A stretch of DNA of 64,000 bases from Nitrosomonadales bacterium (GTDB lineage: Bacteria > Pseudomonadota > Gammaproteobacteria > Burkholderiales > Gallionellaceae). The stretch spans positions 345,666-409,665 of the forward strand of contig JAHFQZ010000003.1 of NCBI GenBank assembly GCA_023259055.1, written 5' to 3'. The position numbers were made by a program, and so were the translations under genes. This document shows, one piece after another, positions 1 to 64,000 of this stretch. Position 1 is the first letter of the stretch. Each line of letters starts with the position of its first letter. The notes beneath the pieces are model-generated. The model saw nothing but the letters and a program-made list of their open reading frames with translations. It was not told the DNA's origin and made no database searches.

Positions 1-340
1 TGCCCAGGTCGAGGCCTGCATCGACGCATGCCTTGCGGACTTCATCGGCAAAACCGATATTGAGCATGCTGTTCACCAGGCTGCGGCCGATGAGAAATTC
101 CATGGAGAGGTAGTACACTCGTTTGGCATCGTTGATGTAGTAACGGCGCATCGTTTCCATCCAGCGTTCGATCAGGTGTTCTCGGACGACATGGGCGAGC
201 GTGAAGAACCAGTCGCGGTCAGTGGCTGTGATGGGGTCTTTGCCAACGGAAAAAATCAGGTGTCTGGTAAGGGACTTTGTAACCGAATCCAGATGGGTAT
301 CGAGTGGTGCGTGCTGGGGAATTTTCGACGCTGGCGACAT
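1..340 (-). CDS. glgP: Glycogen/maltodextrin phosphorylase, N-terminal part (cut by window edge)
   Basis: Only the first 113 codons are present; the gene runs off the left edge. The product is a GT35 phosphorylase that releases glucose-1-phosphate from storage glucan in the cytoplasm. The stretch reading VYYLSMEFLIGRSLVNSMLN (about residues 76-95) is the classic E. coli-type GlgP N-terminal signature, preceded by a conserved WFFTLAHVVREHLIERW block. ATG at 340 follows AGAGGAGAAAGTGAC, a strong ribosome-binding site. The gene is divergent from gnd across a 198-base gap. It belongs to a different subfamily from the phosphorylase at 9977-12535, so the genome carries two. The family call is secure; the rest of the protein cannot be checked. 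Confidence 0.93.
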   Translation of the reverse strand, partial: MSPASKIPQHAPLDTHLDSVTKSLTRHLIFSVGKDPITATDRDWFFTLAHVVREHLIERWMETMRRYYINDAKRVYYLSMEFLIGRSLVNSMLNIGFADEVRKACVDAGLDLG

Positions 341-403
341 GTCACTTTCTCCTCTGTGAACAAGTGGAATCGGCTACTGCGAGTGCATTACCCATCGTTG
401 CCT

Positions 404-431
404 ATTGTGTTCGCAAGTTAAGGCATATAAT
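404..431 (+). promoter_or_regulatory. Possible sigma-70 promoter for gnd-zwf
   Basis: A perfect TATAAT lies at 426-431 with a TTGTGT-like -35 at 404-409 (spacing 16). It points toward gnd, in the glgP/gnd divergent gap. The 5' leader would be about 100 bases. Sequence match only. Confidence 0.35.
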
Positions 432-500
432 TTGTGCGGCAATTTGCAAATGTTGGCAATGGCACAATTCTACAACCGGAATGGGACAGCTGTGTAAATC

Positions 501-530
501 AATTGTTTTTCGGGTTAATTGTTTTCGGGG
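501..530 (+). repeat. Tandem 16-base direct repeat upstream of gnd
   Basis: AATTGTTTTTCGGG (501-514) and AATTGTTTTCGGGG (517-530) are near-identical units separated by two bases. The second copy supplies the GGGG of the gnd ribosome-binding site. It could be a regulator site or a slippage duplication. Confidence 0.6.
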
Positions 531-538
531 AGAATTTT

Positions 539-1459
539 ATGCGAATGGCGATGATCGGGCTGGGCAAAATGGGCGGCAACATGGTGCGCAGGTTGCGCCG
601 CAGTGGTGTCGAGGTAGTGGGTTATGACCGCGCGGCTGAGGCCGTTGCGCAGCTTGCCACCGAAGAGGGAATGGTTGCCGCCTCATCGGTTGCCGACGCG
701 GTGGCGAAATTATCCAGCCCGCGCGTGGTGTGGCTGATGCTGCCGAGCGGTGAGCCTACCGAACAGCAAATTCGCGCTCTTGTGCCGTTGCTTGCCAAGG
801 GCGACATCATCGTGGACGGCGGAAATTCGAATTACCACGACAGCCAGCGGCGCGGCGCATGGCTGGCGGAGCAGGGCATCGGCCTCATGGATTCCGGCAC
901 ATCCGGCGGAATCTGGGGGCTGGAGAATGGTTATTGCCTGATGGTCGGTGCGACCGACGAAGTGGCAAAAACGATGACACCCATCCTGCAAGCTTTGGCT
1001 CCCGCAAAGGATCGCGGCTGGGCGCATGTCGGGCCGGTCGGCGCCGGACACTTCACCAAGATGATCCACAACGGCATCGAGTACGGCATGATGCAGTCGT
1101 TTGCCGAAGGGCTGGAACTGCTGCGCGGCAAGAAGGAATTTGCGCTCGACCTGGCGCAGATCACCGAATTGTGGCGGCACGGTTCAGTGGTGCGCAGTTG
1201 GCTGCTCGACCTCACTGCGGAAGCGCTTAAGCATGACCAGAATTTGTCGACAGTGGCGCCTTATGTGCCGGATTCCGGCGAAGGGCGCTGGACGGTAGTG
1301 GAGGCAATTGATCAGGGTGTGGCAGCACCGGTGCTGACACTTGCATTGCAGATGCGCTTTACCAGCCAGAACGAAACCGGTTATGGGTATCGCCTGTTAT
1401 CCACGATGCGCAATGCGTTTGGCGGTCATGCCGTCAAAAAATCGGTGGGCGACAAATGA
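539..1459 (+). CDS. gnd: 6-phosphogluconate dehydrogenase, decarboxylating (short NAD-type)
   Basis: Converts 6-phosphogluconate to ribulose-5-phosphate and CO2, the last oxidative pentose phosphate step. The 306-residue length fits the short GndA/YqeC-like class, not the roughly 470-residue E. coli class. A Rossmann motif [10 protein letters not shown] is at about residues 6-15, and the substrate/catalytic block [14 protein letters not shown] at about 170-183. Strand beta-2 ends in YDR with Asp30, which in dinucleotide-binding folds favours NAD+ over NADP+ (inference). ATG at 539 follows GGGGAGAA; the frame is open further upstream but has no good ribosome-binding site there. It overlaps zwf by ATGA, so the two are translationally coupled. 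Confidence 0.95.
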
Positions 1460-2961
1460 CGACGATGGAGCCTTGCACGATAGTAATCCTGGGTGCGGGC
1501 GGCGACCTGGCGCGCCGCAAGCTGATCCCGGCATTGTTCCGGCTGGAGCTGTTCAAGCGCTTGCCGGACAACATGGCGATACTGTGTTGTGGCCGGAAGC
1601 CAATGACTAATGAGCAATGGGCGGCCGAGGTGTTGGGCATGCTGAGTGAAAAGCACAAGCCGGAGGTATTAGAACATACCTTTGCCCAATTCAAAGCACG
1701 CTTGCAATACCATGCCAATCCGCCTGACGATGCTGAGTCCTACCAGCGCCTGCAGAAGACGCTCGATAACAATCCGCAACTACCGCCGAATATCGTTTTT
1801 TACATGTCGGTGCGTCCGGCGGAGTTTCTTCCCATCATCGAAAAGTTGGGTGAAGTCGGGTTGCTTCAGGAAAAGAACGGTTGGCGCCGTGTCGTGATCG
1901 AGAAGCCTTTTGGTTACGATTTGCTCAGTGCGCAAACGCTGCAACAAAGCCTGTACCGGCATTTAAACGAGCCGCAGATCTATCGCATCGACCACTACCT
2001 TGGCAAAGGCACCGTGCAGAACGTGATGGTGTTTCGCTTTGCGAACATCCTGCTGGAACCTATCTGGAACCGGCACTACATCGACCACGTGCAGATCACG
2101 CATTCCGAGACATTGGGGATCGAAGGCCGTGCCGGTTATTTCGAAGGAGCGGGCGCGCTGCGCGATATGCTGCAAAGCCACTTGATGCAACTGCTTGCGC
2201 TCGTGGCGATGGAGCCGCCGCTGTCGATGTCGGCCGTACACTTGCGCGACGAGAAAGTGAAAGCGCTAAAAGCGATCCGGCCCATCACGCAGAACTCGGT
2301 GCATGCCCATGCCTTCCGCGGGCAGTACGCCGGCGGCGTGGTGAATGGCAATCCCGTGCCCGGGTATCTGGAAGAGAAGGGCGTAGCGGCGGACAGCGTG
2401 ACCGAAACCTATGCCGCGCTGAAACTGTTTATCGACAACTGGCGCTGGGCGGGCGTGCCGTTTTACCTGCGTACCGGCAAACGCATTGCCGAGAACAGTT
2501 CGGCGATTTGTATCCGCTTCAAAAATCCGCCGCAGGACCTGCTCAAGCACGCCCGCCTCGGTAGCCAGCATCCCAACTGGGTCATGCTGGGCATACAGCC
2601 CAACGATTGCCTGAAAATGGAGATGCAGGTCAAAGTGCCGGGACTCGACTTGCATACGCGCACCATCAGCCTCGATGCCTCCTATCACCAGAAAGGTGAA
2701 GAAAGCTATGACGCTTATGAAGGACTGCTCCTGGACGTGATGCTGGGCGACCAATCGCTGTTCCTGCGCATCGATGAAGTTGAGGCCGCCTGGCGCGTGG
2801 TTGACCCTATCCTCAAGGTATGGGCGATGGAGCGCGACTTCATCAATACTTATCCGGCGGGCAGTTGGGGTCCGCGCGGCACTTACCGGCTGTTCGACCG
2901 CGAGGACCAGTTCTGGCGTCATTCATTGAATCTGGATGGAGCCAATCTGGAAGCTTATTGA
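1456..2961 (+). CDS. zwf: Glucose-6-phosphate 1-dehydrogenase
   Basis: Oxidises glucose-6-phosphate to 6-phosphogluconolactone and is the entry to the oxidative pentose phosphate route. It has 501 residues, normal for the family. The N-terminal nucleotide motif reads [11 protein letters not shown] (residues 13-23; most family members have GASGDLA). The active-site signature RIDHYLGKG lies at about residues 177-185 with the catalytic His. The first ATG overlaps the gnd stop; a second Met follows three codons later. Together with pgl at 9150 the pathway is complete in the window, though split into two operons. Confidence 0.97.
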
Positions 2962-3063
2962 GAACGGCAGTTGTCGGGTTGGTGAAACTATACGTCGGTT
3001 TGCGGTGTATATGAGATATTCAGAATAAGAGCATGCCCGACATTTTTTCTGATTAAAACGAAG

Positions 3064-4935
3064 TCAAATTTCAATTTTCGTTCCCATTTCAATAACGCGG
3101 TTGACGGGAATCTTGAAGTAGTCTGCTGCGTTCATGGCATTCTTGGATAACGACAGAAACAACTGCTCGCGCCATTTCATCATTCCGGGATTTGGGCTGG
3201 AAACCAGCAGTGCACGGGAAATGAAGAATGAGGTGGACATCATGTCGAAGGGTAATCCCTGTTCAGCGCACTGCTCCAGGGCAACCGGAATATCGGGCGT
3301 ATCCATAAAGCCATAAAAAACTCGCACCCAATAAAAGTTCTTGCCCATATCTTTAATCAAAAATCTATTACCCTTTGTGACATAAGGCCTATCTTCGACC
3401 ACTACCGTCAGCAATATGTTGCGTTCATGCAGCACGTGATTGTGTTTAAGGTTATGCAACATGGCCGACGGTGCGCCCTCGCTGGTGGGGGTCAGGAATA
3501 CTGCGGTGCCTTCTACCCTCGGCATATCATCAATGCCGTCAATAATTGTTTGCATGGGGACAAGTAACCGCGCAATCTCGGCGAACAGCAACTCCCTTCC
3601 CCGTTTCCATGTGGTCAGCACGGCGAAAGACAAGGCTGCAATACCAAGAGGAAACCAGCCGCCTTGCGGAATCTTGATGGCGTTGGCGGCAAAGTAGGTC
3701 ATGTCCACGGCTAACAAAACGGTGATTAAAGGTATGGCTATAACCAATGGCCAACGCCATAGCATCACAATGACGAAGGCTATCAGCATGGTGGTTATTG
3801 TCATGGTGCCGGTGACGGCAATACCATAAGCCGCTGCCAGGTTGCTGGAACTATGGAAGGTAAAAACGAGAAAGACTACCGCCAGATACAGCGTCCAATT
3901 GGTAAAGGGCACATAAATTTGACCCTGTGCCTGGTCGGAGGTCTGGCGAATTTCCATGCGCGGCAGAAAGCCCATTTGCACGGATTGATTGGCTATCGAG
4001 AATGCGCCAGAGATAACTGCTTGTGAAGCAATGACCGTTGCCGCAGTGGCCAGCAATACCATCGGTACCAGTGCCCAAGCGGGGGCAAGCAGATAGAACG
4101 GATTTTCAATGGATTGCGGATGCTGTAGCAGCAACGCCCCCTGACCAAAGTAATTCAACACCAGCGCGGGTAGCACGAAAGAGAACCAGCCGAAGCGGAT
4201 CGGGTATTTCCCGAAATGTCCCATATCGGCATACAGTGCTTCTCCGCCAGTTATGGCAAGGACGATGGAGCCAAGTGCCAGAAATGCTATCCACGGGTCT
4301 GCGCTCAAAAAAAGGAACGCATGGATGGGATTCAGTGCCCACAACACCTGTGGGCTTTGCGCGATGGAGATGGCGCCCAATACAGCCAGGCAACCAAACC
4401 AGAAAATCATGATCGGGCCGAAAGCTGCGCCTACTGCACCAGTGCCGTGTTTCTGGATGAAAAACAATCCGGTCAAGACGATGATGGTGATGGGCAGAAT
4501 ATAACTGCTGAACTGATGCGAAACCACATCCAGCCCCTCGACTGCCGACAGCACCGAGATCGCCGGAGTGATCATGCTGTCGCCATAAAACAGCGCGGCG
4601 GCAAACACACCGAGCGTGGTGACGAACCACTTCATCTTGGGGCGTTGCGCAGTAAGTTCGTTTACTAACGCCAGCAATGCCAGCGATCCGCCCTCGCCAT
4701 GGTTGTCCGCGCGCATGATGATGACCACATATTTGAGTGTTACCAGCAGCATGATGGTCCAGAACATCACGGACAGCACACCGAGGATATTGGCTTCTAT
4801 GACGGGCAGGGGATGGTGTCCGGCGAAAGTTTCCTTGAGGGCGTACAGCGGACTGGTACCAATGTCGCCAAAAACCACCCCAATTGCGCCAAGCACGAGT
4901 GTGGGTAATTTTTGTTTCGTTTCTATATTACTCAT
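3064..4935 (-). CDS. kup: Kup-family potassium uptake transporter
   Basis: A proton-coupled K+ uptake permease of the inner membrane. From ATG at 4935 it has 623 residues, matching E. coli Kup (622). The signature [17 protein letters not shown] is at residues 20-36, followed by about twelve hydrophobic segments and a hydrophilic C-terminal domain. An upstream in-frame Met at 4971 lacks a ribosome-binding site and would add twelve non-conserved residues. AAGAAG sits about nine bases before 4935. It converges with zwf, and the 102-base gap has no compact terminator. Confidence 0.95.
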
Positions 4936-5083
4936 TTGGCTGGGCTTCTTTTGATAAGAATGCGGCAGCACTCTACGCTCGCATTTTGCTCAGGGCAAGT
5001 ATGAACTTGTGAATATCTGTTTTTCATACAGTTGCATGCAGCCAGCACGCCCGCAATCAGCACCGGTAGTGCGGCGTGGATTA

Positions 5084-6112
5084 CTAATTCACGGGGAGGT
5101 GGGTTCTGTTTTGAATCGCGTGTAGCGACAGCGAGGCCAGTTGCCGTTGCGTGTGCTCGTAGCCGATGGCAATGATTTCCTCAGCGCGGCCGAATTCCAG
5201 GAAACGGATGTGCCCCAGGAGCGGTTGGATGATCACATCGGGTTGATCCAGCCGCAGGCGGGCTTGGGTAATGCGGGTTTCCATGATGTTGATCGAGGCC
5301 AGCAACACTTCGAAGATGTTGGGCAGCGGCTCCGTTGAAAGCCATTTCCTGAATTGCGCCGAGGCAGGATATTCCCCGGCTAGCAGTTTCTGCTTGATGT
5401 CCTTCATCGACAGGAGATAGTTGCCCACCCAGCGCGAGAACATGCCGGATGAGATGTCTTCTGCGCTGCTTGATTTTCCTGTATTCAGCAGCGGTTTCAT
5501 GTTCTTTCCTGCAATGATCTCGTGGTTGAGATCGACAGCGATCACGATATCGGCGCCCATGGCGCGAGCTACGCTCACCGGCACCGGATTGGAGAGGCCG
5601 CCGTCCACCAGGATGCGTCCGTTACTGCGCACCGGCGTGAAGATGCCGGGTACCGAAATGCTGGCGCGCACTGCCTCGATCAAGTCCCCGCTACGGATGA
5701 CGATCTCCTCGCCGCTGACGATGTCCGTCGCCACTGCTGCAAAGGGTTTCGGCAACGTTTCGATGGTTTCGGCAGGGACATGTGCGCGCACCAGTTGGCT
5801 GATCTTGGCGCCATCGAGCAAGCCGGACTTGGGCAGCACGACGTCGAAGAAGGAAGCCGTTTTTTTCCAGTCGAAGGTCAGAAAGGTGGTTTCCAGCTCG
5901 TCCAGCTTGCCGGCGGCATAGATCGCCCCGATAAGCGCCCCCATGCTGGTGCCTGCGATGAAGTCCACCTCGATACCAGCGTCCTCGATGGCCCGGATTA
6001 CGCCCAGGTGTGCGAGCCCACGCGCAGAACCGCTGCCCAGCGCCAGACCGATTTTGGGGCGGCGACCGGGGTTGCTGTCGATTGAATTCTTAGTCATCAC
6101 AGTATTATCCAT
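5084..6112 (-). CDS. Patatin-like phospholipase/esterase (RssA family)
   Basis: A predicted serine hydrolase with the patatin fold, 342 residues. The oxyanion loop GSGSARGLAH is at about 26-35, the nucleophile elbow GTSMG at 55-59 (Ser57), and the catalytic Asp in LVDGGL at about 170, so both halves of the Ser-Asp dyad are intact. The N-terminus has no signal peptide, so it is probably cytoplasmic or peripheral at the membrane. It resembles E. coli RssA/YchK in the core, with a longer C-terminal helical tail. ATG at 6112 follows AAAGG. Substrate unknown. It may share a transcript with the metallophosphoesterase upstream (90-base gap). Confidence 0.88.
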   Translation of the reverse strand: MDNTVMTKNSIDSNPGRRPKIGLALGSGSARGLAHLGVIRAIEDAGIEVDFIAGTSMGALIGAIYAAGKLDELETTFLTFDWKKTASFFDVVLPKSGLLDGAKISQLVRAHVPAETIETLPKPFAAVATDIVSGEEIVIRSGDLIEAVRASISVPGIFTPVRSNGRILVDGGLSNPVPVSVARAMGADIVIAVDLNHEIIAGKNMKPLLNTGKSSSAEDISSGMFSRWVGNYLLSMKDIKQKLLAGEYPASAQFRKWLSTEPLPNIFEVLLASINIMETRITQARLRLDQPDVIIQPLLGHIRFLEFGRAEEIIAIGYEHTQRQLASLSLHAIQNRTHLPVN

Positions 6113-6202
6113 TACTGCCTTTCACCAGTGTTGGCATTCGGATGAGCTGAATGCAAATGCTGTCTGTCGACCAACCTCACAGCAGGAACCTGCGGAATGT
6201 GA

Positions 6203-7309
6203 TTATTTATTCTCGCTCTCGACTGTGATCAACGTAATCTCGGGCGCTGCAAAAATGCGTATGGGCGGCCCCCAGGTGCCGGTGCCACGACTGACATACA
6301 ACCAGCGCCCGTCAGCAAGTCGGGTGAGGCCGGTGCGCACACCATAAACCAGTCGCGTTAATAGGCCAAACGGAAATATCTGTCCGCCATGAATATGGCC
6401 GGAGAGCTGCAAGTCGAACGGAGTTTCACTGTCGACCACAGGCTGGTGTTTAAGTAGAACGATGAAGTTGTCCTTTGATACTGAAGAAAGAGCCTTTTTT
6501 GTATCCACCCTTGCTTCATGTCCAAGCGTCCCTGCGGTTGAATCATCAATCCCCACAAAAACAATTCCCGCTGCTACTGCTGACTCCCCACGCAGCACAG
6601 TAAAGCCCGCACGGCGAAGAAAGCGTAGGGAGTTTTCCAGCCCTGCATAGAATTCGTGATTGCCGATGACGGCATACGCCCCTTTGGTGGATTGTAAAGA
6701 GTGGAATTGCTTGGCCAGTGCATCAAGGTCGTCCCCTTGCCCATCAACAATGTCTCCGGTCGCCACGACAATGTCTGGTTGAATTTCTTGCAGCCTGGTC
6801 ATGATGCGTTCAATAAATTCGTTACCCAGCATCATGCCGAGGTGCAGGTCGGAAATCTGCGCAATGGTCACTCGTCCTGAAGCGAGCTTGGATGAGGTGA
6901 TTTTTATTTCCTCAATCTGTATCTGCCGGGCCTCGACCAAACCATAACCCAGCATCTCAAGCGCGAGCAGGCCAACGGTCAGTACCGCCATCGTTTCATT
7001 CAGGAACCACTTGAATCCCATCAGTGTCGCCAGTGCATGGCCTAAGTCGTATATCAGGGCGATGGAACAAAACAGGAACAGGAATCCCATCCAGATATAA
7101 GTCACCCAGAATGCAACGACGGTTGCGCCATGCCAGCTTTGCTTTTCCATGAACCAGATAATCAGCGGCGAGAGGGTCATGACAAGCCCCCCAAGAGCCA
7201 GTGCCAAACCCAGCCCCAATGAGTGCGAAAAAACCAGCCACACCTTGCTGAGCGCATAAAAATGCATGGTTCCGTAAACCAAGAGCGCCACGCTCAGGAA
7301 GGCTAGCAT
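6203..7309 (-). CDS. Membrane-anchored calcineurin-like metallophosphoesterase
   Basis: 368 residues. The first roughly 125 form about four or five hydrophobic segments; the rest is a metallophosphoesterase domain. Metal-ligand motifs are complete and in order: QISDLHLG (about 150), TGDIVDG (about 184), GNHEFY (about 215), KHQP, and SGHIHGGQ (about 302). This layout matches the YkuE/YaeI-like phosphodiesterase group, for which lipid or cell-wall phosphoester substrates are proposed; the substrate here is unknown. ATG at 7309 has an excellent GAGGGG site. A longer frame would run into the upstream nitroreductase gene, which ends at 7326. Confidence 0.9.
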   Translation of the reverse strand: MLAFLSVALLVYGTMHFYALSKVWLVFSHSLGLGLALALGGLVMTLSPLIIWFMEKQSWHGATVVAFWVTYIWMGFLFLFCSIALIYDLGHALATLMGFKWFLNETMAVLTVGLLALEMLGYGLVEARQIQIEEIKITSSKLASGRVTIAQISDLHLGMMLGNEFIERIMTRLQEIQPDIVVATGDIVDGQGDDLDALAKQFHSLQSTKGAYAVIGNHEFYAGLENSLRFLRRAGFTVLRGESAVAAGIVFVGIDDSTAGTLGHEARVDTKKALSSVSKDNFIVLLKHQPVVDSETPFDLQLSGHIHGGQIFPFGLLTRLVYGVRTGLTRLADGRWLYVSRGTGTWGPPIRIFAAPEITLITVESENK

Positions 7310-7325
7310 TCCATACCCCTCGTAT

Positions 7326-7925
7326 TCATTTCTTCCAGGAAAGGATGAGCGGTTCTTTTCGCGCGGAGGCCGGGGTGTCGCCGCTGGGAACACCGACGAT
7401 GATCGGCGCGATGGCGGAGTATTCGTTAGGGATACCGAGTTCCGTTTTTACCTTGTGAATATTAATGGCGGCAACTGCAGAGCCGATGACGCAGCTGCCC
7501 AGCCCAACGGCACTGGCAGCCAACATCAGATTTTCCGCAGCCAGCCAGCAGTCTGCGGCTACAAAAGGGCCCAACGGCTTGGCGCAGATGATGATGAGGG
7601 TATTGGCGCCATGAAAGATATTGAAATCCGGACGGGTGAAATGATCGAACGAGTGGCCGGCTCCCTGGGCATTGCGGTGGCGCACCTCTTCGACAAAAAG
7701 CGGTTTGGCCAAATCAGACAAGCGCTGCAATAGCGCCTGGTCTTGCACAACGACGAATGCCCAAGGTTCTTCGTGCATGGCCGTAGGTGCATGCACAGCG
7801 GCGTCGAGCAAGGTTTGTACGGTTGTGCTATCGAGAGGCGTTGGTGCGTAGGTGCGGACGGAATGCCGAGCATAGAGGGTTTTTAATATGCTCTTGCCGG
7901 AATGTTGCATGCTTCTTTCATTCAT
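7326..7925 (-). CDS. Nitroreductase-family flavoprotein
   Basis: 199 residues, the usual length for single-domain FMN nitroreductases. The FMN-phosphate signature RHSVRTYAPTPLD is near the N-terminus, followed by LLDAAVHAPTAMHEEPWAF, typical of the group. A second conserved block, LGSCVIGSAV, lies in the C-terminal half. Such enzymes reduce nitro compounds or quinones, or handle flavin chemistry; the real substrate cannot be read from sequence. ATG at 7925 follows AAGGAGATATCC, a near-perfect ribosome-binding site. It ends 16 bases before the metallophosphoesterase start, so the two are probably cotranscribed. Confidence 0.9.
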   Translation of the reverse strand: MNERSMQHSGKSILKTLYARHSVRTYAPTPLDSTTVQTLLDAAVHAPTAMHEEPWAFVVVQDQALLQRLSDLAKPLFVEEVRHRNAQGAGHSFDHFTRPDFNIFHGANTLIIICAKPLGPFVAADCWLAAENLMLAASAVGLGSCVIGSAVAAINIHKVKTELGIPNEYSAIAPIIVGVPSGDTPASARKEPLILSWKK

Positions 7926-8160
7926 GGATATCTCCTTCTGAAAGTTCGCGAGGGTAAGCATAATGATTAACCAAGAGCGATGCAACCAGTAGCGCGTGGC
8001 CATATGTAGAAAATGCTCGCGTGTCCGATATTTGGCGCAAAGCGTTCTTTGAATTTATGTGATCCTACTACTAACCACAGGTTCACGTTCTCTAATCTAA
8101 AGTAATTTTCCCTTTGCATTCATAAAAATCAATCACAAAAATCGGATACCATGGGCAACC

Positions 8161-9153
8161 ATGAATAAATTTCTTGCGGGCGACATCGGCGGAACCAAAA
8201 CGCTTCTTGCTGTCATAGAGGTCAGTGGCACGCAAGTACAGGTTGTGCATGAAGTCGGATACCAGAGCTGCGACTACGCCACATTCGAATTATTGCTCGG
8301 CGATTTTCTTTCCGGCATCAAAACACCTAGTCATGCTGCCCTTGGTATTGCCGGCCCGGTACAGGGAAGGGTAGCGCAAACCACCAATCTGCCTTGGCGT
8401 ATCGATGCAGACGTATTGCATCAGCAATTCGGCATTGCGCATTGCACTCTGCTTAACGACCTAGAAGCGACTGCTTATGGTTTGCCTGCATTGGACTCGG
8501 GAGATTTACTGACGTTGCAAGCCGGTGCGACGAATGCCGTCGGAAACGCCGCCGTGATTGCCGCAGGCACCGGCTTGGGCGAGGCCGGCTTGTATTGGGA
8601 CGGGCAGCACCATCAACCATTTGCGACAGAGGGCGGACATGCCAGTTTCGGTCCGGGCGATGAATTGGAAAGCGCATTCCTGAACCATCTCCAGCAACAG
8701 CATAGGCATGTCAGTTGGGAGCGCGTTGTATCCGGCATGGGGTTAGTGAGCCTGCACGAGTTTCTGCGCCTTTACCGTCATAGTGCTGCACCGCTATGGC
8801 TTGCGGAAGAATTGCAGGGCGTCGATCCAGCGGCATCCATCTCTGCTGCTGCTTTGTCCGGTCGCGATGAAATCTGCGTCGAGACGCTGGCCCGGTTCGT
8901 GCGCCTCTATGGCGCAGAAGCGGGAAATCTTGCGCTCAAGGTAATGAGCCGGGGCGGGCTGTATCTGGGCGGCGGCATCGCGCCGAAAATTCTGCCGCTG
9001 TTGCAGAATGGCGCGTTCCTCGATGCGTTCCTGAATAAAGGCCGGATGCGTCCACTGCTGGAAGCCATGCCGGTCAGGGTGATCCTGAATGACCGCGCAG
9101 CACTGTTCGGTTCGGCTTTGCGCGCCGCGCAATTAGCCAACAAGCCAACATGA
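8161..9153 (+). CDS. glk: Glucokinase
   Basis: Phosphorylates free glucose to glucose-6-phosphate with ATP. 330 residues, in line with E. coli-type Glk (PF02685). The phosphate-1 motif DIGGTKT is at residues 8-14, LNDLEATAYGL at about 99-109, the adenosine-region motif AAGTGLGEAGL at about 138-148, and GGGIAPKILPLL in the C-terminal lobe. It overlaps pgl by ATGA. Free glucose for it would come from MalQ and GH57 activity on glucan encoded further along. The ATG has only a weak upstream ribosome-binding site. Confidence 0.96.
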   Translation: MNKFLAGDIGGTKTLLAVIEVSGTQVQVVHEVGYQSCDYATFELLLGDFLSGIKTPSHAALGIAGPVQGRVAQTTNLPWRIDADVLHQQFGIAHCTLLNDLEATAYGLPALDSGDLLTLQAGATNAVGNAAVIAAGTGLGEAGLYWDGQHHQPFATEGGHASFGPGDELESAFLNHLQQQHRHVSWERVVSGMGLVSLHEFLRLYRHSAAPLWLAEELQGVDPAASISAAALSGRDEICVETLARFVRLYGAEAGNLALKVMSRGGLYLGGGIAPKILPLLQNGAFLDAFLNKGRMRPLLEAMPVRVILNDRAALFGSALRAAQLANKPT

Positions 9154-9842
9154 ATATCGCTGATTTGCCGAATGCGCAGGCCGTTTGTATCCATATCGAT
9201 CTCGATGACCTGAGTCTTGCAGTCGCCCAGCGAATCGCAGAATTAGCCGCGCAGGCAATTGCAGTGCGCGGCGTATTTCATGTTGCACTCGCCGGTGGCG
9301 AAACACCGCGCCGCTGCTACGAAAAGCTGCGTGGCCTTGCCATCGATTGGGCTCATGTCCAGGTATATTTTGGCGACGAGCGTTGCCTGCCGTCCGCCAA
9401 TGCGCAGCGCAATGACAAGATGGTTCGCGATATTTTGCTGGAACATATCGATATCCCGCTGGACAACATCCACGCTATTCCGGCTGAACTGGGCGCGCGC
9501 GAAGCGGCGACCCGGTATGCGGTCGTGCTGGAGAAGATTGCGCCGCTTGACCTGGTGCTGCTGGGTATGGGCGAGGACGGGCATACTGCCAGCCTTTTTC
9601 AGGGTAATCCGGCAACTGAAAGTGCGGCGGCAGCCGTACCGGTATTTAATGCTCCCAAACAGCCTGCCGAGCGGGTATCGATTAGCATGAGTACATTGAA
9701 TGCGGCGCGGCATAAAATATTTCTGGTGGCGGGCACGGGGAAGCATAGTGCATTGGAGCAGATGTTGAGCGGGGCATTATTGCCAGCAGCTCGTGTCGCG
9801 TCAGCCGAGTGGCATCTCGACCGCGCAGCGGTATCAGGGTGA
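9150..9842 (+). CDS. pgl: 6-phosphogluconolactonase (DevB type)
   Basis: Hydrolyses 6-phosphogluconolactone between Zwf and Gnd. 230 residues, normal for the DevB/NagB-fold lactonase. The conserved VALAGGETPRRCYEKL (about residues 46-61), VYFGDERCLP (about 72-81) and LVLLGMGEDGHTASLF (about 133-148) are all present; the last holds the phosphate-binding and catalytic His. It is translationally coupled to glk (ATGA overlap). The pairing makes a glucose-to-6-phosphogluconate feed unit that complements gnd-zwf 7 kb upstream. Confidence 0.96.
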   Translation: MNIADLPNAQAVCIHIDLDDLSLAVAQRIAELAAQAIAVRGVFHVALAGGETPRRCYEKLRGLAIDWAHVQVYFGDERCLPSANAQRNDKMVRDILLEHIDIPLDNIHAIPAELGAREAATRYAVVLEKIAPLDLVLLGMGEDGHTASLFQGNPATESAAAAVPVFNAPKQPAERVSISMSTLNAARHKIFLVAGTGKHSALEQMLSGALLPAARVASAEWHLDRAAVSG

Positions 9843-9883
9843 TTGGAAGTGATGCCCGCACAAAGCAAATAACACAGTAACAT

Positions 9884-9912
9884 TCTGGAGGGTTGTGCAG
9901 TTGCGTTATAAT
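9884..9912 (+). promoter_or_regulatory. glgP: Possible promoter for the second glucan phosphorylase
   Basis: A perfect TATAAT at 9907-9912 lies 64 bases before the chosen start. The -35 region at 9884-9889 (TCTGGA) is poor, so an activator or a different -35 would be needed. Confidence 0.35.
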
Positions 9913-9976
9913 CCGCATCTCTGAAATCCGCATTTCTGGACAAATACAATCCTGACTTTTGACTGGGTATAAGACC

Positions 9977-12535
9977 ATGGAAAAAAGCACCCCGTATATT
10001 TTGCATGTTTGTCCAAAAATCCCTGCTCGCCTGGCGCGCCTTGAAGAGCTGGCGAACAATCTATGGTATAGCTGGGATCGTCCGACGCGCGCGCTGTTTG
10101 CGCGGTTACATCCGGATTTGTGGAAGGCCACCGAACAAAGCCCCAAGGCGTTTCTGAAGCGTATAGATGAACAACGTCTGCTGAATGCTGCGGAGGACCA
10201 GGTGTTCATCGGCAATTTCAACCGCGTATTGGCGGCCTACGACACTTATCACGATTATCGTATACCGGCTAACGGCGCAGAACGGCTTCATAAAGATGAT
10301 CTGATCGCTTACTTTTGCGCCGAGTTCGGTTTCCACGAAAGCTTCCCGATTTATTCCGGCGGCCTGGGAATTTTGGCAGGCGATCATTGCAAAGCGGCCA
10401 GCGATCTGCGTTTGCCATTCGCTGGTGTCGGATTGCTTTATCGCCAGGGCTATTTCCATCAAACCATTGATGGCGATGGCAACCAGATTGCCACCAACAC
10501 CGATTCGCATTTCGATGTTTTGCCGATCAAGCCGTCCAAACGCCCCGACGGTTCCGAAGCCTACACCTCGGTGGATTTGCCGGGCCGCAAGCTCAATATC
10601 AAGATCTGGCAAGCCAGGATCGGGCATATCACCCTTTACCTGCTCGATACCGACCTGGAAAGCAACAGCTCGCATGACCGCAACATTACGCACCGTTTGT
10701 ATGGCGGCGACAAGGTCATGCGCATAGAGCAGGAAATCGTGCTCGGCATCGGTGGCGTGCTCGCGTTGCGGGAGCTGGGCTTGAAGCCGACGGTGTGGCA
10801 CATCAACGAAGGGCATGCGGCATTCCTGGTGCTGGAACGAATCCGCCAGAAGATTACTGAAGGACTGGATTTCGCATCCGCTCTCGAATGCGTGGCGGTC
10901 AACACCGTCTTCACTACACACACGCCGGTACCGGCCGGGCATGACCATTTCAATGAAGAAATGGTGCAGGCCTATTTTGAAGACTATTACCCGCAACTTA
11001 AACTAAACCGCGAAGAATTTCTGGTGCTGGGCCATGCCAAGGACAGCCCCGATTTCAACATGACGGCACTGGCCATTCGCGGCTCACGCTTCAACAATGG
11101 GGTGTCGCGCATCCATGGCGATGTGTCGTCGGTCATTTGCGGCGGCATGTGGCCGGAAATCGAGCACCGGGAAAACCCGATGACTTATATTACCAACGGC
11201 GTGCATGCGCCGACTTTTCTGGCGTCCGAGTGGATTGAAGTATTTGAACGCCATCTTGGCCTGGAATGGAGCGCTCGAATGAACGATGTGGAATTCTGGG
11301 AGGGCATCGATAAGATTCCTGACCATTTATTCTGGAGCGTACGGCAGTCACTGAAGTCCAAGATGTTGAACATGGTGCGCGAGTGCATCAGCGAGCAACA
11401 TTTCCGCAACCACGGCTCCGAGGCGCATCTGGATCGCCTGCTCAAGTATGTCAATCCGGATAACCCGAACATCCTCACCATTGGTTTTGCACGCCGCTTT
11501 GCAACCTACAAGCGCGCGACCATGCTGTTTTCCAATCTCGACTGGCTGCGCGAAATCCTGAACAATTCGGAACGTCCGGTGGTATTCATCTTTGCCGGGA
11601 AAGCGCATCCAGCAGACAACCCAGGGCAGGATCTGATACGCCATATCACCCACATATCCAAGATGACGGAATTCATCGGGAAAATTCTGATGGTGGAAGG
11701 GTTCGATCTGGCCATGTCGCGCAAACTGGTTTCCGGTGTGGATGTCTGGCTTAACAACCCGCTGTACCCGCTGGAAGCCAGCGGCACATCCGGCATGAAA
11801 GCGGGCATCAATGGCGCCATCAACCTGTCTGTGCTGGACGGCTGGTGGGGCGAGGGCTATGACGGCAAGAACGGCTGGGCGATCAAACCAGTATCGGAAT
11901 CGCTGAGCGAAGAAGTGCGCACGCGCGAAGAAACCAGCACCCTCTACGAACTGCTGCAAGACCAGGTCGTGCCGTTGTATTACGGGCATAGCAGGATGGG
12001 ATTTTCGCCCGACTGGGTGAAGATGTCCAAACGCTCGATGGCGAGCATCCTGCCGCGTTTTAATTCAAAGCGCATGGTGAGTGAGTATCTCGACAAGTGT
12101 TACCTGCCAGCCAGCCAGCAATACCGTTTGTACAGGCAAAAGAAATGCGAAAACTCAAGCAGCATCGCCGCATGGAAAGCGCGCGTCCGCTATTCCTGGC
12201 ATGGTGTCACGTTGCGCCGATTGGATGCCGGGCAGCAGGAGATCATCTACGGCGGGAACCTGCACTTTGAGGTTGCGGTCAGGCTGAATGGACTCGATCC
12301 CGGCGATGTAGTCGTGGAGATGCTGCTGGGTTTATTTGCCAAACGTGAGAAATTTTTTGAACCGATACGCTACAGTTTTGAAGCTACCGGCACGATGACT
12401 GGAGCCGGTGAAAATATCTTTGCGCTGGAAGTCAAACCGGAGTTATGCGGCAAGCTCGAATATCATATTCGAGCCTATCCGTACCACAAAATGCTGACGC
12501 ACCCGTTTGAAATGGGCATGATGCGTTGGCTGTAA
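9977..12535 (+). CDS. glgP: Alpha-glucan phosphorylase, long-N-terminus (TIGR02094-type) subfamily
   Basis: 852 residues. Phosphorolysis of glycogen or maltodextrin to glucose-1-phosphate. The N-terminus (LARLEELANNLWYSWD, about 15-30) is the DUF3417-like region of the bacterial/archaeal subfamily that differs from E. coli GlgP. GGLGILAGDHCKAASDLRLP (about 125-144) is the conserved substrate region. EASGTSGMKAGINGA (about 600-614) contains the pyridoxal-phosphate Lys. ATG at 9977 is preferred; an in-frame Met six codons earlier is less conserved. A terminator follows at 12583. It is distinct from the partial GlgP at 1-340. Confidence 0.95.
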   Translation: MEKSTPYILHVCPKIPARLARLEELANNLWYSWDRPTRALFARLHPDLWKATEQSPKAFLKRIDEQRLLNAAEDQVFIGNFNRVLAAYDTYHDYRIPANGAERLHKDDLIAYFCAEFGFHESFPIYSGGLGILAGDHCKAASDLRLPFAGVGLLYRQGYFHQTIDGDGNQIATNTDSHFDVLPIKPSKRPDGSEAYTSVDLPGRKLNIKIWQARIGHITLYLLDTDLESNSSHDRNITHRLYGGDKVMRIEQEIVLGIGGVLALRELGLKPTVWHINEGHAAFLVLERIRQKITEGLDFASALECVAVNTVFTTHTPVPAGHDHFNEEMVQAYFEDYYPQLKLNREEFLVLGHAKDSPDFNMTALAIRGSRFNNGVSRIHGDVSSVICGGMWPEIEHRENPMTYITNGVHAPTFLASEWIEVFERHLGLEWSARMNDVEFWEGIDKIPDHLFWSVRQSLKSKMLNMVRECISEQHFRNHGSEAHLDRLLKYVNPDNPNILTIGFARRFATYKRATMLFSNLDWLREILNNSERPVVFIFAGKAHPADNPGQDLIRHITHISKMTEFIGKILMVEGFDLAMSRKLVSGVDVWLNNPLYPLEASGTSGMKAGINGAINLSVLDGWWGEGYDGKNGWAIKPVSESLSEEVRTREETSTLYELLQDQVVPLYYGHSRMGFSPDWVKMSKRSMASILPRFNSKRMVSEYLDKCYLPASQQYRLYRQKKCENSSSIAAWKARVRYSWHGVTLRRLDAGQQEIIYGGNLHFEVAVRLNGLDPGDVVVEMLLGLFAKREKFFEPIRYSFEATGTMTGAGENIFALEVKPELCGKLEYHIRAYPYHKMLTHPFEMGMMRWL

Positions 12536-12582
12536 ACACATAACCAGATTGTTCATTTAGAGCTTGATGGACAATCCGGGAT

Positions 12583-12607
12583 AAACACCGCACATGGCGG
12601 TGTTTTT
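12583..12607 (+). terminator. Intrinsic terminator between the phosphorylase gene and glgA
   Basis: A nine-base perfect stem (AAACACCGC / GCGGTGTTT) with a five-base ACATG loop and a run of five T. It lies 47 bases after the phosphorylase stop and 17 bases before the glgA start, so it should limit read-through into glgA. Confidence 0.8.
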
Positions 12608-12624
12608 ACGAAAGTGATTTTGAA

Positions 12625-14094
12625 TTGGCCGAATTGAAAGTTCTGTTTGTAACCTCCGAAGTCGCTCCTCTGATTAAAACGGGTGGGTTAGCGGATGTCA
12701 GCGCTGCATTGCCCGCCGCCTTGCGCGCCATCGGCGTGGATGTGCACATACTGGTGCCGGGTTATAACCAGGTCATGGCGCAACTGGCGCAGCATGAGGT
12801 TGTGGCGACATTCGATGATTTACCGGGCTTTCCTTCCTCGCGACTGCTATCCAGCAAGATAGCGCATAACATTCCCCTGTTGGTGCTGGACTGCCCAAGC
12901 CTGTATCAGCGTGACGGCGGGCCTTATCAGGATGTCACCGGCCACGACTGGGCGGACAACGCACTTCGATTTGGCCTGCTCTCCAAGGTAGCCGCTGTGC
13001 TGGGCAGCAGCACATCGCCGCTCGATTGGCACCCTGATCTGGTGCACTGCAATGACTGGCAGACCGGCCTGACGCCAGCATATCTGCACTTCGCGAAGGG
13101 TGCGGTGCCGAGCATCATCGCGATCCACAATCTGGCCTTCCAGGGAATATTCCCGCCCGCGATGGTGAGTCAATTAGGCTTGCCGCCGTCCTGTTTCAGC
13201 ATCAACGGCGTCGAGTATTACGGCAGCATGTCGTTTCTCAAAGCAGGCTTGTTCTACGCCGACCACATCACCACCGTCAGCCCGAACTATGCCAAGGAGA
13301 TTCAGCAGGAAGAGCTCGGTTTTGGCCTGCAAGGCCTGCTGTCCATGCGCCGTGACGATCTCACCGGCATGCTTAACGGCATTGACACCGAAGAATGGAA
13401 TCCGGCTACCGACCCGCATCTTGCCAGACAATACAGCAGCTCAGACTTGATCGGCAAGGCCGCCAACAAACAAGCGCTGCAAAAAAAACTGGAGCTGAAC
13501 CCCGACCCGGATGTGCCGCTACTCGGCGTAGTCAGCCGCTTCACACACCAGAAGGGCCTGGATTTGTTGCTGGAGATCGCGCCGCAATTGACCGAATTGC
13601 CGGCGCAGTTGGCCATTCTCGGCAACGGCGATGCACATATGCAGAAAGCCGCGCACGACTTGTCGCATCGTTATCCCGGTATGATTGGCGCGGTTATCGG
13701 CTTCAGCGAAGACATGTCGCACCAGATCGAAGCCGGAGCAGACATGTTCGTGATGCCGTCTCGCTTTGAACCCTGCGGCCTGAACCAGTTGTATAGCCAG
13801 CGTTACGGTACACCCCCCATCGTCCATGCCACCGGCGGCCTTTCCGATTCTGTCGTGGACTGCACCCGAGCAACACTGAATGACGGCACCGCTAGCGGCT
13901 TTATGTTCAACGGCATGACCGCTGAAAATCTGTTCATCACCATCCAGCGCGCAATCGACCTGTATCGCGACAAAATAAAATGGAAGACACTGTGCAAAAA
14001 CTGTATGGCGAAAAACTTCAATTGGCATCACAGTGCTGAAGCCTATCTCGCGGTGTATCTCAAGGTATTGGGGCAACAGGGTGTAAAAAAATAA
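12625..14094 (+). CDS. glgA: Glycogen synthase (ADP-glucose, GT5)
   Basis: Extends alpha-1,4-glucan from ADP-glucose. 489 residues, slightly longer than E. coli GlgA (477). The ADP-glucose motif KTGGL is at residues 18-22, a central HNLAFQGIFP block follows the GT5 N-domain, and the C-domain signature EPCGLNQLYSQRYGTPP is at about 382. The start is TTG at 12625, placed by the family N-terminus; no ATG is nearby, which suggests weak initiation. Its substrate comes from glgC at 24818. The coding sequence begins just after a terminator, so it needs its own promoter or read-through. Confidence 0.95.
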   Translation: MAELKVLFVTSEVAPLIKTGGLADVSAALPAALRAIGVDVHILVPGYNQVMAQLAQHEVVATFDDLPGFPSSRLLSSKIAHNIPLLVLDCPSLYQRDGGPYQDVTGHDWADNALRFGLLSKVAAVLGSSTSPLDWHPDLVHCNDWQTGLTPAYLHFAKGAVPSIIAIHNLAFQGIFPPAMVSQLGLPPSCFSINGVEYYGSMSFLKAGLFYADHITTVSPNYAKEIQQEELGFGLQGLLSMRRDDLTGMLNGIDTEEWNPATDPHLARQYSSSDLIGKAANKQALQKKLELNPDPDVPLLGVVSRFTHQKGLDLLLEIAPQLTELPAQLAILGNGDAHMQKAAHDLSHRYPGMIGAVIGFSEDMSHQIEAGADMFVMPSRFEPCGLNQLYSQRYGTPPIVHATGGLSDSVVDCTRATLNDGTASGFMFNGMTAENLFITIQRAIDLYRDKIKWKTLCKNCMAKNFNWHHSAEAYLAVYLKVLGQQGVKK

Positions 14095-14162
14095 TGCTCC
14101 CCCATTGAATAAGTGGTGTGTCCACTCCATTACATCGATTATTTATTTGAACTTGATAAACA

Positions 14163-14693
14163 ATGAAACATAAATCCATAGCCATTTTCCTTGCCGCAAT
14201 GCCGGCAACCTTTTCCACATTTGCCGGAAATTTCGACACAACTGCCTTTGTAACGTCGCACAACAAGTGGCGTGCCAAAGTCGGCGTGGCCGAGAAGCTC
14301 AGTTATTCACCGGAACTGGAAATATCCGCACAAGCTTGGGCGGATAACCTGAAAAAAACCAACCGCTGCAATATGCGCCATAGCAAAGGGGAGGGGCGTT
14401 ACGGCGAGAATCTTTACTGGGCCAGCGCGCTGGCTTGGTCGGACGGCCGCAAAGAGCTGCAAAAGATATCGCCAGAAAACGTGGTGGACAGCTGGGGTAG
14501 CGAGAAAGTTGATTACGACTACGCAAGCAATAGCTGCAAACCCGGCAAGATATGCGGCCACTACACTCAGGTGGTCTGGCGCACCACCACGGCAATCGGC
14601 TGTGCAATGGCGGTGTGCGAAGACACTAATCAGCAAGTATGGGTATGCCAATACCAGCCGGCAGGGAACTGGGTTGGAAATAAACCTTACTGA
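14163..14693 (+). CDS. Secreted CAP/SCP-superfamily protein
   Basis: 176 residues with a clear signal peptide (MKHKSIAIFLAAMPATFSTFAG), so predicted periplasmic or extracellular. Family motifs are present: HNKWRAKVG near the N-terminus, GENLYWAS (about 78-85), GHYTQVVWRTTTAIGCA (CAP1, about 137-153) and WVCQYQPAGNWVG (CAP2, near the C-terminus). The His/Glu residues that usually line the CAP cavity are retained. The six Cys may form disulfides. The bacterial role of these proteins is largely unsettled. It sits alone between glgA and the efflux pair. Confidence 0.88.
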   Translation: MKHKSIAIFLAAMPATFSTFAGNFDTTAFVTSHNKWRAKVGVAEKLSYSPELEISAQAWADNLKKTNRCNMRHSKGEGRYGENLYWASALAWSDGRKELQKISPENVVDSWGSEKVDYDYASNSCKPGKICGHYTQVVWRTTTAIGCAMAVCEDTNQQVWVCQYQPAGNWVGNKPY

Positions 14694-14822
14694 ACGTCCT
14701 TCACTTTTTTCAATATTCCATCCACCCCGGTTGACAGATAGGCCATGTATGTAACCGCCTTGATAGAGCGCGAACGCAATCGCCATTTGTCTGCACGGGC
14801 GCAATTTCGCCAGGAGAATTAA

Positions 14823-15971
14823 ATGAGTCGTAAAAAATCCATATATATCGTTATTTCTTGTTTGCTTATCCTTGCGGTTGTCTATGCGATGAAATCGGGC
14901 AAGCCGCAAAGTATTGCTATCGTGAAAGAAGTAAAACCGGCCTTGACTGTTACAACGGTTCAACCTGAAACAAAAATATGGTCCGACCAGATCACGGCTA
15001 CCGGCACAGTGCAGGCATGGCAGGAATCCATTATTGGCCCTGAAATCGGCGGATTGCGTTTGACAGAAGTCATGGTGAATGTCGGCGACCAGGTTAAGAA
15101 AGGAGCAGTGCTGGCGCGCTTCTCCGATGAAATGGCGCTGAACGGGGTGCATCAGCAACAGGCGGCCTTTGATGATGCCAAGGCCAGATTTGCCGAAGCG
15201 CAGTTGAATGTCAAACGTTCTGATCAACTCAAGAGTCGCGGTGTCATGAGCGAACAGGACGCGCAAAAATTCACTACGACGGCTCAAATCGCCGAGGCGC
15301 AGATGAATCTTGCCGAAGCAAAGCTGGAAGCCGAGAGGATCAAATATGGTTATACGAAAGTGCTGGCACATGACGACGGGATCATTTCGTCGCGCACTGC
15401 GACCGTTGGAACCGTGATGCAGAACGGTTCGGAAATGTTTCGCCTGATCAGGAAAGAAAAAATGGAATGGCGCGCAGAACTGCCCGAGCAATTATTGCAT
15501 CAAGTGAGTATCGGGCAGAAGGCAAGACTGCATTTGTCTAAAGTCGAAAAAGTAGACGGCACGGTTGCCAGAATTTCACCTGTGATAGATACGCAGACAA
15601 GAAATGGAACGGTCTATATCCAGCTGCCCCAAGCGAAATCAATCAGGGCAGGGATGTTTGCGCAGGGCGAGCTCGACTTGGGTAAATCGAATGCACTCAC
15701 CGTTCCGCAAAGTGCTGTGGTTGTCCGCGATGGGTTTTCATACGTGTTCAAGGTGGTGAAAGATAATCGCGTTGAGCAGGTCAAGGTTTCAACAGGCCGC
15801 CGTCAAAGTGATCGAATCGAAATTACGGTCGGCATCAAACCCGATACGATCATCGTCGCATTAGGGGCTGGATTCCTGAGCGACGGGGATATTGTGCGCA
15901 TTGAGAATCCGAAGGTAAATTCGTCGGAAAATAGCATCCATCCAGTTTTGCATATCGACAGGCGGAGTTAA
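14823..15971 (+). CDS. RND efflux periplasmic adaptor (membrane fusion protein)
   Basis: 382 residues. An N-terminal hydrophobic segment (about 8-22) acts as signal or anchor. The HlyD/AcrA-type order follows: a lipoyl half (IIGPEIGGLRLTEVMVNVGD, about 73-92), an alpha-helical hairpin rich in Gln/Ala (about 110-165), the second lipoyl half, a beta-barrel, and a membrane-proximal domain. It lacks a lipobox Cys. It ends three bases before the RND pump ATG. ATG at 14823 follows AGGAGA. Substrate class unknown; no outer-membrane TolC-type gene is adjacent. Confidence 0.92.
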   Translation: MSRKKSIYIVISCLLILAVVYAMKSGKPQSIAIVKEVKPALTVTTVQPETKIWSDQITATGTVQAWQESIIGPEIGGLRLTEVMVNVGDQVKKGAVLARFSDEMALNGVHQQQAAFDDAKARFAEAQLNVKRSDQLKSRGVMSEQDAQKFTTTAQIAEAQMNLAEAKLEAERIKYGYTKVLAHDDGIISSRTATVGTVMQNGSEMFRLIRKEKMEWRAELPEQLLHQVSIGQKARLHLSKVEKVDGTVARISPVIDTQTRNGTVYIQLPQAKSIRAGMFAQGELDLGKSNALTVPQSAVVVRDGFSYVFKVVKDNRVEQVKVSTGRRQSDRIEITVGIKPDTIIVALGAGFLSDGDIVRIENPKVNSSENSIHPVLHIDRRS

Positions 15972-15974
15972 TAA

Positions 15975-18900
15975 ATGAACTTTTCTGCCTGGGCGATCAA
16001 GACGCCAATCCCATCCATTCTGCTGTTCATTCTGCTCACCATCTTCGGGTTGATGAGCTTCAAGACGATGATAGTGCAGGACTTTCCGGATATCGAACTG
16101 CCCGTCGTCATTGTGACCGCCAATCTGGAAGGAGCTGCACCCACCCAGATGGAAACAGAGGTGTCTAGAAAAATCGAAAATGCCGTGGCCAGCCTGGGTG
16201 AAATCAAACACGTTTACTCATCCATAACTGACGGGTCGGCAAAGATATCCGTTGAGTTTAATCTCGAAAAAGACATCAACGAGGCTGTCAACGATGTGCG
16301 CGATGCCATCAGCCGTATTCGCTCCGACTTGCCGAGCGACATGAAGGAACCGGTTATCAGCAAAGTAAACACATCAGGCAGGCCAATTCTGACTTACAGC
16401 GTTGCCTCCGGCGCGCTGGATGAACAGGATATTTCCTGGTTCGTCGATAACGATATTTCCAAGGCTTTATTGTCCATTCCCGGTGTCGGCAAAGTGTCCC
16501 GTGTTGGCGGGGTTGATCGCGAAATACGTGTCGAGATTGATCCGATAAAAATTCAGGCGTTGAATGTTTCGTTTGCCGATATTTCCCGGCAGATCAAAAA
16601 AATTCAGCGCGAATCATCGGGAGGACGGACGGATATCGGCGATAGCCAACAATCCATACGGACGCTTGGCACTGTAGATTCTGCTCTCGAATTGGCTGCC
16701 ATTAACATCTCGCTGCAAGATGGCCGGCACTATCGGCTTGATCAACTGGCTACTGTGAGAGATGCAAAAGGCGAGCAGCAGTCCATTGCACTACTCGACG
16801 GAAAGCCTATTATCGGTTTCGAAATAACCCGCAGCAAGGGAACCAGCGAGGTAACCGTTGCCAAGGCAGTGCATACCGCAGTGGAAGTGCTGAATGCACA
16901 GCACAGCAATCTGAAGATTGCCGAAGCGTTCAATTCGGTGACCCGCGTCCAGGAAAACTTCGATGGCTCCATGCACTTGCTGTATGAAGGCGCGCTACTG
17001 GCGGTGCTGGTCGTGTGGTGGTTCTTGCGCGATATCCGCTCGACGCTTGTTTCTGCTGTGGCGTTGCCGCTTTCCGTGATCCCGGCTTTTATCGGCATGC
17101 ACTATTTCGGCTTCACACTGAACACCGTTACGTTGCTCGCACTCGCGCTGGTGGTCGGCATTCTGGTCGATGATGCGATTGTCGAGGTAGAGAACATCGT
17201 TCGTCATTTGCACATGGGCAAGAGTCCATATCAGGCGGCTTTGGAAGCAGCCGATGAAATCGGCCTTGCAGTGATCGCGACTACATTTGCGCTGGTCGCC
17301 GTATTTTTGCCTACCGCATTCATGGGAGGCATCCCGGGCAAGTTTTTTAAACAATTCGGCTGGACTGCAGCACTGGCAATCATGGCTTCGCTGGTTGTCG
17401 CACGCCTGATGACACCGATGATGGCGGCCTATTTTCTCAAACCGATTGTTTTGGAAGAGCAGGACAGCAAGCTTATGACTGCCTACCTGGGGTGGATGAA
17501 GTGGTGTTTGACGCACAGGTTGAAAACTTCATTTTTAGCGCTGGCGTTTTTTATCGGATCGCTGATGCTGATTCCGCTGCTGCCCAAGGGCTTTATTCCG
17601 GTGGCTGATCGCGGTCAAACTCAAGTGACCATCGAACTGCCTCCCGGCAGTACGCTTGAGCAGACAAGAGCGGCTGCCGAGCAGGCGAGGGCGGTCATTC
17701 AGCAAATGCCCGATGTGAAGCAGGTCTTTACGGCAGTTGGAAGAGGCGCTGGCGGAGACGCTTTTTCTTCCGGGGCAAGCGCAGATGTGCGCAAAGCTAA
17801 CCTGACGCTTACCTTGACGCATCGCAGCGAGCGTAAATTAAAACAGCATGAAATAGAAACAGCGCTTCGCGAAAAATTGCTGGCGTTGCCGGGCGTCAGG
17901 GTGACTGTTGGCACCGGAGATTCAGGTGAGAAATTGCAGCTGATCCTGCTAAGCGATGACATGGATGCCTTGATGAAGGCGACTGAAAATGTGATGCGTG
18001 ATATGCGCACGATCAATGGATTGGGAAATGTCACTTCCACGGCAAGCCTGGTGCGCCCGGAAATCAGCATTCGCACGAACTTTGCCCGTATGGCCGAACT
18101 GGGTGTGACGGCGGAAAGCGTCGGTGAAGTGGTGCGTATCGCCACAGCGGGGGATTACAGCTCCGCCCTTGCCAAACTGAACCTGCCGCAGCGGCAGGTA
18201 CCTATCCGCGTGCAAATGCCGGAATCCGCACGGCAGGAGATTGAGGCGATTTCACGACTGCCGGTGCCAGGGAAAAAAGGATACGTGATGCTCGGTAACG
18301 TGTCGGATATTTCCATCGGCAGCGGCTCTGTGCAGATTGACCGTCGCGACCGCAGCCGCAACGTCGCCATCGACGTGGAGCTGAACGGCAGGCAGTTGGG
18401 CGATGTTACCGCCGAGGCGGACAGGCTGCCCAGCCTGAATTCATTGCCGCCAGCCGTTAAGCGTGCAGAGTCCGGCGATGCCGAAAGAATGAAGGAGCTG
18501 TTTGGCAGTTTTGGTCTTGCGATGCTGACGGGAGTGCTGTGCGTATATGTCGTACTGGTTTTGCTGTTCAAGGATTTCCTGCAGCCCGTAACGATACTTG
18601 CCGCAATCCCTCTGTCGATAGGCGGCGCTTTTGTTGCACTGCTGGCCACACACAATAGTTTTTCCATGCCTTCCCTGATTGGCCTGTTGATGTTGATGGG
18701 TATCGTGACGAAGAATTCAATTCTGTTGGTCGAATATGCGATCACGGCTCGCCGTGACCACGGATTAAGCAGATTTGATGCTCTCGTTGATGCCTGCAAT
18801 AAGCGCGCACGTCCTATCGTGATGACCACCATCGCGATGGGCGCCGGGATGTTACCGATAGCATTGGGGCTTGGCGCCGATCCAAGCTTCAGAATGCCGA

Positions 18901-19049
18901 TGGCGACGGCTGTTATCGGGGGGCTGATTACCTCGACTTTACTAAGCTTGTTAGTCGTACCGGTTGTATTTACTTACGTGGACGATATATTTGAGAAGCT
19001 CAGGCTTTTCGCAGGCCGAGGCGGTAATACCTCCGAAAATCAGGTTTGA
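15975..19049 (+). CDS. RND-family multidrug efflux pump (HAE1 type)
   Basis: 1024 residues, typical for AcrB/MexB relatives. The N-terminal anchor helix is at about 12-30, two large periplasmic loops are present, and hydrophobic clusters follow each loop. TM4 contains the proton-relay Asp pair (VGILVDDAIVEVENI; Asp399-Asp400), which places it in the drug-type branch rather than the metal-type CzcA branch. It is cotranscribed with the adaptor (three-base gap). A small gap leads to an MlaF-like ATPase. The outer-membrane partner must be encoded elsewhere. Confidence 0.94.
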   Translation: MNFSAWAIKTPIPSILLFILLTIFGLMSFKTMIVQDFPDIELPVVIVTANLEGAAPTQMETEVSRKIENAVASLGEIKHVYSSITDGSAKISVEFNLEKDINEAVNDVRDAISRIRSDLPSDMKEPVISKVNTSGRPILTYSVASGALDEQDISWFVDNDISKALLSIPGVGKVSRVGGVDREIRVEIDPIKIQALNVSFADISRQIKKIQRESSGGRTDIGDSQQSIRTLGTVDSALELAAINISLQDGRHYRLDQLATVRDAKGEQQSIALLDGKPIIGFEITRSKGTSEVTVAKAVHTAVEVLNAQHSNLKIAEAFNSVTRVQENFDGSMHLLYEGALLAVLVVWWFLRDIRSTLVSAVALPLSVIPAFIGMHYFGFTLNTVTLLALALVVGILVDDAIVEVENIVRHLHMGKSPYQAALEAADEIGLAVIATTFALVAVFLPTAFMGGIPGKFFKQFGWTAALAIMASLVVARLMTPMMAAYFLKPIVLEEQDSKLMTAYLGWMKWCLTHRLKTSFLALAFFIGSLMLIPLLPKGFIPVADRGQTQVTIELPPGSTLEQTRAAAEQARAVIQQMPDVKQVFTAVGRGAGGDAFSSGASADVRKANLTLTLTHRSERKLKQHEIETALREKLLALPGVRVTVGTGDSGEKLQLILLSDDMDALMKATENVMRDMRTINGLGNVTSTASLVRPEISIRTNFARMAELGVTAESVGEVVRIATAGDYSSALAKLNLPQRQVPIRVQMPESARQEIEAISRLPVPGKKGYVMLGNVSDISIGSGSVQIDRRDRSRNVAIDVELNGRQLGDVTAEADRLPSLNSLPPAVKRAESGDAERMKELFGSFGLAMLTGVLCVYVVLVLLFKDFLQPVTILAAIPLSIGGAFVALLATHNSFSMPSLIGLLMLMGIVTKNSILLVEYAITARRDHGLSRFDALVDACNKRARPIVMTTIAMGAGMLPIALGLGADPSFRMPMATAVIGGLITSTLLSLLVVPVVFTYVDDIFEKLRLFAGRGGNTSENQV

Positions 19050-19107
19050 GTTGCGCCGGTACAGTCCGGATAATGGTATTATTTTAACGTGTGACAACCA
19101 CTTAAAG

Positions 19108-19938
19108 ATGGGAAAGATATTGGATCAATCACCGGAAAATCTGGTCGAAGTCAGCGATCTTCATTTCGCCTATGGCAATCATGAGGTGCTTAAGGGTATC
19201 AATCTCACTATTCCGCGCGGAAAAATCGTTGCTATCCTCGGTGTCAGCGGATGCGGCAAGACCACGCTGCTGCGTCATTTTGGCGGTCAGCTGCGACCAT
19301 CGCGCGGCAGCGTAAAATTCCAGGACAAGGTAGTACACGAACTCGGCAATCACGACTTATACATGATGCGTCGGGAAATGGGCATGATGTTTCAGGTAAG
19401 CGGACTGTTTACCGATCTGTCGGTGTACGACAACCTTGCCTACCCGATGCGCGAGCATACCGATCTTCCCGAAGAGTTGATCCATGATCTGGTGCTGATG
19501 AAGCTTCATGCGGTAGGCTTGCGCAACGCCCATAAACTGATGCCGGGCGAACTTTCCGGCGGCATGGAAAGGAGGGTGGCGCTGGCCCGTGCAACTGCAC
19601 TCGACCCCACGCTGATCATTTATGACGAGCCGTTCGCCGGCCTTGACCCGATCTCGCTCAACACCATCGCGAACCTGATCCGGCGGCTGAACGACGCGCT
19701 CGGGGTTACTTCGGTTGTGGTGACCTACGACCTGTTCGAATCGCTGAAAGTCGTCGACTACGTGTACTTCATCCATGACGGCAGGGTCGTGGCGGAAGGC
19801 GAGGCATCGGAATTGCGCGACTCAAAAGACCCGTATATCTACCAGTTTGTTCATTCCAAACCGGATGGCCCGGTTACTTTCCAGTACCCGAGCAAGCCGT
19901 ATGCGGATGATCTTGAAATCAATGCGGCAGTGGGGTGA
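19108..19938 (+). CDS. MlaF-like ABC transporter ATPase, orphan, with altered H-loop
   Basis: 276 residues (or 272 from the TTG at 19120, which has a better-placed GGAAAG site). Closest to MlaF, the ATPase of the outer-membrane lipid-asymmetry importer: Walker A GVSGCGKTT, signature LSGGMERRVALARA, Walker B LIIYDEPFAGLDP, and the MlaF-specific YPMREHTDLP and KLMPGELSGG. The C-terminal VTFQYPSKPYADDL also matches MlaF. No mlaE, mlaD, mlaC or mlaB is adjacent. The switch (H-loop) reads VVVTYDL, with Tyr207 where ATPases and E. coli MlaF have His. ATP turnover may be impaired or altered. Confidence 0.85.
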   Translation: MGKILDQSPENLVEVSDLHFAYGNHEVLKGINLTIPRGKIVAILGVSGCGKTTLLRHFGGQLRPSRGSVKFQDKVVHELGNHDLYMMRREMGMMFQVSGLFTDLSVYDNLAYPMREHTDLPEELIHDLVLMKLHAVGLRNAHKLMPGELSGGMERRVALARATALDPTLIIYDEPFAGLDPISLNTIANLIRRLNDALGVTSVVVTYDLFESLKVVDYVYFIHDGRVVAEGEASELRDSKDPYIYQFVHSKPDGPVTFQYPSKPYADDLEINAAVG

Positions 19939-19999
19939 GTTGGTATTCCCCAAATTACCAGACTCATTTGGTGTCTAGTTAACGTTAGGGATTACGAAA

Positions 20000-20422
20000 A
20001 TGTCTGTTTCAATATGGGTGCGCATAAAAAGCCTTTTCGCTCATGATAAATATGCCTTCTGGTGGAATGAAATCACCGACAAAGAAAAAACATTGGCGGG
20101 CATGGATGCTTGGGAACTCGCAGCGGTTATTAAAGAAGCAACAGGCAATCGCATTGACATGGTGCAAGAGCGCATCGTCGCAGAACATATGCTGAATGTG
20201 CGTCTTGCCAAAATCCAAGCGAGGCCAGGTTATCTTGCCGTCTATGTTGGCATCGCTGGGGCAATTGGTGGTGCGCTCCTAACATCCTCATTTCAACCAC
20301 ATCAAGAGCCTAGTAAGTGTGTATGCGAGTGCCAGCATGGCGGGAGTATTCAGCAGAATAAATCCCATCCAATAAAACCGGAAACCTCTGTCAGAAAAAT
20401 GACCAACATACCAAAAAACTAG
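20000..20422 (+). CDS. Hypothetical protein with one transmembrane segment
   Basis: 140 residues; not recognised. An amphipathic N-terminal half contains KEKTLAGMDAWELAAVIKEA. One hydrophobic segment (YLAVYVGIAGAIGGALL, about 75-91) is followed by a hydrophilic tail holding CVCECQHGG. Sixty bases after the MlaF-like gene and the first of three small frames in a patch unlike its surroundings. The last 135 bases overlap the antisense frame at 20288-20560, so one of the two may be shorter or not expressed. Confidence 0.5.
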   Translation: MSVSIWVRIKSLFAHDKYAFWWNEITDKEKTLAGMDAWELAAVIKEATGNRIDMVQERIVAEHMLNVRLAKIQARPGYLAVYVGIAGAIGGALLTSSFQPHQEPSKCVCECQHGGSIQQNKSHPIKPETSVRKMTNIPKN

Positions 20423-20560
20423 TGGGTTCAAGATGCCAGAAAACACAGCGAGAAGTCCAAGCCCTAACATAGCAGTCAAGAGGGGCGCTCCGCCGAAACA
20501 GCCGGCTCCACGTCCCTTAGCGAGAGAATGAATGCCTGCGAAAATTGGTGAGTTACTCAA
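20288..20560 (-). CDS. Hypothetical small membrane protein
   Basis: 90 residues from a TTG start directly after an in-frame stop; not recognised. Two convincing hydrophobic segments (LLTAMLGLGLLAVFSGILNP, about 27-46, and WMGFILLNTPAMLALAYTL, about 64-82) support a real inner-membrane protein. The upstream portion reads GRGAGCFGGAP, loosely like a cysteine-bearing transport segment, but no family call is made. It overlaps the forward frame at its 3' end and the next forward frame by 29 bases at its 5' end. Confidence 0.45.
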   Translation of the reverse strand: MSNSPIFAGIHSLAKGRGAGCFGGAPLLTAMLGLGLLAVFSGILNPLVFWYVGHFSDRGFRFYWMGFILLNTPAMLALAYTLTRLLMWLK

Positions 20561-20804
20561 TCAGCGTTGGAAGATCGGTGCGCAACACGCGCTCTACCAT
20601 AAAGATGGCACATGGTATAACCAGCTCACTCGCTTCCCTGGAGTTTTGTGTGATCCATTTGGTTATGTCTTATTCCGGACAAAGTCCGAGTTTCGAGGCT
20701 GCGCAAAGCTTCGCATTGGTCAGGAAGTCAACGTAAACGGACATTTTTCACAAATCGATGGCTATATTCGCGCCCCAGAGTCTGAGGTGTATCGTGGCAG
20801 TTGA
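20532..20804 (+). CDS. Hypothetical protein
   Basis: 90 residues; not recognised with confidence. The C-terminal two thirds read as a compact fold (FPGVLCDPFGYVLFRT, then LRIGQEVNVNG, ending IDGYIRAP), a pattern of a kind I associate loosely with domains next to HNH-type nucleases. No nuclease is present here. No membrane segment. The start is in a crowded divergent position with the antisense frame at 20288-20560. Possibly a remnant of a larger gene. Confidence 0.45.
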   Translation: MPAKIGELLNQRWKIGAQHALYHKDGTWYNQLTRFPGVLCDPFGYVLFRTKSEFRGCAKLRIGQEVNVNGHFSQIDGYIRAPESEVYRGS

Positions 20805-20895
20805 GTCTCACCAACTACCTAACCATTGCAAATAATAGAGACCACGTTTTCTGAATCGTCAAGAATGAATTATCTAAATTCATGAAACATTCTGT

Positions 20896-22536
20896 CTAAT
20901 AGTGCTTGTGGTAATAGTCGATCAGCCCGGCAGTCGAAGCATCATGATGTGAAGTCACACCCGCACCGCGCAGTTCCGGCAGTATTTTCCCCGCTAGTTG
21001 TTTGCCCAGTTCGACACCCCACTGGTCGAACGGGTTGATGTTCCACACCACGCTTTGCACGAATACTTTGTGCTCATACATCGCGATCAGCATGCCCAGC
21101 GTGTGCGGATCGAGCCGCTCAAACAGAAAAGTATTGGTCGGCCTGTTGCCGGGGAAAACCTTGTGCGGCAGCAAGGCTTCCAGCGCATCGCCATGCAAAC
21201 CCTGCGCAACCAATTCGGCGCGCGCTTCATTTTCAGTCTTGCCGACCATCAGCGCTTCGGCTTGCGCGAAGCAGTTGGCGAGCGGGATGGCGCGATGTTC
21301 TTCGAAGGGGTTATAGCTGTGCAACGGCGCATGAAAATCCGCCGGTATCATGCGCGTGCCCTGGTGGATAAGTTGGAAGAAAGCGTGCTGGCCGTTGGTG
21401 CCGGGCTCGCCCCATACCACCATGCCGGTGTTGTAATCCACTGTGTTGCCGTCGTGGTCCACGCGTTTGCCGTTGCTCTCCATTTCCAGTTGTTGCAGGT
21501 ACGCGGCGAAGCGATGCATGTATTGGTCGTAAGGAAGCACGGCGTTGGAAGCCGCGCCGAAGAAGTTGTTGTACCAGATGCCGAGCAGCCCCAGCAGCAC
21601 CGGAATGTTCTTGTCCAGCGGCGCGCTGTGAAAGTGCTCGTCCATCGCGTAGCCGCCGCCCAGCAGTTCCTCGAACTTGTCCATGCCCACGAACAGCGCG
21701 ATGGGCAGGCCGATGGCCGACCACAGCGAATAACGCCCGCCGACCCAGTCCCAGAATTCAAAGACATTTTGCGGGTTGATGCCGAACTTGGCGGTGGCAT
21801 CGAGGTTGGTGGAAACGGCGGCAAAGTGCTTGGCAACGGCCTTTTCATCGCCCAGTTTTTCTACCAGCCAGGCACGCGCCGAGCGGGCATTGGTGAGGGT
21901 TTCCTGCGTCGTGAAGGTCTTCGAGCTGACGATGAACAGCGTGGTTTCGGCATCCAGTTTTTTCAGCGTCTCGGCGAGGTGGGTGCCGTCCACATTGGAT
22001 ACGAAATGGGCGTGCAGAGATGGGGTGGAATAAGGCTTGAGCGCTTCGCACACCATCAGCGGGCCAAGGTCCGATCCGCCGATACCGAGGTTGACGATGT
22101 CGGTTATGCGCTTGCCGGTATGGCCAACGTGCTGGCCCGTACGCACTTTATCGGAGAAACGGCGTATCAATTCCAATACGCGCTGCACATCGGGCATGAC
22201 GTCCTTGCCGTTCGAGTAAACCGGGCGGCCTGAGCGATTGCGCAGTGCTGTATGCAATGCGGCACGCTGTTCAGTGAAATTGATCTTTTCGCCCGCGAAC
22301 ATGCGCTCGATCTGACTTTGCAGCCCGGCTTGCCTTGCAAGATCCGTCAGCAGCTTTATTGTTTCGGCATTGATGCGATTCTTGGAGTAGTCGAATAGCA
22401 GGCTGCCGAGTTGCACCGAAAATTTGTCAAAGCGTGCAGGATCGTCCTGAAACATCCTGCGCATGTGAACCGGCTCAATCGCGTCGTGATGCGTCTTGAG
22501 CGCTTGCCAGGCTGTGGATGAGGTAAGTTTTGACAT
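20896..22536 (-). CDS. pgi: Glucose-6-phosphate isomerase
   Basis: Interconverts glucose-6-phosphate and fructose-6-phosphate, linking gluconeogenic flux to glycogen and the pentose phosphate route. 546 residues, as in E. coli (549). Signatures: [12 protein letters not shown] (phosphate binding), a [12 protein letters not shown] block, and [18 protein letters not shown] (PGI signature with catalytic Glu and His); a conserved Lys lies near the C-terminus. The start ATG at 22536 gives [20 protein letters not shown], family-like. It ends a two-gene leftward unit with glgB (33-base gap), an arrangement that couples branching enzyme and isomerase. Confidence 0.97.
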
Positions 22537-22569
22537 TATGTAGCTAGCTCAGTAATTCTGGCCTGATAG

Positions 22570-24735
22570 TCAGTCTTCCAGCACCAGAACTACCCCTGCC
22601 AGAGGCGGCAAGACAATTTCGGCAGAGTAGGGCAGTCCCATCCAGGGGATGGGTTCTGCCTGTATCAAACCGGCATTGCCGAGGTTGCTGCCCGTGTAAT
22701 ATTCCGAATCGCTGTTCAGCGCTTCGCGGTAATGCGCCTGCACTGGCAGGCCAAGGCGGTAACGGTAACGCGGCACGGGCGTGAGGTTCAACGCGACTAT
22801 GGCAAAGGAGCCGTCGCGTGCGCGACGCTGATAAGACAATACCGATTGATCCGCGTCGTTGCAGTCAATCCAGGCAAAACCCTCGTGCTGGAAATCTAGG
22901 TCGTACAGCGGGGGAAGTTTGCGATACAGCTGGTTCAGGTCATGCATCAGGTTTTGCATGCCGCGGTGCAACTCCTGCCCCAGTTGCCACCATTCAAGTT
23001 CCCATTTGGATTGCCACTCGCGGCCTTGGGCGATTTCGTTACCCATAAAGTTGAGTTTTTTGCCCGGGCTGGTCATCTGATAGGTCAGCAACAGGCGCAG
23101 ATTGGCGAATTTTTGCCAGGCATCTCCGGGCATCTTGGACAACAACGAACCCTTACCATGCACCACTTCATCATGCGAAAAAGGCATGACGAAATTTTCG
23201 GTATAGGCGTAAAGCTGGCCGAAGGTAAGCTGGTTGTGATGGTAACGCCGGTGCACCGGCTCATGGTGAAAATAGGCCAGCGTGTCGTTCATCCAGCCCA
23301 TGTTCCACTTGATCGAGAAGCCTAGTCCGCCCAGATAAACAGGGCGGGATACGCCGGGCCATGCAGTGGATTCCTCCGCCATGGTCAATGCGCCGGGAAA
23401 TTCTTCATGCACCATGATGTTCATCTCACGGAGGAATTCCACCGCTTCGAGATTCTCGCGGCCACCGTATTTGTTCGGGATCCATTCTCCCTCGTTGCGG
23501 GAATAATCCAGATACAACATTGAAGCGACGGCATCGACGCGAAGTCCATCGAAATGAAATTCGGATAGCCAAAAATGCGCGCTGGACATCAGGAAAGTTT
23601 TAATTTCGTTGCGGCCGTAGTTGAAGATATGGGTGCCCCATTCCTGGTGGAAACCCAGGCGAGGGTCTTCGTGCTCATACAAGGCCGTGCCGTCAAAGCG
23701 CGCCAGCGCCCAGCTGTCCTGCGGGAAGTGTGCCGGCACCCAATCCAGGAATACGCCGATGCCGGCCTGATGACAGGTGTCGATCAAATGACGCAATTCA
23801 TCGGGTGATCCAAAGCGGCTGGTAGGGGCGAAATAGCCGGTGGCCTGGTAGCCCCATGATTCATCCAGCGGATGCTCGGAGATCGGCATGAATTCGATGT
23901 GTGTGTAACCCATGCTTTTGACATAAGGCACAAGATCATTCGCCAATTCGCTATAGGTGTAGAAGCGGCCGTCGGGGTGGCGTTTCCACGAACCGGCATG
24001 CACTTCGTAGATGTTGATCGCGCCATGTAGCCAGTCCCATTGGCCGCGCTGCTCCATCCATTCCGCGTCCTGCCATTGATGCCGGTGGGGTGGGGCAGCC
24101 AGTGCCGCCGTGCCGGGGCGCAATTCATAACCTTGCGCGTATGGATCGGTCTTGGTCAGCACTTGGCCGGTGTCGCGGTTGCGGATTTCATACCGGTACA
24201 ACGCCTGCTGCTTGATTTCTGGAATGAACAATTCCCACACACCGCTGGAGCCGTGCGAGTGCATCGGATGCACGCGGCCATCCCAGTTGTTGAATTCGCC
24301 CACCACGCTGACGCGCTCGGCATTCGGCGCCCAAACAGCAAACCTGATTCCCTTTACATTGTTGATTTCAACAACATGGGAACCGAGCATCCGGTAGCCT
24401 TGGCGCAACTTGCCTTCGCTGAACAAATACAGGTCTTGCTGGGAAATATGCGGCGGGAATTGATAGGGGTCGTAAATATCGTGAGTCGCGCTGCCATAGT
24501 GCAAACGCAGGCGATACGGTCGGCTGGGTTCGATGTTGCCGCGCCATTCAAACACTCCACCGGGGTGAGTTCGTTTTAATGCAACGGTTGCGTCATTATT
24601 CAGCAAATCGATATCTGTGACATGAGGTTCATAAACCCGTATGACCCATTCTGCTCCTTCACGGTGCAGACCAAGCAGTCCAAAAGGATCATAATAACGC
24701 GCTTGCAGCAGCGATTCGATTGGTGTATTCACCAT
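22570..24735 (-). CDS. glgB: 1,4-alpha-glucan branching enzyme (GH13)
   Basis: Introduces alpha-1,6 branches in glycogen. 721 residues from ATG at 24735 (E. coli 728). Order: N-terminal CBM48-like modules (about 1-230) and a GH13 barrel with [19 protein letters not shown] (nucleophile Asp, about 401), [10 protein letters not shown] (acid/base Glu, about 452) and [13 protein letters not shown] (transition-state stabiliser region). The longer upstream frame would cross into the glgC leader; GGGAAA precedes 24735. It is divergent from glgC, so branching and ADP-glucose synthesis are probably controlled from one intergenic region. Confidence 0.97.
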
Positions 24736-24817
24736 AAATTTCCCATTGTCCTTGTCTAATCGGGTGATTGTAAACGATAATGGTCGAGTAAAAGAGGTAA
24801 ATAGAGGAGAGCGCCAC
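24736..24817. promoter_or_regulatory. glgB/glgC divergent control region
   Basis: 82 bases between two opposed starts. On the + strand TTGTCT (24752-24757) and GATAAT (24776-24781), spacing 18, make a plausible glgC promoter with a 36-base leader. I see no convincing opposed -10 for glgB. Confidence 0.4.
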
Positions 24818-26143
24818 ATGAACGCCGAATTGAGTTACCTTCAAAAAAAATATCATGTCGTTGCGGACAATTCCACTCCGCGATTTGTCAGTCATATTAC
24901 CAAGAATACTTATGCGATGGTGCTGGCTGGCGGACGTGGTAGCCGTTTGTATCAGTTGACGGATTGGCGTGCCAAACCTGCTGTTCCGTTTGGCGGCAAA
25001 TTCCGCATTATCGATTTCGTCCTGTCCAACTGCGTCAATTCTGGTATTCGCCGTATCAGCGTGGCGACTCAATACAAGTCGCACAGCTTGATCCAACATA
25101 TCCAGCGTGGCTGGTCATTCCTGAATGGCCAATTCGGCGAATTTCTTAATTTGCTGCCCGCGCAACAGCGCATCAGCGAATACCACTGGTATGAGGGCAC
25201 TGCCGATGCTGTATACCAGAATCTTGATATTTTGCGTGACGCCAATCCTGATTTCGTTCTGGTTCTGGCTGGCGATCATGTTTACAAAATGGATTACAGC
25301 AAGTTGCTGGCTTTTCATGTGGATAATAAGGCCGACATGACAGTGGCCTGTTTGGAAGTGCCGATCTCAGACGCAACCGCATTTGGCGTGATGGGAGTAG
25401 ATGAGCATGGACGCGTAGTCGAATTTGCTGAGAAACCCTCCAATCCCGCTCCAGTTCCCGGCAAGCCTGACAAGTCGCTGGTCAGTATGGGTATTTACGT
25501 ATTCAACAAGGATTTTCTCTTTGAGCAGTTGGTGCGCGATGCTGACGATCAGCATTCCAGCCACGATTTCGGCAAGGATTTGATCCCATACATGATCGAT
25601 AAATACCGCATATTCGCACAAAGCTTCGAACAGAGCTGCGTGGGGATGGGCGATGGAAATATTCCCTATTGGCGGGATGTTGGAACCATCGATTCATACT
25701 GGGAAGCCAACATGGAATTGACCAAGGTTGTTCCAGATTTAAACATGTACGATCAGGAATGGCCGATTTGGACATATCAGGAGCAGTTGCCACCGGCTAA
25801 ATTTGTATTCGATGACGATGATCGCCGCGGTGTAGCGATCGATTCCCTGGTTTCGGGTGGATGTATAGTGAGCGGTTCAACGGTGCGCCGGTCGCTGCTG
25901 TTTTCCAATGTGCGCATAAACAGCCATTGCACCATTGAAGATTCGGTTTTGCTGCCCAATGTGGTTGTGGGCGACCACGCTGTACTAAAACGCGTTATCG
26001 TCGACAAGTATTGCCAGATTCCAGAAGGATTGGAAATTGGAGTTAATCCTGAGGAAGATCGCAAACGTTTCCATGTCAGCCCCAATGGGGTGACGCTAAT
26101 TACGCCGGATATGCTCGGGCAGAATGTGCATCGCATCCGATGA
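24818..26143 (+). CDS. glgC: Glucose-1-phosphate adenylyltransferase (ADP-glucose pyrophosphorylase)
   Basis: Makes ADP-glucose, the committed and usually allosterically controlled step of glycogen synthesis. 441 residues from ATG at 24818, which follows AGAGGAGAGCGCCAC; E. coli has 431. Nucleotidyltransferase motif [19 protein letters not shown] (about 33-51), IIDFVLSN, the Glc1P-binding [11 protein letters not shown] region, [16 protein letters not shown], and a C-terminal left-handed beta-helix with the hexapeptide pattern [15 protein letters not shown]. The N-terminal [13 protein letters not shown] stretch is typical of proteobacterial GlgC. Confidence 0.97.
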
Positions 26144-26191
26144 TTTCAAGTGACCCAGCTGATTAATGATTAACGGCGAAATATATTTCCC

Positions 26192-27910
26192 ATGACAAAA
26201 GCTGTTGATTTAGTCTTTCTCTGGCACATGCACCAGCCTGATTATCGCGATTATTCCAGCGGCGATTTTGTGCTGCCGTGGACTTATCTACATGCCATCA
26301 AGGATTACACCGATATGGCTTATCACCTTGAGCGGCATCCCAAAGTCCACGCCGTAGTGAATTTTGTACCGATATTGCTCGATCAGTTGGATGACTACGA
26401 AAATCAATTTTCTTCCGGACAACTGCGTGACCCTTTGCTGCGCCTGCTGGCACAAGAAAACTGCCATGAACTTACCGCAGAACAGAGGCAATTGGCCTTT
26501 GAGGCATGTTTTCGCAACAATCACAGCAAAATGATTGCACCCTATCCGGCTTACAAACGTTTGCTGGAATTATTTAACCTTTTGCATACCGATGGGGCAA
26601 CTGGACTGGCCTATTTGTCGGGGCAGTATTTGGCTGACCTGTTGACTTGGTACCATCTGGTCTGGTGCGGCGAGAGTGTGCGCCGTGAATATGTCCTGGT
26701 CGCGCAATTGATGAGCAAGGCTGAGGGATTCAGTTATGAAGACCGCAAACAATTGCTTAGCCTGATCGGTAAGTTGATTGGTGGCATTATCCCGCGCTAT
26801 CGCAAGCTTGCCGAGTCTGGACAAATCGAGATATCCACTACGCCGCACTACCACCCGTTGGCCCCGCTGCTGATTGATTTCGCCAGTGCCAAAGAAGCCA
26901 TGCCCGATGCGCCATTGCCTAATTCTCCGCACTATCCAAAGGGTCGGCTGCGCGTGACTGCTCATGTTCAGCTGGCGAAGAAGAGTTACCGTGAACGCTT
27001 TGGAGCCGAACCACAAGGAATGTGGCCAGCCGAAGGGTCTATCTCTTCTGAAACACTGGAGGTATTGGCAGCAGAGGGCTGTCGTTGGACAGCCAGTAGC
27101 GAGAGTGTGCTGGTCAATAGTTTGCGTAAAACGCGGCCAGTTGTTCCTGAGCGCGCGCAATACTTATACCGGCCATATCGTCTGGCGAATGGGGGCGAAG
27201 GCTTGCATTACTTTTTCCGCGATGACCATCTGTCTGATTTGATCGGCTTTGAGTATTCGCGCTGGCACGGTAAAGATGCCGCGAGCCATTTCATCAATCA
27301 AATCGAGAGCATCGCACAACATGGCCCAGAAGATGAAACGCCCGTGGTGAGTGTGATTCTCGATGGCGAAAACGCTTGGGAATATTATCCTTACAATGGT
27401 TACTATTTTATAGAAGAGCTATATTTGGCACTGGAGTCCCATGAACAGATACGCACCATTACTTACAGCGACTATCTGGATCAAAGTACAACTCGCCCTG
27501 AGGCAGATTATGCCCGCACGCATAGCCTTGAGAGCATCGTTGCGGGTAGCTGGGTCTATGGCAATTTCTCAACATGGATAGGATCGCCTGACAAAAATCG
27601 CGCTTGGGACTTGCTGTGTGTTGCCAAACAAAGTTTTGATATGGTTATGTCCAGTGGCCGGCTCAGTCCAGCCGAACAGGAAGCGGCTGAAAGGCAGCTT
27701 TCTTCTTGCGAGAGCTCCGACTGGTTCTGGTGGTTTGGCGACTACAACCCCGCGCATTCGGTAGCCAGCTTTGATCACTTGTTCCGCCATAACCTGACCG
27801 AATTGTATCGCCTGCTGAAATTGCCGCCCCCGCTAAATTTATCGGAACCTGTCAGCAAGGGCGGCGGCTCTCCCGAGGTGGGTGGTGCGATGCGGCGCGC
27901 ATCCGAATAA
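26192..27910 (+). CDS. Glycoside hydrolase family 57 protein (alpha-amylase or glucanotransferase type)
   Basis: 572 residues; all five GH57 regions are visible: LWHMHQP (10-16), STTPHYHPL (about 212-220), GMWPAEGSIS with the presumed nucleophile Glu (about 280), DDHLSDLIGFEYS with the presumed acid/base Asp (about 344), and VILDGENAWEYY (about 388). The family retains alpha-1,4-glucan configuration and includes alpha-amylases, 4-alpha-glucanotransferases and branching enzymes; which activity applies cannot be read from sequence. No signal peptide, so cytoplasmic. It lies 48 bases after glgC and 11 bases before malQ, so it is probably part of a glgC-GH57-malQ operon. Confidence 0.9.
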   Translation: MTKAVDLVFLWHMHQPDYRDYSSGDFVLPWTYLHAIKDYTDMAYHLERHPKVHAVVNFVPILLDQLDDYENQFSSGQLRDPLLRLLAQENCHELTAEQRQLAFEACFRNNHSKMIAPYPAYKRLLELFNLLHTDGATGLAYLSGQYLADLLTWYHLVWCGESVRREYVLVAQLMSKAEGFSYEDRKQLLSLIGKLIGGIIPRYRKLAESGQIEISTTPHYHPLAPLLIDFASAKEAMPDAPLPNSPHYPKGRLRVTAHVQLAKKSYRERFGAEPQGMWPAEGSISSETLEVLAAEGCRWTASSESVLVNSLRKTRPVVPERAQYLYRPYRLANGGEGLHYFFRDDHLSDLIGFEYSRWHGKDAASHFINQIESIAQHGPEDETPVVSVILDGENAWEYYPYNGYYFIEELYLALESHEQIRTITYSDYLDQSTTRPEADYARTHSLESIVAGSWVYGNFSTWIGSPDKNRAWDLLCVAKQSFDMVMSSGRLSPAEQEAAERQLSSCESSDWFWWFGDYNPAHSVASFDHLFRHNLTELYRLLKLPPPLNLSEPVSKGGGSPEVGGAMRRASE

Positions 27911-27921
27911 ATAACTATCTC

Positions 27922-29442
27922 ATGTTAACTGAGCGTACTAGTGGCATATTGCTTCATCCAACGTCTCTTCCCGGGCCATATGGGGCAGGGGACTTTGGCT
28001 CAGACGCATATCGGTTTGTCGACTGGCTGGTAAGTGCCGGGCAAACCTATTGGCAGATGCTGCCGCTAGGGGAAATTGGCCCGGGCAATTCTCCGTATAT
28101 GAGTAGCTCTGCCTTTGCAGGCAACATCCTGCTTATCGACCTCGTGGAATTGGCAGATCAAGGTTGGCTGATAGATGAAGACCTGAAACCCCGCATGGAA
28201 TTTCGGCCTGACCGGATAAATTTCGCACTGTTGCGTCCGTTTCGCCTCGAACGACTGCGACGCGCTGCCACAAGCTTCTTCGCTTACCCTCAGAAGACCT
28301 GGCATCATCAGGAAACAAGTTACGCTGCATATGTAGAGTTCTGCAACACTGAAGGCGAGTGGCTCGACGATTATGCAATATTCATGACGCTTAATGAGCA
28401 ACAAAATGGATGCGAGTGGAGTTGCTGGCCAGAAAGTCTTGCCAATAGAAACCCGCAAGCGCTACAGCATGTAGCAGAAAGCTGTACAGAAGAAATTGGT
28501 TTCTGGAAATTCTGCCAATGGTGTTTTGCGCGCCAATGGTCCCATTTGAAGCAATATGCCAACGAGCATGGGATTCGCATCATTGGTGATGTTCCAATCT
28601 TTGCCGCCTATCAAAGTGCCGATGTATGGGCGCACCAGGAGCTATTCGAACTTGACGAAAAAGGGCGCTTGACAGTTGTTGCCGGAGTGCCGCCCGACTA
28701 TTTCAGCAAGACCGGCCAGCTGTGGGGGAACCCGTTATACCGATGGGATGCACACGAAAAGACCGGTTTTGCATGGTGGATAGCGCGCATGCGACATGCG
28801 CTGAAACACTTCGACTTGGTGCGTATCGATCATTTCCGAGGGTTTGCAGGCTACTGGGAAATTCCTGCAAATGAATCCACGGCAATCAATGGCCGATGGG
28901 TGCCAGGGCCCGGAGCAAAACTGTTCGAGGCTCTTGATGTTGCGCTTGGAGGTTTGCCTATCATTGCCGAAGACCTGGGCATGATTACACCCGATGTGGT
29001 GGAACTGCGTGAAAGATTTAATTTGCCAGGAATGCGTGTCTTGCAGTTCGCATTCGCCGAAGATGAGAGTCACCCTTTTTTACCGCATCACTACGCGCCT
29101 AACTCAGTTGCCTACACAGGCACCCATGACAACGATACCAGCATCGGCTGGTGGAGCACGGCAACACCAGGTGAGAAGGAGTTTGCCAGAAAGTACCTTG
29201 GATCTGAATGTCATCATATTCAATGGGACATGATAAGGGCAATCTCCAATTCGGAGGCTAATACAGTCATTATCCTCATGCAGGATGTACTCGGACTATC
29301 CGGCGATCATCGGATGAATTTCCCCGGCCAACCTAACGACAACTGGGAGTGGCGTTTTTCATGGGGCCAAGTTCTTCCTGAGCAAACACAGGCGCTGGAA
29401 AAAATTTCAGCTGAATCTAGTCGCTTACCGCATTTAAGGTAA
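27922..29442 (+). CDS. malQ: 4-alpha-glucanotransferase (amylomaltase, GH77)
   Basis: Disproportionates maltooligosaccharides, releasing glucose that Glk can trap and making longer chains for phosphorylase. 506 residues, the short bacterial/plant D-enzyme form rather than the roughly 690-residue E. coli MalQ. Motifs: HPTSLPGPYGAGDFG (12-26), VRIDHFRGFAGYWEIP (nucleophile Asp, about 299-314), IAEDLGMITPDV (acid/base Glu, about 348), YTGTHDNDTSIGWW (about 399). Start ATG at 27922, 11 bases after the GH57 stop. It is the last gene before the 445-base gap leading to the cyc2-like gene. Confidence 0.96.
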   Translation: MLTERTSGILLHPTSLPGPYGAGDFGSDAYRFVDWLVSAGQTYWQMLPLGEIGPGNSPYMSSSAFAGNILLIDLVELADQGWLIDEDLKPRMEFRPDRINFALLRPFRLERLRRAATSFFAYPQKTWHHQETSYAAYVEFCNTEGEWLDDYAIFMTLNEQQNGCEWSCWPESLANRNPQALQHVAESCTEEIGFWKFCQWCFARQWSHLKQYANEHGIRIIGDVPIFAAYQSADVWAHQELFELDEKGRLTVVAGVPPDYFSKTGQLWGNPLYRWDAHEKTGFAWWIARMRHALKHFDLVRIDHFRGFAGYWEIPANESTAINGRWVPGPGAKLFEALDVALGGLPIIAEDLGMITPDVVELRERFNLPGMRVLQFAFAEDESHPFLPHHYAPNSVAYTGTHDNDTSIGWWSTATPGEKEFARKYLGSECHHIQWDMIRAISNSEANTVIILMQDVLGLSGDHRMNFPGQPNDNWEWRFSWGQVLPEQTQALEKISAESSRLPHLR

Positions 29443-29597
29443 GCTATTAAAAGTTTATGCCAATGGACGGATTTTCTTCAATAAAGCAGGTGAGTATATC
29501 TAACCATTCCTGGGGCGAATTAACCATCCCCGTGATTTGACATAATATACATTATGCGTATTTCAGGAAACAGCCTAGTCAATTCAGGCTATTGATA

Positions 29598-29675
29598 ATG
29601 AAGGCCATTCTATCCAAACTCGCCACCCTGCTGAAAAGCTACCTGAACACCAAACACCGTTATGCTTTTCCCTGA
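29598..29675 (+). CDS. Possible 25-residue small protein upstream of cyc2
   Basis: Opens MKAILSKLATLLKSYLN and ends HRYAFP. The first 17 residues form a basic amphipathic helix pattern. Ribosome-binding site weak (no clear purine tract). It follows a TTGACA-bearing stretch by about 55 bases. No homologue recognised; could be chance. Confidence 0.25.
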   Translation: MKAILSKLATLLKSYLNTKHRYAFP

Positions 29676-29715
29676 AATAATCACCGTAAGCGAATAAGAA
29701 GCACAAAACTTGAAT

Positions 29716-29729
29716 GTTCAATTTTGAAC
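29716..29729. promoter_or_regulatory. Perfect dyad upstream of cyc2 (candidate operator)
   Basis: GTTCAA-TT-TTGAAC is a perfect six-base inverted repeat 34 bases upstream of the TTGACA at 29763. The position suits a repressor or activator site. No regulator can be assigned. Confidence 0.4.
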
Positions 29730-29762
29730 GCTAGCAAGTAGAAAGAACTGCCATCCAAATTT

Positions 29763-29799
29763 TTGACAGCCCTTCTATGCTGCTATAAAGTTCTATAAT
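29763..29799 (+). promoter_or_regulatory. Candidate cyc2 promoter
   Basis: A perfect TTGACA at 29763-29768, TATAAA at 29784-29789 (spacing 15, short) and a perfect TATAAT at 29794-29799. The leader to the ATG would be about 80-90 bases. Which -10 is used is unclear. Confidence 0.5.
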
Positions 29800-29887
29800 A
29801 GCGACGGTTTCTATAAGCAATACGACTTCCCAGAGTTTGGTAACGCCAAATATTTTTTAATATCATTTTGCACGTGGAAAAGCATCA

Positions 29888-31219
29888 ATGAAAAAAGTTT
29901 TTTTCTCTCTGGCAGTTGCATTGGCAACAGCCGCATTTGTGCCAGCGGCGTCTGCTATTCCGTCCTTTTCACGTCAAACCAACTTGAACTGCCAGTCATG
30001 CCACGCACAACATGTGCCAATCCTGAACGGCTTTGGACAAGCCTTTAAGGCCGCTGGTTACCCAATGATGGGCACACAGGGCAAGGTGGAAGGAGATCGC
30101 CTGTCTATACCTGATACTCTAAACGCATCTATGAGAATAAAGGTTCGATACCAGAAATCCAACGGTGCTAATACAGATGTTATTCCCGGTGACACCACCA
30201 ACAGCGGCCAATGGCAAGTACCAGAAGAATTCAGCCTGTTTTTTGGTGGGCGGATTGCGGAAAACGTTGGCTTCTTTTTTGAAGGCAATACTACTGCCGT
30301 CCAATTGGTATCAGGTTTCAGGTTGCCGGCTGCGTTTTCTGTTAGCAATGCCAAGCTGTCAGCGATTCCCTACATGACCGATACGTTGGGTGCAAGTTAT
30401 GGCTATGAGCAAGCCAGCACAGGAGCTGTGCGCAACGTGCGATGGGCGGAACACCGTAAGGAGATTTCTGCACAGCAATACGTTGGCACTGACGGTGCCG
30501 CAACCGGCGTGGCTTTTGTGGGGCAAAACGACATGGGTTACATCAACTTCAGCCGCTGGGCACCCGCCTTCATGGCGCGCTCCGGCGCTGCCCAAACACT
30601 TCGCTCTAACTACTTGCGCATTGCCGCAACACCTAGTGTAAGTACAGCAACCAAGGGAGATTGGTCGATGCATATTGGAGCACAATTCTGGAATGGCTCT
30701 AACTACGCACCGGATTTGCTGACACCCGCTTCTCTAGTGCCGGTCGAAACTCGTGCCACGGCGATCGACTTCCAGGCTTTCGGACAAGTCGGAGGCAGGG
30801 ATCTAGGTGTATATGCCACTTGGGCTAAAGCACCGGCCGGCACTGCCGCTCGACCCAATATACTCAACGCGGGTAACAATATTACCAATGGAAACAATCC
30901 AGTTGGCCCAGTTGATCCCAACCTGTATCGTGTCAATGACCGAAAAGCTTGGACCATCGGTGCCGAATACAGCTTGACTCAATATACTCTGCATATAGGT
31001 GCAGCTTATCGTCGTGCCAATAGCGGTGGCGCATCAGGTGCCTTAGGCATCGTCGGCGATAATCCAACCGACAACGCAGTAACGCTGACCGGTGTATACA
31101 ACATCTCCCAAAACGCCGAAATACACCTGAATCACAGCATCTACAGTGGCACTTTGTACTCTACCCCTCAGCCGAATGGCAAACAGTTGACTACCCTGAT
31201 GCTGGAGGCTTCTTGGTAA
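29888..31219 (+). CDS. cyc2: Cyc2-type fused monoheme cytochrome c-porin (outer-membrane Fe(II) oxidase family)
   Basis: 443 residues. Signal peptide ending AASA (cleavage after about residue 23), then IPSFSRQTNLNCQSCHAQHV: a single heme c site CQSCH at 35-39 close to the mature N-terminus. The continuing NGFGQAFKAAGYPMMG is the conserved Cyc2 neighbourhood. The remaining roughly 370 residues alternate polar and aromatic residues as an outer-membrane beta-barrel and end in Trp (LMLEASW), the usual barrel C-terminus. Known Cyc2 proteins oxidise extracellular Fe(II) and pass the electron inward. ATG at 29888 follows GGAAAAG. The gene is monocistronic, with its own upstream region and strong terminator. 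No periplasmic electron carrier is adjacent. Confidence 0.88.
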   Translation: MKKVFFSLAVALATAAFVPAASAIPSFSRQTNLNCQSCHAQHVPILNGFGQAFKAAGYPMMGTQGKVEGDRLSIPDTLNASMRIKVRYQKSNGANTDVIPGDTTNSGQWQVPEEFSLFFGGRIAENVGFFFEGNTTAVQLVSGFRLPAAFSVSNAKLSAIPYMTDTLGASYGYEQASTGAVRNVRWAEHRKEISAQQYVGTDGAATGVAFVGQNDMGYINFSRWAPAFMARSGAAQTLRSNYLRIAATPSVSTATKGDWSMHIGAQFWNGSNYAPDLLTPASLVPVETRATAIDFQAFGQVGGRDLGVYATWAKAPAGTAARPNILNAGNNITNGNNPVGPVDPNLYRVNDRKAWTIGAEYSLTQYTLHIGAAYRRANSGGASGALGIVGDNPTDNAVTLTGVYNISQNAEIHLNHSIYSGTLYSTPQPNGKQLTTLMLEASW

Positions 31220-31260
31220 TTTATATCTTCGCTCCTGCGGTGTAGTTTTAGCAAGAAGCA

Positions 31261-31296
31261 AAAACAAGGGAGACTTCGGTCTCCCTTGTTTTTTGT
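31261..31296 (+). terminator. Strong intrinsic terminator of the cyc2-like gene
   Basis: A 14-base perfect stem (AAAACAAGGGAGAC with its complement) capped by a stable TTCG tetraloop and followed by a T-rich tract. It lies 41 bases after the cyc2 stop and also separates it from the convergent tRNA operon. Confidence 0.93.
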
Positions 31297-31420
31297 TTTT
31301 GCTTTATTTAGTCCGATAGGTTTTACCGGCATTGCGACTAACGGCATATGGCAATGGTTTCATTGAGCAAAAACCGTTTGGCGTGAAAACGGCCTGTATC
31401 TCTGCAAGCCTCGTATTTAC

Positions 31421-31497
31421 TGGGGTGACTGATGGGGCTCGAACCCACGACAACCGGAATCACAATCCGGGACTCTACCAACTGAGCTACAGCCACC
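31421..31497 (-). tRNA. tRNA-His (GTG)
   Basis: 77 bases with CCA encoded. Anticodon loop TTGTGAT reads GTG. The 5' end has the extra G(-1) opposite C73 characteristic of tRNA-His. D-loop and T-loop (GGTTCGAGCC) are canonical. Third in a Pro-Arg-His array. Confidence 0.97.
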
Positions 31498-31547
31498 ATT
31501 GAAGCGTTGCTGGACGAAATACTTATGTCCGGGCACCCGACAGACAC

Positions 31548-31624
31548 TGGCGTGCCCGACAGGAATCGAACCTGTAACCCCCAGCTTAGAAGGCTGGTGC
31601 TCTATCCGGTTGAGCTACGGGCAC
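31548..31624 (-). tRNA. tRNA-Arg (TCT)
   Basis: 77 bases with CCA encoded. Anticodon loop CTTCTAA reads TCT (decodes AGA/AGG). Acceptor GTGCCCG pairs with CGGGCAC, and the T-arm has GGTTCGATTC. Middle gene of the array. Confidence 0.97.
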
Positions 31625-31662
31625 AATTCTTTTCTTAGGCTAATAAATTGCTTTCTAAATCC

Positions 31663-31739
31663 TGGTCGGGGTGGAGAGATTCGAACTCCCGACATCCTGC
31701 TCCCAAAGCAGGCGCGCTACCAGGCTACGCTACACCCCG
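31663..31739 (-). tRNA. tRNA-Pro (TGG)
   Basis: 77 bases with CCA encoded. Anticodon loop TTTGGGA reads TGG. Acceptor CGGGGTG pairs with CACCCCG. First gene of the array, directly behind the promoter at 31750-31777. Confidence 0.97.
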
Positions 31740-31749
31740 AAGGCTGCGC

Positions 31750-31777
31750 ATTATACAGACGCAGACTTGAAAATCAA
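31750..31777 (-). promoter_or_regulatory. Promoter of the tRNA Pro-Arg-His array
   Basis: Read on the minus strand: TTGATT (31777-31772), 16-base spacer, TATAAT (31755-31750), then a GC-rich discriminator GCGCAGCC, a feature of stringently controlled stable-RNA promoters. Transcription would start a few bases before tRNA-Pro. Confidence 0.75.
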
Positions 31778-31778
31778 T

Positions 31779-32351
31779 TCAGTTTAAGTGTTTTTTTAGT
31801 TTTGGCGATGCCAGCATCAGGTAGTAGCCCATCGACCATAGAGTCAGCAGTGCTGCAAGATACAGCAACAACGAGCCAATCGCTTGGCAATCTACGCCCA
31901 GCAAGCTTTCATGGTACAACAGCATTGCTATCGCAATCATCTGGAAAGTGGTTTTGATTTTGCCCAGCATGGAAACTGCAATACTCTTGCTTTCGCCGAG
32001 TTTGGCCATCCACTCTCGCAGAGCGGAGATGGTGATTTCCCGCCCGATGATAATAAAGGCAATTATTGCATCGGCACGTCCCAGCTTGACTAAAACGATT
32101 AACGCTGCGGCCACCATCAGCTTGTCGGCCACCGGATCAAGAAAAGCCCCGAAAGCAGAGAACTGATCCAGCTTTCGCGCCAGATAGCCATCCAGCCAAT
32201 CGGTGATCGACGCCAGCAAAAATACGGCCGTAGCGATCAGGTTCTTGAGATGTGGATCAGCCGTTTCGTTGGACAAATAAAATACTACAACGAACACCGG
32301 GATAAGCAGGATTCGTAACCATGTGATCAGATTTGGAATATTGAACGGCAT
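31779..32351 (-). CDS. pgsA: CDP-diacylglycerol-glycerol-3-phosphate 3-phosphatidyltransferase
   Basis: Makes phosphatidylglycerophosphate in the inner membrane. 190 residues from ATG at 32351; the first residues MPFNIPNLITWLRILLIP match E. coli PgsA (MQFNIPTLLTLFRVILIP). The CDP-alcohol phosphotransferase motif DGYLARKLDQFSAFGAFLD (D-G-x2-A-R-x8-G-x3-D) is complete at about 64-82, with the final Asp in PVADK just after. Several transmembrane helices. It follows uvrC by 54 bases; the uvrC-pgsA-tRNA order is the same as in E. coli. Confidence 0.96.
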   Translation of the reverse strand: MPFNIPNLITWLRILLIPVFVVVFYLSNETADPHLKNLIATAVFLLASITDWLDGYLARKLDQFSAFGAFLDPVADKLMVAAALIVLVKLGRADAIIAFIIIGREITISALREWMAKLGESKSIAVSMLGKIKTTFQMIAIAMLLYHESLLGVDCQAIGSLLLYLAALLTLWSMGYYLMLASPKLKKHLN

Positions 32352-32405
32352 ATGGCTAGTGTAGCTGCTGATAAATCTTTTCGGCAACAAAATATTGATA
32401 ATTTC

Positions 32406-34217
32406 TCAATGGAGTTGCCGGTAAATCGCCTCAGCAAGCGATTTGCTGATTCCTTCCACTTGGCTGAGTTGTTCGACGCTGGCTTGCGCCACTTCCCTCA
32501 ACCCGCCGAAGTGCGTCAGCAAGCTGCGCCGCCGTTTATCCCCTACCCCGCTGATTTCCTCCAGGCTAGATGCGGTGCGCGCCTTGCCGCGCTTGGCGCG
32601 GTGTCCGGTAATGGCGAAACGATGCGCTTCATCACGGATTTGCTGAATCAGGTGCAGCGCCGGATCATCGCTGCGCAACTGTTTTGCCGTGCCATCGGGG
32701 AAAATCAATTGCTCCAATCCGGCCTTGCGTTCCTCGCCCTTGGCCACGCCGACCAAAGCCAGTTCATTCAAACCCAATTCATGCATCACATCCATTGCGA
32801 TATGCAATTGCCCCAGCCCGCCGTCGATCAGCACCAAATCGGGCCGTGCTGTGTTCTCCTCCTTCGGCCCGTCTTCGGCAAGCTTCTGGTAGCGGCGCGT
32901 CAGCGCCTGGCGCATCGCCGCATAGTCGTCGCCGGGAGTGATGCCGGTAATGTTATAGCGGCGGTATTGGCTGGAGCGCATATCGAGATTCTCATACACC
33001 ACGCAGGAGGCCTGCGCCGCTTCACCCATCGTATGGCTGATGTCGAAACACTCGATGCGCTGCAAATCCGGCATATCCAGCAATTCGCGCAGCTTGTCCA
33101 GACGCAGTTTCTGACCGCCCTGCTGCGCTTTCCGCTGTTGTAGCGCCAGTTGCGCATTACGCTGTCCCATTTCCAGCCATTGCCTGCGCTCGCCGCTCGC
33201 CGCCATGCTGATCTTCACTGCATGGCCCGCCTGTTCGCTGAGTAATTGCGCCAACGTTTCATCACTGCATTCTTCGCCCAGAACCAGCAACGGCGGCACG
33301 CTGCGATTCAAATAATGCTGTGCGATAAACGCCTGCACGATCTCATCCGCCGATAGGTCTTCGGCATGCTCCGGGAAAAAGCTTTTGTCGCCCAGATGCC
33401 GCCCTCCACGCACCATTGCCAGATTCACGCAGACCAGCCCGTCCTGCTGCGCCAGCGCGATGATGTCGGCATCCGTGGCACCGCCGGTGGACTCGACGAA
33501 CTGCTTCTGCTGCACGGTATGCAACGCACGCAACTGGTCGCGCAATTCGGCTGCCAGTTCGAAATAGAGCTCATCCGATGCGCGTTCCATCGCATGGCGC
33601 AAAGTCTGCTCGACCTCCTGATGTTTCCCTTGCAACAGCAACGTCGCGTTACGGATGTTGGCCTGGTAATCTTCCGCCGAAATCAGTTTCACGCATGGTG
33701 CAGCGCAGCGATGGATCTGGTGCAACAGGCAGGGACGCGTGCGATTTTTGAACACGCTTTCTTCGCAGGTGCGGATGCGGAAGATTTTTTGCAGTAGCTG
33801 GATGCTTTCCTTCGCCGCATAAGAATTCGGATAGGGGCCGAAGTATTGGTGCTGGCGATTGGGCGTGCCCCGGTAATAGGTCAGTCGCGGGAATTCATCC
33901 CCGGTCAGCACGATATATGGATAAGATTTATCGTCCCTGAACAATATGTTATAGCGTGGTCTTAATGATTTTATTAAGTTATTTTCGAGCAATAACGCCT
34001 CGGCTTCTGACCGAGTAACGGTGGTTTCGATGCGCGCAACGTGCGAAACCATCAGACGGATGCGCGGCGAGACATTAGTTTTCTGGAAATAAGACGCGAC
34101 GCGTTTCTTCAGCTGCCTAGCCTTGCCGACATACAGCACTTCGCCCTTACCATCGAAAAAACGATACACGCCTGGCAGCAACGGCAGGCTGTCGAGTATC
34201 GGTTTTGGATCGAACAT
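32406..34217 (-). CDS. uvrC: UvrABC system protein C (excinuclease)
   Basis: Nuclease of nucleotide excision repair. 603 residues from ATG at 34217 (a TTG four codons earlier is possible). Order: GIY-YIG domain ([20 protein letters not shown], about 13-32), Cys-containing linker with [13 protein letters not shown], a UVR/UvrB-interaction segment (about 200-235), an RNase H-like endonuclease domain ([20 protein letters not shown]), and a C-terminal helix-hairpin-helix pair ([35 protein letters not shown]). Confidence 0.97.
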
Positions 34218-34261
34218 GTCGGAGTTCAAGGGAGCTTAAAAAATTCAGTGCAAATGGTGTT

Positions 34262-36397
34262 TTATTTGTTTCCGATATAACCAAAGTACCACAAGCCAAC
34301 CATCGCGCAGATACCCGCAGCAATCATCAAATAATAAGGCCACACTATCCGTTTATCAGCAAACGGATCGACAAGCGAGCGATTCGCGCCAGCCGGCAAG
34401 CTGGCCAATCCTGTTAACGAAGTCCCAAATGGAATATTGATGCGTGCCCGCGCATTGATCGCCCATCCGTTTGCATCCAGTATCGGCGCAAGGCTGCGGT
34501 TCTTCAGTTTGAGCCAAGCCAAGACTATCGCAGGACCGGAAACCAGCAACATCAAGCCGATTACCGCCAGTGGTATCTGCCAGAGCTTCAACCCCAAAAG
34601 CCCTCCCACAATTGAAGCAAGTATGCCGCCGATAGCGCCGATCGCCAGGCCAATCGCGGCAAAGATACCGGCAAACTTACCTACATCGAAGGGAGGCTTG
34701 ACTGGAGCTGCAGGCGCAGCAACCACAGCTTTTCCGCCTTCCTCTAATGCCTTGATCATGCTGCCTTCTGCCGAGCTGGCTTTCGATGCAGCCAGTTTTT
34801 GCATTTGCTCGCTGATTATTTTGAATATTTTTTTGTAGGGTGCCCAGAACGCCTGGCGTATGCTGATCGGGTGATCGATGATGCGCACGATGGTGGCATC
34901 CCAGTCATGGCCTTGGCGGTCATAGAAGACGCCGTTGCGCCCGACCAATAGGTAATCCGAGTCTCCTGCGGTAAAAGCTGCGGCGATGCTCATTTTTTCT
35001 GTACCTGAATTGCGAATGCAGTCGCAGTACACCAGACACACTCCGCTCATGATGGCGAAACCTGCATGCTTGCCAACATCCACAACTTTGACGCACAACT
35101 CGCAACTGCGCCCGTCCAGATACAACATGCCAACCTGAAATATCGCCTTATCCCTGCCGGTGTAAAAACTGCGAAACGACACAAAATTGTTCACTAGCTT
35201 GAACAAATCGCGGTTGTAGCGTAACAGCCTCTCTACCGAACGAATCCCCTTTATCTCGGTTTCAACCGCTTTGTCCTGGCCGATCAAGTTATCAATCGCT
35301 GTCTTGTACTTGCTTCGGGTAATCTCGCGAATGCGCGCGATACCAAGTTGCTCGACACTGCCTGCCGGTTTTTTCACTTGCCAAGATTCATAGGCAGCAA
35401 ACTTGCCGCACAACGTAAGCCACTCCGGCATGCTCAAACTTTCCTTGTTGCCAAGCAGCGGCGCGACAACCTGCTTGCGCAATGCGTCCAGTCTGGTTAT
35501 CCAAGCCGGGTTGATGCCTGAGGCCATCGGCAACGACTTCCCCGCAGCTACCGTCGCCAGCGGAAAATTGGCGACCTCAGGACTTAGCGCCGACAGGGTT
35601 TGCGCTGCAAGTTGCAGGTAATCCTCTGTTGAACGGCTCAACGGCACAGCTGCACGATTATCGTATTCCGCCAACTGGCAACGGGTGAAATAATCGCCGA
35701 CCTTGTTCTTGACTGCATCGAAGGCGGCTGCCGCTGCATGGGTTTCTTCCCCCAGAAACAAAATCGCATCATCGTCATCGCCTATGGCAAACCACTCTGA
35801 ATAGGCGGCAGCCTCGGCAAAAAACTTATCGGTGATCTCTTGGTTGATACCAGCTTCGCCGCTCAAATCCGCCACTGAGCCGGCACACTTGATCATGTCT
35901 CCAACTGCTGCACGCAATCTGGCATCGGTAATCCGCCCGGCGCAAATCACCCCGTCGCCATTGAATTCCTGCACCGCAACTAATTTATCGATATCGGCCA
36001 TATCGGCCAGCGAAATTTCCGTCGCCGCTGGCTTTCCCAGACTTTTCAGGATAAGCCGGGCAGAAGCCGACACCTGTTTGCCCTCTACGCTGGAATCGTC
36101 AATGTCAGCCAGAGCCAAACTATCCACACCCTTGACCAGCAAGTCGGCATTTTTCAGCAAGCCGCCTGCCCATGCAATAGCTGCCAGCACTTCGTTGGCC
36201 CGGACACGTCCATCCGCATCACTATCGATTAAATCGAGCGTCCTGACATCGAACTCAACGCCGCGCGTTGGGCAACTTAGCGTCACCCACAACTTTTTAT
36301 CCAACTCCTGGAGAGCCAGCAAATCCGCTCCAGTATCAAGCTGAACCTGATCGAATCCGCCTGCGCGGAAAAAATTCCATGTGTGCGCGGTAGTCAT
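34262..36397 (-). CDS. Large uncharacterised EF-hand protein with C-terminal membrane segments
   Basis: 711 residues; no named family recognised. ATG at 36397 follows a perfect AGGAGG. Residues 58-69 (DSDADGRVRANE) form a canonical calcium-binding EF-hand loop; a second site near 155 (EFNGDGVI) is degenerate at positions 1 and 12. The middle (about 180-560) is soluble and predicted mixed, with CELCVKVVDVG and CLVYCDCIRNSG Cys clusters. An Ala/Pro-rich linker leads to three hydrophobic segments (about 578-608, 616-640 and 685-708). No signal peptide, so the bulk is probably cytoplasmic, tethered at the C-terminus. It stands alone between uvrC and rlmJ. Confidence 0.85.
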   Translation of the reverse strand: MTTAHTWNFFRAGGFDQVQLDTGADLLALQELDKKLWVTLSCPTRGVEFDVRTLDLIDSDADGRVRANEVLAAIAWAGGLLKNADLLVKGVDSLALADIDDSSVEGKQVSASARLILKSLGKPAATEISLADMADIDKLVAVQEFNGDGVICAGRITDARLRAAVGDMIKCAGSVADLSGEAGINQEITDKFFAEAAAYSEWFAIGDDDDAILFLGEETHAAAAAFDAVKNKVGDYFTRCQLAEYDNRAAVPLSRSTEDYLQLAAQTLSALSPEVANFPLATVAAGKSLPMASGINPAWITRLDALRKQVVAPLLGNKESLSMPEWLTLCGKFAAYESWQVKKPAGSVEQLGIARIREITRSKYKTAIDNLIGQDKAVETEIKGIRSVERLLRYNRDLFKLVNNFVSFRSFYTGRDKAIFQVGMLYLDGRSCELCVKVVDVGKHAGFAIMSGVCLVYCDCIRNSGTEKMSIAAAFTAGDSDYLLVGRNGVFYDRQGHDWDATIVRIIDHPISIRQAFWAPYKKIFKIISEQMQKLAASKASSAEGSMIKALEEGGKAVVAAPAAPVKPPFDVGKFAGIFAAIGLAIGAIGGILASIVGGLLGLKLWQIPLAVIGLMLLVSGPAIVLAWLKLKNRSLAPILDANGWAINARARINIPFGTSLTGLASLPAGANRSLVDPFADKRIVWPYYLMIAAGICAMVGLWYFGYIGNK

Positions 36398-36474
36398 GTG
36401 TCCTCCTGATTTGGAAGTGAAAAGTGCCAAATTACGAACCGATTATACAAGCCAAAAGATAGCGGAAAACAGCC

Positions 36475-37320
36475 TTATTTTCCCTGATGCTCCAAGGTAA
36501 ATGACGCATCTTCATCCTCCCCAAGATGCCGCACCAGATACGGCATCACCTCCTGCAACACGCTGTGCAAGGTATAAGGTGGGTTGATGATGAACATACC
36601 GCTACCGTGCATCCCGAAACCATCTTCGCTAGGAGCTTGCACACTGAGCGCGACATGTAGCCAGCTTTTCACCGGCAGTTGCTTGAGTTGCTCGGGCAAC
36701 TGCCGCGCCTCGGCTCGCTGCAACTGCGGATACCACACCGCGTACACCCCACTGGCAAAGCGTTTCAGCCCCTCGCGCAACGCCACCACCACGCGCTGAT
36801 AATCCTGCTTCTCTTCATAAGGCGGGTCGATCAACACCAGAGCGCGGCGCGGGGGCGGCGGCAACAAGGCCTTCAGCGCACCAAAACCATCGGCGTTCTG
36901 CATCAGCACCTGCGTACCATGCCCGGCAAAATTCTCCTGCAATATCTCGCTGTCAGTCGGGTGCAACTCGAACAACCGCATCCGGTCCTGCTCGCGCAAC
37001 AACTCCAGCGCGACCAGCGGCGAACCGGGATACAGCTTCATCTGCCCGTCCGGGTTGATGCGCTTCACCAGCGCCACGTAATCCGCCAGAGGCGCAGGCA
37101 GATCGTCGCGCTGCCACAACCGCGCAATACCGCTTTCATACTCCGCGTTCTGCGTGGCATAACCGGTATCAAGCGAATAGCAACCCGCCCCGGCATGAGT
37201 GTCGATGAACCAGAACGGTTTGTCTTTCTGCGCCAGATAGCGCAGCAACTGCACCTCAATTAAGTGCTTCAGCACATCGGCATGATTGCCGGCATGAAAG
37301 GCGTGGCGGTAACTCAGCAT
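36475..37320 (-). CDS. rlmJ: 23S rRNA (adenine2030-N6)-methyltransferase
   Basis: 281 residues, the usual RlmJ length (E. coli 280). MLSYRHAFHAGNHADVLKH is the family N-terminus. DTHAGAGCY is the S-adenosylmethionine motif (about 40-48), and VLIDPPYEEKQDY holds the DPPY catalytic motif of N6-adenine methyltransferases (about 161-173). MHGSGMFIINPPYTL near the C-terminus is also conserved. Its 5' end lies at 37320, next to a 132-base gap with no feature seen. Confidence 0.95.
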   Translation of the reverse strand: MLSYRHAFHAGNHADVLKHLIEVQLLRYLAQKDKPFWFIDTHAGAGCYSLDTGYATQNAEYESGIARLWQRDDLPAPLADYVALVKRINPDGQMKLYPGSPLVALELLREQDRMRLFELHPTDSEILQENFAGHGTQVLMQNADGFGALKALLPPPPRRALVLIDPPYEEKQDYQRVVVALREGLKRFASGVYAVWYPQLQRAEARQLPEQLKQLPVKSWLHVALSVQAPSEDGFGMHGSGMFIINPPYTLHSVLQEVMPYLVRHLGEDEDASFTLEHQGK

Positions 37321-37452
37321 GAAATCGAATCAGGAATTGTGCAAGCCGCGATTGTGCCACGACCAACTGAAAATTGTGACTCCCAGCTTGCGTAGCTTGC
37401 AATAACGGTTGCACCACTGCGCCCTAACCGGGCTGATGAATATCTGAAAGCC

Positions 37453-38787
37453 TCAATTGGCGCGCTTGCTGTCGGTTATGTCGAACATCATGGAACGGCT
37501 CATCATGAAGCGACCGGCGACATCCTTGACTGCGGTAGCGTTCAACAGCACTGATAGACTCGTACCATCCGCGCGCGCGATTTCGAGTTGGAGATCACGC
37601 AGCCAGCCGCATTCCTTGAAGCGTGAGTAGCTTTCCAGAAAGGTTTTGCCGCTTGCAGGTGTGAGCAGATCAGTGAGCCTCATCTTGCCCACGACTTCTT
37701 CGCGTGTGCGATCAAGCCACTTGAGCCCGTTGTCGTTGATGTGGATGAACACACCATCCGGGTCGAGCGAGTAGTAACTGCAGGGGGCGTTGTGGTAGAG
37801 ATCCGCAAGCTGATCAGCGTATTTTTTGAGCGCGCTCCCGGCCTGTGTGCATGCGTCAAGCTTGTTGGCGAGATTGGTGTTGGCCGACTCGAGTATCGCA
37901 GTTTGTTTTTCGAACTGCATGGTGCGATTGGCCACCAGTTCTTCGAGCCGTCGGCGATGGGCATGCAGCTCTTCTTCGATATCCTTGTCTTGGGTAATAT
38001 CGACCAGAACACCTTGCAGGAACAAAGGCTCGCCCGATGCGTGGCGCACCAGGCTCGCTTCATTCAAGAACCAGCGCACCTTGCCGGCACGGGTAAACAG
38101 TCGGTATTCACAGCGTAGGGGTTCACCACTCTCATTGCCGCGCGCGATCGCCGAACGCAGGAGCGCTCGGTCCTCCGGGTGAATTTGTTTGAACAACCCT
38201 TCCGGATCGGCCAGCCATTCCCCGGGTGAAAAACCGAGCTGGCTGATCTGCGGGCTGATATATAACAGCTTGCCTAACTCGTCCAGCGCAGTGGTGTAAG
38301 TGACTGCGGGTATCTGCTCCACCAGGAAACGGTACTTCGCCTCGGCCTGGATCAGATTTTCTTCTACCTGTTTTTTTTCCATCAGTGTCCGCCGCTCGCG
38401 CAGCACGCGCTGAATGACAGCGGGCAGCAGTTCCAGATATTGGCGGTTCACATCTTTGACCAGGTAATCCTGCGCGCCACGCTTCATGGCCTCGACCGCG
38501 ACCGATGCGTTGTCGGCGCCGGTCAGCATCATGACCGGCACTAGGATCTCGCCCAGATCGTTTCTCAGCTCGGCCAGAAACTCCAGCCCATTCAGGTCCG
38601 GCAAGTGGTAGTCGAGCAGCACGCAGTCCGGCTTTTGCGCGCGTGCAAGCCGCAGCCCTTCGCGGCCGGTTTCGGCTTCGGACAGCACGAATTCGTAGTC
38701 CGGATTGTTCACCAGCGCGCGGCGGCAGGCCATGCGGTCCACCAGGTCGTCCTCGACAATAAGTATGCGTATCTGAAGTTTGGTCAT
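37453..38787 (-). CDS. Response regulator with two PAS domains, no recognised output domain
   Basis: 444 residues from ATG at 38787, which overlaps the upstream stop as ATGA. Receiver domain first (ILIVEDDLVDRMACRRAL; phospho-acceptor Asp in CVLLDYHLPDLNG; conserved Lys in YLVKD). A PAS/PAC sensor follows (about 150-270, ending GVLVDITQDKDIEEE), then a coiled coil (about 275-325, RRRLEELVANRTMQFEKQT), then a second PAS/PAC (LADLYHNAPCSYYSLDPDG). It stops at MMFDITDSKRAN with no GGDEF, EAL, kinase or DNA-binding part. It may act by protein contact or be a truncated hybrid. Confidence 0.85.
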   Translation of the reverse strand: MTKLQIRILIVEDDLVDRMACRRALVNNPDYEFVLSEAETGREGLRLARAQKPDCVLLDYHLPDLNGLEFLAELRNDLGEILVPVMMLTGADNASVAVEAMKRGAQDYLVKDVNRQYLELLPAVIQRVLRERRTLMEKKQVEENLIQAEAKYRFLVEQIPAVTYTTALDELGKLLYISPQISQLGFSPGEWLADPEGLFKQIHPEDRALLRSAIARGNESGEPLRCEYRLFTRAGKVRWFLNEASLVRHASGEPLFLQGVLVDITQDKDIEEELHAHRRRLEELVANRTMQFEKQTAILESANTNLANKLDACTQAGSALKKYADQLADLYHNAPCSYYSLDPDGVFIHINDNGLKWLDRTREEVVGKMRLTDLLTPASGKTFLESYSRFKECGWLRDLQLEIARADGTSLSVLLNATAVKDVAGRFMMSRSMMFDITDSKRAN

Positions 38788-39200
38788 TGCGGCAATTCGC
38801 TGATGGTCCAATAAGCGTCGATGGTGCGCATGACTTCGACGAATTGCCGGTAATCCACCGGTTTGGACATATAGCCGGCCACCCCCAAGTCGAAGCTGCT
38901 TACTTTGTCCTGCTGTTCCTCGGAAGTGGTCAGTACCACCACCGGGATACGCTTGATCTGAACGTCGCTCTTCGCCACCTGCAGGAACTCGATGCCGTTC
39001 ATGATCGGCATGTTGAGGTCAAGCAGGATAATGCACGGCTTCACGCTTTTAGGATCGCGCAGGTATTTCAGGGCTTCCTCTCCATTCTCCAGATTCACCA
39101 CCGGGTTGGTAACGTGGATATCCTTCAGGGCGCGCATAACCGTCATGATGTCCACTTGATCGTCTTCTACCAGGAGGATGGGCGTGTTGGCAATTTTCAT
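38784..39200 (-). CDS. Single-domain response regulator (Rcp1/CheY-like)
   Basis: 138 residues: one receiver domain only. Acidic pocket LLVEDDQVD near the N-terminus, phospho-Asp in IILLDLNMPIMNG (about 58-70), Thr in VVVLTTSEE, Lys in YMSKPVD. This form (Rcp1-like, with long loops) usually passes phosphate on from a partner kinase instead of binding DNA. ATGA overlaps on both sides (with the kinase at 39197-39200 and with the PAS regulator at 38784-38787) show a tightly coupled three-gene unit. Confidence 0.93.
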   Translation of the reverse strand: MKIANTPILLVEDDQVDIMTVMRALKDIHVTNPVVNLENGEEALKYLRDPKSVKPCIILLDLNMPIMNGIEFLQVAKSDVQIKRIPVVVLTTSEEQQDKVSSFDLGVAGYMSKPVDYRQFVEVMRTIDAYWTISELPQ

Positions 39201-40579
39201 GCTTTATTTTCCTTTGGTTGAGGGGGAATTGTAGTCGTGCGCGGCAGGGTGAAGAAAAAGGTGCTTCCCCGACCGACCGTGGATTCAAGCCAGATGCGCC
39301 CGCCGTACATTTCCACGATTTTCTTTACCAGCGCCAAGCCGACGCCGGTGCTTTCCACGCGGTCGCGCGGGGCGAGTGTCTGGAACAACTGGAAGATTTT
39401 TTCAAAATGCTGCTGATCAATGCCCGGGCCGTTGTCGGCGATGCTGAATTTCCATTGACTGCCATCGGCGACACAGGCAATGCGAATTTCGCCCTCGGGT
39501 TTATCCATGTATTTGATGGCGTTGGAGAGCAGGTTCTGGAACAGCTGCTGGATACGGGTCGGCTCTGTCATGACGGTCGGCAATGGATTCACGATGCTGA
39601 CCGTAATATTTTCTGGCGGGGCAAGCAGATCGATCACTTCCTGCACCAGCCGGTTAAGTTCCACCGCGATGATCGTTTCTTTCACCCGGCCCACCCGCGA
39701 ATATTGCAATATTCCGTCGATCAGGCCGTCCATGCGGCGCACCCGGCCGATCAACAGGCGCATATGCTCCTTGCCTTCGTCGTCGAACTTGTCCGCATAA
39801 TCCGTGGAAATCCAGTCCGCCAGCGAGCCGATGGCACGCAGCGGGGCCTTGAGGTCGTGGGATACCACATAACCGAAATTCTTGAGTTCTTCGTTGGCGC
39901 TCTCCAGCTCGTGCATCAAGAGCGCTCGTTGTTCCTCGGCCTGCTTGCGCTCGGCCAATTCACGAACGATGAACAGAAACAGCACGCCGAAAAAAATGGC
40001 TACAGAAATCAGGGCCACAAAGAAGATGGTAAGCATCCGGTCGGCATTTGCCTGGGAAGCATCTACCCACTGCTGCAAACGGGCATTTTCTCCCTTCTCC
40101 AACTGCAGCACCGTTTCATGGATGGCCTCCATTTCCCGCTCACCGTCGCCAATCATCAGTTTGAGGCGCGCCTGCTCGAAGCCCTGCTCGCGCCGTACTT
40201 TCAATACTCCTTCCAGAAGCGTGAGACGTGCGTCGATATGCTCGTTCAGTCGACGCAGCAATGCCTGCTGGCCGTAATTGTCGGCGGTGGCATCGTGAAC
40301 CTTGCCGAGCAGGATGTGTATGCGGTCGATGTAGGCGCGCCGCGGTGCAAGATGGCGTTCATCGCCGCTGATCAGATAGATGCGCTGCCGGGTTTCTGCC
40401 TGATTCGTCAGTGAGAATATTTCTTCCAGTGCGGTGATGGTTTCCTGGCTGTGCGTGGCCTGGGTGGAGGCGTGCATGAAGCTTACGGTCGACTGATAGG
40501 CAAGCCAGCCGATGGCAGCAAGAATAGCCAGCGCCACGGCAAAGCCGGTAAGTACCTTATGTTCGATGGACCATTTCAT
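39197..40579 (-). CDS. CHASE3-type membrane sensor histidine kinase
   Basis: 460 residues. TM1 (about 10-28), a periplasmic helical CHASE3-like region (about 35-180; QETITALEEIFSLTNQAETR and LISGDERHL), TM2 (about 184-206), a short coiled coil, the HisKA box YVVSHDLKAPLRAIG (phospho-His about 240), then HATPase motifs NLLSNAIKY (N), DNGPGID (G1) and GVGLALVKKIVEMYGG (G2). It is the first gene of the leftward signalling operon. The sensed signal is unknown. The C-terminal PQPKENKA is short and non-catalytic. Confidence 0.93.
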   Translation of the reverse strand: MKWSIEHKVLTGFAVALAILAAIGWLAYQSTVSFMHASTQATHSQETITALEEIFSLTNQAETRQRIYLISGDERHLAPRRAYIDRIHILLGKVHDATADNYGQQALLRRLNEHIDARLTLLEGVLKVRREQGFEQARLKLMIGDGEREMEAIHETVLQLEKGENARLQQWVDASQANADRMLTIFFVALISVAIFFGVLFLFIVRELAERKQAEEQRALLMHELESANEELKNFGYVVSHDLKAPLRAIGSLADWISTDYADKFDDEGKEHMRLLIGRVRRMDGLIDGILQYSRVGRVKETIIAVELNRLVQEVIDLLAPPENITVSIVNPLPTVMTEPTRIQQLFQNLLSNAIKYMDKPEGEIRIACVADGSQWKFSIADNGPGIDQQHFEKIFQLFQTLAPRDRVESTGVGLALVKKIVEMYGGRIWLESTVGRGSTFFFTLPRTTTIPPQPKENKA

Positions 40580-40932
40580 TGGCAGTTATTGCTGCTGTCA
40601 GTTAGAAATTAATTTCAATTAACTAAAGCCTATTAATTGATGCTGATTTTGACATGACTACCGATTCCGGTGGCTTGCTATCGCTCTTCGCCATGAATCA
40701 TATCGTAACCGATTTAATTTGATACGTTGTCGTATTAGGCAAAGTTAGGCGGATTCAAGAACCAATCGCAATAGTTAATGCTGAAAACACACTTTGGGGA
40801 AGATCGACCATCTGCAGTTGTTAGCTGACGTTGAATCCGCCTGCGGTTTGGTTCTGGCGAATTCAACTCTGTAAAAGCATGATCCAGAAATCAATCACAG
40901 AATGAATGTACAGAAATCAAATTGCGCAACCC
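40580..40932. other. 353-base intergenic region with crossed inverted repeats
   Basis: No gene seen between the kinase start and the YebC-family stop. GGCGGATTCAA (40748-40758) is inverted at 40831-40841, and AGAACCAA (40758-40765) is inverted at 40848-40855. The two pairs interleave (A-B-A'-B'), so in RNA they could form a pseudoknot but not nested hairpins. Confidence 0.6.
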
Positions 40933-41637
40933 CTACCCCGCTAACCCCACATAGACATTCTGCACATCATCATCCGCATCAATCGCTTCCAGAAACGCTT
41001 CCACTTCTTCACGCTCGGCATCATTGCTGAGTGTGACAGGATTCTTCGGGCGATAGCCTAGCTGGGCGGAGATAACGTTGAAGCCTTGTGCTGGCAAAGC
41101 GCGGCACACGGCATCCAGGTCGGTGACGTCGGTGATGAAAAGAGTTGCGCCCTCGTCTGCCGGTTCAAAGTCCTGCGCGCCGGCTTCGATGGCGGCGATT
41201 TCTGCATCGGCTTCTTTGGAATTCGGTGTAGCTTCAATCATGCCGACGTAGTTGAAGTCCCATGAGACGGAGCCTTCTGCGCCGAGCTGTCCTTTGCGGA
41301 ACAGTCCGCGCATGCTGGACATGGTGCGGTTGGTGTTGTCGGACAGGCATTCGACGATCACGGGGACGCGGTGTGGCGCGAAACCTTCGTAGACGAGGCG
41401 TTCCAGATTCGCGCCTCCGTCGAGCAGGCCTGCGCCTTTTTTGATCGCGCGCTCCAGCGTTTCACGCGGCATGGAGGCTTTCTTGGCTTGCTCGACCACG
41501 AGGCGCAAGCGCGCGTTCGAGTCCGGATCGGCTCCACCTCGGGCGGCGACCGTGATTTCTTTGCACAGCTTGCCGAAAATCTTACCCTTGGCGTTCGCTA
41601 CGATATCTTTGTGTCTGGCTTTCCACTGTGCGCCCAT
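40933..41637 (-). CDS. YebC/PmpR-family (TACO1-like) protein
   Basis: 234 residues. [20 protein letters not shown] is the family N-terminus, followed by the [17 protein letters not shown] block, the AIKKGAG loop and a C-terminal ferredoxin-like domain ending in the acidic [13 protein letters not shown]. Members are described as transcriptional regulators or as factors relieving ribosome stalling. The N-terminal AQWKARH form is closer to the YeeN branch than to YebC proper (MAGHSKW). An acidic final segment with DDD is typical. It runs behind rep with an 85-base gap. Confidence 0.9.
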
Positions 41638-41722
41638 AGCTATTCTCTTGTTTGTTGGTTATTCAAAATCCTCTGCATATTGCCTCAAGTGCGGGGCGAG
41701 CGGTTGTAATTTCACCAAGCCA

Positions 41723-43720
41723 TTATTCCGTCGCCGGCTTATTCAGCATCGCTTTCAACCTCGCCAGCTTGTCCATGCCTTCGCCTTTGGTCACGGTGGG
41801 CACGGCGTCGGCGTGTCCGCCCGCATAGACCAATTCGTCCTCTGGCATTTCTTCCAGAAAACGGCTCGGCTCGCAGGCCATCCAGTCCTTGCCGCGCTTG
41901 CGGCGGTTGCAGTAGCTGATCTGCAGGCTGCGCTCGGCGCGGGTGATGCCGACGTACATCAGGCGGCGCTCCTCTTCGATCTGTTTTTCGTCGCTGTCGC
42001 GGAACGGCAGGATGTCTTCTTCCGCGGCGATGATGAACACATGCGGAAATTCCAGACCCTTGGCGGCATGCAGCGTGGACAGCGAGACGGCATCCGGCTC
42101 CTGGTCTTTGCCTTCGAGCATGTTGATCAGCGCGATGGTCTGCACCATGTCGATCAGTGACTTCTCGTCGGCCTCGGCTTTGCGCTTGAGCCATCCGATG
42201 AAGTCTTCGACGTTCTCCCATTTGCTCTCCGCCTGTCTCGGCTCGTGCGAGTCGTACAACCAGGTTTCGTAGTTGATCGCGCGCAGCAGTTCGTCGAGTA
42301 ATTCGCCGCACGGGTCTTTGTCGGCGCGGTCCTGGATGCGGTTGATGAAGTTACAGAACAGCATCAGTTCTTCGTGCTGGCGCGGTTGCAATTCCAGTTG
42401 GACTTGCGCTTCGAAGGCAGCCTCGAACAGGCTGATCTGGCGTGATCCGGCATAGCTGCCTAGCTTTTCCAGCGTGGTATTGCCGATGCCGCGCTTCGGC
42501 GTGGTGATCGCCCGGATGAAAGCCGGGTCGTCGTCGGGATTGGCGATCAACCTCAAATAGGCGGTGATATCTTTGATCTCGGCACGGTCGAAGAACGAGG
42601 TGCCGCCGCTGACGGTATAGGGAACGCGTTGGGCGCGCAGCTGCTCTTCGAAGGCGCGCGACAGGTGATTGCTGCGATACAGGATCGCGTAGTCGGCGAA
42701 GCGCGTGCGGTGCTCAAACTTGTGCGACATCAGTTTCATCACCACGCTTTCGGCTTCGTGCTCGTCATCGCGCGCCGCGTAGATGCGGATCGGGTCGCCG
42801 ATGCCGTGATCGCTCCACAAGTTCTTCTCGAACACTTTGGTGTTGTGGTTGATCAGGTGGTTCGCCACCTTGAGGATGCGCTGCGAGGAGCGGTAGTTCT
42901 GCTCCAGTTTGACGACGCGCAGGCTGGGGTAGTCTTTGCGCAGGTTGTGCAGGTTTTCGATGCTCGCGCCGCGCCAGGCATAGATTGCCTGATCGTCATC
43001 GCCCACTACCGTGAACGCGGCGCGGCTGCCCGCCAGCAGCTTGATCATCTGGTATTGGCAATCGTTGGTGTCCTGATATTCGTCGATCAGTAGATAGCGC
43101 AAGCGCTGTTGCCAACGCAGCAAAGCTTCTGAATGCTCCTTGAACAGCACTACCGGCAGATGGATCAAATCGTCAAAGTCCACCGCCTGATAGGCACGCA
43201 GCGTTTCCTGGTAGCGCGAATAAATGCGCGCCTGGACTTTTTGTTCATCGCCTTCCGAAATTTCAGCCGCCTGCTCCGGCGAGACGAAGGCCGACTTCCA
43301 GTTCGATATCTGCGTCTGGATATCGCGGATTTCCTGCTTGTCGCCGGAGTTGGTCAGCTCGCCGATGATCTTCCAGGTATCGCTGGAATCGAATATCGAG
43401 AACTGCGGCTTATAGCCCAGCAGTCCTGCTTCGGCGCGCAGGATGTTCATGCCCAGCGAATGAAAGGTGCTCACCACCAGCCCCTTGGTGCTGGTGCCCT
43501 GCAACAGGGTACCAGCACGCTCGCGCATCTCGTTGGCGGCTTTGTTGGTAAATGTGATTGCGGCGATGTTGCGCGCAGCATAGCCGCACTGGTCGATCAG
43601 GTAAGCGATCTTGTGTGTGATGACGCGCGTCTTGCCGCTGCCCGCCCCGGCCAGCACCAGCAAAGGGCCGTCGAGGTAGGTTACCGCTTCGCGTTGTACA
43701 GGGTTGAGTTTGTTTAGCAT
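41723..43720 (-). CDS. rep: ATP-dependent DNA helicase Rep
   Basis: Superfamily 1A 3'-5' helicase. 665 residues (E. coli Rep 673). The N-terminus LNPVQREAVTYLDGPLLVLA resembles Rep more than UvrD. Walker A is GAGSGKTRVITHKI (about 26-39), motif Ia ITFTNKAANEMRERA, motif II LLIDEYQDTN, motif III VGDDDQAIYAWRGA, motif IV LEQNYRSSQRIL, motif V LSTLHAAKGLEFPHVFI, motif VI YVGITRAE. All are intact, so it should be active. It sits downstream of the surE-pcm-nlpD-radical SAM run. Confidence 0.95.
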   Translation of the reverse strand: MLNKLNPVQREAVTYLDGPLLVLAGAGSGKTRVITHKIAYLIDQCGYAARNIAAITFTNKAANEMRERAGTLLQGTSTKGLVVSTFHSLGMNILRAEAGLLGYKPQFSIFDSSDTWKIIGELTNSGDKQEIRDIQTQISNWKSAFVSPEQAAEISEGDEQKVQARIYSRYQETLRAYQAVDFDDLIHLPVVLFKEHSEALLRWQQRLRYLLIDEYQDTNDCQYQMIKLLAGSRAAFTVVGDDDQAIYAWRGASIENLHNLRKDYPSLRVVKLEQNYRSSQRILKVANHLINHNTKVFEKNLWSDHGIGDPIRIYAARDDEHEAESVVMKLMSHKFEHRTRFADYAILYRSNHLSRAFEEQLRAQRVPYTVSGGTSFFDRAEIKDITAYLRLIANPDDDPAFIRAITTPKRGIGNTTLEKLGSYAGSRQISLFEAAFEAQVQLELQPRQHEELMLFCNFINRIQDRADKDPCGELLDELLRAINYETWLYDSHEPRQAESKWENVEDFIGWLKRKAEADEKSLIDMVQTIALINMLEGKDQEPDAVSLSTLHAAKGLEFPHVFIIAAEEDILPFRDSDEKQIEEERRLMYVGITRAERSLQISYCNRRKRGKDWMACEPSRFLEEMPEDELVYAGGHADAVPTVTKGEGMDKLARLKAMLNKPATE

Positions 43721-43836
43721 TCAGGGATACTGGGAAAGAGGTGTTGCTTAAGGTCGGATTCACTGTCTCATTACTCCCCTCTCCCGTCTGGGTTAGAGGA
43801 AATGTGAGCAGCGATTTTCATTCAGGGGTATTGAAG

Positions 43837-44697
43837 TTAGACACTCACCTTAACCGGCAGGCCAAGCTTGCCGATGCGCTCGGCGAAGGCTTGCAGATTT
43901 TCTGCGGGCAGTGCAGACAGGCGCGGCGCTTCCGGTTGCATCGAGGGACGCGCCAAGCCATAGAGCAGAACGCCCTGCGGTTTGTGCCCGTCGCGCAGCA
44001 GTGCTGAAACAAACTCAAGGTAGTCTTCTTCATCCTGCTTGCCGGGCGGCTCGCCGTCCAGCGCGAACCAGCAGGTTTGCAGCCAGGTCGGGCACAGCGC
44101 AATTGCAGCGGCTAGGTTGTCGCGCACTTTGATCATGCTGGTTTGTGTGTCGTTGATGAGCCTCATTCCCGCTTCGCTTGCGCGATCCAGCTTGAACCAT
44201 ACTTCACCATTCAGTTTCGCCATGGCGCGCAAGCCTTGCTGCACTTCGCTTCGATGCAGCAGACTGCCATTGGTGATCAGCACGGTTTTAACCTCTTCCG
44301 GCAAAGCCACTGTACTCCTCACCCTGGCGATGAGTTCGACGACTTGCACAAACTCTGCGCTGCTGGTCGGTTCGCCGTTGCCGGATATCGCGATGTCGTT
44401 GATACGCTGCAAACCTTCCGGGACGCGGTGCTTCATGAAATCGCCGTGCAGCAGCTCATTGAGAAAACCGCGCAGCTCATTTTCCAGAACGTCTAAATCG
44501 ACTGCAGGCGCTGTTCCGCGCGTCAAATTGGGGACCTGGCAATAGATGCAGCGCCAGTTGCAGGCGTTGTTGGGATTGAGATTGATGCCGACCGATACGC
44601 TGCCGGCACGGCGCGATACTACCGGATAGACATACCGCAGTGCCGCGCTGCCACGGTCGTGATTGGCTACGTCGAGAATGTAATCTGCTCCAGGCAT
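43837..44697 (-). CDS. Radical SAM protein of unknown function
   Basis: 286 residues from ATG at 44697, which has a GAGGAAG site and lies 13 bases after nlpD. The [4Fe-4S]/SAM motif is CNWRCIYC (Cys46, Cys50, Cys53: C-x3-C-x2-C). SGNGEPTSS (about 110-118) is the GGE-like SAM-binding strand. The N-terminal VYPVVSRRAGSVSVGINLNP and the C-terminal GVLLYGLARPSMQPEAPRLS are strongly patterned, suggesting a specific subfamily; I cannot name its substrate. Its position in the surE-pcm-nlpD operon, where rpoS often lies, is notable. Confidence 0.88.
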   Translation of the reverse strand: MPGADYILDVANHDRGSAALRYVYPVVSRRAGSVSVGINLNPNNACNWRCIYCQVPNLTRGTAPAVDLDVLENELRGFLNELLHGDFMKHRVPEGLQRINDIAISGNGEPTSSAEFVQVVELIARVRSTVALPEEVKTVLITNGSLLHRSEVQQGLRAMAKLNGEVWFKLDRASEAGMRLINDTQTSMIKVRDNLAAAIALCPTWLQTCWFALDGEPPGKQDEEDYLEFVSALLRDGHKPQGVLLYGLARPSMQPEAPRLSALPAENLQAFAERIGKLGLPVKVSV

Positions 44698-44710
44698 AAC
44701 CCAAGCTTCC

Positions 44711-45640
44711 TCAAGACTTGCCGAGAGGCAGGTATTTTGCCGGATCAACCGGCTTGCCTAAACGGCGCACTTCAAAATGCAGCTTGACCTGTTCGGCATC
44801 AGTGTTGCCCATGACGGCAATTTTTTGCCCGCGAGTGACGCTCTGCCCTTCCTTCACCAACACTTGATCGTTGTGGGCGTAGGCGCTGAGATAAGTTTTG
44901 TTATGTTTAATGATGACCAGCTTGCCATACCCGCGCAATCCGCTGCCGCTATACACCACCTTGCCGGGCGCACTGGCGACGACCGGTTGGCCGAGCTTGC
45001 CGGAAATATCGATGCCCTTGCGATTGGCCGACTCGGAAAAACCGGCAATCAATTTTCCCTGAGTGGGCATACTCCAAACCAGCTCAGCCTCCTCGCTATC
45101 ATCGGTATCAGCCGCTGCTACAACGGGTGTTGTGGCAACAGGCTGGGGTTTGCTTTCCACCTTGGCCACTACTGCGGGGCGGGGTTTGGGCGCCTCCTGA
45201 ACCTTCACGATCTGTGCCAAAGCAGCTTCGCTGTAAGGATACTTCACAAGCTTGGGCTGTTCTTTTATCGACGGGTCAGCCGGTTTTGTTTCGGTTGCAG
45301 CAGAAGAACTGCCGGTATTCGATCTACCTGGAAACAGACGGATTTCCTGCCCTATGGAAATCATGCTGGGATCCTTGATGGCATTCAATTCAGCTAGTTC
45401 GCGATAAGCAAACCCGTAATTGAAAGCAATGCTGTACAACGTATCGCCCTTTTGCACAACATGCACCTCTGGCCGCCAGTCTTTTTCGCGAGTGGATTTC
45501 TTTTGTGTCGGCTCAACCGAAGCTGCACTCTTCTTACCGGCATCACCTCGCTCGACGATTGGCGCGCGATGTCCGCTCGAAGAACAGCCACCCAACACAG
45601 TCGCTATAAACAACAGCGCGCAAATCCTGCTTTGTTTCAT
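44711..45640 (-). CDS. nlpD: Murein hydrolase activator NlpD (LysM + degenerate M23 lipoprotein)
   Basis: 309 residues. Lipoprotein signal with lipobox LGGC (Cys19). LysM domain (VHVVQKGDTLYSIAFNYGF, about 59-103), a Pro/Ala/Lys linker, and a LytM/M23 domain (about 195-305). The first zinc-ligand His of active M23 peptidases is replaced (NRKGIDISG instead of HxGxD), as in E. coli NlpD, so it is a presumed activator of amidase rather than a hydrolase. It overlaps pcm by four bases. Confidence 0.93.
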   Translation of the reverse strand: MKQSRICALLFIATVLGGCSSSGHRAPIVERGDAGKKSAASVEPTQKKSTREKDWRPEVHVVQKGDTLYSIAFNYGFAYRELAELNAIKDPSMISIGQEIRLFPGRSNTGSSSAATETKPADPSIKEQPKLVKYPYSEAALAQIVKVQEAPKPRPAVVAKVESKPQPVATTPVVAAADTDDSEEAELVWSMPTQGKLIAGFSESANRKGIDISGKLGQPVVASAPGKVVYSGSGLRGYGKLVIIKHNKTYLSAYAHNDQVLVKEGQSVTRGQKIAVMGNTDAEQVKLHFEVRRLGKPVDPAKYLPLGKS

Positions 45641-46293
45641 TCCTTCCCCATCTTGAGTGGTACGAATTTCACCGGTTCCAACTTGGTTTCGCGAAACCCC
45701 TTTACGTCACGTTCAACTAGGAACAGCCATTGTTCCTGCGATCCAACCGGCAGCACCATTCTACCACCGACAACGAGCTGCTCTCTCAATGTTGCCGACA
45801 GTGCTGGTGCTGCGGCGGCCATGACGATTCCATCAAACGGCGCAGCCTCCGGCAATCCGGCGCTTCCATCGGCATAACGCACGCTGACGTTGCGCATCTT
45901 CAGCTCGCCCAATTGTTTTCTGGCACGCTCGTAAAGCGGCCTGATGCGTTCCATGGTGTAGACCTCTTTCGCTACCTGAGACAGCACCGCAGCCTGATAG
46001 CCGCAACCGGTACCGATCTCCAGCACGCGGCCAAGCGGCCCCGTCGCACACAAAACTTCGATCATGCGCGCCACAATGTAAGGCCGGGAAATGGTTTGGT
46101 TGAAATTGATCGGCAGCGATACATCATCATAAGCGCGGCTCGCCAACGCTTCATCGACGAACAGATGGCGCGGCACGTCGAACATCGCCGCCAGCACGGC
46201 TTCGTCCTTGATGCCCTGTTCGCGCAGCCGCTCGATCAAGCGCGCACGGGTGCGCGACGAGGTCATGCCGATGCCGTTTACCCGCGTGTTCAT
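45637..46293 (-). CDS. pcm: Protein-L-isoaspartate O-methyltransferase
   Basis: Repairs isoaspartyl damage in proteins using S-adenosylmethionine. 218 residues from ATG at 46293 (the frame is open upstream but overlaps surE). LFVDEALASRAYDDVSLPI is family-typical, SAM motif I LEIGTGCGYQAAVLSQ (about 84-99), then YADGSAGLPEAAPFDGI. TISRPYIVARM is the isoaspartate-site region. It begins two bases after the surE stop and overlaps nlpD by four bases. Confidence 0.96.
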   Translation of the reverse strand: MNTRVNGIGMTSSRTRARLIERLREQGIKDEAVLAAMFDVPRHLFVDEALASRAYDDVSLPINFNQTISRPYIVARMIEVLCATGPLGRVLEIGTGCGYQAAVLSQVAKEVYTMERIRPLYERARKQLGELKMRNVSVRYADGSAGLPEAAPFDGIVMAAAAPALSATLREQLVVGGRMVLPVGSQEQWLFLVERDVKGFRETKLEPVKFVPLKMGKE

Positions 46294-46295
46294 TT

Positions 46296-47042
46296 CTAAG
46301 TCTGCTCGATCCAGCCGCGAACGGCATCGAGCTGGTTGTATTGGGTGAGATCGATTTGCAGCGGGGTGATCGATACCCGTTGTTGGGCCACCGCATGAAA
46401 ATCGGTTCCTTCTCCGGCATCCTGCGCCTTGCCTGCTGCGCCCACCCAATAGACAGTTTCACCGTGCGGATTGCTGGCCTTCACCACCGGCTCGGCCCTG
46501 TGCCGCTTGCCGAGACGAGTCACAGCGATACCCTGAAGTTGGTCATAAGGAACATCCGGCACGTTCACGTTGAGCAGCCACGGAAGGCTGTGCTTCTGCC
46601 TGGCGAAACGCTGCACCAGATCAGCGGCGACCCTGGCGGCTGTCTCGTAATTGGCGAATTCCTTACTCGCCATAGATACCGCAATCGAGGGAATGCCCAG
46701 CAGGAAACCTTCGGTTGCCGCTGCCACCGTTCCTGAATAAACGGTGTCATCGCCCATGTTGGCTCCGGAATTGATGCCGGAAACCACCATATCCGGCTGC
46801 TGGTCGAGCATCCCGGTAACCGCGAGATGAACGCAGTCCGTCGGCGTGCCATTGACATAATAAAAACCATTGTCGGAACGGCTCAGCTTGAGCGGACGAT
46901 CCAAGGTCAGGGAATTGCTTGCGCCGCTACGATCCCGTTCGGGTGCCACGACTATGATTTCGGCGATCTTGGCTAAATGCTCGGCGAGACATGCCAGGCC
47001 GGGTGCGAAATAGCCATCGTCATTGCTGATTAGAATGCGCAT
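46296..47042 (-). CDS. surE: 5'-nucleotidase/polyphosphatase SurE
   Basis: Stationary-phase survival nucleoside monophosphatase. 248 residues, standard. The metal site NDDG is at residues 7-10 ([11 protein letters not shown]), with [13 protein letters not shown] (about 39-51), [11 protein letters not shown] and [14 protein letters not shown] (metal-binding Asn, about 87-100). It starts the surE-pcm-nlpD run, an order widely conserved in proteobacteria. Confidence 0.97.
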
Positions 47043-47140
47043 CGTTGGTCAATAATGAGGTTGGAAGAATCGATGCGATTGTGCCATAAGCGCATGATTA
47101 TTTGTTACCTGATGCAGGCTCAACGAACTCGAATGCTCCG

Positions 47141-48727
47141 TTAGCCTTCGAGCGAGACATTGCGTGTTTCCGGCAGGAAAATCAAACCGATCACAAAAGC
47201 TGCTGTCAACAACCCGACCGGATACCACATACCCGACAATGGGTCGCCCGCCTTCACGCTGAGCAGCGTGATCATGAACGGCGACAAGCCGCCAATCCAG
47301 CCAGCGCTGAGATTGTGCGGCAATGCCACCGCCGTATAGCGGGTACGCGCCGGGAATAATTCGGCCAGAGTGGCGGTTTGCGGACCGGTGATCAGCCCTA
47401 CGGCAGTGACCGGGATCAGCAGCAACAAAAAAATCATGAACCGGTTAATCTGCTTCGGGTCGGCCTGCTCTGTCCAGCCCTCGGCCTTCAGCATCAACTT
47501 GAGCTGTTCGGGTTGATAACCGGCCACCTCATGCGTCCCGATACGCACCAAAGTGGCATCTTGCGCCTGCAACGGATAGAGGGAGTAAGACACGCCCAGG
47601 TTGGACAGCATTTGCTGGTTGCGCTCGCAGTCATTCTTCGTTTCGGTGAACGGATCATAGCCGCAGGATAGTCCATACAGCGCCACCACTGCCTCGCTGT
47701 TGAAGCGCTCCAGCGCAGGGTTGCCGTAATGCATCAAACCTTTGAACACCGGAAAGATCGCCAGGCAGCCGACCAGCAACCCGGCCAGCAGCACCGGCCT
47801 GCGCCCGATGCGGTCCGACAGCCAGCCGAAATAAATGGTCAGCGGGAACAACACCAGCGTGCTCAGCATCACCAGTGTCGAAGACACCTGCGGATCCAGC
47901 CTGACAACGCTTTTCAGATACACGTTGGCATAAATTTGCGATGAAAAGAACAGCAGCGACCCGCCGGCGGAAATGCAGAAAAACAATAGAGCCATACGGC
48001 CAAGCGTATGGCGGTTGGTCAGGCATTCGCGCAGCGGCGCCTTGGACAAAGCATGTTTCTCGCGCAAATGCAGGAACACCGGCGATTCGTACATGTTCAC
48101 CCGGCTCTTGATCGAGATCAGCAACAACAGGATGGAAAGCAGGAACGGCACGCGCCATCCCCATGCCTGAAAGTCTTCGGAGCTCAAATACGATTGCAAC
48201 AGCACCACCTGCAAGGTGGACACCAAAATGCCCAGCGGCCCCATCAATTGCAGCACGCTGGTATAGATGCCGCGTTTGTTGGCCGGAGCATGCTCGGTCA
48301 GATAAACCGCCGCGCCGCCAATCTCTCCACCCACCGAGAACCCCTGCAACAGGCGCAACACCAGCAAAAGTATCGGGGCAAGCATACCCACCTGCGCATA
48401 GGTCGGTAACAGCCCGACGCAAAACGTCGACAAACCCATCAGCACGATGGTGGCGATAAAGATCGGACGACGGCCATACTTGTCGCCCAGCGACCCGAAC
48501 AACGCAGCACCGAGCGGACGCACCAGCATGCCGACTCCGAAGGTGGCTAGGCTGGCCAGCAGTGCCGCAACCGGATTTTCCTGGGGGAAAAACAACGTGC
48601 TGAAATAGGTGGCTAATGAAGCGAATGTGAGGAAGTCATACCATTCCAGAAAAGTACCGAAGCAAGCCGCTATGGCAACCTTGCGCTGAATAACAGCGGA
48701 CTCTTGTGGAGGAGAACTATCGGACAT
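47141..48727 (-). CDS. MHS-type major facilitator transporter with a large extra loop
   Basis: 528 residues from ATG at 48727. FLEWYDFLTF in TM1, GDKYGRRP in loop 2-3, and LRLLQGFSVGGEIGGAAVYLTEHAP place it in the metabolite:H+ symporter group (ProP/KgtP relatives). About twelve hydrophobic helices. Between TM9 and TM10 lies a hydrophilic insertion of about 95 residues (about 330-425) with two Cys (LSCGYDPF and NDCERNQQ), probably extracytoplasmic and possibly disulfide-linked. Substrate unknown, plausibly an organic acid or osmolyte. Two further homologous helices follow the loop. Confidence 0.88.
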   Translation of the reverse strand: MSDSSPPQESAVIQRKVAIAACFGTFLEWYDFLTFASLATYFSTLFFPQENPVAALLASLATFGVGMLVRPLGAALFGSLGDKYGRRPIFIATIVLMGLSTFCVGLLPTYAQVGMLAPILLLVLRLLQGFSVGGEIGGAAVYLTEHAPANKRGIYTSVLQLMGPLGILVSTLQVVLLQSYLSSEDFQAWGWRVPFLLSILLLLISIKSRVNMYESPVFLHLREKHALSKAPLRECLTNRHTLGRMALLFFCISAGGSLLFFSSQIYANVYLKSVVRLDPQVSSTLVMLSTLVLFPLTIYFGWLSDRIGRRPVLLAGLLVGCLAIFPVFKGLMHYGNPALERFNSEAVVALYGLSCGYDPFTETKNDCERNQQMLSNLGVSYSLYPLQAQDATLVRIGTHEVAGYQPEQLKLMLKAEGWTEQADPKQINRFMIFLLLLIPVTAVGLITGPQTATLAELFPARTRYTAVALPHNLSAGWIGGLSPFMITLLSVKAGDPLSGMWYPVGLLTAAFVIGLIFLPETRNVSLEG

Positions 48728-48854
48728 TTTGGCGATAAGGGAAGCTTGAACAGTCAGGATAGTTTGAAATTGCCTGCAAAATCGTATTATTAAGCTGAGC
48801 TGTTTTATCACTTGAAATTCATGCCCAACGATCTCATGGCTTATTGAATTTAAC

Positions 48855-48931
<77 letters not shown>

Positions 48932-48940
48932 AAGCTGTAG

Positions 48941-48971
48941 ATTATAGCAGAGGGGATACCACTAATGACAA
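48941..48971 (-). promoter_or_regulatory. Promoter of tRNA-Pro(GGG)
   Basis: Minus strand TTGTCA (48971-48966), 19-base spacer, TATAAT (48946-48941), nine bases before the tRNA 5' end. The spacer is slightly long; the perfect -10 is convincing. Confidence 0.6.
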
Positions 48972-49039
48972 ATCATTCTCAAAAACTACGCGCAGGAGAA
49001 TGACTCAACCGCCATATTTTGACGGGTAGGGCTTTGAAA

Positions 49040-49360
49040 CTAATCCCATCGATCATCCCTGACCTGTACCATGCCATTTTCAATCCTGACCGGAAATGTC
49101 GCGGTCGGCTCGTAGGCTGGTGCAGTCAGGGCTTCGCCTGTTTTGATGGAGAAGCGGGCGCCGTGGCGCGGGCAGACAATCTCGTCATTTTCGACGCAGC
49201 CTCCTGTCAGCTTGCCTCCGTCATGGGTGCAGACATCTTCAATTGCATAGAACGTTTGTTTCAGCTTGAAGACCGCGATGCCGGCACCGTCAATTTCAAC
49301 GTGCACCGGTTTCCCGATGGAAATTTCATCAGCCCTGCCAACGTCCACCCAATCGCTCAT
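49040..49360 (-). CDS. Rieske-type [2Fe-2S] ferredoxin
   Basis: 106 residues, one Rieske domain. Ligands C-x-H at Cys44/His46 (VCTHDGG) and C-x2-H at Cys63/His66 (CPRHGARF), the soluble, NirD-like or dioxygenase-ferredoxin type. No membrane anchor. It overlaps the preceding nfu-like gene by ATGA and is the last gene of the SUF operon. Its electron partner is not evident; it may serve in Fe-S assembly as an electron donor, or simply be coexpressed. A 14-residue acidic tail follows the fold. Confidence 0.92.
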   Translation of the reverse strand: MSDWVDVGRADEISIGKPVHVEIDGAGIAVFKLKQTFYAIEDVCTHDGGKLTGGCVENDEIVCPRHGARFSIKTGEALTAPAYEPTATFPVRIENGMVQVRDDRWD

Positions 49361-49893
49361 ACCACCTCAACCTCGATGTCCGGTTCGATTGTTCTGGCCA
49401 GATTTCCGATTGCCCAAAGAGTGCCGGAAAGAGAACTCGGGCAACTTCCGCATGCGCCGAAATAGTGAATCTTCAGCAGGTTTCCCTCCAGACTCTCGAT
49501 TTCGAGATCTCCGCCGTCCGCCATCAGGGCGGGGCGGATTTGTTCATCAAGCAATTTGCGGATAGCGGCCAACCTGGGGTCGTCGTTAATATAATTCGAT
49601 GCGGCCTGCAATTCCGGTTTCTGGGCAGCTTCCGCCTCCCTTATCGGCATGGCGATTTTCCGCAGCAGCGTCGGCCAGTCGGCACCACCATCCTGTGTGA
49701 CGGTGATCCACTTGTCCATGTAATACACATTGGTGACGTGCGCGATGGCGAACAATTGGGAAGCAAGATGGTCGGCAGCAGCAGCTTCGGCACTGTCGAA
49801 AGAGCGTGCTGTGCCCCAGGTCAATCTGTCCTTTAGGACGAACTTGACTGCGTTCGGGTTCGGGGTGTCTTCGATGTCAGCAATTTTTGGCAT
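49357..49893 (-). CDS. Nfu-type Fe-S carrier protein (Nfu N-domain plus NifU C-domain)
   Basis: 178 residues. N-terminal Nfu domain (DTPNPNAVKFVLKDRL, YMDKWITVTQD) and a C-terminal NifU-like domain with the cluster-binding pair in GACGSCPSS (C-x2-C), preceded by RPALMADGGDLEIESLEG. Transfers Fe-S clusters to targets. It differs from E. coli NfuA, whose N-domain is A-type-like. Starts two bases after sufU and is coupled to the Rieske gene by ATGA. A role at the tail of SUF assembly is inferred from position. Confidence 0.92.
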   Translation of the reverse strand: MPKIADIEDTPNPNAVKFVLKDRLTWGTARSFDSAEAAAADHLASQLFAIAHVTNVYYMDKWITVTQDGGADWPTLLRKIAMPIREAEAAQKPELQAASNYINDDPRLAAIRKLLDEQIRPALMADGGDLEIESLEGNLLKIHYFGACGSCPSSLSGTLWAIGNLARTIEPDIEVEVV

Positions 49894-49895
49894 AA

Positions 49896-50387
49896 TTATT
49901 CTTCGCCTATACCAGTGCCAGGAACAGGATCCACTTCGCCTTCAGTCGAAATTGATGCTTCGGCATTCAGCGCAGCATGCAACGTGTGCCATGGCAGGAT
50001 CGCGCACTTGACCCGCGACGGCAGATCCTTGACGCCGGCAAAGATTTTCAGTTTTCCCAAGTGGTTGGCCTGGGTTTCTGGATCGAGGGTGCCGGTTGCC
50101 ATGCCGCGGAATTCCTCAACCATGATTTCTGCATCCTGCACAACTTTACCCTTGACTGCGCCGGTCATCATCGACGCGGATGCCTTGCATATCGCGCAGC
50201 CCTCCCCTTCGAAAGCGATAGTCTCGATCTTGTTATCCTGCACATTCACCGACAGCTTGATGTGATCTCCGCACAGCGGGTTGTGCCCGTCCGCATGCCG
50301 GTTCGCACCGGGGATCGTGCCGAAGTTCCTCGGCTTGCGGTTATGGTCGAGGATCACTTCTTGATAAAGCTGCTTCATGTCACTCAT
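49896..50387 (-). CDS. sufU: Fe-S cluster assembly sulfur-transfer protein SufU
   Basis: 163 residues from ATG at 50387. The three conserved Cys are at 39 (NPLCGD), 64 (GEGCAIC) and 128 (VKCAILPW); the Asp at 41 completes the Zn/sulfur site. In Firmicutes SufU accepts sulfur from SufS; the C-terminal TEGEVDPVPGTG is extra. It overlaps the sufS stop as ATGA and AGGAGA serves as its ribosome-binding site inside sufS. The presence of sufU and absence of sufE in the operon is notable for a proteobacterium. Confidence 0.93.
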   Translation of the reverse strand: MSDMKQLYQEVILDHNRKPRNFGTIPGANRHADGHNPLCGDHIKLSVNVQDNKIETIAFEGEGCAICKASASMMTGAVKGKVVQDAEIMVEEFRGMATGTLDPETQANHLGKLKIFAGVKDLPSRVKCAILPWHTLHAALNAEASISTEGEVDPVPGTGIGEE

Positions 50388-51613
50388 GAAAACATCTCCT
50401 GCACTTTCTTGATACCCTTGACCAGCTTGTCGATTTCTTCTTTGGTGTTGTAAAAGGCAAACGAGGCACGTGCCGTAGCCGGTACATGGAAGCGCTGCAT
50501 TACCGGCTGCGCGCAATGATGCCCGGTGCGGATAGCGATCCCGTCCTCGTTCAAAATCGTACCAACGTCGTGCGGGTGCACTCCGTTGATTTCGAATGAC
50601 AGCACGGCGGCTTTATGCTTCGCGGTGCCGATGATCCTGACACCGGGCATTGCCGAGACCCGCTCCGTTGCGTAATTGAGCAATTCCTTTACATACGCAT
50701 CGATATTGGCGATGCCGATCCCGTTCAAATAATCGATCGCCGCGCCCAGGCCGATTGCCGCCATAATCGGCGGGGTGCCCGCCTCGAACTTGGAGGGAAT
50801 GACGTTGTAGGTGGTTTTCTCGAAAGTCACCGAGAGAATCATGTCGCCGCCGCCCTGGAAGGGCTGCATTTTTTCCAGCAGTTGCGCCCTGCCGTAAAGC
50901 GCGCCGATACCCGTCGGCCCGCACAGCTTGTGCCCGGAAAAGGCATAAAAATCGCAATCCAGGTCCTGCACATCAATTGGCTGATGAGGCGCGGCCTGCG
51001 CACCGTCCAGCAATACCGGCACGCCGTGGCGATGCGCGAAAGCAGTCATCTGCTTCACCGGATTGACCGTGCCGAGCGCATTCGATACATGCGACAGCGC
51101 GAGAAATTTTGTCTTCTCATTGAACAGCGCTTCGAATTCCTCGATCAGTAATTCACCTGCATCATTCATCGGAATCACGCGCAGCACCGCACCTTTTTCC
51201 TGCGCCAGCATCTGCCAGGGAACGATGTTCGCGTGGTGCTCCATCGCTGACAGGACGATCTCGTCGCCTTTGCCGATGAAAGCGCGGCCATAACCATGCA
51301 TCACCAGATTGATGGCTTCTGTCGTGCCGCGCGTGAAAATGATTTCGCGCGATTCCTTCGCATTCAGGAAGTGCTGCACCTTGACGCGCGCCGCCTCAAA
51401 CTCTTTGGTAGCCAGCTCGCTCAGGTAATGCACCGCGCGGTGGATATTGGAGTGCTCTTCCTTCTGGTAGCGCACGATGCGGTCGATGACCTGCTGCGGC
51501 ATCTGGCTGCTGGCCGCGTTATCCAGATAGACCAGCGGCTTGCCGGAAACCTGCAAACCAAGGATAGGGAAATCTGCCCTGATCTTGCCAATATTGGAAC
51601 TATTGATGCTCAT
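50384..51613 (-). CDS. sufS: Cysteine desulfurase SufS
   Basis: Pyridoxal-phosphate enzyme releasing sulfur from cysteine for cluster assembly. 409 residues. The pyridoxal Lys is in AFSGHKLCGPTG (about 228-239), the active-site Cys in RTGHHCAQP (about 362-370), and SAMEHHANIVPW is the cofactor-stacking His region. Class II (SufS-type) by the GHHCAQP loop. It overlaps sufD (ATGA) and sufU (ATGA). Confidence 0.97.
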   Translation of the reverse strand: MSINSSNIGKIRADFPILGLQVSGKPLVYLDNAASSQMPQQVIDRIVRYQKEEHSNIHRAVHYLSELATKEFEAARVKVQHFLNAKESREIIFTRGTTEAINLVMHGYGRAFIGKGDEIVLSAMEHHANIVPWQMLAQEKGAVLRVIPMNDAGELLIEEFEALFNEKTKFLALSHVSNALGTVNPVKQMTAFAHRHGVPVLLDGAQAAPHQPIDVQDLDCDFYAFSGHKLCGPTGIGALYGRAQLLEKMQPFQGGGDMILSVTFEKTTYNVIPSKFEAGTPPIMAAIGLGAAIDYLNGIGIANIDAYVKELLNYATERVSAMPGVRIIGTAKHKAAVLSFEINGVHPHDVGTILNEDGIAIRTGHHCAQPVMQRFHVPATARASFAFYNTKEEIDKLVKGIKKVQEMFS

Positions 51614-52911
51614 GCGTTTTCCTTCATGCGTTCTTCGAGTATTGCCCTGCTTAACGATTCGACCAATGACGGCACGGGAATTCTGGCGATGATCTCACCG
51701 GCAAAAGCATGGGTCAGCAGATTTCTCGCGCGCTCCTCTGAAAGCCCGCGGCTCTTCAGGAAGAACAGCGCGTCGGCGTCGATCTGCCCGACTGTCGCAC
51801 CGTGCTTGCAGCTCACATCGTCGTTGAAAATTTCAAGCTGCGGCTGGGTGTCGATGCGCGCTTTGCCCGAGAGCAGCAGGTTGCGGCTGCTTTGTGCAGA
51901 ATCGGTTCCCTTCGCGCCGGGGTGCACGATGACCTTGCCGCTGAATACCGCATGCGCCGCCCCGTCGGCGATGCATTTGTGCAATTGGACGCTCTTGCCT
52001 CCGGGCACAGCGTGATCGATCCGGGTATGCGTATCGGCGATCTGGCGCCCAGCTATCAGGGCCAGCCCGTTGAGCCGTATTTCAGCGCCCTCCCCCAGTT
52101 GCATGACATGCTGGGTATGGCGCGACACACGTGCTCCGAATGCAAGCGAGGTTGCGGCATAAACGCTGCCTCTGCCCGACTTGACCGAACAGTGCCCGAT
52201 GTGGAACGCGCTCTTTTCTTCGCGCTGCACGCGCACATGCTGCAACTGCGCATGATCTTTCAAAACCACCTCAGTCACCGCATTTGAAAAATAAATCCCT
52301 CCATTCAAGCCGGCATAATCTTCGACCACTGTTGCACGGCTGTTCGATTCCATCACCACCAGGCATCTATGATATATCGCGGAAGGCGTTTCGCGTTTAG
52401 TCGCCACATGCAGAACATGGATGGGCGCTACAGCTTCGCCTGTTACATTTTCACTGGACACATGGACAAAAGCTCCGTCTTCGAAAAAGTGCGTGTTCAA
52501 TGCGGCGAATGCATCCTGCTTGAAGGATAAATTCCGCGCAAACTGCGCCTCAACCTGAGGGTCGCCGAAACATTCAACCAGAGATTTGACTGTCACACCT
52601 GCCCCCGCCTGAGCCAAATCGGAAAGCCCGGCATCAAAGCATCCATCGACAAAAACCAATCGTGTCGATCCGGGAATCAAATAATTCTCGATATCGGCCA
52701 GCGTCAATCTGACGAAGGAGGTTACAGGTTGAAAGCCATGCTGAAACAGCGGCGACAAATCGGTGAAGCGCCAGTCATCGTGCCGCTCCGAAGGAAAATT
52801 CAAAGCTTTGGCACTCTCCAACGCTTCAACACGGATAGACTCCAGCCAACCATCCGCTTTGACGGCTTTGCCGAGCAGCAACTGCTCGAAGCATTGTTCT
52901 TTGGTCAGCAT
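51610..52911 (-). CDS. sufD: SUF scaffold subunit SufD
   Basis: 433 residues; partner of SufB and SufC in the SufBC2D cluster-assembly complex. C-terminal right-handed beta-helix (GGIYFSNAVTEVVLKDHAQL and following) with DDVSCKHGATVGQID, the region conserved with SufB. ATG at 52911 overlaps the sufC stop (TGATG); a GTG one codon earlier is possible. It overlaps sufS by ATGA. Cys-poor outside the conserved core, as expected for SufD. Confidence 0.94.
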   Translation of the reverse strand: MLTKEQCFEQLLLGKAVKADGWLESIRVEALESAKALNFPSERHDDWRFTDLSPLFQHGFQPVTSFVRLTLADIENYLIPGSTRLVFVDGCFDAGLSDLAQAGAGVTVKSLVECFGDPQVEAQFARNLSFKQDAFAALNTHFFEDGAFVHVSSENVTGEAVAPIHVLHVATKRETPSAIYHRCLVVMESNSRATVVEDYAGLNGGIYFSNAVTEVVLKDHAQLQHVRVQREEKSAFHIGHCSVKSGRGSVYAATSLAFGARVSRHTQHVMQLGEGAEIRLNGLALIAGRQIADTHTRIDHAVPGGKSVQLHKCIADGAAHAVFSGKVIVHPGAKGTDSAQSSRNLLLSGKARIDTQPQLEIFNDDVSCKHGATVGQIDADALFFLKSRGLSEERARNLLTHAFAGEIIARIPVPSLVESLSRAILEERMKENA

Positions 52912-53681
52912 CACGCCGCCGCCCTTACCCAGTCGTAGCCGCGCGCTTCCAGCTCCAGCGCGAGTTCCTTGCCGCCGGTTCTGACGATGCGCCCGGCGTC
53001 CATCACATGCACATAATCCGGCACGATGTAATTCAGCAGGCGCTGATAGTGCGTCACCATCACCACCGCATTGTCGGCGGTGAGCAGGCTGTTCACGCCA
53101 TTCGCCACGATTCTCAATGCATCGATGTCGAGGCCGGAGTCGGTTTCGTCCAGGATCGCCAGCTTGGGTTCAAGGATCGCCATTTGCAGGATTTCGTTGC
53201 GCTTCTTCTCGCCACCGGAAAAGCCTTCGTTAACGCTGCGGTCGAGAAAACTGGGATCCATTTCGACGACCTTGATCTTCTCATGCACCAGGTCTTCGAA
53301 TTCCAGCGGGTCGAGTTCTTCCAGTCCGCGCTCGTTCTGCAGCGTGTTGTAGGCAAGGCGCAACAACGCGCTGTTCGACACACCGGGAATCTCAACCGGA
53401 TACTGGAAAGCCAGGAATAGCCCCGCCCTGGCCCGCTCTTCTGCAGCAAGTGAAAAAAGCTCCTTACCTTCAAAGGTCGCTGTTCCGCCTGTCACGGTGT
53501 AATCGGGATGACCCGCCAGCACCTTGGAAAACGTGCTCTTGCCCGAGCCGTTGACGCCCATGATGGCATGCACTTCGCCCGCACGCACGGTGAGATCGAC
53601 CCCCTTCAATATCTCAACGCCGTCAACTTCCGCCTTGAGGTTTTTGACTTCCAGCAATACCTTGCCACCCTTGTTAATCAC
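52911..53681 (-). CDS. sufC: SUF ATPase SufC
   Basis: 256 residues; ABC-type ATPase that energises SufB-SufD. Walker [10 protein letters not shown] (about 42-50), Q-loop [11 protein letters not shown], signature [11 protein letters not shown], Walker [16 protein letters not shown]-loop VTHYQRLL (His present). Start is GTG at 53681 with a GGGAGCG site inside sufB (GTGA overlap). Confidence 0.97.
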
Positions 53682-55114
53682 CCTACGCTCCCTTCAAGTT
53701 TCAGACCGAGCAACTTGGTTGCCTCGACCGCAAATTCCATCGGCAGATGCACGAACACGTCCTTGCAAAAGCCGTTGATGATCATCGAAACCGCTTCTTC
53801 CGAACCGATGCCGCGCTGCGCGAAAAAGAACATCTGGTCTTCGCCGATCTTCGATGTGGAGGCCTCATGTTCGACCTGAGCCGTCACATTCTGTACGTCT
53901 ATGGTCGGAAACGTGTTCGCACCGCAATTGTCTCCGATCAACATCGAGTCGCACTGCGAATAATTCCTGGCGCCCGTCGCACGGCTGCCGATCTTGACCA
54001 GGCCGCGATAACTGTTGCTCGAACGTCCGGTGGAGATACCTTTCGAGATGATCCTGCTCCGGGTGTTCTTGCCTATATGAATCATTTTTGATCCGGTATC
54101 GGCCTGCTGCAAATGGTTGGTCAGCGCCACCGAATAGAATTCACCGATCGAGTTGTCCCCCAGCAGCACGCAGCTCGGATACTTCCAGGTAATCGCGGAG
54201 CCGGTCTCGACCTGAGTCCAGGAAATTTTCGAATTAATGCCCTTGCACAAGCCGCGCTTGGTGACAAAATTGAAAATCCCGCCTTTGCCGTTCTCGTCGC
54301 CGGCATACCAGTTCTGCACGGTCGAATATTTGATGTCGGCATTGTCCAGCGCGACTAGCTCGACCACCGCCGCATGCAGCTGGTTGGTGTCGAACTGTGG
54401 CGCGGTGCAGCCTTCCAGATAGCACACCGAAGCGCCCTCCTCGGCGATGATCAGCGTGCGCTCGAACTGCCCGGAACCTTCGGTATTGATCCGGAAATAC
54501 GTGGACAGATCCATCGGGCACTTGGTCCCTTTGGGGATAAAGCAGAACGAGCCATCCGTGAACACCGCAGAATTGAGCGCGGCGTAAAAATTGTCGCCGC
54601 TCGGCACCACGCTGCCCAGATATTGCTTAACCAGTTCCGGGTGCTGATGCACCGCCTCGGAAAACGAGCAGAAGATGATTCCGACCTCGGCCAGCTTCGC
54701 CTTGTAAGTGGTGGTTACCGAGACGCTGTCGAAAATCACGTCGACTGCCACACCGGCCATAATTTTTTGTTCGTGCAAAGGCACGCCGAGCTTTTCGAAG
54801 GTACGCTTTAATTCGGGATCGACTTCATCCATGCTGGCGAGCTGCTTTTTCGGCTTGGGCTGCGCAAAATAAATAATGTCCTGAAAATCGATCTTGGGAT
54901 AACTCACACTCGCCCAGGCCGGCTCTTCCATTGTCAGCCAGTGACGGTAAGCGGACAGGCGGAAATCAAGCAGCCACTCCGGCTCATTCTTCTTTTTCGA
55001 TATCAGGCGTATTACATCCTCGCTCAAGCCTTTCGGAACGGTCTCGGTTTCGATGTCGGTCACAAAACCATGCTTGTATGGCTGATTGACCAGATTTTGT
55101 ATTGCTGAACTCAT
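53678..55114 (-). CDS. sufB: SUF scaffold subunit SufB
   Basis: 478 residues, matching SufB (E. coli 495). N-terminal [20 protein letters not shown], the central [12 protein letters not shown] and [20 protein letters not shown] (scaffold region), and a C-terminal [20 protein letters not shown], where the cluster-related Cys lie. It starts 41 bases after the sufA-like stop and overlaps sufC. Confidence 0.97.
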
Positions 55115-55155
55115 AATTGTTTCGTTCTCAAACTGCCCGTTTGTAAACTGTTAAG

Positions 55156-55479
55156 TCAGACTGCAAAACTTTCGCCGCAGCCGCATTCGTTCTTGACATT
55201 GGGATTGTTGAACTTGAATACATGTGCAAATCCTTCCTTCACATAATCAAGTTGCGTCCCCTCAAGAAATTGCATGTTTTGCTCGTCAACCAGCACTTTT
55301 GCTCCAAAACTTTCAAAAACCTTGTCGGTTTCCAGCACTGACTGCGCAATGTCAAATGTATAGGCAAAACCGCTACATCCCGACTTCTTTACGCCAAGCC
55401 GCAGCCCGATCCCGTTACTGCTCTTTTCGACCTGCTTCTGAATGTGCTTTGCTGCCGATTCTGTCAATGTAATTGCCAT
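55156..55479 (-). CDS. A-type Fe-S carrier (SufA/IscA-like)
   Basis: 107 residues from ATG at 55479 (GGGAG upstream). The three conserved Cys at 35 (SGCSGF), 99 and 101 (ECGCGESF) make the classic C-x63-C-G-C pattern. Carries [2Fe-2S]/[4Fe-4S] or iron to targets. It follows the regulator by 16 bases. SufA and IscA cannot be separated by sequence here; operon position argues for SufA. Confidence 0.94.
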   Translation of the reverse strand: MAITLTESAAKHIQKQVEKSSNGIGLRLGVKKSGCSGFAYTFDIAQSVLETDKVFESFGAKVLVDEQNMQFLEGTQLDYVKEGFAHVFKFNNPNVKNECGCGESFAV

Positions 55480-55495
55480 GTCTAACTCCCATAAC

Positions 55496-55942
55496 TCATG
55501 CGGACACATCCCGTGAACGGATCGTGCGCATATTCACGACCTGGGGTTTTGGTGCGATCATTTCGGCAAGGCTTACCTTTGCCAGAGCATCCTGGATAAT
55601 GTGATTGATCCCCTGCCAGTTCCCTCGGGTTGAGCAGAACGATTCCCGCTCGCAACTCGTGGTTCCGCTGCATTGGGTGATCGAAATCGGGCCGTCCATT
55701 GCATTGATGATTTCAGCAATCGAAATCTGCTGAGGATGGCGCGCCAGCGCGTAACCGCCCTTTGCGCCAAGCACTGAAGCCACCAGATTCTCACGGGCAA
55801 GCATTTTAAGAATCTTGCTTACCGTCGCCGCAGCCATACCCAAGCTGGTCGCCACCTCAGTTGCGCTGTGGACAGCCTTGTCTTGGGCCATATAAGCCAT
55901 GACCTGACACCCATAATCTGCAAACTTGCTTAGACGTAACAT
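55496..55942 (-). CDS. Rrf2-family Fe-S-sensing regulator of the SUF operon
   Basis: 148 residues from ATG at 55942 (GAGG upstream). Winged-helix N-domain (MLRLSKFADYGCQVMAYMA; GMAAATVSKILKMLA) and a cluster-binding loop with Cys91, Cys97 and Cys103 spaced C-x5-C-x5-C exactly as in IscR; the fourth ligand His of IscR is Arg here (CSTRGNW). Matches the suf-associated regulator group. It heads the operon and probably represses it through the dyad at 55961-55975. Confidence 0.93.
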   Translation of the reverse strand: MLRLSKFADYGCQVMAYMAQDKAVHSATEVATSLGMAAATVSKILKMLARENLVASVLGAKGGYALARHPQQISIAEIINAMDGPISITQCSGTTSCERESFCSTRGNWQGINHIIQDALAKVSLAEMIAPKPQVVNMRTIRSRDVSA

Positions 55943-55960
55943 ACCCACCTCACCGAACTG

Positions 55961-55975
55961 GGACTATTTTAGTCC
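55961..55975. promoter_or_regulatory. IscR type-1-like operator in the SUF promoter
   Basis: GGACTATTTTAGTCC is a perfect dyad whose core GACTATTTTAGTC satisfies the E. coli IscR type-1 consensus core (GACTRWWWYAGTC). On the minus strand it overlaps a TAAAAT -10 element, with TTGCGT 17 bases further upstream, 19 bases from the regulator ATG. The outer flanks do not match. Confidence 0.75.
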
Positions 55976-56016
55976 TAGTTAGTTCACAACGCAACATGCA
56001 CAGTATTTTTACGCAG

Positions 56017-56538
56017 TTATTCCAGCCAAAGGGGCTGTCCAGCCGCTTCGAGATAGGTGAGGTAAGCACGCAGGTCAAATTCCAGCTGGTAATAGTCAGG
56101 TTCCATATGCAGGCAAAGTTGATAGAAAGCCTTGTTGTGCACGCGTTCCTTGATGTGGGAAAGTTCGTGAACCACGATCATGCGCAAAAATTCAGGAGGC
56201 ATCTCCTTGAACATGGTCGCTATACGGATCTCACACTTCGTCTTGAATTTTGCGCCCTGTACTCGCGATATACTGGTGTGCGTGCCCAGAGCGTGCTGGA
56301 TGACATGCAACTTGCCGTCGAACGCCACCTTGCTCAGTTGGCCGGAGTTGCGCAGAAACGTACCTTTGAATTCCAGCACGTAGTCATAGAGCGCCTTGTC
56401 GGTTCGCACTGCGTGCGCAAACGGGTATTTCTGCAGCAGCATATCGGCCAGCAGGCCTTGTTCGATCAGCCGCTGCACTTGCTCTGCCAGTGTTACAGGG
56501 TAGCCCGCAAGGTAATTCGGCGGCGGTTTTGGACGCAT
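56017..56538 (-). CDS. YgjP-family metal-dependent hydrolase
   Basis: 173 residues. Zinc-peptidase-like motif HELSHIKERVHNKAFY (about 123-138) gives H-E-x2-H with a third His in HNKAFY, and LHMEPDYYQLEFDLRAYLT is very close to E. coli YgjP. YgjP was reported as a UTP pyrophosphatase, while the DUF45 fold is peptidase-like. The N-terminus MRPKPPPNYLAGYPVTLAEQ is family-plausible. It converges with nothing and lies 74 bases upstream of the SUF regulator. Confidence 0.88.
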   Translation of the reverse strand: MRPKPPPNYLAGYPVTLAEQVQRLIEQGLLADMLLQKYPFAHAVRTDKALYDYVLEFKGTFLRNSGQLSKVAFDGKLHVIQHALGTHTSISRVQGAKFKTKCEIRIATMFKEMPPEFLRMIVVHELSHIKERVHNKAFYQLCLHMEPDYYQLEFDLRAYLTYLEAAGQPLWLE

Positions 56539-56691
56539 GACGGCATGTCAGGGGTTGGCAGAAGACAGGATTTTACCGGTTGTCACTCGCAGCGCCAGTG
56601 TTTAGCACCGAATGCACCCCACACGTCGGCAATCGGATAACGCGAACTCCCGCTAACGACACACAGCTTGTGTTTCAAATATTGCGGAGAA

Positions 56692-56946
56692 TTAAGATAG
56701 CGTCAACTGTGACTTTGGTTTTCCACGCAGTGAAGTTGGAGGTATGTATCCAACTAGCCGGCAACTGATCCCCTCGACCTTTTTGCCCTTCTCGAATCTA
56801 ATCGAATGGCACGCTACAAGCTCCCCTTTGACAAAGAGTTCTGACAAATGTAGATGCACGTTAGTTAGTGAGATGCCTGTAGCTGCAGCGATTTCCGTAT
56901 CGAGTTGCTCACCATACGTCTTCAAATATTGCAGTATTTCATTCAT
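56692..56946 (-). CDS. Small winged-helix DNA-binding protein
   Basis: 84 residues. Residues 1-65 fit a winged helix: YLKTYGEQLDTEIAAATGIS, then LTNVHLHLSELFVKGELVA as recognition helix and turn, then a wing HSIRFEKGKKVEGISCRL. Similar in size to ArsR/MarR-like minimal regulators; no metal or ligand site seen. Orphan, between the YgjP-like gene and an unrecognised frame. Start weakly supported. Confidence 0.6.
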   Translation of the reverse strand: MNEILQYLKTYGEQLDTEIAAATGISLTNVHLHLSELFVKGELVACHSIRFEKGKKVEGISCRLVGYIPPTSLRGKPKSQLTLS

Positions 56947-56958
56947 AGGATTAATCCG

Positions 56959-57249
56959 TCATAGTTGAGTCAAACTAACAAACTGTTTTGCGGATGGGTG
57001 TTTGCAATAATGTGCATCTTCAATAGGCATTGTCCACTGGCACCCAGATACCTCCATCAGGCACTCCACTATGCAAGTGTCACTAATCCTTCGCTTCCGA
57101 CAATTAACGCTGTCGAACTCCAGATGATTATTGGGCTGTTCTTTTGTGGAGGTTTGGTCAGTTATTTTCACGATTAATATACCTGGAAGTTGAAATTCAA
57201 TCCGCAAAATGCTTACAGAAATGATGTTCTTTACACACAAAGAGCGCAA
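56959..57249 (-). CDS. Possible hypothetical protein, Cys-rich C-terminus
   Basis: Up to 96 residues; the true start may be internal. Not recognised. The C-terminal part (CIVECLMEVSGCQWTMP, then YCKHPSAKQF) has four Cys and one His spaced like a small zinc site. The N-terminal part is hydrophobic and less convincing. Ends 13 bases before the winged-helix start, so they could be cotranscribed. Confidence 0.35.
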   Translation of the reverse strand: MRSLCVKNIISVSILRIEFQLPGILIVKITDQTSTKEQPNNHLEFDSVNCRKRRISDTCIVECLMEVSGCQWTMPIEDAHYCKHPSAKQFVSLTQL

Positions 57250-57250
57250 T

Positions 57251-57310
57251 CAGTGTTTGCCTGATTTTCGTGTAAGGTGTAGAGAAATTTCGCTGTCAGC
57301 GTTTGCCTGA
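57251..57310 (+). repeat. Short direct repeat, each copy a mini-hairpin
   Basis: CAGTGTTTGCCTGA (57251-57264) and CAGCGTTTGCCTGA (57297-57310), 13 of 14 identical. Each can fold with a TCAG/CTGA stem around TGTTTGC or CGTTTGC. Two copies only. Confidence 0.5.
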
Positions 57311-57360
57311 CAAGTTGTGGAAGGCATGTGGATTAAATCAGATAAGTAGGGGTTTATTTT

Positions 57361-57441
57361 GTGAACGACAAAGAACAGCTATTGGGCACATTCCTGCCAG
57401 TCGCAATAGTCAGCTATCCCTGCATGAAGAATCAGATTTAA
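57361..57441 (+). CDS. Possible 26-residue small protein
   Basis: GTG start preceded by AGGGG at 12 bases. Reads MNDKEQLLGTFLPVAIVSYP and ends CMKNQI; mildly hydrophobic centre. It overlaps the VF530-type stop by four bases on the other strand. No homologue recognised. Confidence 0.25.
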   Translation: MNDKEQLLGTFLPVAIVSYPCMKNQI

Positions 57442-57674
57442 CGTGAGGCTTGAACTTGCTGCAAATACAACTGTTCCACTTTTTTGCGAGCCCACGGTGC
57501 TCTTCGTAAAAATTTCAAGCTGGATTTGATGCTGGGGTCGTGAGTAAAGCAGCGCACTGGCACAGCGGTAGCCATCGCTTCCCAGCCCATGTTCTCGGAT
57601 AATTGCGTGACGATAGATTCAAGGGTGATGCCGTCCAGGCTGGGTGGGCTAGCTGATTTTTTAATGGTGTCCAT
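57438..57674 (-). CDS. VF530-family (DUF2132) protein
   Basis: 78 residues. The run LDGITLESIVTQLSENMGW followed by VRCFTHDPSIKSSLKFLRR and PWARKKVEQLYL is the whole conserved VF530 domain. Named after a Vibrio fischeri protein and thought to bind DNA; function in this organism is unknown. ATG at 57674 is the only sensible start. Confidence 0.9.
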   Translation of the reverse strand: MDTIKKSASPPSLDGITLESIVTQLSENMGWEAMATAVPVRCFTHDPSIKSSLKFLRRAPWARKKVEQLYLQQVQASR

Positions 57675-57747
57675 GTGTAAATTCTACAGCGAATAGCCAG
57701 ACTTGAGCGCTTACAATGTCGGCCTTTGCTTCCAGAAGGCATTTGTC

Positions 57748-58464
57748 ATGACAACCCCCGTTCGACTCGCAAAACGCCTTGCCGAATCAGTCCCCTGCTC
57801 TCGCCGGGAGGCCGAACTTTATATTGCAGGCGGATGGGTAATGGTTGATGGGCAAGTGGTAGAAGAGCCGCAATTTATGGTGTTGCAGCAGAAAGTCGAG
57901 CTTCACCCCGAAGCCAGCCTCACACCGGTTGAGCCGGTGACCATTTTGTTTCACCAACCGCCTGCCGTAGGCATGGATGCTGGCTCCGCACAGCAACTGA
58001 TTTGCGCCGATACGCGGTCGGCTGACGACCCTTCCGGCATTGACCTGCTCAAGCAACACTTTGTTCGACTGACGCAAGGCATACCGTTAGAGGTTAATGC
58101 CAGCGGCTTGCTGGTGTTTACCCAGGACTGGCGCGTGGCGCGCAAGCTGAAGGGCGATGCCGCCACGCTCGAGCAGGAATATGTGGTGGAGGTCGCCGGT
58201 GAATTGCCACCCGATGGGCTCAGACTTCTCAACCACGGACTCAGCTTTAATGGCCGGGCACTGCCGCCAATCAAGGTTAGCTGGCAAAACGAAACCCGGC
58301 TGCGCTTTGCCCTAAAAGGGGTGCAGCCCGGCCAGATCGCACATATGTGCCAGAGTGTCGGGCTACAGGTGCTGTCCATGAAACGTATCAGGATCGGGCA
58401 AGTATCGATGGCCAAATTGCAGCCTGGGCGATGGCGTTATCTGATGCCGCATGAGCGGTTTTAA
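57748..58464 (+). CDS. RluF/RsuA-family pseudouridine synthase homologue with altered catalytic residue
   Basis: 238 residues from ATG at 57748. S4 RNA-binding domain first (VRLAKRLAESVPCSRREAEL, GGWVMVDGQVVEEP), then the pseudouridine synthase fold with EQEYVVEVAGELP and the C-terminal KGVQPGQIAHMCQSVGLQVL, VLSMKRIRIG blocks of RluF. The catalytic motif GRLDxxxxGL reads GIPLEVNASGL: the universally required Asp is Glu115 and the GR is lost. It is either inactive, a binding-only factor, or a divergent enzyme. It faces away from neighbours. Confidence 0.85.
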   Translation: MTTPVRLAKRLAESVPCSRREAELYIAGGWVMVDGQVVEEPQFMVLQQKVELHPEASLTPVEPVTILFHQPPAVGMDAGSAQQLICADTRSADDPSGIDLLKQHFVRLTQGIPLEVNASGLLVFTQDWRVARKLKGDAATLEQEYVVEVAGELPPDGLRLLNHGLSFNGRALPPIKVSWQNETRLRFALKGVQPGQIAHMCQSVGLQVLSMKRIRIGQVSMAKLQPGRWRYLMPHERF

Positions 58465-58573
58465 CCCGAATGTTGTATAAATCGCCTGCTAGAGATAAAG
58501 GGCTCAGCAACACAAAAAACGGGCAGCATGAGATTTTACTTTTTAAATGGAAACAGCTATTGGTAGCGTGTTG

Positions 58574-58939
58574 TTACACGCTGAGCATGGAGATGATCGC
58601 TTTGATTTCGTGGCGTAGCGCAGGGATATTGATCGACGTTGAAGATACATCGGCACGGCTGCCAGGTTGGCTTGAATCTTCCAGCTGATTGCGTGCGCCG
58701 CTGATGGTGAAGCCTTGCCCATAGAGCAATTCCCGGATACGGCGGATCAGCAATACCTCATGGTGCTGGTAATAGCGGCGGTTGCCGCTGCGTTTGACCG
58801 GTTTGAGCTGGGTGAATTCCTGTTCCCAATAACGCAGCACGTGCGCTTTGACCCCGCACAATTCGCTGACTTCACCGATGGTGAAATAGCGCTTGGCGGG
58901 AATCGGCGGGAGTTCGGAATTAGGGCTGTGGTTTTCCAT
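58574..58939 (-). CDS. MerR-family transcriptional regulator
   Basis: 121 residues. Winged helix [20 protein letters not shown] (about 18-37), [20 protein letters not shown], then a helical dimerisation stretch. Lacks the Cys metal-site of the metal-sensing MerR members. It overlaps the 3' end of ihfA by 20 bases, an arrangement conserved in many betaproteobacteria and gammaproteobacteria near pheT-ihfA. Ligand unknown. Confidence 0.93.
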
Positions 58940-59231
58940 GATAGGTCTTTTCCACCATGGTCTTCAGTTTTTGGCTGGGGTGGAACGTTACCACACGGCG
59001 CGCACTGATCGGAATTTCTTCGCCGGTTTTGGGATTGCGCCCCGGACGCTGAGGCTTGTCGCGCAACTGGAAATTGCCGAAGCCGGATAATTTCACGCTC
59101 TCGCCCTGCTCCAGTTGCAAACGAATTTCTTCGAAAAACGCTTCCACCATATCTTTGGCTTCGCGTTTATTGAGGCCGACTTTTTCGAACAGCAAATCAG
59201 ACAGTTCAGCTTTTGTTAATGTTGTTGTCAT
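58920..59231 (-). CDS. ihfA: Integration host factor alpha subunit
   Basis: 103 residues, DNA-bending subunit. [33 protein letters not shown] and the intercalating-arm tip [12 protein letters not shown] with the conserved Pro are all present; the final TYHGKPQP is short and non-conserved. It lies 11 bases after pheT, as in E. coli pheST-ihfA. Confidence 0.97.
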
Positions 59232-59242
59232 TATTCTCCCTC

Positions 59243-61600
59243 CTACATACGCAATTGCGCACCGTGCTTTTTCATTATATCCACCAACAGCGCGATGCTT
59301 GTTTCAATTTCAGAATCCGTGAATGTTTTTTGAGTATCTTGTAATAACACGCGGAATGCAAGGCTTTTTTTATCTTGATCTACACCTTTGCCTCGGTACA
59401 CGTCAAACAACGAAATCTGGGCCACCCCGGGCACTGATGCGTCCATCATGGCATCCAGCAAAGCCTGTACTGTGACCGATTCGTCGACCACTACCGCCAG
59501 ATCGCGACGCACCGGCAAGAACTTTGCAATCTCTTGCATGCGCGGCACTTTTGCCTGCGTCATCGCGCCAAGTTCAACTTCAAACCACACGGCTGGCTGC
59601 GCCATGTCGTATTGTTGCTGCCACTGCGGATGAAGTTCGCCGATCCAGCCGACAGTTTGCCCGCCGCATAAAATTTGCGCAGAGCGCCCGGGATGCAAGG
59701 CAGGGTGAGGTGCAGTAACAAAACGCAGCTCCTGAGGCGAAAATAATGCTTCGACATCCGTTTTCACATCGTAAAAATCGACAAGTTTGGCAGCTGCACC
59801 CCATTGTTCTGGCAGGGCTGTACCGTATGCCAGACCGGAGAGCCGCTGGCTCTGCATGTACCCTTCGCGAGCCTTGGCAAAACACGCACCCACCTCGAAT
59901 AGGCGTGCCCGCGCTTGATTGCGGTTCAGGTTAAAGCGCAGCGCGCCGACCAGCCCGCCGATCAGGCTACTGCGCATCACCGCCAGATTGCTGGCAATCG
60001 GGTTCTGCAGCGCAACCGGCTCAACGTTGCCGCATAATTCGCGCTCGACCTGTTCATCGACAAACGCATAGCTGACAATTTCCTGATAATCGTGCGAAAC
60101 AAGCAACTGCTGGATGCGCGACAGCGGGCGTTGCAGCTCGCTGTATGGCAGCATGGTCAGCGTAGCCTGCGGCGCCAGCGCGGGTATATTGTCGTAACCG
60201 TGCAGGCGCGCCAGCTCTTCGATCAGGTCAGTCTCGATGGAAAGATCGAAGCGAAAGCTCGGCGGCATTACGCTGAAGTCGTCTCCGTTGGTCACGAAAT
60301 CAAGTTGCAGCCGCTTCAGCAGTGCCGTAATCTGGGCGTTGTCCAGCATAATGCCGAGCACGCGCGCGACGCGCGAACGACGCAACGTGATCGCTATGCG
60401 CTTCGGAAGTTCGCCGCGCGCTTCGCTGATTACCCCGGCGCTGCCGCCACAGATTTCCAGCAGCAATTGCGTGGCGCGCTCCAATGCCTGGCGCGTCGCG
60501 GCAAAATCCACGCCGCGCTCGAAGCGAAACGAAGAATCTGTCGCCAAGCCGAAGCGGCGCGCCTTGCCGGCGATCGCATCGGGATGGAAAAATGCGCTTT
60601 CCAGAAACACATCCCGCGTAGTTGTTTCCACACCGCTGCCCTGCCCCCCCATGATGCCTGCCAACGCCAGTACCCGCGCATCGTCGGCAATGACCAGCAC
60701 CTCCTCGTCCAGTACCACTTCCTGCTCGTTAAGCAAGGTCAGCGCTTCGCTTTTGCGCGCCCTGCGCACCGTGATGCCGCCAGACAGTTGCGCTGCATCA
60801 AAAGCGTGCAGCGGTTGGCCCATTTCCAGCATCACATAATTGGTGATATCCACTACCGCGCTGATGCCGCGCAAACCGCTGCGCTCCAAGCGGCGCAGCA
60901 TCCAGGCCGGCGTAGGAGCTGCGGCATCCACGCCGCGGACTAAGCGGCCGCAATACAGCGGACAGGCTTTAGCGTCGGCTACATTTACCGGCAATTGTTC
61001 GGACAGAGTGACAGACTGGATTTTAATATCCAATAGCTTGAGCGCACTACCAGTCAGCGCAGCAACGTCGCGCGCCACACCAACCATGCCGGAGCAATCG
61101 CTGCGGTTCGGTGTGAGTTTTAGTGTAAATAATTTGTCGTCCAGCTCGAGATAATCGCGTAGCGTCTTGCCCACCGGCGCATCACTCGGCAACAGCCATA
61201 ATCCGTGGCTTTCTTCGGCAAGACCCAGTTCTTTTCCGGAGCACAGCATGCCGAACGATTCGACGTTGCGCACCTTCGCCTGCTTGATGGCAAAGTTGCC
61301 GGGCAGCACCGCGCCGATTCGCGCGCACGGCACTTTTACGCCGACTGCGACATTTGCCGCGCCGCATACTATGGTCAACGGCTGCGCTTCGCCGACGTTC
61401 ACCTGGCACACATTCAAGCGATCTGCGTTGGGATGCTTGACCACTTCCAGAACTTCGGCCACAACCACATTATTGAAGGCAGGCGCAACCGCTTCCAATG
61501 TCTCGACTTCCAGTCCGGCCATCGTCAGCACATGCGCCAGCTCGTCGCTGGAGAGTGCCGGATTGACCCAGGTTCTTAGCCAATTTTCAGAAAATTTCAT
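59243..61600 (-). CDS. pheT: Phenylalanyl-tRNA synthetase beta subunit
   Basis: 785 residues from ATG at 61600 ([20 protein letters not shown]), typical of the family (E. coli 795). EMAP-like tRNA-binding domain (about 39-150; [14 protein letters not shown]), B3/B4 editing domain, B5 domain, and C-terminal anticodon-binding FDX-ACB domain ([30 protein letters not shown]). It follows pheS by 10 bases. Confidence 0.97.
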
Positions 61601-61610
61601 CGCTGTGTCA

Positions 61611-62594
<984 letters not shown>

Positions 62595-62610
62595 TTATGA
62601 CACCGAAAAC

Positions 62611-62639
62611 AAAAAAGGAGGCGCAAAGCCTCCTTTTTT
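62611..62639 (-). terminator. Hairpin between rplT and pheS (terminator or attenuator)
   Basis: A 12-base perfect stem (AAAAAAGGAGGC / GCCTCCTTTTTT) with a five-base loop. Read leftwards it ends in a T-run 17 bases before pheS. It is symmetric and could act in both directions. No Phe-rich leader peptide fits in the 82-base gap. Confidence 0.85.
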
Positions 62640-62676
62640 AGTTACACCGTATAATTATTAAACCGCGAGGCTTGGT

Positions 62677-63036
62677 TTAAACGCCGAGGCTGGCTTTTGC
62701 TTGCGCCACAAATTGCGCAAACGCTGCCTTATCGAACACGGTGATGTCCGACAATACCTTGCGGTCAACTTGAATTGACGCTTTTTTCAGCCCATTCATG
62801 AATACGCTGTAGGTCAGGCCCTGCTCACGCGCCGCCGCATTGATACGCGCAATCCACAATGTGCGGAATTGACGCTTCTTCTGGCGGCGATCGCGATAGG
62901 AATATTGCCCTGCTTTCATTACCGCCTGTTTGGCGATACGGTAGACGTTCTTGCGGCGTCCACGATAACCCTTGGCAAGGTCAAGAATCTTCTTATGACT
63001 TGCGCGTGCTACTACTCCACGTTTTACTCTTGGCAT
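62677..63036 (-). CDS. rplT: Ribosomal protein L20 (bL20)
   Basis: 119 residues. [29 protein letters not shown] and [20 protein letters not shown] are fully conserved. Early-assembly 50S protein; in E. coli also the repressor of rpmI-rplT. It follows rpmI by 10 bases. Confidence 0.99.
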
Positions 63037-63046
63037 GTTCTGCTCC

Positions 63047-63244
63047 TTATGCGTAAGGCATCATGGCGCGAACCGATGCTTTGTTGGTTGCGTGGACTTC
63101 AGTCGTGCCGCGTAATTGACGTTTGTTCTTGGTGGTTTTTTTAGTCAAAATATGGCGCTTGAACGCCTGTGAACGTTTGACGCTGCCACCGGCGCGGATC
63201 GTGAAACGCTTGGCCGCTCCGCTTTTGGTTTTCATCTTGGGCAT
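63047..63244 (-). CDS. rpmI: Ribosomal protein L35 (bL35)
   Basis: 65 residues, very basic: [32 protein letters not shown]. Standard length. It lies 150 bases after infC; that gap holds no other gene and could carry the L20-responsive leader known in E. coli (not demonstrated here). Confidence 0.98.
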
Positions 63245-63394
63245 GATTGCTCCTTAATTTATGATGCCAGGTGTTTTCCGATGGAAAAACTTGATGACCC
63301 ATACACCACTTTTTATCGGGGAACTACTTACTACATCGCCTCGACCATCCCCTTGCTGCCGAGACAACTAAATCCATTTGTTTCTTGCTGACTT

Positions 63395-63919
63395 TTATTT
63401 CTTCTTGGCCTTGGGTGACAACACCATCACCATCTGCCGGCCTTCCATCTTGGGAAACTGCTCGACCACGCCGTGTTCTTCCAGGTCTCCCCTTACGCGC
63501 TCGATCAAGCGCATACCGATTTCCTGATGGGCCATTTCACGTCCGCGAAAACGCAACGTAATCTTGGTCTTGTTACCGTCCTCCAAAAACTTGATCAGGT
63601 TACGCAGCTTGATGTTGTAGTCGCCTTCGTCCGTACCCGGGCGAAACTTGATCTCTTTGATCTGAACCTGCTTCTGCTTGAGCTTGGCCTCGTGCAGCTT
63701 CTTGCTTTCGGCATATTTGAATTTGCCGATATCCATGATGCGACATACCGGCGGATCCGCCAGCGGCGAAATCTCGACCAAATCCAGTTCTGCTTCACTC
63801 GCCATACGCAACGCTTCAGCGATGGCAACAATCCCGAGGGGCTCTTTTTCTACACCAATCAGCCGCACTTGCGGTGCGTTAATCATCTCATTGATGCGCT
63901 GCGATTTATCTTGTGCTAT
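63395..63919 (-). CDS. infC: Translation initiation factor IF-3 (non-AUG start)
   Basis: 174 residues from an ATA start at 63919. Homology extends upstream of the first ATG (63886): [19 protein letters not shown] matches the betaproteobacterial N-terminus. GGAG lies eight bases before the ATA; an ATT two codons earlier (63925) is only two bases from it. IF-3 discriminates against non-AUG starts and so autoregulates. C-domain motifs [17 protein letters not shown] and [14 protein letters not shown] are present. Confidence 0.93.
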
Positions 63920-63953
63920 TGCAATATCTCCACTTGGACAATATCAAGCCGTG

Positions 63954-64000
63954 CTACCCGTTATCGATTTCTGCTTGCAAACGCTGAAGCAATGCTTCCA
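63954..64000 (-). CDS. thrS: Threonyl-tRNA synthetase, last 14 codons (cut by window edge)
   Basis: Only the C-terminal end EALLQRLQAEIDNG and a TAG stop. Its identity follows from the helical anticodon-domain end and the conserved thrS-infC order. The infC start lies 34 bases downstream. The rest is beyond the right edge. Confidence 0.75.
   Translation of the reverse strand, partial: EALLQRLQAEIDNG

Follow-up and report, generated by a model that had tools for sequence, protein, structure and literature searches.

Within the 64,000-nucleotide window analyzed here (the whole stretch from position 345,666 to 409,665 of contig JAHFQZ010000003.1), we studied a cyc2-like gene on the + strand that codes for a fused cytochrome-porin of 443 aa (29888..31219; ATG to TAA). 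The gene stands alone, with its own sigma-70-type promoter-like site upstream (TTGACA-17-TAAAGT; 29763..29791, +) and a terminator-like site composed of a 15-pair stem and a T run downstream (31260..31293, +), which bears out the monocistronic arrangement given in a preliminary description of this DNA. The stretch of the promoter-like site (29763-29791) is kept in all three aligned upstream regions (window, G012, and G031), although such sites are not enriched here over shuffles of the region (2 observed; 3.0 expected). The same description called the gene single, which holds for the window but not for the genome: two Cyc2 copies are present, and the window copy, which adjoins a tRNA array (tRNA-His, its right neighbour; 31421..31496, −), lies apart from the second one on a different contig. 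To the left lies malQ (27922-29442, +). The glycogen gene neighbours look incidental, since the G012 orthologue shares the right flank (pgsA and uvrC, common to the window, G031, and G012 copies) but not the glycogen side. As claimed earlier, no periplasmic partner is encoded nearby: no further CXXCH motif, and so no redox partner of this kind adjoining cyc2, was seen among the window's picked open reading frames (60 aa or longer). A 722-aa protein encoded next to uvrC (34262-36430, −), judged by eye to have hydrophobic segments towards the C-terminus, gave zero Pfam matches at 1e-5.

The N-terminus of the protein is a lysine-led hydrophobic stretch ending in ASA (residues 21-23), signal-peptide-like by eye, so that residues 1-23 (29888..29956, +) are the predicted signal peptide; as the preliminary description had it, one CXXCH follows near the mature N-terminus (CQSCH, the heme-attachment motif; residues 35-39; 29990..30004, +). 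The segment AIPSFSRQT (residues 23-31; 29954..29980, +) ahead of it corresponds to the Cyc2 consensus AXPXFAR[QK][TY], except that A28 is replaced by S, and the exact consensus is therefore absent. Within the literature searched, the consensus string AXPXFAR appeared in the available text of PMC8406198 alone. The heme-neighbourhood motif FSRQTNLNCQSCH reported earlier is indeed present, but it is a variant and not the usual Cyc2 motif; the accompanying FGQAFKAAGY was found at residues 49-58. Four residues past the CXXCH the protein carries the PXL motif as PIL (residues 44-46; 30017..30025, +). Just before it is V43 (30014..30016, +), a position held by F or Y in 132 of the 134 relatives that fall outside the branch described below, and further on P59 (30062..30064, +), where 131 of 134 have T. 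With regard to the axial ligand, no Met is invariant in A3 and no His besides H39.

The remainder of the protein was previously described as a barrel with a terminal Trp, with structure prediction as the proposed check. AlphaFold2 models gave a 16-strand beta-barrel between residues 79 and 442 (30122..31213, +; strands counted from the listed elements), and the last residue is W443. The predicted fold is thus that of a 16-strand porin fused behind a cytochrome domain, and the predicted barrel matches general porins. The cytochrome domain was modelled poorly in both models (blocks 11-80 average 45-68 in the better one), so that any effect of the substitutions at residues 43 and 59 is a guess. 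By these predictions the protein would be exported, bind heme covalently at C35 and C38, and hold its heme domain at the periplasmic mouth of the 16-strand barrel.

Since Pfam and PDB sequence searches of the protein returned no match and the NCBIfam search returned only one chance match far below the cut-off, membership of the Cyc2 family was tested via relatives; a search of a plasmid collection gave no match either. In a set of 101 genomes (its own, 60 of the same genus, and 40 of the order), 60 had a match at E 1e-5, and in a wider search at least 109 of 158 family genomes matched at E 1e-40. Alignment of 66 proteins from fetched stretches revealed the exact published consensus in 53 and PXL at +4 in 65. 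The window protein fell in a 27-row group and in a 5-row branch, each supported at 100/100; when 25 sequences were added (60 rows), the third tandem copy of G163, a genome whose Cyc2 copies match the window protein at E 6.8e-66 to 1.4e-58, fell in the window's 35-row group. These trees, which contained no biochemically tested Cyc2, placed the window protein among Cyc2-type proteins of Gallionellaceae with 100/100 support. The protein also has the features used in the Cyc2 pipeline, namely a length of at least 365 aa, a heme-binding site (CQSCH), and similarity to homologues. The tree, the motif and architecture, and the predicted fold together uphold the earlier assignment to the Cyc2 family of outer-membrane cytochrome-porins. 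Because 18 of the 134 relatives outside the branch lack the exact motif as well, it behaves like a consensus and not like an all-or-none mark, and we accordingly call the window protein a variant nested in Cyc2 and not a strict-consensus Cyc2. Going by its Gallionellaceae nesting only, the protein would be expected in Cyc2 Cluster 1; according to the part of PMC10734462 that was available, every FeOB member of the Gallionellaceae that has cyc2 carries one or more Cluster 1 copies.

The neighbourhood of the heme sets the window protein and its closest relatives apart within this family. A protein search yielded 690 relatives, and we used the best 120; ten of these were dropped (nine that start after the CXXCH and thus lack it, and one short), as was one short sequence (L146) of 83 named-locus hits. 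Addition of the genome and named-locus sequences brought the set to 257 rows, or 217 after removal of those at least 92% identical. CXXCH is present in the 217-row set by construction, rows without it having been dropped, and the named-locus rows were picked by a pattern that includes PXL. The window branch comprises 83 of the 217 non-redundant rows (FastTree support 100) and leaves 134 outside, the two sides being split by the tree and not by residue 43. Inside the branch, residue 43 is V in 41 rows, M in 18, A in 17, L in 3, S in 2, and G in 2, whereas outside it is F in 102, Y in 30, M in 1, and A in 1. Residue 59 is P in 63, R in 18, Q in 1, and T in 1 of the 83 branch rows, as against T in 131 of the 134 others. 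Both positions are changed in 82/83 rows inside and 1/134 outside. S28 occurs in 69 of the 79 branch rows that reach position 28 (4/134 outside), and the exact AXPXFAR motif in 6 of all 83 branch rows (four of the 83 start after it), compared to 116 of 134. PXL is common to both sides (80/83 and 133/134). Further along the protein, Q236 (83/83), P323 (83/83), and R348 (82/83) are constant among branch rows but vary in the others. Among 21 further Gallionellaceae sequences, F or Y was found at 43 in all 21 and T at 59 in 20, with V in one (one of the 20 stretches read, L241, yielded no heme region). The change at residues 43 and 59 looks derived, since the nearest outgroup rows carry the ordinary residues. 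Loss of the aromatic residue alone is no private mark of the branch, because it was also lost in L080, L160, and the middle copy of G162; the clade contains all rows without an aromatic at 43 except L080 and L160. L203:4726 (G162) and L080:6519-7823 (G036) represent a long-branch Cyc2 line with an NHAP motif, in which the aromatic before PXL was lost independently.

Branch members and close relatives are named Gallionella sp., Gallionellales RIFCSPLOWO2_02_FULL_57_47 (L092, the contig of G012), and, in one case, Pseudomonadota; a Nitrosomonas MAG also among the names is the truncated P0075, which lies outside the 83 rows. Where a source names the branch proteins, it calls them "hypothetical protein", and the titles and abstract openings that we searched on Cyc2 motifs, copies, and neighbourhoods contained no description of such a branch. 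What is new is this heme-site branch; the Cyc2 family itself is known.

We propose that the window gene encodes a second, divergent fused cytochrome-porin of the Cyc2 family in a relative of Gallionella. It is probably an outer-membrane oxidase of dissolved Fe(II) that works via a single predicted heme in its N-terminal domain, the sequence surroundings of which are unlike those of most Cyc2 relatives; we put the probability of this reading at about 0.65. Because the window protein falls in a side branch whose heme neighbourhood is altered, activity is not simply transferable to it from tested Cyc2 proteins. That electrons come from extracellular Fe(II), as suggested in the preliminary description, is plausible and consistent with the gene content: in addition to the second Cyc2, the genome encodes RuBisCO, a cbb3 oxidase (ccoNOP), NrfD/Fe-S/cytochrome genes of ACIII type near that second Cyc2, and, outside the window, class I c cytochromes, two of which are of 121 aa. 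Since MtoA (TIGR03508) was not over the cut-off in this genome, the Cyc2 copies are the main known iron-oxidation candidates found in a search that covered Cyc2 and MtoA. NarG was likewise not over the cut-off in this genome. A 400-aa multiheme protein (L192:8314-9516, on G000:C6) has 15 C-x2-4-CH motifs by pattern and a weak similarity to the DmsE family, below the cut-off.

Among the matches listed, the branch is present in 6 of 158 family genomes, all of one genus (G000, G012, G031, G034, G035, and G119). Every match of at least 60% identity was read, and the lower ones in large part; genes absent from incomplete assemblies would be missed in this count. The copies of G050 and G007 (62-63% identity) are ordinary. 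Another Cyc2 accompanies the branch copy in five of the six carriers, and none was found in the sixth, G031, which is 66% complete. In the genome of the window (G000) this other Cyc2 lies at G000:C4:172321-173529 (L058:8232-9530; L058 = G000:C4:164000-182000), is 40% identical to the window copy, and is situated between an HNH gene and rpoH, near the ACIII-like genes. Such an arrangement recurs: cyc2 is found with HNH and/or rpoH in 17 of 60 fetched relative stretches, with ACIII-like genes too in 10, and the slot is occupied by different Cyc2 groups and also by the other copies of G012 (L053) and G035 (L051). The five window-type loci examined all lie outside this slot, two of them on contigs of less than 4 kb. 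Small CXXCH proteins beside cyc2 in L036 and L051 were considered as cytochromes and rejected, as they are HNH proteins. Next to the window-type copy of G035 is a gene (L034:3716-5359) for a protein with eight CXXCH-type motifs and a PF11783 match, and beyond it one for a 200-aa protein that is b-type cytochrome-like by eye. A filamentous-phage-type replication protein (PF05144; L092:3651-4742) is encoded upstream of the G012 branch copy and a transposase (L035:2364-3722) beside that of G034, hinting that the branch may move between sites.

That the branch copy is usually extra and keeps away from the HNH/rpoH slot would also fit a branch that has left respiratory Fe(II) oxidation and works as a Cyc2-derived sensor, or as a low-flux port for another donor (another metal or complexed iron), with the copy near the ACIII-like genes doing the respiratory work. 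The coordinated change of two heme-side positions suits this reading as well, and a sensor role has been suggested for a constitutively made Cyc2 in Gallionellaceae, in the part of PMC12442390 available to us. Even so, the branch retains the cytochrome-porin architecture, the heme site, and PXL, and no signalling gene was seen among the flanking genes whose families were scanned; we consider this reading unlikely, though it is the one competitor of some weight. Another reading takes the gene for a decaying duplicate without function, as could be imagined from the long stem of the branch (0.34) and the loss of near-constant residues. Pairwise comparison (NG86) gave dN 0.057 and dS 0.48 against G031, and dN 0.095 and dS 0.71 against G012. 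With dN/dS at about 0.12-0.13, purifying selection acts on the branch, and by these values its function is evidently retained; given also the open frames, the kept promoter-like site, and the positions fixed in the branch and variable outside, we rejected the pseudogene reading as very improbable. An ordinary porin with a chance CXXCH, to which the porin-like barrel and the missing Pfam, PDB, and above-cut-off NCBIfam matches could point, is hardly credible and was rejected, because CXXCH with Cyc2-like flanks is present in 111 of the best 120 of the 690 relatives, the other nine start after it, and no full-length relative without CXXCH is nested in the branch among these 120.

Returning to the window protein as a divergent Cyc2, we compared it with the closest known systems. 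The second Cyc2 of the same genome has the same architecture, FARQTGMACNSCH; unlike the window copy it keeps F43 and T59, and it is itself not quite typical, with T42 where 126/134 have H. The three copies of G163, a genome that is probably Sideroxydans lithotrophicus ES-1 by their number and arrangement, are in tandem and keep F43, whereas the window copy has V43 and P59 and sits on another contig than the second copy of its genome. Multiple Cyc2 per genome are thus found here as in ES-1 with its three tandem cyc2 genes, of which, in the part of PMC8788666 available, cyc2_1 is highly expressed throughout, at a level that is higher on thiosulfate than on Fe(II)-citrate, and expression of cyc2_2 and cyc2_3 rises on Fe(II)-citrate. 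With Cyc2 of Cluster 1 and of Mariprofundus ferrooxydans PV-1, as presented in the available text of PMC8406198 (Keffer 2021), the window protein shares a signal peptide, one CXXCH near the mature N-terminus, PXL at +4, a predicted 16-strand OprO/OprP-like barrel, and a length above 365; it differs by A28S, the lost aromatic before PXL, and the changed T59. MtoAB and PioAB have the same proposed role, outer-membrane Fe(II) oxidation, but place a decaheme in a 26-strand barrel (same source), compared to one heme motif here.

In the published model for Cyc2, as given in that text, the one heme, at the periplasmic side, is reduced by Fe(II) that has entered the barrel, and from the heme the electron passes to a periplasmic carrier (PMC8406198). 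Applied to the window protein, Fe(II) would enter the pore and give its electron to the heme, which would pass it to a periplasmic c-type cytochrome (candidates are the two 121-aa class I proteins encoded elsewhere) and from there to the cbb3 oxidase, or uphill through the ACIII-like complex to the quinone pool. The lost aromatic together with the changed T59 may alter the exposure or the redox potential of the heme. Since the heme-side changes are coordinated, we infer that the potential is shifted or that the ferrous substrate takes a different form, and the two copies may be suited to different Fe(II) conditions, be it in concentration range, pH, or ligand state. More tentatively, and with somewhat less than even confidence, we suggest that Gallionella evolved a distinct Cyc2 class, a heme-site-remodelled isoenzyme kept beside another Cyc2, in which residues 43 and 59 would be tuning sites.

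Microbial iron oxidation is traced by using Cyc2 as a marker, and why a genome would need more than one copy is still debated. Members of the branch are not to be equated with tested Cyc2 proteins. Other Cyc2 copies are linked to a quinone-side complex by the HNH-cyc2-rpoH slot, which recurs and has ACIII-like genes close by. The branch itself is sharply bounded and carries two diagnostic heme-side substitutions, which makes the tuning of one-heme isoenzymes testable by residue swaps. If our suggestion is true, such bacteria would each have a pair of iron oxidases that are adapted to distinct Fe(II) potentials or ligand states.
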